DNA of 35,541 bases from a virus: positions 1 to 35,541 of the IMG/VR virus record IMGVR_UViG_3300005563_000066; one strand, 5' to 3'. Shown piece after piece: positions 1 through 35,541 of the stretch. The notes beneath the pieces are model-generated. The model was not told the origin of the DNA. It did no database searches and was given only the letters and a program-made list of their open reading frames with translations. The position numbers were made by a program, and so were the translations under genes. Position 1 is the first letter of the stretch; every line of letters starts with the position of its first letter.

Positions 1-903
1 CTCGGGCCCGAGTACAGCGACGACTTCTTCCGCGGGTGCAGGGAGACGGGCGTGTCGGACGCCGAGGCGGCGTTCTGGTGGTCTGCGATCAAGGCGCACG
101 GCATCTACTCGTTCAACAAGTCGCACTGCGTCACGTACGGCATAGTCGGCTACTGGATGCTGTGGCTCAAGGCCAACCACCCGGAGCGGTACTACGAGGC
201 GTTCCTACACGTCGAGGGCTCGGACAGCAGCCCCAACCCGATACTGATGAAGCGGCTTGTGCGGGAGTACACCGACGGCATGGGCGGAGAGGTCCGCATC
301 ATCGACCCGGTGCACTCAAAGCGGTCGTTCGACAGCCCGCGGCCCGGCCTAATCGTCGGCGGGTGGGAGAACCTGCGCGGCGTGGCGGGCAAGACGGCGG
401 ACGCCATCCTCGCGCGGGGGCCGTTCGCCGACTGGGCGGACCTGAGGGCGAAGCTCGCCGACGACAGGCTGTACTACCGCTTGCACGAGGCCGGCCTGAC
501 GGGCGAGCGCGACCCGGACGTGCAGGCGCAGATCGCGCTCGCCAACTGGGTGCCGGTCACTACGACCGGCCCGCGCGAGGAGGGCGCACGCAAGTACTAC
601 GGGTTCGCACGGCCAGGCACCCTGCCCATCGGCAGGTCGGTGGACGGGGACGTCGCGGTCGGCGGGTACCTGACCGCCAAGTGGAAGCGCGGCCGCACGG
701 GCACGTTCCGCGGCGAGCAGATCATATGGATACTTGAGGACGAGTGCGGCATAACGCTGACGCGCGTCAGCCGTAAGATGCACTCGACGGTCGGGCAGCG
801 CCTCAAGGCGTGCTCGATGGGCGACTTCCTGTGCTGCTCGGGCTGGTGGAACGGGTCCGAGCTGTACGTCAAGGAGTTCGTCGTAATATCACACAGGGAG
901 TAG
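1..903 (+). CDS. dnaE: DNA polymerase III alpha subunit (DnaE-type), C-terminal part, 5' truncated by window
   Basis: The reading frame is open from base 1, so the gene starts outside the window and only the last 300 residues are visible. The segment around residues 37-60 contains SFNKSHCVTYGIVGYW, the family signature of the DnaE fingers region (compare FNKSHAVAY). Around residues 118-145 a helix-hairpin-helix-like stretch reads WENLRGVAGKTADAIL, as in the DnaE region that binds duplex DNA. The final ~100 residues are beta-rich, consistent with the C-terminal OB domain. The catalytic aspartates of the palm lie upstream and cannot be checked. It should be the replicative polymerase of the phage. 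A Cas4-like nuclease gene starts 4 nt after its stop. Family assignment is strong; whether it is full length cannot be told. Confidence 0.88.
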   Translation, partial: LGPEYSDDFFRGCRETGVSDAEAAFWWSAIKAHGIYSFNKSHCVTYGIVGYWMLWLKANHPERYYEAFLHVEGSDSSPNPILMKRLVREYTDGMGGEVRIIDPVHSKRSFDSPRPGLIVGGWENLRGVAGKTADAILARGPFADWADLRAKLADDRLYYRLHEAGLTGERDPDVQAQIALANWVPVTTTGPREEGARKYYGFARPGTLPIGRSVDGDVAVGGYLTAKWKRGRTGTFRGEQIIWILEDECGITLTRVSRKMHSTVGQRLKACSMGDFLCCSGWWNGSELYVKEFVVISHRE

Positions 904-907
904 TCAC

Positions 908-2224
908 ATGCCGGAGTTGAACATAAAGCGCAGGCTCGACGAGCTCGAGTACATACGCGTCACGTCGTGGCGAACGTTCGAGGAGTGCCCGCACGAGTGG
1001 GCAGCGATATACCTGGCCGACAACAAGTCGGAGGACACGGAGGCGTCGCGCATAGGCACGGCCGTCCACAAGATCATGGAGAACTTCCAGCTCAAGGTGT
1101 TCAGGCCGCCGCACATGCTGGAGGAGCAGCGCGCCTACCTTGAGCAGGCCGACGCGGCTGGCGACGGGGCGGAGAACCCCGAGGACCTGGCCGCGTGGAA
1201 GGTCGTGCCCGCGGGCGAGGTCGACGGGGTGTACCAGTACATGGACACGTACGACGAGCTGGCCGAGAAGGGCTACATGCTGATGGCGCTGGAGGAGGAG
1301 GTGGACTTCTGGGTGCCCGGCGTGCCGGTCAAGATACGCGGCCACCTCGACGCCCGCTGGCTGACACCAACGGCGGCCATCATGATCGACGACCACAAAA
1401 CGAACCGTTCGTACGACGGCGCATCGTGGTGGAGGGAGCAGCTGCAGCAGATGCTTTACGCATACGCGACCAGGCAGCGGTTCCCCGGCAAGCGCATAGT
1501 CATGCGCATCGGGTACCCGAACCTAGGGCGGCACGTGGAGTGGGAGACGGACCCCGAGGACGACGAGCGGCTGGTCCACAGGATACAGAAGCTCTGGGCC
1601 GACATGCAGAGGCACGAGGCCGAGGGCGTGTGGCCCAAGACGGTCCACGACAAGTGCGTGTGGTGCCCGGTCAGGAAGCACTGTGTCGAGTACGAGCGGG
1701 CTATATGGGACTTCAAGCAGTCGTCCGAGAGGCGGCTGTTCCCGCTGCCGCCGACGCAGCAGCTGTCCATGCTCCGCACGATCAAGAAGCTCGTCGACGC
1801 GAAGGAGGAGGAGCTGGAGGAGCAGGTGCGCGCCGAGGTGGCGGCGGCCGGCGGGTCCAAGCTGATCGACGGCGAGGTGTGGTACCTGGAGACGGGCGAG
1901 CGGCGCGCCATACCGGCGGAGACCGCGTTCCGCATCATCTCGGCGCAGGTGGCCGCCGAGCCGTCGCTCGGGCCCGTGGTCATATCGCGCATGGACGATG
2001 TGTTCACGGCCAAGGTCGGCGGCATAGACAAGCTGATCCGCGACACAGGCGGGTTCGGCGAGCTGAAGAAGTACATAGTCAAGAAGCCCAACGCTAACGC
2101 GACGCTCAAGTCGCGCCCGTCGGGCAAGATCAACAAACAGCTGCTGGAGGGGCCGGCCTACCCGGGCTACCCCGACACGCACTTAAACGCACCGGAGGGG
2201 CAAACAGATGGCGATCCGTTCTAA
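908..2224 (+). CDS. Cas4/AddB-like PD-(D/E)XK exonuclease with Fe-S cysteines
   Basis: A 438-residue RecB-family nuclease. Visible motifs in order are His54 in GTAVHKIMENF, Asp148 in GHLDARW, the core DxK as Asp162-x-Lys164 in IDDHKTNR, and the QxxxY-like QLQQMLYAY near 178-186. One cysteine near the N-terminus (Cys27 in EECPHEW) and three near the end of the nuclease domain (Cys250, Cys253, Cys259) match the arrangement that holds a 4Fe-4S cluster in Cas4 and AddB. By family, the role is exonucleolytic DNA end processing for recombination or replication. Residues 270-438 form an extra alpha-rich tail with no recognised domain. The ATG at 908 follows a GGGAG site. The next gene starts inside its last 17 nt, so translation is probably coupled. 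Isoleucine codons are about half ATA, unusual for such GC-rich DNA. Confidence 0.85.
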   Translation: MPELNIKRRLDELEYIRVTSWRTFEECPHEWAAIYLADNKSEDTEASRIGTAVHKIMENFQLKVFRPPHMLEEQRAYLEQADAAGDGAENPEDLAAWKVVPAGEVDGVYQYMDTYDELAEKGYMLMALEEEVDFWVPGVPVKIRGHLDARWLTPTAAIMIDDHKTNRSYDGASWWREQLQQMLYAYATRQRFPGKRIVMRIGYPNLGRHVEWETDPEDDERLVHRIQKLWADMQRHEAEGVWPKTVHDKCVWCPVRKHCVEYERAIWDFKQSSERRLFPLPPTQQLSMLRTIKKLVDAKEEELEEQVRAEVAAAGGSKLIDGEVWYLETGERRAIPAETAFRIISAQVAAEPSLGPVVISRMDDVFTAKVGGIDKLIRDTGGFGELKKYIVKKPNANATLKSRPSGKINKQLLEGPAYPGYPDTHLNAPEGQTDGDPF

Positions 2225-2957
2225 GGTGGAGGCGTTCGTCTCCGAGAGGATGACAGAGGGGTGCATTCCGTGCACCCACGACGGCATGGTCAGGGACCTG
2301 CTGCGGCTAGTCGACGAGGCAGCCGAGCCGGGCGCGGTCGAGGCCGTGCAGCAAGAGCTGCCGGGCTGGGTGGAGCGGCAACAGTTCAAGGGCGACCACA
2401 CGCCCGACAGGTCTGCGCTCGGCATGGTCGAGGAGGTAGGGGAGGCGTGCGCCGCGCTGCTCGCTGAGACGAGGTTCGTGCAGAAGTACGACAGCCGCGC
2501 GACTGTCCTGCTCGCGATCGCCGGCTACCTCGGTGTACTGGCGCGTGTCGAGCTCAAGGGCCAGCAGGGCATACGGTACGAACAGGGCGAGGGCGTCAAA
2601 GCCGAGATAGACGCGACGTGCTCGCTCAGCCAGTTGGTCCACATATTCGTGGCGGGCTACGGCGACAGCAGCCGCCGCGCCATCGAGGACATATGGCGCG
2701 GCACCGGCCTGCACGAGGGGCCGGCGTTCCCGCGCCCAGAGGGCGACGTGGCGACCGAGCTGGCGGACGTCCTGACGTTCGCGGCCGAGCTGGCCAACAC
2801 ACGGGGCATCCCGCTCGGGGCCGCTCTCCTGTCCAGGTGGGCCCGCGTGCGGCAGCGCGACTGGGCGCGCGACCCGCGGCACGGCGGCGAGGAGCCGCCG
2901 TCGGACGAGCTGCTGCTCGGCGGCCTGCTCGGGGAGGGCGACAGCTATGCCGGCTAG
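2208..2957 (+). CDS. MazG-like nucleotide pyrophosphohydrolase
   Basis: A 249-residue protein with the all-alpha NTP pyrophosphatase signature: an ExxxE-type metal site at LGMVEEVGEACAA (Glu75/76/79) and the partner ExxD at ELADVL (Glu184, Asp187). The two halves are separated by about 105 residues, longer than in a minimal MazG, so the middle holds an insertion. By family it hydrolyses (d)NTPs to monophosphates and pyrophosphate. In a phage nucleotide operon this usually means removing an unwanted dNTP so that another base is incorporated. The ATG at 2208 follows a strong GGAGGGG; the gene overlaps both neighbours by 11-17 nt. It is the first of three related enzymes here. The substrate cannot be read from sequence. 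Confidence 0.75.
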   Translation: MAIRSKVEAFVSERMTEGCIPCTHDGMVRDLLRLVDEAAEPGAVEAVQQELPGWVERQQFKGDHTPDRSALGMVEEVGEACAALLAETRFVQKYDSRATVLLAIAGYLGVLARVELKGQQGIRYEQGEGVKAEIDATCSLSQLVHIFVAGYGDSSRRAIEDIWRGTGLHEGPAFPRPEGDVATELADVLTFAAELANTRGIPLGAALLSRWARVRQRDWARDPRHGGEEPPSDELLLGGLLGEGDSYAG

Positions 2958-3909
2958 GCACCCATCGCAGATGGTCATAAACCCGCAGCAGCTTGGCTGG
3001 CACGCGTTCATAGCGTTCATAGCCGAGCGGCAGCGCATATGGCGCGTCAAGTCGTCGGGCGCACAGCCGCCGTGGACCGACGACCCTGTGCTGGCGGGCG
3101 GCAAGTTCGGCAACGTGTTCCGGCGGCTGGACCGCGGCACGGTGTGGGAGCTGGCGCAGATAGACGCGCACGGCGGCCCGCACACACCCAACACCAGCCT
3201 GCAACAGAGGCAGCTCGAGCTTGTGCTGACGTACCGGCACAACCTTATACCGCGCACGACCGAGACGCTGATGAGCGGGCTCGGGCCGGTCGCGTTGGTG
3301 CGGGACGACCGCCCGCTCATGTCGGACGTCATCAAGATATGGCCGCTGCTCCCGTGCGACCAGCAGCACGCGACGCACGAGACGTGGGCCGAGTACTGCT
3401 ACGCGCACTACCAGGACGTACGGCGTTGCGCGCTCACGCTTTGGAGGCTGTTGCACGGCGAGACAGACATACAGAAGGACGGGCACTTCGCGCCAAAACA
3501 GCCGTCCGCACACTGGCTGCACGGTTGGCTGCAGGCGTCCATGCCGCGGCTAGGGTCGTTCAAGGCGTACGAGGTGCTCACGTCCATGACGTACCTGACG
3601 TGGACCTGCATTAGCGAGAATGACTTCCCGCACGTCGGGCACGGCGCCATGCCGGCCCTGCGGTCCCTGACCGGCGACGACGAGACGCCGGACGACCAGA
3701 TGTGGCTGTACCTGCCGTACATGGCGGAGCAGCTCACGCGGCTCATGCCGACTACAAGCGGATGGGAGTGGCCACCGGACATGTCGCACCGCTTCACCTG
3801 CCGGTCGGTGGAGGACGCACTGTGCGAGTACCGCAAGTACTGCGCGGTCAAGGCCGGCACACGGGACAACCGCCCGTACCCCGACAATCTAAGGAGGTGG
3901 GAGCAATGA
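2947..3909 (+). CDS. DNA base hypermodification protein, alpha-glutamyl/putrescinyl thymine pyrophosphorylase / HMU-DNA-kinase helical family
   Basis: A 320-residue helical protein. The N-terminal part carries PPWTDDPVL (41-49) and KFGNVFRRLDR (53-63), the pattern of the helical glycosylase-fold proteins that modify 5-hydroxymethyl pyrimidines in phage DNA. A second family block, LGSFKAYEV (202-210) with a Gly-x-Gly-Ala at 231-234, and a C-terminal VEDALCEYRKY (288-298) also fit. By family, these proteins displace an activated 5-hydroxymethyl group on DNA with an amine or amino acid, or form the helical part of the kinase that activates it; I cannot tell which from sequence. No separate P-loop kinase is visible in the window. 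The gene shares ATGA with the next gene and lies three genes upstream of a dCMP deaminase and a thymidylate-synthase-like enzyme, which could supply the hydroxymethyl base. Confidence 0.75.
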   Translation: MPARHPSQMVINPQQLGWHAFIAFIAERQRIWRVKSSGAQPPWTDDPVLAGGKFGNVFRRLDRGTVWELAQIDAHGGPHTPNTSLQQRQLELVLTYRHNLIPRTTETLMSGLGPVALVRDDRPLMSDVIKIWPLLPCDQQHATHETWAEYCYAHYQDVRRCALTLWRLLHGETDIQKDGHFAPKQPSAHWLHGWLQASMPRLGSFKAYEVLTSMTYLTWTCISENDFPHVGHGAMPALRSLTGDDETPDDQMWLYLPYMAEQLTRLMPTTSGWEWPPDMSHRFTCRSVEDALCEYRKYCAVKAGTRDNRPYPDNLRRWEQ

Positions 3910-4532
3910 CGACATGCACAAAGCCGCCGAGCGGCTGGACGTGCTCGCGCGAGGAGGGCCACGAAGGCCCATGTGCCGCAAGCCCTGTGGACGAGCAGCG
4001 CGCGCCCGACATGCAGGCCATGGTCCGCGACTTCATGGAGGCGTGCGACCAGGTGATAGGGCCGCAGCCCGGCCTGCGGGACCAGCTGCTGCGCATACGG
4101 CTGATACTGGAGGAGCCCACGGAGACGGCCAAGGCCATCTACGGCAACGACCTGCTGGAGGCGATCGACGGGCTCTGCGACTCGCTGTATGTTATACTCG
4201 GCACGGCCGTGGCGTTCGGCGTGGACATATACCCGTTCTTCGCCGAGGTGCACAGGTCCAACATGGCCAAACGGCACCCGGACACCGGGAAGGTGCTCAA
4301 GGACCTGTTCGGCAAGGTCATCAAGCCGGCTGGCTGGACGCCGCCAGACATAGAGGGCGTGTTCCGCGACCTGTACGGCGACCCAGCGGGCTTCCTGCCC
4401 GAGCGGCAGTCGCACGACGACAAGTGGCACGAGGTGTTCCGCATGGCTGAGCACAACGGCTGGGGGCCCGACACGATCATGGGCTGGATGGAGGAGCGCT
4501 CCTCCAAGGGGAGGGACAAGACGTATGGCTGA
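3906..4532 (+). CDS. MazG/PRA-PH-like nucleotide pyrophosphohydrolase with N-terminal Zn-knuckle-like motif
   Basis: A 208-residue protein beginning at the ATG that follows a perfect AAGGAGG at 3891-3897. Residues 4-23 form Cys4, Cys13, His19, Cys23 in a PPSGWTC...GHEGPC pattern, probably a small zinc knuckle. The pyrophosphohydrolase domain covers about 57-150: LILEEPTETAKA (Glu69, Glu70, Glu73) and IDGLCDSLYV (Asp88, Asp92) are the two metal-binding helices, followed by the family's EVHRSNMAKR and PAGWTPPDI. The last ~55 residues are extra. The expected role is (d)NTP hydrolysis to the monophosphate. It shares ATGA with the hypermodification gene before it and overlaps the DUF5664 gene after it by 8 nt, so it belongs to the same functional block. 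Confidence 0.8.
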   Translation: MTTCTKPPSGWTCSREEGHEGPCAASPVDEQRAPDMQAMVRDFMEACDQVIGPQPGLRDQLLRIRLILEEPTETAKAIYGNDLLEAIDGLCDSLYVILGTAVAFGVDIYPFFAEVHRSNMAKRHPDTGKVLKDLFGKVIKPAGWTPPDIEGVFRDLYGDPAGFLPERQSHDDKWHEVFRMAEHNGWGPDTIMGWMEERSSKGRDKTYG

Positions 4533-4869
4533 CCTGCCGGGCGTAGGCCCAGACGCGCCGAGGAGGGCTGACGGCAAGGCGAGCGAGTCGCCGTACAGGT
4601 TCGACCTGCTGCAGCCACACGCGCTGGCCGCGGTGGCCGCCCTGGCCAAGCGCGGCCACGAGAAGTACGGCATACACTGGACGGAGTACCAGCCGAACGA
4701 CCACCTGAACCACGCGATGCAGCATATATTCGCGTACCTAGCCGGCGACAAGCAGGAGGGCACGCCGTCCGAGCACCTCGTGCACGCGGCCTGGCGGATA
4801 CTGTCGACGCTTGACTGCGTGCTCCTCCTGGAAGCAGAGGAGGAGGCGCGCCGTGTATCAAGGCGGTGA
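4525..4869 (+). CDS. DUF5664 / dATP-dGTP diphosphohydrolase N-terminal-like protein
   Basis: A 114-residue protein that resembles the phage DUF5664 family: YRFDLLQPHALAAVAALAKRGHEKYG near the N-terminus, then DHLNHAMQHIFAYLAGD and HAAWRILSTLD, with conserved histidines in the positions expected for this all-alpha domain. The family is described as the N-terminal domain of dATP/dGTP diphosphohydrolases and is distantly MazG-like. It is thus the third candidate nucleotide-clearing enzyme in a row. It is short, so it may act alone or in a complex with a neighbour. It starts 8 nt before the end of the previous gene, with an AGGGGAGGGA site upstream. Assignment is by pattern memory only. Confidence 0.68.
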   Translation: MADLPGVGPDAPRRADGKASESPYRFDLLQPHALAAVAALAKRGHEKYGIHWTEYQPNDHLNHAMQHIFAYLAGDKQEGTPSEHLVHAAWRILSTLDCVLLLEAEEEARRVSRR

Positions 4870-5239
4870 CCTGGTGCAGGTCACGGCCGGCAGGTGGGCG
4901 GGCTGCATCGGGTCCTTCGTCAAGATGTCGAAGGACTACCCGCTCACCTGCTTCGTGACGGTGCACAGGCTGGGGACGGTGGCGGCGCAGGTCGACTCCG
5001 TCCTGCCGATAACGATGGAGGACGCCGAGGAGGGCAGGCTGCCAGCCGAGTTCAGGGACGGGCAGGTGGCCCTCGTCGACGCCATGCTTGCTGACAAGCG
5101 CGCCGCTTTCGAGAGGCTGGCCGCGCAGATTGTAGAGCTGGAGGGCATAAGGGATGAGTGCGAAGCTGGAGGGGAGTTCGCGGAGCAGGACAGACTACGA
5201 CTTGGCGCGTCTCCGTACCGCGCTCCTGTGGGGGCTTGA
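4853..5239 (+). CDS. KOW-like small protein, function unknown
   Basis: The GTG at 4853 lies about 8 nt after an AGGAGG and gives a 128-residue protein. The N-terminus reads MYQGGDLVQVTAGRWAG, a KOW-type beta-barrel start as in NusG/L24-like RNA-contacting domains. The middle is beta-rich, and the C-terminal ~50 residues are predicted helical (a run ending DAMLADKRAAFERLAAQIVELE). No catalytic motif is visible. The gene overlaps the previous gene by 17 nt. Its last 86 nt overlap the dCMP deaminase start, so the C-terminus (from about residue 101) is read in two frames. It could be an RNA-binding or transcription-modulating protein, but that rests on the KOW resemblance alone. Confidence 0.6.
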   Translation: MYQGGDLVQVTAGRWAGCIGSFVKMSKDYPLTCFVTVHRLGTVAAQVDSVLPITMEDAEEGRLPAEFRDGQVALVDAMLADKRAAFERLAAQIVELEGIRDECEAGGEFAEQDRLRLGASPYRAPVGA

Positions 5240-5696
5240 GATGAGCCGCGACCCGGTGTGGAAGGTGGGCGCTGTGCTGGTGCACCCGGACCGCCGGCAG
5301 TGCAGCATGGGGTACAACGGGCTGGTCAAGGGCATGCCCGAGACGCCCGAGAACTGGGGCAAGCCGCGCAAGCTCATGCTCGTGCGGCACGCCGAGAGGA
5401 ACGCGATCAGCTGGGCGCCGTTCTACAAGCCGGGGTCCGAGCTGTTCGTGCCCCTGAGGCCGTGCGCCTACTGCCTCGGCGACGCCGTGAACAACGGCAT
5501 ATCGCGCGTGGCATGGTTCCGCGACCCTGCGAACGAGGCCAACCCGGACTACTACGGGCCGGAGTGGGACATGTTCGCGTCCATGGTCGAGACCGCCGAG
5601 TACGACCTGGACGACAAGACGACCGCCATCCTCGCCCTGTACGGGCTGGACGGCACGATGAAGTACCCAAAGGAGGCAGAGGGGTGTACAACCTAG
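5154..5696 (+). CDS. dCMP deaminase
   Basis: A 180-residue zinc deaminase. HAERNAI (His79, Glu81) and RPCAYC (Cys104, Cys107) are the zinc and proton-shuttle residues of the cytidine/deoxycytidylate deaminase fold. The segment WGLEMSRDPVWKVGAVLV is the typical first helix and strand. I chose ATG 5154 rather than the in-frame ATG at 5241 because the later start would remove that first helix. The cost is an 86-nt overlap with the KOW-like gene. The enzyme converts dCMP to dUMP and feeds thymidylate or hydroxymethyl-uridylate synthesis. It overlaps the thymidylate-synthase-like gene by 13 nt, which makes a functional link likely. The region between the two motifs is short, as in phage enzymes. 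Confidence 0.88.
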   Translation: MSAKLEGSSRSRTDYDLARLRTALLWGLEMSRDPVWKVGAVLVHPDRRQCSMGYNGLVKGMPETPENWGKPRKLMLVRHAERNAISWAPFYKPGSELFVPLRPCAYCLGDAVNNGISRVAWFRDPANEANPDYYGPEWDMFASMVETAEYDLDDKTTAILALYGLDGTMKYPKEAEGCTT

Positions 5697-6643
5697 CGTT
5701 CGACGGGATGGACGACGCGTACCACGGCCTGGTGTCGTTTGTGTCCGCCAAGGGCACGCGGTACCAGCCGCGCGACAGGATGTGCGTGGAGGTCAGGCCG
5801 GCCACGTTCGAGCTGGCGCAGCCCGAGTACGGCTTGTACTCTGGCCGCAGCCGGCGGCTCAACTACAGGTTCATGGCGGTGGAGACGCTGCTGTACCTGG
5901 CCGGCCTCGGCGGCGAGCCGCACGCGCGGCTGATACTCGATGCCAACCCGGCCATGGCGTTCGCGACCAACCCGGACACGGGGCACTTCGACGGCGCGTA
6001 CGGGCCGCAGCTGGTGCAGTCGCTGCCGGCGATACAGGACCTGCTGAGGAAAGACCCGCACACGCGGCAGGCGGTCGCGTCCATATGGTCGCCCGACGTG
6101 CCGACCAGGCTGGCCGGCAGCAAGGACGTGCCCTGCACGTGCCTGCTGCACTTCATGACCGAGCACGACAACGACGGCGAGCCTATGCTGTCGCTGCACG
6201 TGTACATGCGGTCCAACGACCTGAACTGGGGGACGCCGTACGACGTCGCCGCGTTCACGACCGTGCAGCTGGCCATGGCCGGCGGCCTCGGCCTGCGCGC
6301 CGGTAGGTACTACCATACGTGCGGCTCCCTGCACTACTACGAGGAGCACCCGGCGAATGACCAGGGCGAGAGGCCGCCGACGCTCGCGCCGACCTCGACG
6401 GAGAACTGGATACCCAACCTGCCGGCCGCAGCGTGGGAGGACGGCAGGAACATACGGGTCGTCATCCAGGACGCCGAGACGGCGTGCCAGCAGCTGCTTT
6501 CGCACCGCGGTAGCGGCAGGCTGTGGCGGGACTTCGTGCCGACGTTCGAGCCGTGCGCGGTGGTCGGCTGGCTGTTGCGCGTCATGCAGTTCCGTCACCC
6601 GAAGTCGGACGCCAAGTGGAGGGACGAGGAGGCGGGCGAATGA
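5684..6643 (+). CDS. Thymidylate-synthase-fold pyrimidine (hydroxy)methylase, Asp at the base-specificity position
   Basis: The GTG at 5684, after an AAGGAGG, gives 319 residues. The catalytic cysteine is Cys151 in KDVPCTC. The segment DPHTRQAVASIW (124-135) matches the phosphate-binding arginine loop, with one of the two usual arginines replaced by Gln129. MRSNDLNWGTPYDV (175-188) matches the RSxDxxxGxPFN motif, but the final Asn is Asp187. CGSLHYYEEH (213-222) supplies the sugar-binding His217 and Tyr219. In thymidylate synthase that Asn selects uracil; an Asp there is characteristic of dCMP hydroxymethylases such as T4 gp42. The enzyme is therefore predicted to act on dCMP, giving 5-hydroxymethyl-dCMP or 5-methyl-dCMP; ordinary dTMP synthesis is less likely. 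The C-terminal ~95 residues differ from E. coli ThyA. It follows dCMP deaminase directly. Confidence 0.8.
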   Translation: MYNLAFDGMDDAYHGLVSFVSAKGTRYQPRDRMCVEVRPATFELAQPEYGLYSGRSRRLNYRFMAVETLLYLAGLGGEPHARLILDANPAMAFATNPDTGHFDGAYGPQLVQSLPAIQDLLRKDPHTRQAVASIWSPDVPTRLAGSKDVPCTCLLHFMTEHDNDGEPMLSLHVYMRSNDLNWGTPYDVAAFTTVQLAMAGGLGLRAGRYYHTCGSLHYYEEHPANDQGERPPTLAPTSTENWIPNLPAAAWEDGRNIRVVIQDAETACQQLLSHRGSGRLWRDFVPTFEPCAVVGWLLRVMQFRHPKSDAKWRDEEAGE

Positions 6644-7128
6644 GGGAGGCCGAGCTGTACGCGCCGATGGTGCGCGGGGCCGCCGACGAGGGGTGGGTGC
6701 TGTTCCACCCGCAGGAGGGCGCCGCCAAGGCGCCCTTCGACCTATGCGGCGTCGTCACGGCGTACGTCACGTTCGGGGGCAGGGACGCGGCCATGCGGGC
6801 GGTCGGCGTGGCAGTGGCGTGTGAGGTCAAGCTGGTGGACAGGCAGCCACGGGAGGGCGAGTTCCCGTGGCGCCTGCTTGAGGCCCACCAGAGGACGTGG
6901 ATAGAGACATACGCCGGGGCAGGGAGCGTGTCCCTAGTCGCCCTCTGTGGGCCCGCACACGACATGGTCGTGTACGTCGTCGGGCCAGGCCCGGTCGTCG
7001 TCGGGTCGGCGCCGCTTGAGTGGCGGCGCCTGCCGGACCGCTTCACGGGCTGGGGCACCATACTTTCACTGTGGGCAGCCCGGGCCCCTAGTGAGGCCAA
7101 GGCCGGCGGTGCCGACAGCCCACAGTAG
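6640..7128 (+). CDS. RecU-like / PD-(D/E)XK Holliday-junction-type nuclease (putative)
   Basis: The start is the ATG at 6640, sharing ATGA with the previous stop; the protein is 162 residues. The pattern Asp34 (KAPFDLCGV), then Glu62-x-Lys64 in ACEVKL, then EFPWRLLEAHQRTW (74-87) and a hydrophobic strand SVSLVAL matches the RecU order: D, ExK, a helix with conserved HQ, then a beta strand. By family it would resolve branched recombination or replication intermediates before packaging. It closes the + operon and converges on the lysis genes. The similarity is short-motif based, so a different small PD-(D/E)XK nuclease is possible. Confidence 0.55.
   Translation: MREAELYAPMVRGAADEGWVLFHPQEGAAKAPFDLCGVVTAYVTFGGRDAAMRAVGVAVACEVKLVDRQPREGEFPWRLLEAHQRTWIETYAGAGSVSLVALCGPAHDMVVYVVGPGPVVVGSAPLEWRRLPDRFTGWGTILSLWAARAPSEAKAGGADSPQ
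7068..7126. terminator. Inverted repeat at the convergent end of the + operon
   Basis: The 9-bp arms ACTGTGGGC (7068-7076) and GCCCACAGT (7118-7126) flank a 41-nt GC-rich centre and end on the stop codon of the RecU-like gene, 31 bp from the end of the opposing endolysin gene. The position suits a bidirectional transcription end, but there is no T tract, so the call is weak. Confidence 0.3.
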
Positions 7129-7156
7129 GGGGTGGCTCGGCCGGCCGGGCCCGTGG

Positions 7157-7789
7157 TCAGTAGGTGAAGCCGGCCACTAGCTCCTCCAGCGTCCCCCAGA
7201 ACAGGTCGACGTCGACGGGCTGCCCCAGACCCGGCACGTCGACCGTCACGTTCTGGCCGTCAGCGAACTGCACGAACTTGGACGCGATGGTCGGCAGCCG
7301 CCCGTAGCGGGCGGCGTTGTAGTTGACCGACCCGCCTAGGGTCGGTATGACGTTGTCCTCGAGGAACGACTGTGACGCGTAGGCGATCGCCCCGCGCCCG
7401 GTCAGCGACCGCATCTGCGCCTCGAAGGCCGCGCCGCAGGCGCCGACCTGCGACGGGGTGTCGCCGTTCATCGTCTCCAGGTCCATCATGTTTATGAGGT
7501 CGCCCTTGCGGTGCCGGCCGCGCCGCGCTAGCAGCGAGGCCTGGGCGGCCCCCGGCCTGTCGGCGTGCACGAACCAGTACGAGCCGACGATTATGCCGGC
7601 TTCGTCGCACCGCTCGCAGAGCTCGTCGTGCATCTCGTCGAAGACGTTGGTGCTCTCACCGCACTTGATCCAGGCGAACTCGATGCCCGCGGCCTTGGCC
7701 GCGTGCAGCGAGCTCACCCTGGACAAGTGGTAGAGGTCGACGCCGAACACGCACTTGGACGGGTCTATGTACCTTGGCGGTACTAGCAT
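7157..7789 (-). CDS. Endolysin, GH25-family muramidase
   Basis: A 210-residue protein with the GH25 layout. An N-terminal FGVDLYHLS strand carries Asp18, IKCGES corresponds to the usual IKATEG, GIIVGSYWFVHA is the YHF strand, and INMMDLET holds the catalytic pair Asp103 and Glu105. A late VDVDLFWG (Asp194) matches the conserved C-terminal strand. It cleaves the MurNAc-GlcNAc glycan bond of peptidoglycan. The domain fills the whole protein, so there is no separate wall-binding domain and no signal peptide; release needs the holin encoded just upstream. The ATG follows an AGGGAGGG site. It is the last gene of the long - strand cluster. Confidence 0.82.
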   Translation of the reverse strand: MLVPPRYIDPSKCVFGVDLYHLSRVSSLHAAKAAGIEFAWIKCGESTNVFDEMHDELCERCDEAGIIVGSYWFVHADRPGAAQASLLARRGRHRKGDLINMMDLETMNGDTPSQVGACGAAFEAQMRSLTGRGAIAYASQSFLEDNVIPTLGGSVNYNAARYGRLPTIASKFVQFADGQNVTVDVPGLGQPVDVDLFWGTLEELVAGFTY

Positions 7790-7802
7790 CGGCCTGCCCT
7801 CC

Positions 7803-8033
7803 CTAGTTGCCGGACGTGTCCACGCCGCCCTCGGGCGTGTTCGCGTGCGGCGGCGTGCCGTACATGGCAGTCAGCAGGCCGCCGAAGAACAGCACCGTCG
7901 ACGCTGCGCCGACGACCGACTTTGCCGTGTTGCCCGGGATGGCGCCGATGGCGTCCTGGTGCGCCACGATGAAGCTGGCGCCCGACAGCAGGCCGCCCAG
8001 CACCGTGCTCCACTTTGGAAGCTTCAGTTTCAT
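7803..8033 (-). CDS. Holin (putative), small two-segment membrane protein
   Basis: A 76-residue protein. A short charged start (MKLKLPKW) is followed by two hydrophobic segments, about residues 10-26 (STVLGGLLSGASFIVA) and 38-58 (SVVGAASTVLFFGGLLTAMY), and a polar tail. Size, topology and its position directly before the endolysin gene (13 nt gap) fit a holin. The start follows AAAGGGGA. No family signature can be read, so another small membrane lysis protein is possible. Confidence 0.65.
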   Translation of the reverse strand: MKLKLPKWSTVLGGLLSGASFIVAHQDAIGAIPGNTAKSVVGAASTVLFFGGLLTAMYGTPPHANTPEGGVDTSGN

Positions 8034-8078
8034 GTATCTGTCCCCTTTCGCCGGCGTTCGCCGGCAGTCTGCCCGTGC

Positions 8079-8495
8079 CTAGTGCACGCGCACCCTTGGC
8101 AGCTTGTCGATTAGCTTGGCCGCGTGGTCCAGCACCCACACGAGCAGGCCGACAAGCGCGGCCATCTTACCGACGCGCACGTTCTCCCTGTGCCGCAGCT
8201 CCTCGACGGCCGACTTGCGCGCGGTGTCGGCCGCCTTGGCCTCCAGCACGCGCGCGGCCTCTATGACGGCGATGCGCTGGTCGTGCTGCTGCAGCGACAG
8301 CGATATGCGCGCCTCGGACTCTATGCGCGCTATCTCGTTGTCCTGGACAGTATGCGTCAACGTTATGATGTTCGAGTTGAGCTCGCGTATCGAGTCCGTA
8401 AGAGTCTGCAGCAGCAGACGACCCTCTGGGCTGACGGTGGCCTCGTCCATAGTTGTATCCCCTATAATTGCGTTGTCTAAAGACTTCCCTGCCAT
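8079..8495 (-). CDS. Coiled-coil protein with C-terminal membrane segment (XhlA-like lysis accessory?)
   Basis: A 138-residue protein. Residues ~25-105 are strongly helical and charged (likely coiled coil), and a single hydrophobic helix occupies ~110-128 (KMAALVGLLVWVLDHAAKLI). This is the layout of XhlA-type haemolysin or membrane anchors found next to phage holins, which is its position here. Two starts are plausible: the ATG at 8495, overlapping the tail-hub gene by 19 nt and preceded by AGGGGG, or the ATG at 8450, preceded by AGGGGA 7 nt upstream, giving 123 residues. I annotate the longer one. The role in lysis or membrane anchoring is inference. Confidence 0.6.
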   Translation of the reverse strand: MAGKSLDNAIIGDTTMDEATVSPEGRLLLQTLTDSIRELNSNIITLTHTVQDNEIARIESEARISLSLQQHDQRIAVIEAARVLEAKAADTARKSAVEELRHRENVRVGKMAALVGLLVWVLDHAAKLIDKLPRVRVH

Positions 8496-11158
8496 ACGTA
8501 CCCCCTGCCTACATATGAGTTCTTCTGGTAGATGCGTAGGTAGACGGTCGACTGCGCAGAGCCGAAGTCGGTCGTCTGGTCTGTCGCAAGGTATGTCGTC
8601 GACGTCGCGCCCGACACGGTTATGGTGCGCACCAGTGTCGTGTACGACGCGGAGTCCCAGACCTCGACGTCGAAGTTGTTCGGGTCCGACGGCGTGGACC
8701 CGGCCCACCGCGAGCGCGGCGTCCACCCGATGGACAGGTCGCCCGCCATGTTGCGGCTGCCGTTGACCGACGTCACCGAGTACGGCTCCCACTCCATGCC
8801 GTTGTACGTTATCGTCAGCGGCGACACCGAGCCGAGTGTCTGGCCGATCGGCACGAACTTCACGTACAGCACCGTGCCCAGGGCCGGGCCGCCTCCCCAC
8901 GGCGACGGCGTCACGCCCCACGCCCCGAGTGAGGAGTCGACGTGGACGGCGAACTCGGAGGACCCGTGCGTCGACATGAAGTTGTCCGTGCCGCGCTGGC
9001 CGCGCAGCAGGTTGGTAAGCCGCCACGTCTGCCCCGACAGCAGCGTCGCCGTCTGGAACTGTATTATCTCGTCGTTGACCCATAGGGCGTTCACGCCGTT
9101 GGCCAGGTCCGCGGATGAGCACGACGACGGCTGCCCGCGCAGGAACGTCACGTCCAGGTGGTTGGTCGTGTCCATGACGCCGTAGTTCGTCCACGAGCCG
9201 AGCGTGTTGATGCACGGGCCCATGAGCGTGTACACGTTCTTGGTCACGACGCCGGTGTAGGACGTGCCGCCGTCGAGCGACACGTATATGCCGACGCCCG
9301 AGGCGCCCGGCTGCCACACGGCGCCGAAGTACAGGTTCACGTGGCCGGACTGCGCGATCGCGTCGTTCGGGGCGTTCATCTGGAACACTATGTTGTTCAC
9401 GGACCCTGCCCCGTAGAACGGCACGCCGATGCCGCCGGTCGGGCTGCCGGCCACGAACTGCGAGTTGACGCCCAGGCTGTCGGCGACCAGCTGCAGCTGG
9501 CTGATGCCCATGATCGCCTCGTCCTTCTGCACCACGCGCACGCGCTTGTTCTGGCCCCCGTGCGGTATCATGAGGACGTCTGACGGGATGACGTCGGCGT
9601 TGCGCGGCCCGACCGCGCATGTGAACGAGTCGGCCTCAACCCAGGCTGTGTACAACAGCCGCTCGCAGAGCTGGCGCGCGAACGAGTCGTCCATGACCGC
9701 CGGGAACGTCATCGACTGGACGTTCTGCGACGTGTTCTGTGTGGACCGTATCGCGACCTGCGTGGCCTGCAGGTAGTTCCTCGCGGCCTCCGTGGCGTTC
9801 CACTGGAAGTAGTTGCACTCGACACGTGTGGGCAGCTCCCAGGACTGCTGCCGTTTGTAGTGCATCAGCACCGTGTCGTCCTGCATGCCGCCGCCGTCGG
9901 CGCCCCACTCGAGTGCGCCTAGGTCGTCGGTGGTCAGTGTCCGTGACGGGGCGCCGCCGCGCGGCACCCATATTATCTGGCCGTCGGCCTCGACGACGTC
10001 GGCGTTCATTATCAGGGCCAGCGGGTCCAGCGCGGCCTTGCCTATCTGCCGTATCGGGTTGCAGTAGCCGTAGACGCCCGGCCCTGTTATGGACGAGTCG
10101 ACGGCCTGCGTGAAGTCGAAGTCCGCGGGCGTGGCCACTGCGGACGACGGCGCCGGGTTGGTGCCGCCGGACGTCGTCCATGCGCCGAGCGTCGGAAAGG
10201 CCCGCACGCCGGCTATCGTGTACAGGACCGAGCCGGCGCCGTGGGACGCTATGATGCGCCAGTGCGACGTGGCCGGGTCCCACTTCATGGCGCACGAACC
10301 GTTGTCGTACACCAGGCTGTTGTCGGCTGTGCTGCGGCCGGACATGGAGTACGTGCCGTTGGCCGTGCCGGAGCCGGCCCCGGACACGGTGTACGTGGCG
10401 GGCTGCAGGCCGCACTGTAGCGATATGTCCGTGAGGACGTCGGCCGCCGTGTCGCCGTATGCCGTGTACTCTATCTGGATGTTGGGCAGGCGGTTGCCGT
10501 AGTTCGTGAGCAGCACGTCCTGGAACACCATGTAGGCCCAGCCGCGGTACGCGGGGCAGGGCTCGCCGGACACAGATAGCACCGAGGACATCAGGGGGTC
10601 GGCCGTCTGCGACTCGGTCCCGGTGTACATGCCCTCTATGTTTAGGCCGCTCTGTGTCGTTGGCGACTGCAGGCTGTCGTACACTATCTGGTCGTTGAAC
10701 CATACGCGGTCGATCGACTTGAGCGGGCCGGGGGCCACGAGCACGGCGAACGACGACGTGTACGAGTACACAGTCGTGCCGCCGCCCCCGCCGCCGCCCT
10801 TGCCGCCGCCGCCGACGTTCGACTGGTGCTCGACCAGGTCGGTCGCCCATATGACCTGCCCGGCGCCGCGGAACTGGCCCCACGTCTGCGGTATGAACGT
10901 GCCGTACGTCGATGATGTGACGCGCAGGTCGTCCAGCTTGCCGAGCGTCGTGGCGGGCATGTGTGGCGGGAACAGGAGGCCGCCGACGACCGTGCCGATG
11001 GCCCAGCCCCACTGTGCGCCCTGCACCGGGTTGGCTGGGTCGACCATGGCGCCGATGGCGGCCCCGACGACGCCGAACACGACCGTCGCGCCCCTCTGCT
11101 TCCGTCGGTCGCGCACGAGCCGCGACCGCAACCACCTTCGCCTAGACTCCCTGTTCAA
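8477..11158 (-). CDS. Tail hub / tip attachment protein (GTA rcc01698-like, lambda J-like)
   Basis: An 893-residue protein. After an Arg-rich start there is a glycine-zipper-like hydrophobic region (residues ~24-62), then the hallmark YGTFIPQTWGQFRGAGQVIWATD of phage hub proteins. A glycine-rich linker follows at ~114-127, and a large beta-rich body. The final ~90 residues form an Fn3-like domain. Such proteins close the tail tip and contact the receptor or the envelope during DNA entry. The start codon is TTG at 11158, with GGAGGGG just upstream, overlapping the NlpC/P60 gene by 17 nt. It ends the DUF2460-DUF2163-NlpC/P60-hub series known from gene transfer agents. Confidence 0.75.
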   Translation of the reverse strand: MNRESRRRWLRSRLVRDRRKQRGATVVFGVVGAAIGAMVDPANPVQGAQWGWAIGTVVGGLLFPPHMPATTLGKLDDLRVTSSTYGTFIPQTWGQFRGAGQVIWATDLVEHQSNVGGGGKGGGGGGGTTVYSYTSSFAVLVAPGPLKSIDRVWFNDQIVYDSLQSPTTQSGLNIEGMYTGTESQTADPLMSSVLSVSGEPCPAYRGWAYMVFQDVLLTNYGNRLPNIQIEYTAYGDTAADVLTDISLQCGLQPATYTVSGAGSGTANGTYSMSGRSTADNSLVYDNGSCAMKWDPATSHWRIIASHGAGSVLYTIAGVRAFPTLGAWTTSGGTNPAPSSAVATPADFDFTQAVDSSITGPGVYGYCNPIRQIGKAALDPLALIMNADVVEADGQIIWVPRGGAPSRTLTTDDLGALEWGADGGGMQDDTVLMHYKRQQSWELPTRVECNYFQWNATEAARNYLQATQVAIRSTQNTSQNVQSMTFPAVMDDSFARQLCERLLYTAWVEADSFTCAVGPRNADVIPSDVLMIPHGGQNKRVRVVQKDEAIMGISQLQLVADSLGVNSQFVAGSPTGGIGVPFYGAGSVNNIVFQMNAPNDAIAQSGHVNLYFGAVWQPGASGVGIYVSLDGGTSYTGVVTKNVYTLMGPCINTLGSWTNYGVMDTTNHLDVTFLRGQPSSCSSADLANGVNALWVNDEIIQFQTATLLSGQTWRLTNLLRGQRGTDNFMSTHGSSEFAVHVDSSLGAWGVTPSPWGGGPALGTVLYVKFVPIGQTLGSVSPLTITYNGMEWEPYSVTSVNGSRNMAGDLSIGWTPRSRWAGSTPSDPNNFDVEVWDSASYTTLVRTITVSGATSTTYLATDQTTDFGSAQSTVYLRIYQKNSYVGRGYVWQGSL

Positions 11159-11552
11159 AGCCCCTCCACCTGAACACCGCGACCACGCGGCGCCGCCACG
11201 AGTCGTTGATCGCGTGCTCAGCTACAACGCCTGCCGACTGGTACGCGTGCAGCATCTGACCGTCGCCGGTGTAGAAGCCGACGTGCTGCTCTTGGCCCAT
11301 CAGGTCGAACAGGAGCACGTCGCCCGACTCCCACTCGCCGAGCACCTGGTCGCACCATCTGGCCAGCTCTGACCGCATGACGCCGTTCGGCATGACGTGC
11401 GAGTAGTTGCGGTTGTCGTAGTGCATGCCGTACACGGAGTTGAACACGCATATGACCAGGCCGCAGCAATCCACGCCGACGCCGAGCTCCCGCCCGGTGT
11501 GCACGAACGGAGTGCCCAGCCACCTCCTGGCCTCGTTGACTACGTTGCTCAT
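11142..11552 (-). CDS. NlpC/P60-family tail-tip cell-wall peptidase
   Basis: A 136-residue protein beginning at the ATG that shares TCAT/ATGA with the upstream gene. VDCCGLVI holds the likely catalytic Cys29 (DCxGLV motif), and HVGFYTG holds His90, the second catalytic residue; a further His102 lies in MLHAYQS. By family it is a papain-like gamma-D-glutamyl-diamino-acid or similar endopeptidase. In tail tips it opens peptidoglycan locally during DNA injection. It lies between the DUF2163-like protein and the hub, the usual order for this module. Catalytic residues appear intact. Confidence 0.82.
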   Translation of the reverse strand: MSNVVNEARRWLGTPFVHTGRELGVGVDCCGLVICVFNSVYGMHYDNRNYSHVMPNGVMRSELARWCDQVLGEWESGDVLLFDLMGQEQHVGFYTGDGQMLHAYQSAGVVAEHAINDSWRRRVVAVFRWRGFEQGV

Positions 11553-12868
11553 GAGTGCCCCGACTTCAGTATAAGGTCCGTGCCCGGCAGGTACGGGAAG
11601 CCACGGAAGTTGACGACGTTGTTCCACTTATTGTTGCACGTGGTGACCAGCCGGTCGCAGCCGGCCGTCACGACCGCGTGGTCGCCGGGTGCGACCGGGT
11701 ACGGGAACGGCAGGCCGATCTGCAGCAGGTCTGACGTCGTCGCCGGCGTGCCCTCAAGTGTCAGTATGAGCGCGGTCACCGAGATGTCGTGCAGGTGCTG
11801 GCCGACGTCGTTGTGGAACTGCAGGCACCCGTTGATGCTGTTGCCCGGCGAGCCGGCCGCGGTGTTGATGGCCGTGAGCGTTGCCTGTCCGAGCTGCAGG
11901 TTGTGCTGGTACTCGCCGCTCCAGCCCTCGTTGGCGACGAGGTACTGGTCGCCGACGGGCAGCTGCACGTATAGGCCCGTCGTGCCCTGCTGGGCCTGCG
12001 ACACAAGACTCCACACCTCGACCAGCGACAGCCACGCGTTGGTCCACACTCCTTGCGGTATCGGTATGCTGAAGTTGGTGCCGCAGGATGTGACCCAGCC
12101 GGACGACGTGTTGCTGTTGAACGGCACCGAGCCCGGCGACGCCGGTGACGACGCGGAGTTGGCGGTGACGATGGACCCGCCGTTGCCGTGCACCTTGACC
12201 TCGCGCTCGATGTTGGCGTTCTGGCCGGTCGTGAACTTCATGGTGCCGTACGAGTAGTAGCCGCCCGTCAGGACGATGCCGCTCATGTGTATGTTAAGGT
12301 CGTCGTCCACTGACGTGACCGTGCCGGTCGAGGACACCGGGTTGCCCGACATGTCGGTCGTCCCGGCGAACTTGCACCGGGAGTCCATGAAGCGCGCGAC
12401 CTGGCACGTCGGCACTACCGAGTCCCCGACCTGCTGGCTCATTAGCTGCGTCAGCGACCTGAGCTCGACGACGAATGTGCCGTCGGACGTCTTGAAGTCG
12501 CCGAGCACGCCGTTAATGACCACCATGCCCAGCATGGTCAGGTCCGCCGGGTTGACGACGAACATCTGCAGGCGGGCCTTGTCGTACACGCCGGCGTAGA
12601 TGTCCGCGTCCGTGATGGACACCGAGACTAGCAGGCCGGTCACCTCCATGTTGTCGACGCCGGACCCCGCCGAGGACGACGCGGCAGACCCGAGTATGGC
12701 GTTCCCGTGCTCGTACGTGACGCCGTCCACGGTCAGGTCCGAGTCCCACGTCGTGAAGCCGAGCACGCGGTTCCAGGGGGCCTGCGTGGTCACCTTGACG
12801 CATATCGCCATCTGCATTGTCTCGCCGCGCATCCATCCTTTGAGCGCGGGCGTAACGTCCCTTGGCAT
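11549..12868 (-). CDS. DUF2163 / Phage_BR0599-like distal tail protein with inserted beta domain
   Basis: A 439-residue protein. Residues 1-225 follow the DUF2163 pattern (FTTWDSDLTVDGVTYEH, then paired cysteines Cys155 and Cys165 in PTCQVARFMDSRCKF). Residues 376-439 are the matching C-terminal BR0599 block, including AGCDRLVTTCNNKWNN and NFRGFPYLPGTD. Between them, residues ~235-375 (about 11744-12166) form an extra beta-rich, aromatic-containing domain absent from the standard family as I know it. The core makes the tail-tip cap or baseplate hub with DUF2460 and NlpC/P60 proteins. The start is one base after the previous stop (TAATG). The role of the inserted domain, perhaps ligand or glycan binding, is inference. 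Confidence 0.75.
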   Translation of the reverse strand: MPRDVTPALKGWMRGETMQMAICVKVTTQAPWNRVLGFTTWDSDLTVDGVTYEHGNAILGSAASSSAGSGVDNMEVTGLLVSVSITDADIYAGVYDKARLQMFVVNPADLTMLGMVVINGVLGDFKTSDGTFVVELRSLTQLMSQQVGDSVVPTCQVARFMDSRCKFAGTTDMSGNPVSSTGTVTSVDDDLNIHMSGIVLTGGYYSYGTMKFTTGQNANIEREVKVHGNGGSIVTANSASSPASPGSVPFNSNTSSGWVTSCGTNFSIPIPQGVWTNAWLSLVEVWSLVSQAQQGTTGLYVQLPVGDQYLVANEGWSGEYQHNLQLGQATLTAINTAAGSPGNSINGCLQFHNDVGQHLHDISVTALILTLEGTPATTSDLLQIGLPFPYPVAPGDHAVVTAGCDRLVTTCNNKWNNVVNFRGFPYLPGTDLILKSGHS

Positions 12869-13506
12869 TAGTCCCTGATCTCCACTACGTTTATCTCGCC
12901 CCAGGAGTGCACCGTCGACGCCTCCTGCGTGAACTTCATCTCGTCGACGTCGAACCTAGCGTGCACGTCGAACTGCCCGCGCCACGTCATTACATGCCCG
13001 GTCTGCGACGTCAGTATCGTCAGCACGCCCGACGTGTAGTCCAGCGTGTAGTCCGTGCCGGACGTCAGCAGCGTGCCGTTGGCGTACACAGTTATGGTGC
13101 CGGTCACCGGCTTCGTGATCTTGCGGCTGGACGTCGTGACGCCGTTGGTGTACCGCTTGAACATCTGCATCGTGCCGGAGCCGGAGTACGTGTTGGACCC
13201 GGACGCGTCCAGGAAGAAGCCTATGTGCGCGCCCGTGCTGATGTCCGTGTCGTTGTAGTCGGCCCAGTCCTTGTACCTGAAGCTGTTCAGCCGCCCCTGC
13301 ACGTTGATGAAGAACGACTGCAGCTGGAACATCTGTTTGGGCGTCTTCAGGTTGTGCGCAACGTTCCACTTGTACCGCGGCAGCGTCCACTGCCCTATGC
13401 GCTGCTCGATGCCGGACCCCGTCACTATGACGAGCGTGTTGAACGACGGGCCGCCCTGGGCGCCCTGGCTGATGGCCGTCGGGAACTGCACGTCTATGAA
13501 GGCCAT
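12868..13506 (-). CDS. DUF2460 distal tail / baseplate protein
   Basis: A 212-residue protein with the DUF2460 (TIGR02217-type) pattern: an N-terminal FIDVQFPTAISQGAQGGP, the central NSFRYKDWADYN, and an MQMFKRYTNG followed by a Thr/Gly-rich strand series and ITVYANGTLL. In gene transfer agents and related phages this protein forms the ring just below the tail tube. It is located directly after the tape measure, as expected, with a 4-nt gap, and overlaps the next start by one base. No abnormalities are seen. Confidence 0.8.
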   Translation of the reverse strand: MAFIDVQFPTAISQGAQGGPSFNTLVIVTGSGIEQRIGQWTLPRYKWNVAHNLKTPKQMFQLQSFFINVQGRLNSFRYKDWADYNDTDISTGAHIGFFLDASGSNTYSGSGTMQMFKRYTNGVTTSSRKITKPVTGTITVYANGTLLTSGTDYTLDYTSGVLTILTSQTGHVMTWRGQFDVHARFDVDEMKFTQEASTVHSWGEINVVEIRD

Positions 13507-13510
13507 GTCG

Positions 13511-16500
13511 TCACCTGTTCCTGTTCAGGGCCATGCGGGCCGCAGCCGCCGACCGCTCCTGTATCTGGCTCTGCGTCCTCTGGCCGGAGAACGACCTTGC
13601 GTCCGTCGCCATTACTGTGATGTGCTGGTGCAAGTGGACGTCGCCTCCGCCGCCAGAGCCGCCGCCCGGCCCGCCCGTGCGGCCCGGGTGGGCGGTGTCC
13701 GGCCGTATCCACATGTTGCCCGCGCCGTCGACCGTGAGGTACTCGCGTCTGTTCTCACCGACGAGGTAGGAGCGGCCCTTCTCAACGGGCGCGCCCACAG
13801 CGGCCTGTGTCGAGCCTGTTGTCGTGCCGGCTATGTCGCCGCCTCCAGCGCCTATGCCGCCGCCGGTCGAGTCGCCGCCGCCGCCGCCTGCCGCGCCGAA
13901 CGCCATGCCCATCAGCTTGGGTATCTGGTTGATGAGCATGTTGTAGAATTGCGACGCCAACCACTTAGCGGCTAGCTCGTACAGCATCTGGTCGAAGTCC
14001 TGCACAATCTCGGAGAATATGCCCTTGAACCCGTGCTCGCGAATGCGCATCAGAGAGTTGTAAACTATCTGCTCCATACCGTCCATTATGTCCGTGAGCA
14101 GCTTCTTGACCTCCGCCATCTTCTTCAGCTTGTTGAAGGCGTTCTGCTGGTCCTTGGACATCTTGTTCCACTGCGCGTCCGTTATGACGATGCCGTCGAC
14201 GGTGTGGGACATGGTCGAGTTTATGTCCTTGAGCCCCTCGTTGACGCGCTTGTTTATGTCGTTGAGCTCGCGCGCCGCCTTGGCCGCCTGCTGGTTGGCC
14301 CAGACCAGCTCGAACAGGGCGCGCGCCTCCGCCTCCATGGCCGACCTCTGCTGCGGCGACGCGGCGTCCCAGCGGTCCTTCTGCTTGTCCTCGTACCCGG
14401 CCAGGAACTCGGACCACGCGCCCTCCTTAGCGTCGTCCCCGCCCTTGGCCTTAAGTAGGTCGTCCTTGGACTTGCGCAACGAGTCGTTCAGGAAGTCGGC
14501 GGCGTCCTTGGCCTGCTGTGCCTCCTTGGCCGTCTCCTCCTTGTGCTTCGTCGCGGCCTCTGCGTTCTTGACGCGCTCGGCGTACAGGTCTGCCAGGGCG
14601 TGCGCCGCGTCCTCGCCGGTGTTGACAAGCCGCTGCAGCTCCTTGAGCTCGTTTGCGTTGAACGTGCCGACCTTGCCGCCCTTGAATATGTCCATGGCAG
14701 CATCGCCCGGCGCCTTGAGGAGCTCGGCGGCCTGCTTGTTCTGTGCGATGAGTGCTAGCAGGCGCTGCTGTGGCGTCTCCTCCTTCTTGGCCGGCTCGCC
14801 GACTGCGTCGGCGATGGACTTCATCTGGTCGTCCGCGCTCTTGTCGAAGTCTGTGTTGTCGGCGTGCGCGTTGGTCACGAACAGCTGGTGCAGCATGCTC
14901 ATCCAGTCGAACTTGCCGCTGGGCTTGCCGCGCGACACGCCGGTGCCTGGCTGCAGCGTGTACTGGCCGTTGACGAGGCCGACAGGCATGGGCGCTATGG
15001 CGTCCTGCGGCAGCGGCCCCATGTAGGACCTGATGGCGTCCATTGATGGGTTGCCGGCCATGTTCCAGGCGTGGGCGTACTTGCCCTTCGGGTCGAACAG
15101 CTCAAGCTGCAGCTGCCGGACGTTCTTGTTCGGACCGGCGTCGCCGGCGATGGCCTGCCGCTTCTGGTCGAGCTGCGCCGCGTCGATGTCGGACTGTATG
15201 GCGAGGTACTTGCGCGTCTCGTCGTTGAGCTTGGCCTGCGCCAGTACCTGCGCGTACATCGCGTTCGTGACCAGCTTGAGCTGGCCGTGCTGCCGGTCCC
15301 ACATGACGTCGGCCGCGTCGCCCTCGGTGTACATCCCGTTGTACGCCTGGCGGAGCTGGTCCAGCTTCTCGCGTGCGGCGTCCATGGCCTGCTGGAACGG
15401 GCTCTCCTTCTCCTTCTTGTGCTTGCCGCCGGGGTCGTCGTGTCCGGGCGGCGCGATCGTCGGGTCGACGCCCTTGTACGCCGAGTCGCTGTTGCCCAGG
15501 TCGGGCACTATGGTCGACGGGTCCGTGGCTAGCGCCAGCGCGGCGTCCGCCTTGGCCAGGCGCGCGCGCGCCTTGGCCGTGTCCTTGCCTGCCTTGATGG
15601 CGCGGTTGAGGTCGGCCTGTGCCTGCGTCTGGGCCTTGTAGGCCGCGACCACCTCGCGCCTGTGCTTGGCCTCCTGCTGCAGCGTCGCGTTGACCTGGTC
15701 CTGGTCCGCCTTGTTGCGGCGCTGGAGGCCCAGCAGCCTGTTGAGGTACGCCTCGTAGTCTGCCCTGTCCTTCGCGGTCATGCGCCGCATGTACGGCTCG
15801 GTTGTCTGGCTGCCGGTTACGTTGTTGAAGAACGTGTTCGTGGTCTGCCGGACGTACGGGTTGCCGGACGCGATGTCGGCCGGGTCGGCCCCGCCGGCCT
15901 TCCACTTCCACATGCCGTCGCCGCCGCGCCGGGGCACGAGGCCGTGCGTCAGCGACCACTTGACGCGCGCGATGTCGGTGGCGTACTGGTCCGCGCCCTT
16001 GACTGTGACGTTGCCGTTTGCGTCCGTGTCGCCGCCCGCCAGCGTGACCTTGTCCTTGATGTTCTTCGACTCGTTGACGGCGATCTGCGCGAGGGTCAGG
16101 TCGCGGAGCTGGGCGGCGGACTTCTCCGCGGCGTCGCCCATGAGCGATATGGCCTCGCCCTCCTTGTTGTACCCCGACACCAGCTCGGGCGCGATCTGCG
16201 CCAGCCTCTGCAGTATGTCGTGCATCTCCAGGTGGCGCTTGTGCGCGTTGCCCGACTCCGAGGCGAGCTCCTTGTACCGCACGACCAGCTTGCGCACCTC
16301 GACCGCGTTGTCGTAGTGGGCCTTGGTCAGCGCGTCGGACTTCTCCGTGAGCTTGTCAAGCTCGGCGCGCGTGATGACGTGCTCCCTCTGCAGGTCGCCG
16401 TACTTGCCGACGAGCAGGCCGACGGCGGTCACTATGGCCGCAATGACGATGCCCCACGGACCGAAGCGCGCCAGCAGGGCCTTGCTGGCCAGCGCCTCCT

Positions 16501-18304
16501 CCGCCACGCCGAGCTCCACCATGGCCGTCTTGAGCTGGCTGACGCCGACGATGAGCTTGCCGACTGTGCCGAACAGTATCAGCGATATGCCGGCGAGCGC
16601 GACGAACTTGACCGTCGCCTCCTGTGTAGCGTTGGGTAGCTCCGTGAACGACTGGATGGCGTTGTCCGCCGCGCCCATCGCCTTGGTGAGCGACGGCGTG
16701 AGCGCGTTCGCGACGGTCGCGGCCAGCATGGTGCCGGCGTTCTGCAGCCTGCCGAGCTGCTGGTTGAGGTTCTTCAGCGACTCGGCGTACATCTTGTCTA
16801 TCTCGCCGCCCTTGCCGAGCGACGAGTTGAGCGCGTCTATATTCTTGTGCAGGTCCTGGTAGCCGGTGCCCTCAAGGATGGACGCGCCGACTGTGCCGCG
16901 CAGGTTGGGGAACAGCTTGACGGCCAGGTCGGCCGGCTTCTCGACGTTGAGCGCCTTCTTCTGCTTGTCTGTGAGCCTGTCGAACGCCTTCATGACGTCG
17001 TCGACGATGCCCTCGATGTGGCGCGCGCGTAGGCCGACAGAGTTGAAGTCGCCGAACAGGTTGCTGCCCGTGTACTTGTCGAGCTCCTTGAGCAGATCGC
17101 GCACGGTCTTGGACGGGTTGATGATCTTGTTGATGTCGTTGCGAAGCTGGGTGGCCGCCTGCGCGCCGTCGAGGCCGTGCTGTGTGAACGTGACGAACGC
17201 CGCGTTGGCCTCCGTGAAGGACACGCCGAGGTTGGCGGCAGTGGCGTAGAGCGGCCCAGCCGCGTGGACCAGGTCTCCCATCGTCAGCGACGTGCGGCGC
17301 GCCGTGGCCACCATGGCGGCCATTGTCTTGTTCGACTCGTTCGCCGGTAGGTTGAACTCCTTGGTCGCCTTCGCGAGCAGCAGCGTCGTGTCCGCCAGGT
17401 CCGAGCCGGTTGCGACCGCGCCCTTCATGGCCGCACGCAGCATCTGCTGCGACTGCGTCGCCGTGAAGCCGTAATCGGTCAGCATGCGGAAGCCGTGCGC
17501 GAGCTCCTCGAGCGACGCGCCTGACTCGAGCCCGAGCTGCTTGACCGTAGCGTTCATGACCTGCACGCCCTCGGTCGTGAGCTGGGTGTTGTGCGCGGCC
17601 TGCAGCATCATCTGGTTGAAGTCTGCGCCTACCTTGGAGGCATAGCCGAGCGCGCCCTCGACGACTAGGCCCCCGGTTGCCGCCGTGCCGGCGATGTTGT
17701 TGAAGGCGCGCGTGCGGTGCTCGGCAGCGTCCTGCTGCCGCCGCATGGCTATGGCGGCCGCCACGCCGTTGGCAGCGGACGTGGCGTCCTCGAACGCGTT
17801 TGCCCTGGTGTTGAGGGCCTCGGCCTTCTGTGTGGCGTATATGCCCCGGCGGCCGAGGGACCTGGCCTGCGACTGCAGCGTGCGGTACTCCGCCTCGGTC
17901 GCCGACAGCTGGCCGCGGATGTCCGCGAGGTCGCGCGCTGCTGCCTGGGCGGTCGCCTTGGACGACGCGATCAGCGTCTTGTTGCCTGTGGACGCGGCAG
18001 CCACGCGCGCGGCCTCGGCCGACTCCCATATGCGCTGGTAGTCGGCCGCTATATCTCGTTGCGCGCGCAGCATGCGGCGCGCGTCTGCCAGCTGCGGGTT
18101 GACGGCCGCGCGCTGCGCGAGCAGGTTGTCCGCGATGCGGCCCTGCCGCGCCGACTCGAGGCGCATGGCCTCCACGGTGCGGCGCGCCTGGTCGCCGCGC
18201 ACCTTGACCTGGTTCAGGCGTGCGTCGACCTCGTTCATGCCCAGCTTGAACTGCGTTAGGTCCGCCCCGACCTGCGCTATTAGGTTGGCTACCGTGATTG
18301 CCAT
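13511..18304 (-). CDS. Tail tape measure protein
   Basis: A 1597-residue protein. Residues ~1-190 are coiled coil rich in Arg/Ala. The TP901-type core (about 195-430) contains KVGADFNQMMLQAAHNTQ and LTMGDLVHAAGPLYATAANLG. Two hydrophobic segments follow (around 568-592 and 611-640: VALAGISLILFGTVG and GPWGIVIAAIVTAVGLLVG), then long helical repeats. The C-terminus is glycine-rich (AAGGGGGDSTGG). The protein sets tail length and is ejected ahead of the DNA. With the rule of about 0.15 nm per residue it would suit a tail near 240 nm. The gene follows the two chaperone-type genes and precedes DUF2460, as expected. The start ATG has only a weak Shine-Dalgarno site, so coupling to the short gene upstream is likely. 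Confidence 0.92.
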   Translation of the reverse strand: MAITVANLIAQVGADLTQFKLGMNEVDARLNQVKVRGDQARRTVEAMRLESARQGRIADNLLAQRAAVNPQLADARRMLRAQRDIAADYQRIWESAEAARVAAASTGNKTLIASSKATAQAAARDLADIRGQLSATEAEYRTLQSQARSLGRRGIYATQKAEALNTRANAFEDATSAANGVAAAIAMRRQQDAAEHRTRAFNNIAGTAATGGLVVEGALGYASKVGADFNQMMLQAAHNTQLTTEGVQVMNATVKQLGLESGASLEELAHGFRMLTDYGFTATQSQQMLRAAMKGAVATGSDLADTTLLLAKATKEFNLPANESNKTMAAMVATARRTSLTMGDLVHAAGPLYATAANLGVSFTEANAAFVTFTQHGLDGAQAATQLRNDINKIINPSKTVRDLLKELDKYTGSNLFGDFNSVGLRARHIEGIVDDVMKAFDRLTDKQKKALNVEKPADLAVKLFPNLRGTVGASILEGTGYQDLHKNIDALNSSLGKGGEIDKMYAESLKNLNQQLGRLQNAGTMLAATVANALTPSLTKAMGAADNAIQSFTELPNATQEATVKFVALAGISLILFGTVGKLIVGVSQLKTAMVELGVAEEALASKALLARFGPWGIVIAAIVTAVGLLVGKYGDLQREHVITRAELDKLTEKSDALTKAHYDNAVEVRKLVVRYKELASESGNAHKRHLEMHDILQRLAQIAPELVSGYNKEGEAISLMGDAAEKSAAQLRDLTLAQIAVNESKNIKDKVTLAGGDTDANGNVTVKGADQYATDIARVKWSLTHGLVPRRGGDGMWKWKAGGADPADIASGNPYVRQTTNTFFNNVTGSQTTEPYMRRMTAKDRADYEAYLNRLLGLQRRNKADQDQVNATLQQEAKHRREVVAAYKAQTQAQADLNRAIKAGKDTAKARARLAKADAALALATDPSTIVPDLGNSDSAYKGVDPTIAPPGHDDPGGKHKKEKESPFQQAMDAAREKLDQLRQAYNGMYTEGDAADVMWDRQHGQLKLVTNAMYAQVLAQAKLNDETRKYLAIQSDIDAAQLDQKRQAIAGDAGPNKNVRQLQLELFDPKGKYAHAWNMAGNPSMDAIRSYMGPLPQDAIAPMPVGLVNGQYTLQPGTGVSRGKPSGKFDWMSMLHQLFVTNAHADNTDFDKSADDQMKSIADAVGEPAKKEETPQQRLLALIAQNKQAAELLKAPGDAAMDIFKGGKVGTFNANELKELQRLVNTGEDAAHALADLYAERVKNAEAATKHKEETAKEAQQAKDAADFLNDSLRKSKDDLLKAKGGDDAKEGAWSEFLAGYEDKQKDRWDAASPQQRSAMEAEARALFELVWANQQAAKAARELNDINKRVNEGLKDINSTMSHTVDGIVITDAQWNKMSKDQQNAFNKLKKMAEVKKLLTDIMDGMEQIVYNSLMRIREHGFKGIFSEIVQDFDQMLYELAAKWLASQFYNMLINQIPKLMGMAFGAAGGGGGDSTGGGIGAGGGDIAGTTTGSTQAAVGAPVEKGRSYLVGENRREYLTVDGAGNMWIRPDTAHPGRTGGPGGGSGGGGDVHLHQHITVMATDARSFSGQRTQSQIQERSAAAARMALNRNR

Positions 18305-18310
18305 GCTTGC

Positions 18311-18502
18311 CTACCGCCTGCGTCGCGCCCTTTCGGCCTCTGCCCACGCCTCGGCCGACTCCGCCATCAGTGCCCTCTGCCGCCAGAGTATGCTTACGTC
18401 CTCGAGCCCCACCCTCGCGTCCCCCCATGGGACAGTGCCCAGGTACCTGGCCGCCCGCATGGTCAGGTACCATCGCGGGCAGTACCCGGCACGCCCGTTC
18501 AT
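18311..18502 (-). CDS. Small protein at the tail-chaperone 2 position
   Basis: A 63-residue protein, aromatic and Arg-rich (YCPRWYLTMRAARYLG), with a helical tail rich in Ala/Glu/Arg. It begins at an ATG sharing TCAT with the stop of the preceding chaperone-like gene and ends 6 nt before the tape measure start. That is the place of the gpT-type second tail chaperone. In many phages this product is made by a -1 frameshift. Here the frame is -1 relative to the upstream gene, but no standard slippery heptamer is visible and an ATG is present, so coupled reinitiation is favoured. Function is inferred from position. Confidence 0.6.
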   Translation of the reverse strand: MNGRAGYCPRWYLTMRAARYLGTVPWGDARVGLEDVSILWRQRALMAESAEAWAEAERARRRR

Positions 18503-19059
18503 GTAAAGGAACTTTCGGAGTTGGAGCTCTTCGCTTCCCCCGGGCTGAGCGCCTCCCCGACCGCCTTGATGATGTCAGTCATGACGTTGAGCGGGACGTC
18601 GAGAAGGCCCTGCATGGTGACAGGCACTACCTTCTCCTCGGTGAGCTGCTCGCCGTTGCGGAACACGCCCTCGAGCTCGTACCGGAAGCGCTTGCGCTCC
18701 CCGTCGGCGTGCTCGTCCTCGAACTTCTCCGGGTCCCACTCCCCGATGCGGCCGCCCTCGCCGTTCACAACGAACAGCCGTTTGCCCGGTTCGGTCGCGG
18801 GCGCCCAGTCCGGTTCGACCTCGTCCTTCTTGTTGTACTGGAAAACTGGGTACTCGCACATGAGGTCCCACTGCGCGATGAGCGGGATTATCATGCGGAT
18901 GAGCGTCTTGCCGGCGCCGTCGGACGGCTGGTCTGCCTCCTCCTCCAGGCGCGGCGTGTACGCGTTGACGAAGTACGAGACGTGTAGCTCCTCGTCCCCG
19001 TACTTGAGCGGGTCCAGCGTCTTAACCTGCTGGCGCACTTTGCTGAGCTTAACTGCCAA
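18499..19059 (-). CDS. Tail assembly chaperone-like protein (G position)
   Basis: A 186-residue acidic protein between the tail tube and the tape measure. The chosen start is the TTG at 19059, seven nt after AAGGGGG, giving MAVKLSKVRQQVKTLDPLKYGDEE; sequence upstream of it is Arg-rich and looks non-coding. The protein is helical with a charged centre and a Ser/Glu-rich tail. It has no catalytic motif. Position and small size fit the gpG-like chaperone that holds the tape measure during tail assembly. It shares 4 nt with the next short gene. Confidence 0.6.
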   Translation of the reverse strand: MAVKLSKVRQQVKTLDPLKYGDEELHVSYFVNAYTPRLEEEADQPSDGAGKTLIRMIIPLIAQWDLMCEYPVFQYNKKDEVEPDWAPATEPGKRLFVVNGEGGRIGEWDPEKFEDEHADGERKRFRYELEGVFRNGEQLTEEKVVPVTMQGLLDVPLNVMTDIIKAVGEALSPGEAKSSNSESSFT

Positions 19060-19089
19060 GGTCTGCCCCCTTGTCCGTAGTGTGTTGAG

Positions 19090-19113
19090 GCGGGCCGGCC
19101 ACGGCCGGCCCGC
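19090..19113 (-). terminator. Strong hairpin after the tail tube gene
   Basis: Arms of 11 bp (19090-19100 and 19103-19113, mainly G/C; in practice 10 bp closing a 4-nt loop) lie 8 nt after the tail tube stop on the - strand. There is no T tract, so it may act as a partial terminator or as a 3' stabiliser of the tube mRNA rather than a full stop. Confidence 0.5.
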
Positions 19114-19121
19114 TGTGCCCC

Positions 19122-20411
19122 CTAGAGGGCGGTCATGTTGACGTCCACCTCGACCTTGACGGCCGCGCCGAGGCTGACCGGGTCGTACCGGAGCGTGGAC
19201 TCGTAGTCGCCGACGTACAGGCCGTCGACGTCCTTCTTGGGCCCGTTGATCCAGTTCACGCACTCTGTGATCTTAAACCGGTGTGGGAAGCCCGTCTCGA
19301 TGAGCAGGCCCTTGTTCTCGACGACGCGGTAGTACGGCGTCCCTGCCCTGAGGCCGGCGAGCGTGGCCTGCCCGACCGAGTCCTGAGACAACGCCATGCG
19401 CTGCGTCCACTCCACGCCGGCCGCCTCGACCGTGTTGGAGAACGACGACACGCTGTCGTCCAGCGTGATGACCGGCGTCGCGCGGTTGGTGCAGCCCCAC
19501 TCGTACTCCATGCAGCGCGCCATCCGCACCAGGCCGTTCGCGCCGAGCAGCGCGGTCCCGACGAACACGCCAGTGTCCTTGGAGTTGATCGGCTTGGACG
19601 TGACCTGCGTGATGGACGACTGCGTGGTCATGGTGAACGGGTCGACCGCCGTCATGCCGATGAAGTCGCCCTGCTTGGTCGCCTCCTTGCCCGTGATGCG
19701 GAGCGTGAGCGCCGTGACGGTGACCTGGCTGATCTGCTGCGCCAGGTTGGCCGTGTTCGGGATGCCCTTTTCGAGCGTGTACGTCTGGATGGCCGACTCG
19801 GGCCCGTACGGGTTCATGGAGAACGTCCACCGCCGCGTGTTGGTGGCCGTGGCCGCGCGGCCCAGCGTCGGGGTCGGCGTGCCGGTCGGGTTCTGCAGCG
19901 TGGCGGTGCCCGTTGACAGGTACCCCGAGAACGCAACCTGGTACGACGGCGCAGCGCCGGTGACGGTCACCTGGCCGGCGCCGACGTTGGACAGGGAGCC
20001 GATCGCGGTCTGCAGAGCGGCCGCGTTGGCGTACGAGGCCGCCGCAAGCGTCTGCGTCTGGGTGCCGGCCGCCGTGGCGGTCACGACGTCGAAGCCGATG
20101 GTGCCGGAGGCGCCCGTGATGTTCCACGTGTTGAGTAGTGGCGTGGACACGGTAGCCGAGCACATCAGGCTCGAGAGCAGGTAGACGACGTCGTAGAACG
20201 CCAGGTACCCGCCGATCTTGCCGGTCGTGTACTCCTTGCCGAACGCAACGTCGGTGTCGAACTTCTCGCCCTGCGCGCGCACCTTCCGGATGTCCGGGAC
20301 GATGTCCGGCTGGAAGTCCGTGCAGAGCAGCCTCTTGGTCGCGGCGCCCGCGGTGCCCGGAGTAACCTCCGGGAAAAGCGAGCACCCCTCGTATACTACA
20401 GCCCTTTCCAA
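19122..20411 (-). CDS. Major tail tube protein, short core form from internal TTG start (proposed)
   Basis: In frame within the long gene, a TTG at 20411-20409 lies exactly 7 nt after a perfect AAGGAGG (20425-20419, - strand). It would start a 429-residue protein reading MERAVVYEGC, which covers precisely the tube core and none of the Fn3 region. Every Ile codon I examined in this part (about 17) is ATC, as in the capsid gene, while the part before it is mostly ATA. A phage tail needs hundreds of tube subunits, so abundant expression of this part is expected. I infer that this is the main product and that the long form is a sub-stoichiometric decoration. Confidence 0.65.
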   Translation of the reverse strand: MERAVVYEGCSLFPEVTPGTAGAATKRLLCTDFQPDIVPDIRKVRAQGEKFDTDVAFGKEYTTGKIGGYLAFYDVVYLLSSLMCSATVSTPLLNTWNITGASGTIGFDVVTATAAGTQTQTLAAASYANAAALQTAIGSLSNVGAGQVTVTGAAPSYQVAFSGYLSTGTATLQNPTGTPTPTLGRAATATNTRRWTFSMNPYGPESAIQTYTLEKGIPNTANLAQQISQVTVTALTLRITGKEATKQGDFIGMTAVDPFTMTTQSSITQVTSKPINSKDTGVFVGTALLGANGLVRMARCMEYEWGCTNRATPVITLDDSVSSFSNTVEAAGVEWTQRMALSQDSVGQATLAGLRAGTPYYRVVENKGLLIETGFPHRFKITECVNWINGPKKDVDGLYVGDYESTLRYDPVSLGAAVKVEVDVNMTAL

Positions 20412-21980
20412 TGTAAAGCCTCCTTGTCCCTGGGTTACCGCTGCAGGACCGCTCGGCGACGCCAGGACGCTTTCTTCACCGAGGGAGTTGATTGACGTAA
20501 GAATGTACCAGTAGTTCTGGCCTATCTGCACGTACTTGTCTATGAACGACGAGCCCTGTACGTTGGAGCCGCCGATTATCTGCGTGTAACTTCCGTTCGA
20601 CGCCGTCGAGCGGTAGACGTTGACGCCCGATGCCCCGGCGGCCGGCGTGAATGTGCCGGTTATCTGCGGCGGCCCCGAGGACGACGGCGTTAGTGCCAGA
20701 CCGGACGGCGGTGACGGCGCGGTCAGGACGTTGGACGTGGCGGCCCCGTTGGTCACGCCTCCGCCCGAGTTGTTCGTGGCCTGCGCTCGGTACAGGTAGT
20801 TCGTATTGCCGGCCGTCGTGCTGTCCGTGACCACTGAGCCAGCCCCGACGCCGGACGCCACTGTCGACCACGTGGAGCCGGCGTTAGCCGACCTCTGCAG
20901 GTTGAACGAGTCTATCGACGACGTGGTCGTCGGCATGGTGACCTTGACCTGTGTGTCGTTGACCGTGCCGACCGTCGGGGTGCCTGGGACTGGCGGGCCA
21001 CCGAACGTCGACGAGGCCGTGCCTGTTGTGCTGCCGACGCCGTTGACCGCTATGAGGCGGTAGTACAGCTGTGTGTCGTCCTGGCCTGTGGACGTGTCCG
21101 TGTAAGTGGCCCCTGTCTGGCCGGTGCCGCCGGGCGCGTTGTTAAACGTTACATTGTCCGTCGACTTCTGGACAGTGTACGACGTGGCGCCTGTCGACGC
21201 CAGGGATGGCAGGTTGACCACAACCGAATTGTGCGAGTTGGTCCCATAGGTCGGTGCACCCGGCGCCGTCGGTGCGCTCTGCTGCATCAGGGCGACCGTT
21301 ATCATCGGGCTGGCAGTCGGCGCACCGCCCTCACCGGTCCACCCAGGCGTGACCACTGTGCCAGATGTCGCCGTGACGGCGTTAGCGTACTCTACCCTGA
21401 ACACAGTGTAGATGTTCAAGGCCGGCTGTGCGGACGCGGCCGCATCAAGCGTGTAGCCGGCGCCCGCTGACGGGCCGGCCGTCGGACCGCCCGAGTACGA
21501 TATGCCGGACACGACGAGGTCGTTGTTGTTGCCTGTTGTGACGGACGGACTGCTGGCGTTCTGCGTGCTGTAGGTCGCACCGGACGGCGTTTCGTTGCCC
21601 GTCGCCGACGAGTAGCCCTCGACCGTCATCGCCCAGGAGCCGGTGTTCGCCGGCATGGACGATATGGTTATGGTCGCGTTCGTCAGCGCGCCGCCAGTCC
21701 AGGTGTTGGCCCACAGGTCCAGCGTGATGAAGCCGGACGCGCCGCCGTTAGTCTGCGACTTTATCTTGGTCCACGTGCCGTTTAGCGAGCCGGCGCCGGA
21801 GTTGCCGGTCATGGCCGGCGCGGTCGAGCCAGACGCGTTGGCCGTGGTGTTCGAGTTGAGCACCCACACGAGCAGTATGCCGGACGTGCCCGTCATGGAC
21901 ACGCCCGACACGGCGCCTGAGCCCGTGCCGCTTATGGCGGCGCCTATAGCGTACCCGTGGTCGAAGGCTATGTTTGGCAT
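19122..21980 (-). CDS. Major tail tube protein, long form with N-terminal beta domain and three Fn3-like domains
   Basis: A 952-residue single frame. Residues ~1-236 form a Gly/Ser/Thr-rich beta-sandwich-like domain. About 243-330, 335-420 and 423-512 are three Fn3-like repeats (SYTVQKSTDN, SFNLQRSANAGSTW, GVNVYRSTASNGSY lie at equivalent places). Residues 524-952 are the tail tube core, with a further beta segment near 645-725. The ATG at 21980 follows AAGGAAG by 4 nt. Ig-like domains on tube proteins are usually C-terminal and decorate the outside of the tail; here they precede the tube. The extension uses ATA for about 15 of 20 isoleucines, the core ATC for all I counted. That, plus an internal start, suggests that the full-length form is a minor component. 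Confidence 0.75.
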   Translation of the reverse strand: MPNIAFDHGYAIGAAISGTGSGAVSGVSMTGTSGILLVWVLNSNTTANASGSTAPAMTGNSGAGSLNGTWTKIKSQTNGGASGFITLDLWANTWTGGALTNATITISSMPANTGSWAMTVEGYSSATGNETPSGATYSTQNASSPSVTTGNNNDLVVSGISYSGGPTAGPSAGAGYTLDAAASAQPALNIYTVFRVEYANAVTATSGTVVTPGWTGEGGAPTASPMITVALMQQSAPTAPGAPTYGTNSHNSVVVNLPSLASTGATSYTVQKSTDNVTFNNAPGGTGQTGATYTDTSTGQDDTQLYYRLIAVNGVGSTTGTASSTFGGPPVPGTPTVGTVNDTQVKVTMPTTTSSIDSFNLQRSANAGSTWSTVASGVGAGSVVTDSTTAGNTNYLYRAQATNNSGGGVTNGAATSNVLTAPSPPSGLALTPSSSGPPQITGTFTPAAGASGVNVYRSTASNGSYTQIIGGSNVQGSSFIDKYVQIGQNYWYILTSINSLGEESVLASPSGPAAVTQGQGGFTLERAVVYEGCSLFPEVTPGTAGAATKRLLCTDFQPDIVPDIRKVRAQGEKFDTDVAFGKEYTTGKIGGYLAFYDVVYLLSSLMCSATVSTPLLNTWNITGASGTIGFDVVTATAAGTQTQTLAAASYANAAALQTAIGSLSNVGAGQVTVTGAAPSYQVAFSGYLSTGTATLQNPTGTPTPTLGRAATATNTRRWTFSMNPYGPESAIQTYTLEKGIPNTANLAQQISQVTVTALTLRITGKEATKQGDFIGMTAVDPFTMTTQSSITQVTSKPINSKDTGVFVGTALLGANGLVRMARCMEYEWGCTNRATPVITLDDSVSSFSNTVEAAGVEWTQRMALSQDSVGQATLAGLRAGTPYYRVVENKGLLIETGFPHRFKITECVNWINGPKKDVDGLYVGDYESTLRYDPVSLGAAVKVEVDVNMTAL
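20409..20425 (-). promoter_or_regulatory. Internal ribosome binding site and TTG start in the tail tube gene
   Basis: On the - strand the site reads AAGGAGG, CTTTACA, TTG: a full anti-16S match with optimal spacing, in frame. The upstream ATG of the long form has the weaker AAGGAAG. Confidence 0.7.
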
Positions 21981-21989
21981 TGTGCTTCC

Positions 21990-22478
21990 TTATTCGGACG
22001 TCATCGAGCTGTAGACCCCGCCAAGGTAGAACCATGTGACGTTGTTCTGGTTCTGGCTCATTCGTATCGTCGTGTCCCTGACGAACTTGTACACGGTCAC
22101 ACCTGACGTCGGCTCCACGACCGGGCCGTAGTTCTGCAGGCACGCGTCTATCGCGTCGGACACCGGCTTGAGGCCGCCGTACCCTATGTTTGAAGCGCAG
22201 GCCTTAACCGAGTACGCTGATGGCTCCATGGCCCTGAAGCCGCCGATCGCGTTGACGTCGACGTTGTACTCCATCGTGAACAGTATGAACGGCTCGACCG
22301 CGCCCTGTGGCGCGACGTCCGAGCAGACCGCCCTCGACACGTCGGTGTCCGAGGCGGCCCATCGTGGGTTGTTCCGGACGTCGCCCTGGCCGAAGAAGCC
22401 AAGCGATTGCTGCACGCCGGGGTCGGCGGACAGCAGCCCGAGCAGCACCTTGTCCACGGCCAGTATCTCTGTTGCCAA
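21990..22478 (-). CDS. Tail terminator-like protein (DUF3168/gpU position)
   Basis: A 162-residue protein between the HK97-gp10-like protein and the tail tube, the place of the tail terminator. It has an N-terminal helix (ILAVDKVLLGLLSADPGVQ), a strand pair with FILFTMEYN, and a C-terminal beta part, a layout compatible with the DUF3168/gpU fold. The start is TTG at 22478, 5 nt after GAGAGG and just past the previous stop. No motif settles the family, so the call rests on position and secondary structure pattern. Confidence 0.6.
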   Translation of the reverse strand: MATEILAVDKVLLGLLSADPGVQQSLGFFGQGDVRNNPRWAASDTDVSRAVCSDVAPQGAVEPFILFTMEYNVDVNAIGGFRAMEPSAYSVKACASNIGYGGLKPVSDAIDACLQNYGPVVEPTSGVTVYKFVRDTTIRMSQNQNNVTWFYLGGVYSSMTSE

Positions 22479-22479
22479 T

Positions 22480-23211
22480 TCAGCCTCTCGTCACGACGCG
22501 CGCGTTCTGTGCGCCTATTGCCCTTGTCAGCCTACCGGCCAGCTGGCCGCGCGCCCAGTTAACTGCGGGCGTCATGAACGGCTGTGCGGCCATCTTCACC
22601 GTGCCGTACTCCACGAAGCCGGCGTAGTACGCCGAGGCTCCGATGGTGACCAGGAACGTGCCGCGCGTCACGTCTGCCATCGGCATGATCGACCGCCAGT
22701 CCTCCTCGAAGCCAGCGTACTCTTGTGTCCCTAGGTGCGCGAACGACTGCTGGTGCCAGGTCGTCTCGCCACTGCTATTGCGCCCGAACCTCTCGCCTGT
22801 GTGTGTCCGCGTCAGCCTGACGCGTTTCAGGTGGTTCCAGTCGCCTGACGGGCTCAGGTCGCGCTGTGTCCGCTTGCTTATCAGCGGGTCGTCTGTTACG
22901 AACTCCAGCCGCCCCGGGTTCAGCCTGGCCGCCGCGTTCGCCGCGGCGAAGTAGCCGGCCGACGCGCGGCCCCTGGCGAACTTGCCGGCCGCCTGGTTCT
23001 CGGCCGACCCGGGCCTCGTCACGTAGATCGACGCGCGGAGCGCGCCCGTCTTGACGGGCACCAGCCTGCGGGCCATGTCACGCGTCTCACGGCCGAGCTG
23101 GTACACAGCCTCCTGCGCGCGCAACTCGACCTCGCGGCTCCAGCCAGACAGGTCGACCTTGTTCTTGACGATAGTCTGCGCCAGCACAAGGCTGGACGCG
23201 CCTTCTGCCAT
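22480..23211 (-). CDS. HK97 gp10-like neck / minor tail protein
   Basis: A 243-residue protein. VKTGALRASIYV (near 52-63) and YYAGFVEYGTVKMAAQPFMTPA (near 195-216) are the two hallmark blocks of the HK97-gp10 family, which joins head completion to the tail terminator. The protein is longer than the usual 120-160 residues because about 90 residues (roughly 80-170, with RLTRTHTGERFGRNSSGE) are inserted between the blocks. It begins 2 nt after the stop of the head closure gene. Function is well supported by motif and order. Confidence 0.75.
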   Translation of the reverse strand: MAEGASSLVLAQTIVKNKVDLSGWSREVELRAQEAVYQLGRETRDMARRLVPVKTGALRASIYVTRPGSAENQAAGKFARGRASAGYFAAANAAARLNPGRLEFVTDDPLISKRTQRDLSPSGDWNHLKRVRLTRTHTGERFGRNSSGETTWHQQSFAHLGTQEYAGFEEDWRSIMPMADVTRGTFLVTIGASAYYAGFVEYGTVKMAAQPFMTPAVNWARGQLAGRLTRAIGAQNARVVTRG

Positions 23212-23213
23212 GG

Positions 23214-23594
23214 TCAGCTCTTCTTGTAGCAGTAGTACGACGACGTGCCGCCGTCGGCCGCGTCGTTATACGGCGAGTCAACCTCGAACGTCGAAGTGCC
23301 GCCATGGTCGTTGGTGACCGTTATGACGTCGCCGGCCTGTATGTCCGTGCCCCATGGCACCTTTATCATGTGGTTGGCGCGCTCCTGCTTGACACCGACG
23401 GACGCGTCCACCCACGGTGTGCGCGGTATCTCCTGCACGCGGCACATGACGCCGGACCCGACCTGCTGCTGTGTGCCGGTCTTCGTGCCGAAGCCGTCAT
23501 CGGCCAGTGTGGCGCGCGTCACGACGCACGGCGTCGACATGGTGTTGTCCGCGGTTATGCGCATGGCCGCGACCATGGCAGGGTTCACCATCAT
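23214..23594 (-). CDS. Head closure / stopper-like protein
   Basis: A 126-residue, mostly beta protein. Features include CVVTRATLADDGFGTKTGT, a middle MCRVQEIP, and AGDVITVTNDHGG, a fold compatible with the SPP1 gp16-like or HK97 gp9-like head closure proteins. It lies between the connector protein and the gp10-like protein, where the stopper gene sits. Two adjacent ATG codons at 23594 and 23591 could start it, after GGGGGTAA. Confidence 0.6.
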   Translation of the reverse strand: MMVNPAMVAAMRITADNTMSTPCVVTRATLADDGFGTKTGTQQQVGSGVMCRVQEIPRTPWVDASVGVKQERANHMIKVPWGTDIQAGDVITVTNDHGGTSTFEVDSPYNDAADGGTSSYYCYKKS

Positions 23595-23600
23595 TGCACG

Positions 23601-24449
23601 TTACCCCCAGGTCAGCTGCGCGCCGCGCTCCCAGGCCCACTGGGCCTGTATGTCGCCCCACAGCTGGTACCACGGCGTAGTAGCCTCGGACCCTACGCCA
23701 GGGTGGCCCATCTGGCCGATCTGCTGGCGCGCGTACCGCCTGCTCCCGTTTATCTGGAACAGTGGGAACTGCGTCAGCGCGGCGTCGTCGACGGCCACGA
23801 ACGAGCACGACATGAACAGCTCGCCGGCCTGGTCCAGCCACTGCTGCTCGACCGGGTCCAGCGGCTTCTCGGCGCGCGCAGCCAGCTCGGCGAACTGCCA
23901 CTTGTCCGTGCCGATCTGTATGGTCGTCAGCTCGCCGGACGCAACCGTCTTTGGCGTCAGCGGCCGCAGGTAGGCCGCGGCCACCAGGGCGAGCGCCTGG
24001 TCGAACGTGTTGACGTCCGCGGCCGGCACGGCCTGGTAGGACGGCAGCACGTCGGACAGCCGCCGCAGCACAAGCCGCGACACGAAGCACAGCGCCGAGT
24101 CTAGTGGCGCGTCGGGCAGCACTGCCCGGGCCGGGTCGTTGGCGTTCAGCCTCTCCCGCACGAACCTGTGCACTGCCGTGTTCGGCGCGAAGTAGTCGTC
24201 CTGCTCCACTATCGTCTGGCCGTCGTTGGTCGCCAGGCCCCAGTACAGCGAGTACGGGCCCGGCACGGGGAACGAGACCAGCTGCGTCGCAGTCGGGTTC
24301 GGGCCGGCCGCCGGCGTCGCCGGCGTCAAAGGTTGTGTCGTGCCGTCGGGCAGCCTGACGCTGAGGGTCGCGCCCGTGGGCGTGACCGAGACGTCCGTCG
24401 TGAACTGGTGTTGCAGCTTCACGGTGCTGCCCGATAGCACGTTTGTCAC
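23601..24449 (-). CDS. Head-tail connector protein with N-terminal beta domain (putative)
   Basis: A 282-residue protein with two parts. Residues ~1-85 are beta-rich (GATLSVRLPDGTTQPL, PGPYSLYWGLATNDG), resembling an Ig-like domain. Residues ~95-282 are largely helical (FVRERLNANDPARAVLPDAPLDSAL and following), as in adaptor proteins that bind the portal. The start is GTG at 24449, sharing 4 nt with the upstream gene. Assignment is by gene order. The N-terminal domain is unusual for an adaptor. Confidence 0.5.
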   Translation of the reverse strand: MTNVLSGSTVKLQHQFTTDVSVTPTGATLSVRLPDGTTQPLTPATPAAGPNPTATQLVSFPVPGPYSLYWGLATNDGQTIVEQDDYFAPNTAVHRFVRERLNANDPARAVLPDAPLDSALCFVSRLVLRRLSDVLPSYQAVPAADVNTFDQALALVAAAYLRPLTPKTVASGELTTIQIGTDKWQFAELAARAEKPLDPVEQQWLDQAGELFMSCSFVAVDDAALTQFPLFQINGSRRYARQQIGQMGHPGVGSEATTPWYQLWGDIQAQWAWERGAQLTWG

Positions 24450-24997
24450 TTGGTTGCCTTACCTGCGGGCGGCTGTGGTGCCTGCCCGCCCTTGTCCGGG
24501 TCGTCGTCGGCCGCGCCGGAGCCAGCGCCCTGGCCCTGGCCCTGGCCGCCGTCCGGCGGCGCCTCGCCGCCCTGGGCCGCCGCCTTGGAGCGCAGCTCCT
24601 CGAGCTCCGCGTCCTTGGCGCGCGCCTCGAGCTGCATAGCCTCGATGATGCGTGCGTAGCGCTCGTTCTGGTTCGTGGCCGCGTCCGCCTCCGCATGGGC
24701 CTGCTCGGCCCTGCGGCGGTGGAACTCGGGGTCCTGCTCGGCCAGCTGCTCGGGCGTTAGCCCGTCGCAGTTGACGTACCGCCCGCCGACGATGAACCAG
24801 CCTGCTGGGTCCTCTCCGTCCGGTAGCTTGTTAGATGGCTTAGCCAGGCCTGGCAGCGCCGCGTTGCGAAGCCGCGCCTGCCCGATGCCCTGCCCTGCCC
24901 CGATCGACGAGAACGCCCTCTCCGCCGGCGTCTGGACCTCCTGCTCGGCGCCGTCGACGAGGTCGCTCATGTCGACCGTGTTTCGTCCGTTTCCCAT
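24446..24997 (-). CDS. Unknown structural-region protein with disordered acidic tail
   Basis: A 183-residue protein starting at the ATG at 24997, after AGGGAGGG. Residues ~1-45 are polar. A short folded-looking part around 58-85 (PAGWFIVGGRYVNCDG) is followed by a charged helix or coiled coil (about 88-138, rich in Ala/Glu/Arg) and a Gly/Gln/Pro/Asp-rich tail that is probably disordered. It lies between the major capsid and connector genes. I do not recognise the family; a head-completion or capsid-associated role is possible from position only. Confidence 0.55.
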   Translation of the reverse strand: MGNGRNTVDMSDLVDGAEQEVQTPAERAFSSIGAGQGIGQARLRNAALPGLAKPSNKLPDGEDPAGWFIVGGRYVNCDGLTPEQLAEQDPEFHRRRAEQAHAEADAATNQNERYARIIEAMQLEARAKDAELEELRSKAAAQGGEAPPDGGQGQGQGAGSGAADDDPDKGGQAPQPPAGKATK

Positions 24998-25034
24998 GGC
25001 AAAACTTCCCTCCCTGCCCGAGGATGTGTGTCGG

Positions 25035-25060
25035 GCGCCGGCCCCGTCGGGGGCCGGCGC
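25035..25060 (-). terminator. Strong hairpin after the major capsid gene
   Basis: A perfect 11-bp G/C stem (25035-25045 with 25050-25060) closes a 4-nt loop, 13 nt after the capsid stop on the - strand. No T tract follows. It is likely an mRNA 3' stabiliser or an attenuator between capsid and connector genes. Confidence 0.55.
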
Positions 25061-25073
25061 GTGCCCCTTGGGG

Positions 25074-26237
25074 CTAGATGATGTACGGCGGCGTGTAGCT
25101 GCCGTTGTTGGTGATCTGCAGCACCGCAGCGCCGATGCGGTTCTGGACCGCGACGTCGAACTCGCGGACGTAGCCGCGGGCGCGGAGCGGGTACTCGTCG
25201 TACTCGTACATGAGCCGGAGGTCGCCGTTGCCGACGCCAACCGAGCCGCCCATGATGGAGTTGGACGAGCCGCCCACGCCCTCCGGGCCGGTGCCGCGCA
25301 CGCGGAGCGCGAGCGGCTTGCGCTGCCCGAGCTGGTAGCACAGCAGGTAGTTGACCGGCGCCCACGGCTTGACCCAGACCTCGCAGCCGTTGAAGTAGCC
25401 GATGCACCTGTCGTACGGGTTGGAGACGTCCAGGCTCATGCCGGCCGCCTGGTTGATCAGCGTGGACCCGATGATCTGCGCGGGCAGCAGCGGGACGAAC
25501 ACCGTGTTCGGCATGCCGCGGAACGCGCCCTCCTGGGCCTGGTTGATGATGATGTAGGTGTCGCCAGTGTTGTGGTGCTCGATTACCTCGAGCCGCAGCA
25601 CCTCGACGGCGGTCTGGTCGCACACGGAGGCCACGTGGTAGTGGTTCATGTTCGACGGGAACACCTCGCCGTTCGGGCCGACCGGGATCGGGAACGACGT
25701 GTCGTTGTTCTGCAGCGCCTTGACGGGCAGCACCGCGTTGTCCAGGATGCGGTCGTAGAACGTGTAGTTCACGCCGCCGTAGAACGCGCGGGTGATCTGC
25801 CGGCGGATGCGGCGGACGTCGGCGGTCAGGAGCATGGTGACCTGCGCCGCGAACTCCTGCACTGTGCAGTTCTCGAAGAAGTCCCGGTTCCACTGCAGGC
25901 CCGCGCCGAACTTGCGGAGCGGGAACCCGATGTTGGCCCCGTTCGGCTCCTTCTGCGGCTGCACGTCGCCCCAGGCGTCGATCTCCTCCATCTCCATCTG
26001 GCCGTTGCCGCCGGTGCGTCGCAGGCGGTTGGTGGTCACCTCGCAGAACGCCGAGAGCAGCTCGGCGAGGATGCGGTTGTGCGCGGTGAACGCGTTGTTG
26101 ATTACCTCGAAGACGTTGTCCTCTCCAAAGGACGCGACGGTTCCCTGTGCGACGCGCAGAGACTGGAGCGTGTCCTGTGTCTGCAGCGTTCCGAACGCGG
26201 GGACGCCGGGCGTATATGCTGTCGGGCTGTAACCCAT
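25074..26237 (-). CDS. Major capsid protein (HK97 fold, putative)
   Basis: A 387-residue protein in the capsid position. Helical N-terminal residues (about 20-60) are followed by a long beta/alpha body with ADVRRIRRQITRAFYGGVNYT (a spine-helix-like segment), FPIPVGPNGEVFP and YDEYPLRARGYVREFD near the end. Every Ile codon I checked (more than 20) is ATC, whereas ATA is common elsewhere, as expected for the most abundant virion protein. The ATG follows GGAGG with 6-nt spacing. A strong hairpin follows the stop. No cleaved delta domain is obvious, so the separate scaffold in the protease gene probably guides assembly. Confidence 0.78.
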   Translation of the reverse strand: MGYSPTAYTPGVPAFGTLQTQDTLQSLRVAQGTVASFGEDNVFEVINNAFTAHNRILAELLSAFCEVTTNRLRRTGGNGQMEMEEIDAWGDVQPQKEPNGANIGFPLRKFGAGLQWNRDFFENCTVQEFAAQVTMLLTADVRRIRRQITRAFYGGVNYTFYDRILDNAVLPVKALQNNDTSFPIPVGPNGEVFPSNMNHYHVASVCDQTAVEVLRLEVIEHHNTGDTYIIINQAQEGAFRGMPNTVFVPLLPAQIIGSTLINQAAGMSLDVSNPYDRCIGYFNGCEVWVKPWAPVNYLLCYQLGQRKPLALRVRGTGPEGVGGSSNSIMGGSVGVGNGDLRLMYEYDEYPLRARGYVREFDVAVQNRIGAAVLQITNNGSYTPPYII

Positions 26238-26251
26238 CTATTTCCTCCCTC

Positions 26252-26270
26252 CGCCCGGCCGGGCCGGGCG
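26252..26270 (-). terminator. Hairpin between decoration and capsid genes
   Basis: CGCCCGG and CCGGGCG (7 bp, 5-nt loop) lie in the 53-nt gap after the decoration protein gene, upstream of the capsid Shine-Dalgarno site. No T tract follows. It may protect the mRNA end or set the relative level of the capsid message. Confidence 0.4.
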
Positions 26271-26290
26271 TGGCGTTTGATCCTCGCGCC

Positions 26291-27136
26291 CTAGTTGGCG
26301 ACGATGTTGAACCTCAGGTAGAGGTTGCCCACGAGGCCCGCGCCGGCGGACAGCGTGCCCGTCACCCACCCGTTGGCCGCCACCTTGACGGCCGCCGTGT
26401 TGGAGAACAGGCCCGCGGCCGTGTGGACGTCCTGGGCGTTGAGAAGGTTGGTGCCGGCGGACGTGCCGTTGGCGGCCGTGCCGACCGACAGGGTGCACGC
26501 GCTGGTCGCGACTGTCTTGATGTCCGCGATGCAGTCGCCGGCCGGTATGATGAGCGGGGTGGCGAACGGGCTCTGCCACGCGAACGCGCCGCCATTGCCG
26601 CCGGTCACCGCGAGGGCGAAGCCGTCGTTGCGGACGCCTGTGACGAGGCCGTATGTGTCCCCCATGTTGAGGTACCCCTCGGTGCCCCACAGCCGGATGC
26701 GGTTGTCGTCGAGGATGACGCCGCACGGCTGCTGGCCGAACCAGGCCGGCGCCGTGTCGAGGCCGCCCTTGACGGAGCCCGACAGGTACACCGGGACCGG
26801 GCCGCCGGCCGCGCTGAGGAACGAGTTGATGAGGCCCTGCCCGTACGCCCAGTCGCAGTCGCGGATGAGCGTGAGGGCGTCGGCCTGGGCGACCTTGGCC
26901 GCCTGCGGCGCGAAGCCGTGGACGAACGCCTTGGCGGCGTCGCCGCCGGTCGCGTCGGCCCGCATAATCATCATGGTCGGCACGCCGGCAGAGATGGCCG
27001 TCGTGTTAGGGACGAGCGTGCACGCGTCGCCGGCTGCGATGTCCTCGCCGACGATGTACCCGGAGCCTACCCGGTTGTGCCCGTCCGGCAGCTTGCTGAT
27101 CGGGGACGGAGTCCCGTACTTTGCAACAGCACCCAT
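26291..27136 (-). CDS. Head decoration-like protein
   Basis: A 281-residue protein directly upstream of the capsid gene. NRVGSGYIVGEDIAAGDACTLV resembles the beta-tulip-like start of DUF2190/gpD-like capsid-stabilising proteins. The C-terminal ~90 residues form a separate Ala/Gly/Thr-rich beta domain (CTLSVGTAANGTSAG, then a final GNLYLRFNIV). Of about 14 Ile codons, 12 are ATC, pointing to high expression. The ATG follows AAAGGAGG. Decoration of the capsid outside is inferred from position and pattern. Confidence 0.6.
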   Translation of the reverse strand: MGAVAKYGTPSPISKLPDGHNRVGSGYIVGEDIAAGDACTLVPNTTAISAGVPTMMIMRADATGGDAAKAFVHGFAPQAAKVAQADALTLIRDCDWAYGQGLINSFLSAAGGPVPVYLSGSVKGGLDTAPAWFGQQPCGVILDDNRIRLWGTEGYLNMGDTYGLVTGVRNDGFALAVTGGNGGAFAWQSPFATPLIIPAGDCIADIKTVATSACTLSVGTAANGTSAGTNLLNAQDVHTAAGLFSNTAAVKVAANGWVTGTLSAGAGLVGNLYLRFNIVAN

Positions 27137-27172
27137 TTTGTGCTGCCTCCTTTACGTTTTGTGTAAGTCGGC

Positions 27173-27868
27173 CTACATGCCGTAGATGCCGGACGCGCGC
27201 CGCTCACGGATGTTTGCGGCTGCGAGCTGCTCGGGCGTCTGTGTTAGTGTGCCTGTGTTGTCGGCCGACGCCATGTTAGGCGTCGTGGCTGCTCCTGCGT
27301 GCCCTACCTGCGGGTGGGCACCGGGCGCCGTGTTGCGCTGCATAGGCGCGCCGCCAGGCGGGGGCAGCAGCCCCTTGGTGACGGCGATCTGCTCGTACTG
27401 CTGCGCTAGGCCCCTCAGGGCCGTCATGTTGTCGACCCCGTGCGAGTCGACTAGCTGCGCCGCATTGGCGCCGGCCTCCGGGCCGAGCGCTATAACGGCC
27501 AGCTGCTTGGTCTGCGTCTTGAGTCGGCCGAAGTAGTCGTCTCCGACCGTCGCGCGCGCCACAAGCGAGTTGAAGGCGGCCACATCGTGCACGCCGGCAG
27601 CATTGAGCGCCGTCGCGAGCGCCGGGTCGGGTGACCAGGCGGTGGCCGCCGCGGCCGGCGTTTCCACTGCCGCGGCTGCCGCCCCCACGGCCTCCGCGGC
27701 GGGCTGCCCGTCGCCATCTGCCGCGGCCTGGGCCGCGTCGGCGGCCGTGGCCGCCTGGTTCGTGTCGTCGTTTGCCGCCGCGTCGGTGGCCGCCTCCTGG
27801 GCTGCCGCCGCTGTGTCGTCCTCCGCCAGCCAGCCGCGCACGACGGAAAGGTCTACGTCCTGTGCCAT
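27173..27868 (-). CDS. Nested capsid scaffold protein from internal start (proposed)
   Basis: An in-frame ATG at 27868 (residue 298 of the protease), about 10 nt after AAAGGA, would yield a 231-residue protein starting MAQDVDLSVVRGW. It covers only the Ala/Asp-rich linker and the helical C-terminal region. The arrangement mirrors lambda C/Nu3, where the scaffold is made from an internal start of the protease gene. The Shine-Dalgarno spacing is a little long. Evidence is positional, so confidence is moderate. Confidence 0.45.
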   Translation of the reverse strand: MAQDVDLSVVRGWLAEDDTAAAAQEAATDAAANDDTNQAATAADAAQAAADGDGQPAAEAVGAAAAAVETPAAAATAWSPDPALATALNAAGVHDVAAFNSLVARATVGDDYFGRLKTQTKQLAVIALGPEAGANAAQLVDSHGVDNMTALRGLAQQYEQIAVTKGLLPPPGGAPMQRNTAPGAHPQVGHAGAATTPNMASADNTGTLTQTPEQLAAANIRERRASGIYGM

Positions 27869-28759
27869 CGCTGATGTTTCCTTTCGCTTCTTGCCGCCCG
27901 GCTTGCGGGTCGACAGGACGTCGGCGTGCGCCGAGTCCATGCTCATAATCGCGTCGACGAGGCCGACGCGCTTGGCCTCCGCCCCGACGAACATGCCTCC
28001 GTTGGCCACTCTGGCCAGCTGCTTCTCGTCCATGCCACGGCCCTTGGCCACGGAGCGCGCGAACAGCCCCATGAGGCTGTCCATGCGCTTCTGCACGACG
28101 CCGAGGTGCTCGTCCTCGACCGGCCTGCGGCCGATTGCCTTCTGCTCGCCCGCGTACACCACGTACCGCTTGATGCCCTGCATCTCCTCGCGCCGCGTGG
28201 TGTCGACCAGCTCCGTGTAGACGCCTATGGAGCCGACGATGGCGTTGACGTTCGCATACGCGTTCCTGCACTGTGCCAGGATCAGGTAGCCCGCCGAGCA
28301 GCAGTTGTCCTGGGCGTACCCGTCGATCGGCTTGATCTTGCCCGCGCGCCGCACGGTGTCTGCCAGGTCGAACGAGCCGTCGACGGTGCCGCCGGGCGTG
28401 TCGAACACCAGCATTATGGACTGCACGGCGTCGTCGGCCACTGCCTTGCGGATGGCCTCCTGCACGGACACAGTCGCCGTGCCGCCGAACATCTCCTGCA
28501 TGCTGTTGGCCTGCTTGGTCATCGGGCCGCCGATGCCGATGTAGGCCACGCCGTCCTCGGCGCGGTACGACGGCGGCGACGTGTTGCCGGGGCCGGCGGC
28601 CGCCCTGTTGGCGGCGTGCGCCCTGGCGACGTCCGCCAGCGTCATGCCCTCAAGCGCGAGTATGATAGTGCCGGCGTAGCCCTCGTCTATCATCCAATGG
28701 CGCCCTATGGACGCCAGCAGGCCCAGCGCGTTGACCGGCGCCTCCCTATCTATTTGCAC
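27173..28759 (-). CDS. S49-family head maturation protease with C-terminal scaffold domain
   Basis: A 528-residue protein. The protease part (about 1-275) shows GGTVDGSFDLAD after FDTPGG, the catalytic serine Ser155 in NCCSAGYLI, GSIGVYTE, and the probable catalytic Lys207 in GEQKAIG, all as in phage SppA/S49 enzymes. Residues ~298-528 are Ala/Gln-rich and low in complexity, as in a scaffold fused to the protease (lambda C/Nu3 type). It cleaves scaffold and perhaps portal or capsid during head maturation. The start is GTG at 28759 after AGGGAGA, inside the last 14 nt of the portal gene. An internal ATG could give the scaffold alone. Confidence 0.83.
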   Translation of the reverse strand: MQIDREAPVNALGLLASIGRHWMIDEGYAGTIILALEGMTLADVARAHAANRAAAGPGNTSPPSYRAEDGVAYIGIGGPMTKQANSMQEMFGGTATVSVQEAIRKAVADDAVQSIMLVFDTPGGTVDGSFDLADTVRRAGKIKPIDGYAQDNCCSAGYLILAQCRNAYANVNAIVGSIGVYTELVDTTRREEMQGIKRYVVYAGEQKAIGRRPVEDEHLGVVQKRMDSLMGLFARSVAKGRGMDEKQLARVANGGMFVGAEAKRVGLVDAIMSMDSAHADVLSTRKPGGKKRKETSAMAQDVDLSVVRGWLAEDDTAAAAQEAATDAAANDDTNQAATAADAAQAAADGDGQPAAEAVGAAAAAVETPAAAATAWSPDPALATALNAAGVHDVAAFNSLVARATVGDDYFGRLKTQTKQLAVIALGPEAGANAAQLVDSHGVDNMTALRGLAQQYEQIAVTKGLLPPPGGAPMQRNTAPGAHPQVGHAGAATTPNMASADNTGTLTQTPEQLAAANIRERRASGIYGM

Positions 28760-30653
28760 GCGTACTCTCCCTGGCCGCTGCGGCCACTAGGTCCCTTGCG
28801 TACTGGAACGTGTCCAGCCCGTCCGCGTATACATACTGCGACAGGCCCTCGGCCTTCGGCGTCGACTTCTTGGCACCGCGCTCCTCCTTGGTCGTGCCCT
28901 CGGAGTTCGGGTTCTGCGGAACGGCGCGCTTGCCGCTGTTGTCCTGCTTCCTCGGCCCCCTGACGGCGCCGCCGGCGCCGCCCTTGCGGGAGTCGGACCC
29001 GGCCGTCGGGCTGTTGGTCGCGGCCTCGGCGTCCGGCAGCGGCTCTATCACGCCGGGCTGGGCCTCTGCGACGGCCGAGTGGCCCGTCACCTCGACCGAG
29101 CCCTCGTCGTGCGTCACGTAGCCGAGCTTCTCCTTGTTGGTCGCGTTCAGGATGCGCACGGCCTCGGTGTTCGCCTCGACCAGCGCGTCGTTCGTCTTGA
29201 TGCGGTCGTACTCGGCGACTGCGTACGACGTGGACCCGAGGAGCCGCAGGTGCAGGTTGACAGCCCACACGACCAGCTCGGACACCAGCCCGCGCAGGTT
29301 CTCCAGGCCCTCGACGTAGATCGTCCACTCGACGGACGTGAACTGCGTGACGCTCTCGGACACGCCGAGCAGTGTCGGCAGCGTCTTGAGCGCCTGGACG
29401 ATGCGCATCCGCAGGAACGACAGTATCTCGGACAGCCCCTGCCAGGAGCCCGGCTGCAGGTTGTCGACCTGGCCGGACGACTGGTGCACGATGTTGTCGG
29501 AGCTCTGCAGCTGCCCGACGTAGTTGACGACCTCCATGAACCGGGCGTTCACCCAGTCGGCCGCCTTCTTCGGGTCCGATATGCGGTACACCTCGACGGC
29601 CACCTTGTGTAGGGCCATCAGGTCGACGCCGACCCTGAGCCGCGGCCACGCCGCGTTGTGCACGGCGTCGCGCAGGTCCTGCATGAGCGCCAGGTCGGCG
29701 ATCGCCTCGGACAGGGCCGTCGCGTACGGCGCGCGGCCGTACGGGTCGTCAATGATCGGGTCTATCGCCCGCCACGTGAACGTCTCAGGGTTCAGCGGTA
29801 TGAACGCGCCCCCGAGTACCGACGGCATGCCTGCCGGCCCCATCGGGGCGTTCGGCGGAGGCGGCGGCGTGGCGTATGGGCCCTGGGCGAATGCTCCCAG
29901 CCCGATCGGGAACCGCTGCCGCTGGTACGGCCAGAGGTCGTCGTTCCTGTTCCAGCGCGCGAAGTACACCGAGAGGCTGTCGACCGGCCACAGCCTGTGC
30001 AGGCCGCGGATCGCCCCGGACGGGACGCCCTCGACGCATATCAGGCCGGTGAACAGGCCCATCATGGTCAGCTGCGTGAGCAGCCCGTTCAGGCCGCCTA
30101 TCTCGGGCGGGAGGCCGGCGAAGAACGCGTCCGCCTGCGCTTGCGCCGCCTCGTCCTTCTCCTTGGGCGCGCCGGGCGCGGCCCGCTTGTACACAGTTAT
30201 GTTGTACCCGTCGCGCGGGCACGTCAGCCGCAGCGCGTTCCACAGGGCAAGCCCGACCGACGGGTGCACGTCCGGCAGCAGGGACAGGAGCCGCATCGGG
30301 TACGTCGTCGCGTACTCCTGTATCTGCTCCGACGTCTGGCCGAACAGCGGGTCGACCGGCGCGCGCCGCGCCAGGACGCCCATGCCGCCCGACGCGAACG
30401 GCGTCCAGTTGCGCGGCTCCGACAGGCGCTCGCCGCGGCCGGGCGCGCCCGTCGCCTGCATCAGCTCCTGCTCGGCCCTCTGGCCGGGCGGCTGCACGTA
30501 GTTGCCTGGCGCCCGCGGCGCGGCGGCCCGCTGGCCCGCGCCGGACCCTGCCTGGCCCTGGCGGGTGTCGCCGGCGCCGCTAGTGCCAGTCGGCCGGCCA
30601 CCCCGTCCCCGCGACCCTCGCCGCCTGCGCTTGCGCCCTTCCTCTTCTGCCAA
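28746..30653 (-). CDS. Portal protein
   Basis: A 635-residue protein between the large terminase and the S49 protease. After a very basic, Gly/Arg-rich, probably disordered N-terminus (1-60), the body contains YPMRLLSLLPDVHPSVGLALWNALRL and the helical stem region near 395-470 (LRMRIVQALKTLPTLLGVSESV). These fit SPP1/HK97-like portals, which form the 12-subunit DNA entry ring. A Pro-rich loop (ATPPPPPNAP) lies in the middle. The first 74 nt overlap the end of the terminase gene in another frame, so the basic N-terminus is encoded in shared sequence. Confidence 0.75.
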   Translation of the reverse strand: MAEEEGRKRRRRGSRGRGGRPTGTSGAGDTRQGQAGSGAGQRAAAPRAPGNYVQPPGQRAEQELMQATGAPGRGERLSEPRNWTPFASGGMGVLARRAPVDPLFGQTSEQIQEYATTYPMRLLSLLPDVHPSVGLALWNALRLTCPRDGYNITVYKRAAPGAPKEKDEAAQAQADAFFAGLPPEIGGLNGLLTQLTMMGLFTGLICVEGVPSGAIRGLHRLWPVDSLSVYFARWNRNDDLWPYQRQRFPIGLGAFAQGPYATPPPPPNAPMGPAGMPSVLGGAFIPLNPETFTWRAIDPIIDDPYGRAPYATALSEAIADLALMQDLRDAVHNAAWPRLRVGVDLMALHKVAVEVYRISDPKKAADWVNARFMEVVNYVGQLQSSDNIVHQSSGQVDNLQPGSWQGLSEILSFLRMRIVQALKTLPTLLGVSESVTQFTSVEWTIYVEGLENLRGLVSELVVWAVNLHLRLLGSTSYAVAEYDRIKTNDALVEANTEAVRILNATNKEKLGYVTHDEGSVEVTGHSAVAEAQPGVIEPLPDAEAATNSPTAGSDSRKGGAGGAVRGPRKQDNSGKRAVPQNPNSEGTTKEERGAKKSTPKAEGLSQYVYADGLDTFQYARDLVAAAARESTRANR

Positions 30654-32232
30654 GCCCGCTCCTCCTCGTCCCCGACCCGCGGTGCGCCGGCACGCCGACG
30701 ACCCCGAGGTGGCTCGCCTCCGCGGCCGCCATCGCCACGTCGCCCGCCTTCGGGTCCTTGTCGCGTATGCCGTCCTCGGCGGCCACCAGGTACCTCGTCG
30801 GGTCCATGCCGTGGTTCCACTTGTCTATCGGCTTGTCAAGCGTCCTGTCGCCGTCCCTGGCGGTGTGGCGCTTGCCCCAGACGTAGGCCCCGAACTCCTC
30901 GATGTCCGAGGTCGGCTGCATGTCCTCCTTCAGGGCCTCGTCGACGCCGCCGATCGGCTCGCAGCGCCTGAACATCAGCAGCGGCCTCTCCACGCCGCCG
31001 CTCCACTCCCTCTCGCGCGCCCTGAGGCGCGCCTGCACGGCCTGTATGCCCTCGATCACGTTCTTGACGGCCGCCCGCGTCCGCAGGCCGGTGTGCTTCT
31101 CCAGCGTGGCCCGCCCCTCGGCGTCCCAGTCGCAGATGACCTCCGACGGCAGCGGCTCGGGGAACGCCGCCGCCGGCACGTGCTCCGCGGCGCCGTCCGG
31201 GTCGTAGGACCAGCCCGAGTCCGCCAGCAGCATGCGCGCGGCGTCCTCGACGAGGGTCTCGGTCCGGTAGAGCAGCGCGTACCGCCACCAGCGGCGCGTG
31301 CCCGGCTGCCTGGCCCACTTCTGCACGCACATCGGGTCGTTCCACCCGAAGTCGACCGTCCACTTCCTGTCCCAGTCGTCCGGGGGGCGCGCGGTCGGCC
31401 CCCAGGGCGCCTTGCCGTCGCCGTCGCACCAGACGTGCGCCTCGGCCGTGAACTCCTCGTAGACCGCGCCCTCCGCGCCAGCCCACAGCCCGAGCCGGAG
31501 CCGCTTGTAGCGCGGGCCGGTCAGGTTGTCGAGGCGCGCCAGGTACTTGAGCCCGAACTCCGTGAAGCGCCCCGGCCGCCCGAGGGCTGGGTGCGCGTCC
31601 GGCCACGCCGGGTCCCCGGGGGTCGTCCCCTCGTGGGCCAGCTGGAACAGCGTCGGGTTGTCCTCGTGCAGCGACGCTATCAGCCGCCACCGGCCCTGCA
31701 GCGACCGCTGCCGTATCCAGTGCTCCGGCGCGTCCGGGTTGCAGTCGAACAGCAGCTGCTGGAACGGCAGCACGCCGTTCCTGAGGCGGGACGAGAGCGA
31801 CTCGAAGTCGGCCTCCTCGCACTCCGTCGCCTCCTGCACGTAGACCAGGTCGAACTCCGTCGACATTATCTTGCCGGGCTTGTCCAGCCCGACCACGGCT
31901 ATCTCGGACCCGTTCGGGTACGTGTACTTCGTCCTGTGCGACCGCCGGATGGCGGTGACGTTCATCGGGTGGCCGTCGGGGACGACCTTCTCCTCGAACG
32001 TGAACAGCGCGGCCTCCGTCAGGGACTCGCGCGTTTTCCTCGCTATCAGGCACCGGACGTTCGGGTACTTCTCGCAGAGCAGGTGCAGCTTCTCAAGGCA
32101 CGCCCGGCTCTTGCCGGTGCCCGCCGGGCCGCAGACGCCGACGGTGTCGGACCTGTCGTACAGTATGTCGTACGCCGACCCCTGTGGCCTGAACGCCTTG
32201 CTGGTCCTGTCCTCGCCCGCCTTAGTCGCCAC
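30580..32232 (-). CDS. terL: Terminase large subunit
   Basis: A 550-residue packaging motor. Walker A is GPAGTGKS (35-42). Walker B is FDLVYVQE, with the catalytic glutamate at 134. The nuclease domain shows Asp294 (VDFGWNDP), an Asp pair around 368-370 (CDWDAEG) and Asp477 (NHGMDPTRYL). It pumps DNA into the procapsid and cuts the concatemer. The start is GTG at 32232, overlapping a 71-residue gene by 11 nt. The last ~25 residues are Arg/Gly-rich and overlap the portal start by 74 nt; they may be a late extension of the frame. Confidence 0.92.
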   Translation of the reverse strand: MATKAGEDRTSKAFRPQGSAYDILYDRSDTVGVCGPAGTGKSRACLEKLHLLCEKYPNVRCLIARKTRESLTEAALFTFEEKVVPDGHPMNVTAIRRSHRTKYTYPNGSEIAVVGLDKPGKIMSTEFDLVYVQEATECEEADFESLSSRLRNGVLPFQQLLFDCNPDAPEHWIRQRSLQGRWRLIASLHEDNPTLFQLAHEGTTPGDPAWPDAHPALGRPGRFTEFGLKYLARLDNLTGPRYKRLRLGLWAGAEGAVYEEFTAEAHVWCDGDGKAPWGPTARPPDDWDRKWTVDFGWNDPMCVQKWARQPGTRRWWRYALLYRTETLVEDAARMLLADSGWSYDPDGAAEHVPAAAFPEPLPSEVICDWDAEGRATLEKHTGLRTRAAVKNVIEGIQAVQARLRAREREWSGGVERPLLMFRRCEPIGGVDEALKEDMQPTSDIEEFGAYVWGKRHTARDGDRTLDKPIDKWNHGMDPTRYLVAAEDGIRDKDPKAGDVAMAAAEASHLGVVGVPAHRGSGTRRSGLGRRGRAQAQAARVAGTGWPADWH

Positions 32233-32437
32233 CGCCCGCGCCCCTCTCCTGCGCCACCCTCAGCGCGACAGCCGCCCGCGACGCCGGGTCCAGCAGCAGC
32301 GCGACGGTCGCGACGTAGACCTGGGCGAAGTCCGACGGGTTGCCGCCGGACTCCGCGACGCGGCGCGCGGCCGAGCCCCACACGACCCCGACCACGGCCT
32401 GCGCCTCCGCCGGCAGCCTGTCGATGCCCGTGAGCAC
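32222..32437 (-). CDS. Small unknown protein between terminase subunits
   Basis: A 71-residue protein. The GTG at 32437 sits 6 nt after GGGAGG. The sequence is helical (LPAEAQAVVGVVWGSAARRV, then FAQVYVATVALLLDPASRAAVALRVAQ) with no membrane-length hydrophobic stretch free of charge, and ends in glycines. It overlaps the large terminase start by 11 nt, so translation is probably coupled. I do not recognise it. Confidence 0.6.
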   Translation of the reverse strand: MLTGIDRLPAEAQAVVGVVWGSAARRVAESGGNPSDFAQVYVATVALLLDPASRAAVALRVAQERGAGGGD

Positions 32438-32451
32438 GGCGCGCCTCCCTC

Positions 32452-32856
32452 CTAGAACGGCTCCTTGCCGGGCAGGAGCACGTAGTTGACGAAGCCGGCG
32501 ACCGCGCCGCCGGCGGCCGCGATCTGCAGCTTCTGGCCGGGCAGCGTCTGGAACAGCGGGTCCGGCTGCTGGGGCACGGTCTTGTCGGCGTACTGCCCGC
32601 ACTTGATCGCGCCGGTTAGGTCCGCCGGCGTGGTCCCGTCGGTTGTGATGAACTTGAACGACGCGCCCGCAGTGTCGACCGTCAGGCTGTACCCGACGAC
32701 GGCGATGGCCTGCGCGCCGTACGACAGCGAGCCGGCCCCGGGCGCCGGCGCGTTGGCCGCGATCGCGGCGACGATGTCGCCCGTCACGCCTGAGCCGACC
32801 GACACGGGGGCGGACAGCACCGTGTGCTGCCTTGAGTTGAACCTCGAGTTGTCCAA
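32452..32856 (-). CDS. Unknown small beta-rich virion-type protein
   Basis: A 134-residue protein starting at TTG 32856 after AGAGGGAG. It is rich in Ala/Gly/Val/Thr with alternating hydrophobic residues (AIAVVGYSLTVDTAGASFKFITT) and ends AGFVNYVLLPGKEPF. This resembles small beta proteins of phage heads (decoration- or spike-like), but no family is recognised. It lies between the two terminase subunit genes, which is unusual for a virion protein. Confidence 0.55.
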   Translation of the reverse strand: MDNSRFNSRQHTVLSAPVSVGSGVTGDIVAAIAANAPAPGAGSLSYGAQAIAVVGYSLTVDTAGASFKFITTDGTTPADLTGAIKCGQYADKTVPQQPDPLFQTLPGQKLQIAAAGGAVAGFVNYVLLPGKEPF

Positions 32857-32871
32857 TTTGCGTCTCCCTCT

Positions 32872-33546
32872 TTACATGCGCTCCAGGTCGATGCCGATGT
32901 ACAGCTTCCGCACCTGGGTTGTCTCAGTCTTCTCCGTCCACTGCCCCAGCTCGGTGGCCAGCTGCCTCGACAGCTCCGCCTCCGCGCGCAGCAGCCCGGC
33001 GTCCACCTCGAACTCGTCCACGACCTCCGCCTTGGGCCCCGAGCCGATCACGCGCTGTCTGTGCACCACGAGGCCGGACGACCCCCCCGGCGCCGAGGCC
33101 AGCAGCGCGTCGAACTCGACGCCGGCGGCCTCCGCGGCCCTCGCGGAGGTCCCGGCCGCCGCGCGCTCCTCGACCACCTGCTGTATGCGCTCGAGCCTGT
33201 CCTGGTGGCGCGCCACGCGCGCCTCCTTGACCGCGAGGCCGTTCAGGGCGCAGCGCTCCAGCATCCTGGCCCGCAGGGCGGTGACCGCCGCGGCGAAGTC
33301 TGGGTCGCGCGTCCACTCGCGCACGGCCCCGGCCGACACGCCGACCGCTAGGCCGACGTCTACAGCCGTGAAGCGGCCGTCGGCGAGCATAGGCAGCGCG
33401 GCGATCCGCGGCTGCGTCCACTCGAACGAGCCGAGGGCCAGCTCCAGCCGCCCGCCGGGCAGCTCGAGCGCAACGATGTTGTTGGCCGGCGCTTGGCTGC
33501 CGGCCTGGGGCGAAAGCGTCTCCACGCCTACATTGTACCGCGCCAA
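32872..33546 (-). CDS. terS: Terminase small subunit (putative)
   Basis: A 224-residue protein, first gene of the - strand cluster. Residues ~48-90 hold a helix-turn-helix (PMLADGRFTAVDVGLAVGVSAGAVREW, then PDFAAAVTALR), the arrangement of small terminases that recognise packaging DNA. A long helical middle (~100-140) and a beta C-terminus follow. The annotated start is TTG at 33546 (weak ribosome site). An in-frame GTG at 33525 coincides with the predicted transcription start of a promoter at 33532-33560, so a 217-residue product from a leaderless mRNA is a real alternative. Confidence 0.68.
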   Translation of the reverse strand: MARYNVGVETLSPQAGSQAPANNIVALELPGGRLELALGSFEWTQPRIAALPMLADGRFTAVDVGLAVGVSAGAVREWTRDPDFAAAVTALRARMLERCALNGLAVKEARVARHQDRLERIQQVVEERAAAGTSARAAEAAGVEFDALLASAPGGSSGLVVHRQRVIGSGPKAEVVDEFEVDAGLLRAEAELSRQLATELGQWTEKTETTQVRKLYIGIDLERM

Positions 33547-33560
33547 GGCCGGCCGGTCCA
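33532..33560 (-). promoter_or_regulatory. Promoter for the structural gene cluster
   Basis: On the - strand: TGGACC (33560-33555), a 17-bp spacer, then TACAAT (33537-33532). The predicted start of transcription, about 7 nt further, falls on or next to GTG 33525. Confidence 0.45.
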
Positions 33561-33564
33561 GGCC

Positions 33565-33583
33565 CGGCCGAAAATACCGGCCG
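33565..33583. promoter_or_regulatory. CGGCCG-N7-CGGCCG inverted repeat upstream of the terminase promoter
   Basis: Two CGGCCG boxes flank an A-rich 7-nt centre just upstream of the -35 box of the structural promoter; a further GGCCGGCC palindrome lies in the promoter spacer (33548-33555). It could be an operator or a hairpin in RNA read from elsewhere. Confidence 0.35.
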
Positions 33584-33675
33584 AGGGGCCGAGCGAGACC
33601 AAGTACGTACCAACTTTACCGTTCTGGCGGAAAACTCCGTGCGGGTGGCGCGGGACTAACTCCGGGCATCGGGCA

Positions 33676-33684
33676 TGGTATAAT
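33676..33684 (+). promoter_or_regulatory. Extended -10 promoter (P1)
   Basis: TGGTATAAT is an extended -10 element in an AT-rich stretch; no -35 is seen at 17 bp. The 12-nt string GGTATAATATAT recurs at 35253, before the second RHH-like gene. Confidence 0.5.
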
Positions 33685-33739
33685 ATATATGTTGGTGACG
33701 AGGTCGACCGATCGACATCGAAATCAATCAATCAAAAAA

Positions 33740-33761
33740 TATGTCGAAATCTATTGACATA
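33740..33761. promoter_or_regulatory. Operator dyad TATGTC-N10-GACATA over the -35 box of P2
   Basis: Arms at 33740-33745 and 33756-33761 form an exact dyad (7 bp counting the flanking A/T). The right arm includes GACA of the TTGACA box, so a bound repressor would block P2. The same pattern occurs at 35264-35285. GTCGA-based dyads at 33703-33716 and 33789-33804 add to an operator-rich region. Confidence 0.5.
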
Positions 33762-33782
33762 TGAGAGATGATATGATATAAT
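33754..33782 (+). promoter_or_regulatory. Consensus sigma70-type promoter (P2)
   Basis: TTGACA at 33754-33759, a 17-bp spacer, and TATAAT at 33777-33782: a perfect match to the bacterial consensus. It drives the gene at 33837, whose leader would be about 48 nt. Confidence 0.85.
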
Positions 33783-33836
33783 AAAGATGTCGATAATGAT
33801 CGACGAAACCAACAACTAAACAACAGGAGACAGATT

Positions 33837-34268
33837 ATGTCAACAACAGCCACTTCGTCCATCGTGGACGCCGTCAAGGCGATGGTCGCCGCCACCCAGG
33901 TCGCGAAGGACCAGCGCAAGAAGACGACCGACGTCAACCAGGCGACGGGCAAGAACTTCACGTCGAAGGACAAGGCGGTTCTCGGCATCGACGACGACCG
34001 CTCCATCACCTGGGCGTACCCGAACTTCGAGGCGACCGACTCCGAGAAGTTCAAGCTGCTCGCGAAGGCCTGCGACACGACGGCCAGCGAGCTCGCGAGC
34101 CGCATCGTCATGGACTGGTTCGACAAGAACCGCGAGGCGATCGAGCCGGTCGTCGCCGACCAGCTGAGAGGCGAGCAGACCGAAGAGGACCTGCAGAAGA
34201 AGCTCGAGGCGATACAGCGACAGCAGGCCGCGACGCTGGCCAAACTCGAGGCGCTCCGCAAGAAGTAG
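33837..34268 (+). CDS. Strongly expressed early protein, ribbon-helix-helix-like with coiled-coil tail (putative)
   Basis: A 143-residue protein. The segment SITWAYPNFEA (56-66), followed by helices DSEKFKLLAKACDTT (68-82) and ASELASRIVMDWFDKNRE (83-100), is compatible with a ribbon-helix-helix fold. Residues ~105-143 form a charged coiled coil (LQKKLEAIQRQQAATLAKLEALRKK). The N-terminal 50 residues are polar. The ATG lies 6 nt after AGGAGA and behind a consensus promoter. Five of six Ile codons are ATC, unlike neighbouring genes, which suggests high expression. A DNA-binding role, perhaps in regulating its own promoter, is inference. Its stop is 2 nt before a hammerhead ribozyme. Confidence 0.7.
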   Translation: MSTTATSSIVDAVKAMVAATQVAKDQRKKTTDVNQATGKNFTSKDKAVLGIDDDRSITWAYPNFEATDSEKFKLLAKACDTTASELASRIVMDWFDKNREAIEPVVADQLRGEQTEEDLQKKLEAIQRQQAATLAKLEALRKK

Positions 34269-34270
34269 CA

Positions 34271-34339
34271 GGACGAAACCTAGCCACCGCCGAGAGGCGG
34301 TGGCGACGGTCCCGCGGTGACGCCGCGGCTGACGAGTCC
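34271..34339 (+). ncRNA. Type II hammerhead ribozyme
   Basis: All conserved core elements are present in the type II order. Stem II 5' strand GGAC (34271-34274) and 3' strand GTCC (34336-34339) close the motif. GAA is at 34275-34277. Stem III is ACC with GGT (34278-34280, 34308-34310), then an internal loop TA/GAC and a perfect 9-bp hairpin with a GAGA tetraloop (34283-34304). The cleavage triplet GTC ends at 34311. Stem I is CCGCGG-TGACG-CCGCGG (34312-34328). The core CTGACGA is at 34329-34335. A15.1-U16.1 pairs and H17 is C. Predicted self-cleavage is between 34311 and 34312, which would separate the RHH-like mRNA from the small ORFs downstream. Activity has not been shown here. Confidence 0.87.
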
Positions 34340-34359
34340 ACGACGAAAGGGGACGGACC

Positions 34360-34440
34360 ATGGCATACGCTATCGCATCGCTTGTCGTCGCATTCGCGAC
34401 GTCGGTGTTCGGCGCCTACGTCTGGGCGCTCGTACACTAA
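34360..34440 (+). CDS. 26-residue membrane peptide
   Basis: The ATG at 34360 follows AAAGGGGAC and encodes MAYAIASLVVAFATSVFGAY and six more residues before TAA. Nearly the whole peptide is hydrophobic and long enough for one membrane helix. It starts about 20 nt after the ribozyme, so it would be the first ORF on the 3' cleavage product. No family is recognised; the good ribosome site and position support translation. Confidence 0.5.
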   Translation: MAYAIASLVVAFATSVFGAYVWALVH

Positions 34441-34455
34441 CACATGGAGGTCATC

Positions 34456-34623
34456 ATGACCCGACAACAGCTTGGCTTCGCCAAGCGCTACTACAAGGCG
34501 CTGCCGCGCGACCTGGCGCGGCGGCTGGCCAGGGCCTGGGCGCAGTCCAGGCAGGCGCACACCGAGACCGAAGGGGAGCGCAAGCTCAACGACGTCCGCC
34601 GTCGCGGCGTGGAGGTGCTATGA
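34456..34623 (+). CDS. Small basic helical protein, 55 residues
   Basis: The ATG at 34456 is 5 nt after GGAGG. The product (MTRQQLGFAKRYYKALPRDL and following) is Arg/Ala-rich and helical, net positive, without membrane segment or known motif; a nucleic-acid-binding role would be a guess. Its TGA overlaps the next ATG (ATGATG), giving translational coupling. Confidence 0.55.
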   Translation: MTRQQLGFAKRYYKALPRDLARRLARAWAQSRQAHTETEGERKLNDVRRRGVEVL

Positions 34624-34760
34624 TGGACGAGGCGCAGATAGAGGCCCTGCGCGCCAGGGCCGCGGACATCGCCGCGCGGGGGTGGCTGCGGCGCAGCTGC
34701 CTGACCGCCACCGCCTGGGCGCTGGCCCTGGTCGCTGCCCTGGCCCTGGTCGCCAGGTAA
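34620..34760 (+). CDS. 46-residue membrane protein
   Basis: Starts at ATG 34620 (or the adjacent ATG 34623), overlapping the previous stop, with GGAGGTGCT upstream. The first 20 residues are a charged helix (MMDEAQIEALRARAADIAAR). Residues ~25-46 are one hydrophobic segment (CLTATAWALALVAALALVA). The last codons lie within an 18-bp palindrome. Function is unknown. Confidence 0.5.
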   Translation: MMDEAQIEALRARAADIAARGWLRRSCLTATAWALALVAALALVAR

Positions 34761-34772
34761 GCCGGCTTACCT
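34755..34772. repeat. 18-bp perfect palindrome
   Basis: AGGTAAGCCGGCTTACCT reads identically on both strands and overlaps the stop codon of the 46-residue ORF. As RNA it would fold to a 7-bp hairpin with a CCGG loop; as DNA it could be an operator. Confidence 0.6.
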
Positions 34773-34778
34773 TCCACT

Positions 34779-34816
34779 GTCGGCGACTTTGGGGCCCCGG
34801 CCCCAGGGTCGCCGGC
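34779..34816 (+). terminator. Long GC stem-loop after the small ORFs
   Basis: GTCGGCGAC (34779-34787) pairs with GTCGCCGGC (34808-34816) over 9 bp with one G-U, and an inner GGGG/CCCC stem lies between. It comes 19 nt after the last stop of the small-ORF group. There is no T tract, so termination is uncertain. Confidence 0.45.
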
Positions 34817-35251
34817 GCCGCCGCCGTGGGCCGCCGTGGCGAGGCCGTGGCCGGCCGACAGAGCGCCTGCTCTAACTGGTAGGCAAAGGTCCCGTGCGCG
34901 ACCCCCAGCCCGATCGCTCCAAACGAAACTTAATCATCATCTCTGAGTTGCCAGCTAATAACAGGCGACGACAACAATCCGTTTTTGACGGGGCGTATCC
35001 CTTTGAGGCCTTGGGCGCGCGTATGGGCATGTGTCTACCGTTAATAGAGCAGGTGCTCTGAAATCAGTGCGTTCGATCGGCAGGGCGGAAGGCGCCGGGC
35101 GCAAGACAGGGTTCCACGCCCTCTCTGCTGCGCCGCTTCTTGACCAAAACGCCGGGCCCGAAGGCGAGACTGTGCGTCGTCGCTGCGGCTGTGGCGCGCA
35201 ACCGGCCCGAAAAATAGGTTGGCGCCCGTCTGGTCGTCTTTGGCGGCGCTG
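34817..35251. other. Non-coding stretch rich in short inverted repeats
   Basis: This ~435-bp stretch contains no ORF with a credible ribosome site. It holds two related dyads, AGAGC-N4-GCTCT (34860-34873 and 35046-35059), GCCGTGG repeated three times near 34826-34856, a GGTC/GACC hairpin near 34888, a CCGT/ACGG hairpin near 34979, AGGGCG/CGCCCT arms at 35082 and 35117, and CAACC/GGTTG arms around 35198-35220. It could be a leader, replication or packaging site, or a structured RNA; nothing decides between these. Confidence 0.4.
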
Positions 35252-35254
35252 GGG

Positions 35255-35260
35255 TATAAT
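35255..35260 (+). promoter_or_regulatory. Promoter -10 box before the second RHH-like gene
   Basis: TATAAT inside GGTATAATATAT, the same 12 nt as in P1 (33677-33688). No good -35 is seen, so it may need an activator. Transcription would start near 35267, about 29 nt before the ATG. Confidence 0.5.
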
Positions 35261-35263
35261 ATA

Positions 35264-35285
35264 TGTGTCAAGTCAGGAAGACACA
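35264..35285. promoter_or_regulatory. Operator dyad TGTGTC-N10-GACACA
   Basis: Exact 6-bp arms with a 10-bp spacer (35264-35269, 35280-35285) lie between the -10 box and the Shine-Dalgarno site. It has the same form and spacing as the dyad at 33740-33761 (TRTGTC-N10-GACAYA), suggesting one repressor for both promoters. Confidence 0.5.
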
Positions 35286-35295
35286 GGGGGTATGT

Positions 35296-35484
35296 ATGAA
35301 GATCACGGTCGCTATTGAGTTGGACGCCGAGGAGGCCGCCGCCGTGCACGAGGCGGCGCTGGAGAGGGGCATGAGCGTCGCCAACTTTGTCGCAGGGTCG
35401 ATCGAGGTCGGGTCGGACGCCATCGCGGCCGACGACTGCAGGGTCGTCGTCGAGGAGGCCGACGAGGTGACGAGCAGGCACTAG
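35296..35484 (+). CDS. Small CopG/Arc-like (ribbon-helix-helix) protein (putative)
   Basis: The ATG at 35296 lies 5 nt after AGGGGG and encodes 62 residues. KITVAIELDAEEAAAVHEAALERG followed by MSVANFVAGSIEVG fits the strand-helix-turn-helix of CopG/Arc-type DNA-binding proteins, with a short acidic tail. Such proteins usually repress nearby promoters as dimers. A dyad operator lies directly upstream, so autoregulation is plausible. The acidic composition is unusual for the DNA-contacting face, so the call stays tentative. Confidence 0.55.
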   Translation: MKITVAIELDAEEAAAVHEAALERGMSVANFVAGSIEVGSDAIAADDCRVVVEEADEVTSRH

Positions 35485-35541
35485 GTGGCGAAACGCGTCG
35501 GGGGCCTGGTGTCCCCGATGTGTACGCGGAGTGACAGCCGC
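35485..35541 (+). CDS. Possible start of a further gene, cut by the window end
   Basis: A GTG immediately after the previous TAG opens a frame of 19 codons to the window end (MAKRVGGLVSPM and following). A GAGCAGG lies about 8 nt upstream. A 6-bp hairpin (35498-35518, TCGGGG/CCCCGA) falls inside it and could instead be a transcription end. Too short to judge. Confidence 0.2.
   Translation, partial: MAKRVGGLVSPMCTRSDSR

Follow-up and report, generated by a model that had tools for sequence, protein, structure and literature searches.

Clustered type II hammerhead ribozymes (HHRs) of phages and prophages are the closest described systems to the element analysed here. Three prophage HHR arrays cleave in vitro, and one of them, the triple array of A. 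tumefaciens, does so upon expression in E. coli, too (Perreault et al., 2011, PMC3088659). In the halovirus HF2, a start codon follows an HHR at a distance of 13 nt, and the 5' end mapped for a transcript lies at most 3 nt from the cleavage site (PMC3088659). Prokaryotic HHRs adjoin small ORFs of undefined role and show a persistent link to phages; a review of 2017 termed their role an open question (PMC6155905).

Here, we analyse a stretch of viral DNA of 35,541 nucleotides (positions 1 to 35,541 of IMG/VR record IMGVR_UViG_3300005563_000066; hereafter, the window), which contains a complete type II hammerhead, HHR1, near its right end. Judging from its sequence and placement, we consider it likely that HHR1 is a genuine hammerhead that acts as an intercistronic self-cutter of early mRNA.

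Structure of HHR1

Read from the sequence, HHR1 has three stems and a core in which all bases are canonical (Table 1). Its stems I and III are closed by loops and stem II is open, in the order GAA-III-UH-I-CUGANGA that defines the type II permutation. Written as RNA, with a slash at the predicted cleavage site, the ribozyme reads GGAC-GAA-ACC-UA-GCCACCGCC-GAGA-GGCGGUGGC-GAC-GGU-C/CCGCGG-UGACG-CCGCGG-CUGACGA-GUCC. The core consists of CUGANGA, GAA, the A15.1-U16.1 pair (A34278-U34310) and C34311 as H17, and the helices comprise 6 bp (stem I), 4 bp (stem II) and 3+9 bp (stem III), all of which covary in relatives. The initial annotation had already recognised a complete type II hammerhead with every core base in permuted order at this position, which both the sequence and the covariance model described below bear out, and its cleavage site after 34311, 43 nt past the upstream stop codon (34266-34268), coincides with the site that we predict. 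The 9-bp GNRA-capped stem III that it had described is also present, with a GAGA loop, but not as one continuous extension, since an asymmetric UA/GAC internal loop (34281-34282 / 34305-34307) lies between the 3 basal pairs and the 9 upper ones. The upper part (34283-34304) pairs GCCACCGCC with GGCGGTGGC, the 3' arm being GGCGGUGGC in RNA. Stem II begins 2 nt after the stop codon.

The folding z-score of -4.2 indicates an unusually stable structure. By energy evaluation the hammerhead fold reaches -37.9 kcal/mol, while the structure of lowest energy is at -39.5 kcal/mol; this competitor, 1.6 kcal/mol below, lengthens stem I into the core. In a majority of type II HHRs, a pseudoknot connects loop I with the 3' tail of stem II (PMC3088659). 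Inspection by eye revealed no complementary stretch of at least 4 bases between loop I (UGACG) and the tail (ACGACG) of HHR1, and with no obvious loop I pseudoknot it is uncertain how fast HHR1 would cleave at physiological Mg2+. Loop I opens with U as in relatives, where U is the first base in 49 of 50 aligned sequences, so that another contact may be formed.

The motif GACGAAA is present twice, at 34272-34278 within the core and at 34342-34348 just 3' of stem II; near the second copy, a competing hairpin of 3 bp might arise from GTC-CAC-GAC. An alternative type I/III hammerhead built on the copy at 34342, which corresponds to a match to the Rfam family RF00008, was rejected because its stem III is limited to A-U and cannot extend.

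Table 1. Features of the HHR1 locus and its surroundings. Positions refer to the window, except for those preceded by L127, a locus on the longer contig of the same phage.
Feature	Position	Strand	Basis and remarks
Promoter, sigma-70 type, TTGACA-17-TATAAT, 12/12, extended TG	33754..33782	+	sequence
Upstream gene P0001, 143 aa, without recognised domain	33837..34268	+	domain searches; single-sequence model too weak for use (pLDDT 52)
HHR1, type II hammerhead ribozyme	34271..34339	+	sequence; covariance model; descriptor; predicted cleavage C34311/C34312
HHR1 stem II 3' strand GGAC (partner GTCC, 34336-34339)	34271..34274	+	sequence; stem II covariation in 50 phage HHRs
HHR1 core G12 A13 A14 (GAA)	34275..34277	+	sequence; invariant in the 50-sequence alignment A1
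HHR1 stem III hairpin, base ACC (34278-34280) / GGT (34308-34310), GAGA loop	34278..34310	+	sequence
HHR1 H17 = C, cleavage-site nucleotide	34311..34311	+	sequence; C in 217/227 collected canonical HHRs
HHR1 stem I hairpin CCGCGG-TGACG-CCGCGG	34312..34328	+	sequence; stem I covariation in A1
HHR1 core CTGACGA (34329-34335) and stem II 5' strand GTCC (34336-34339)	34329..34339	+	sequence
Small ORF, 26 aa, ATG 20 nt past HHR1	34360..34440	+	
Small ORF MTRQQLGF..., 55 aa, preceded by GGAGG	34456..34623	+	
Small ORF MDEAQIEAL..., 45 aa, hydrophobic C-terminus	34624..34761	+	
Promoter-like motif GGTATAATATATRTGT, ahead of the gene that precedes HHR2	35253..35268	+	second copy at 33677-33692
Small gene before HHR2, 62 aa counted from this ATG	35296..35484	+	
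HHR2, truncated at the right edge of the window	35486..35541	+	R1 31.3 bits; complete at L127 2152-2219
HHR3	L127 3148-3204	+	R1 47.0 bits; core CCGACGA (U4C)

Detection and covariation

A structural descriptor found one match in the window, HHR1, and none in 20 first-order Markov sequences of equal composition. We further built a covariance model, R1, from 50 HHRs of other phages (alignment A1), with this phage excluded. R1 matches HHR1 over its full length (model positions 1-64 of 64) with 53.4 bits and an E-value of 3.3e-14.

Rfam behaves differently. At the gathering cut-off, no match was obtained in the window; the isolated HHR1 stretch matches RF00008 alone, with 14.8 bits, and does not reach the 37-bit gathering cut-off of RF02276 (Hammerhead_II). 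The initial annotation had named a score below this threshold as grounds for rejecting the element, and the score is indeed below it, but the test proved insensitive: RF02276 assigns 26.7-34.6 bits, thus less than 37 in every case, to seven perfect type II HHRs of one phage contig (L040), so that a sub-threshold Rfam score is not diagnostic for HHR1. Across 11 loci with dozens of HHRs, the gathering cut-off likewise gave zero hammerhead matches. The RF02276 threshold is too strict for the phage type II class, members of which are missed. Other Rfam matches at relaxed E-values (Hrs13, ar7 on the minus strand; mir-4526; CcsR1) were sub-threshold and taken as chance.

A fixed pattern of stem II and core occurs in at least 120 stretches of viral contigs and in 13 stretches of the full collection of bacterial and archaeal genomes, which differs in size from the viral one. 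When the core was replaced by the forbidden variant U4G, no viral contig matched, against at least 120 stretches for the canonical pattern. Although the low Rfam scores might suggest a chance match or a decayed relic, the R1 E-value of 3e-14, the 0 matches in 20 Markov controls and this U4G control leave such a reading with almost no probability, and the chance-match reading is already refuted.

Pair cells of alignment A1 are paired in 92% of cases, and two-sided changes number 307, compared with 98 after shuffling and 60-108 when partners were slid. Stem I is 100% paired in A1, and each of its 6 pairs shows two-sided changes. Since the rows of A1 had been picked for pairing, an unselected test of stem I was added: among 124 unique matches collected by the stem II and core pattern only, 77% have a stem I of at least 5 bp, compared with 1.3% after segment shuffling. 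This covariation also bears on the proposal that the region is a transcription terminator or a hairpin that stabilises mRNA without catalysis. A GC-rich 9-bp stem III located 3' of a stop codon would suit that role; no U-run terminator-like site was found there, however, and GAAA, CUGACGA and stems I and II would be superfluous, yet they are conserved and the stems covary. We regard this proposal as highly improbable.

An array of four hammerheads in one phage

The same phage is represented by IMGVR_UViG_3300025949_000035 (48,962 bp), which is identical over the shared stretch examined and continues further to the right. On this 49-kb contig, R1 detects four HHRs, all on the + strand of a 3.2-kb region (contig 31,937-35,105), and the rest of the contig has none; four hammerheads of the same orientation thus flank genes of one phage. 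The position of HHR1 between an upstream gene and tiny ORFs, as initially annotated, is real, although HHR1 is not alone but the first of at least four. HHR4 (+ strand) scores 55.2 bits with R1, and HHR2 contains a C-U mismatch at positions 1.1/2.1, beside the cleavage site, and starts 1 nt past a TAG stop. From HHR1 to HHR4, stem II follows the stop codon by 2, 1, 1 and 0 nt, and the next ATG follows the end of the ribozyme by 20, 40, 39 and 29 nt.

The strong promoter expected upstream is found as a perfect TTGACA-17-TATAAT. The RHH-like nature ascribed to the upstream gene was not confirmed: it finds no Pfam or PHROG support, and the fold model is weak (pLDDT 52); a search for relatives via this 143-aa protein retrieved the same phage alone. 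The host of this phage is probably an actinobacterium.

Several further observations concern the surroundings of the array. The GGTATAATATATRTGT copies and a similar motif at L127 5906 precede successive gene blocks of this GC-rich genome. A 16-nt inverted repeat, CAGAGCGCCTGCTCTA / TAGAGCAGGTGCTCTG (34859-34874 / 35045-35060), each arm of which is nearly palindromic, sits in about 490 nt without clear genes and could represent an operator pair. In the right part of the phage, L127 13252-13983 encodes a protein that resembles pyrimidine dimer DNA glycosylases (PF03013, E 1e-17).

Arrays in other viral records and cultured phages

We scanned 49 viral records whole with R1, counting the 49-kb contig and not the window, all of them chosen for at least one HHR. 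Two or more HHRs occur in 29 records, at least 4 in 16 and at least 7 in 10, and the largest array comprises 13 HHRs in one 41-kb record. Among the matches listed, arrays are clustered and nearly always confined to a single strand. Their placement relative to genes is tight: 117 of 197 unique phage HHRs start -1 to +10 nt from the stop codon of an ORF that is at least 40 codons long (7.6% for random positions), with a one-base overlap in 24 and a flush junction in 23, and a Shine-Dalgarno-like motif lies at most 45 nt downstream in 84% of the 197 (47% for random positions).

HHR-array regions of metagenomic contigs match the Streptomyces phages Wentworth, Gibson, Rooney, Lizz, Yara, Dryad and phiRKBJ001. 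In the early regions of these seven cultured phages, R1 identifies 49 HHRs, 6-8 in each, and where orthologous HHRs stand ahead of the same gene, compensatory changes are seen in stems I and III. For Wentworth, Yara and Gibson, zero RNA features are annotated in GenBank in the HHR regions examined. In these three phages, 20 of 21 HHRs lie clear of annotated genes (chance about 0.2 each) and stop 11-17 nt short of an annotated start codon, the exception being one that overlaps the start annotated for Yara gene 88.

This spacing raises the question of whether the HHR mainly serves 5'-leader maturation for the downstream gene, which would receive a constant 5'-OH hairpin leader and ribosome-binding site whatever precedes, the split from the upstream message being incidental. 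While the next start is fixed at 11-17 nt in 20 of the 21, the previous annotated stop is located 4 to more than 700 nt away, some HHRs follow long gaps without annotated genes, and the HHR of HF2, 13 nt before its start codon, points in the same direction (PMC3088659). In the phage of the window, however, spacing is tight upstream (0-2 nt) and variable downstream (20-40 nt), and the stop codon overlaps or abuts stem II in 47 of 197 metagenomic HHRs; we therefore think it somewhat unlikely that leader maturation is the main function. Within an intercistronic self-cutter, forming the 5' leader would still be no less important than forming the upstream 3' end, since placement in the related arrays is tied to the downstream start as much as to the upstream stop.

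In the parts searched, no HHR was found in TerL relatives of 36-42% identity, including the Thermobifida phage P1312 and the Streptomyces phages Dagobah and Xkcd426. The element is hence dispensable in the wider group, and arrays appear to have been gained and lost over time. Assemblies labelled Phycicoccus jejuensis, Streptomyces iakyrus and an Eggerthellaceae MAG (L128, L129 and L140) share an HHR stretch of 4.5-6.7 kb that is 99.9-100% identical and probably represents one phage or element, or contamination; the HHRs within it are about 90% mutually identical, which suggests recent copying. Three almost identical HHRs of one viral contig (L013 2895 and 3418, L079 320) suggest cassette duplication within a genome. 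The idea of the HHR as a recombination junction was discarded, as a breakpoint inside the ribozyme is not evident from pairwise stem identities. Pairs that have only the downstream gene in common show identities of 0.58 in stem III (background 0.51) and 0.70 in stem I (0.54), and pairs that have only the upstream gene in common retain both stems (0.70 and 0.77).

Conserved variants

The stem III internal loop of HHR1 recurs in other phages. The pattern CCUA/GAYGG occurs in 38 stretches of viral contigs, compared with 4 for an AU control, about tenfold fewer. All 35 unique HHRs of this kind, read from other phage contigs (loci L159-L195), have a hairpin of at least 5 bp flush between UA and GAY. 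The loop may resemble the 11-nt GNRA-tetraloop receptor.

A second variant concerns the core. The U4C pattern (CCGANGA) was found in 19 stretches, not every one with good stems, and U4G in none. Sites with U4C are spread over several phage lineages (L127 3148-3204, L057 4969-5020, L155 4254, L157 4450, L158 3877, L196 and L201-L206), and U4C is kept ahead of one gene in 6 of the 7 Streptomyces phages. Lower activity in vitro has been reported for U4C, which yet supported viroid infection (PMC3088659). Given the mismatch in HHR2 and the U4C core of HHR3, not all four HHRs of the present phage may be fast.

A model for the processing of early mRNA

Hammerhead cleavage leaves a 2',3'-cyclic phosphate and a 5'-OH. 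This chemistry, together with the placement of the HHRs, predicts that the transcript is cut between gene blocks, and a processing site that splits the transcript between cistrons, as the initial annotation had suggested, remains the best-supported reading. The sequence, structure, covariation, serial arrangement and stop codon-ribosome-binding site placement of the HHRs are direct observations. From them we infer cleavage in the cell and a separate stability and translation of each message; the nature of the ends would follow from the established chemistry.

Polymerase starting from one or more promoters at 33.68-33.78 kb would produce one RNA with the 143-aa gene, HHR1 and the small ORFs. 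HHR1 would then fold and cut itself 3' of C34311. The upstream product would terminate in the GC-rich hairpin of stem III and carry a 2',3'-cyclic phosphate; the downstream product would begin with a 5'-OH at the stable hairpin of stem I, after which come the core and stem II strand, CUGACGAGUCC, the ribosome-binding site and the first small ORF. With at least three further repeats downstream, the early transcript would be converted into gene-sized messages with a hairpin at each new end. A ribosome located on the abutting stop codon should mask GGAC-GAA, and translation termination could in this way gate the folding of the ribozyme.

The shared orientation of the HHRs in an array means that each segment between two sites would carry ligatable ends, and these segments might be joined into circular or spliced RNAs by the host RtcB or by a reverse ribozyme reaction. 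Spliced or circular array products were sought by Perreault et al. and none was detected (PMC3088659), and a non-systematic scan of ten early proteins revealed no RNA ligase, which makes such joining very improbable in our view. Returning to self-cutting between cistrons, we tentatively propose, at somewhat less than even odds, that the early region of many phages is organised as ribozyme-delimited cistrons, with up to 13 HHRs that each fit between a stop codon and a ribosome-binding site, protein-free processing of one transcript into many messages and standard 5'-OH hairpin leaders. The speed of individual ribozymes would perhaps be tuned by U4C and by a hitherto undescribed tertiary contact of the UA/GAY loop.

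Comparison with known systems

The HHRs located between phage genes form a large and mostly unannotated class. The cultured Streptomyces phages, which have laboratory hosts and 6-8 HHRs each at tight intercistronic positions, permit precise predictions, and the use of ribozymes by phages to cut their own early mRNA can thus be addressed in them. We found no later reports of such phage HHR arrays in the literature searched, which excluded subscription journals and preprints.

With the clustered type II HHRs of phages and prophages (Perreault et al., 2011, PMC3088659; RF02276), HHR1 has the permutation, core and cleavage site in common. The two systems are also alike in the occurrence of multiple copies that flank single genes or gene blocks, for which cutting of long phage transcripts has been proposed (PMC3088659). 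HHR1 differs from them in its score below the Rfam cut-off, the lack of an evident loop I pseudoknot and the UA/GAY loop in stem III, and the arrays reach 13 HHRs per record here, compared with the triple arrangement described earlier (PMC3088659). The HHphage of the haloviruses HF1 and HF2 is similar in being an early-region HHR just before a start codon, with the HF2 5' end at the cleavage site, whereas its archaeal host, its atypical core insertions and the single HHR described set it apart (PMC3088659). The prokaryotic HHRs found near small non-conserved ORFs resemble the present ones in their neighbouring HHRs, small ORFs and link to phages (PMC6155905); placement statistics and named culturable phages go beyond that description. 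HHR clusters in phages were described as early as 2011, and what our analysis adds is the array described here, the rule of its placement and examples that can be cultured.
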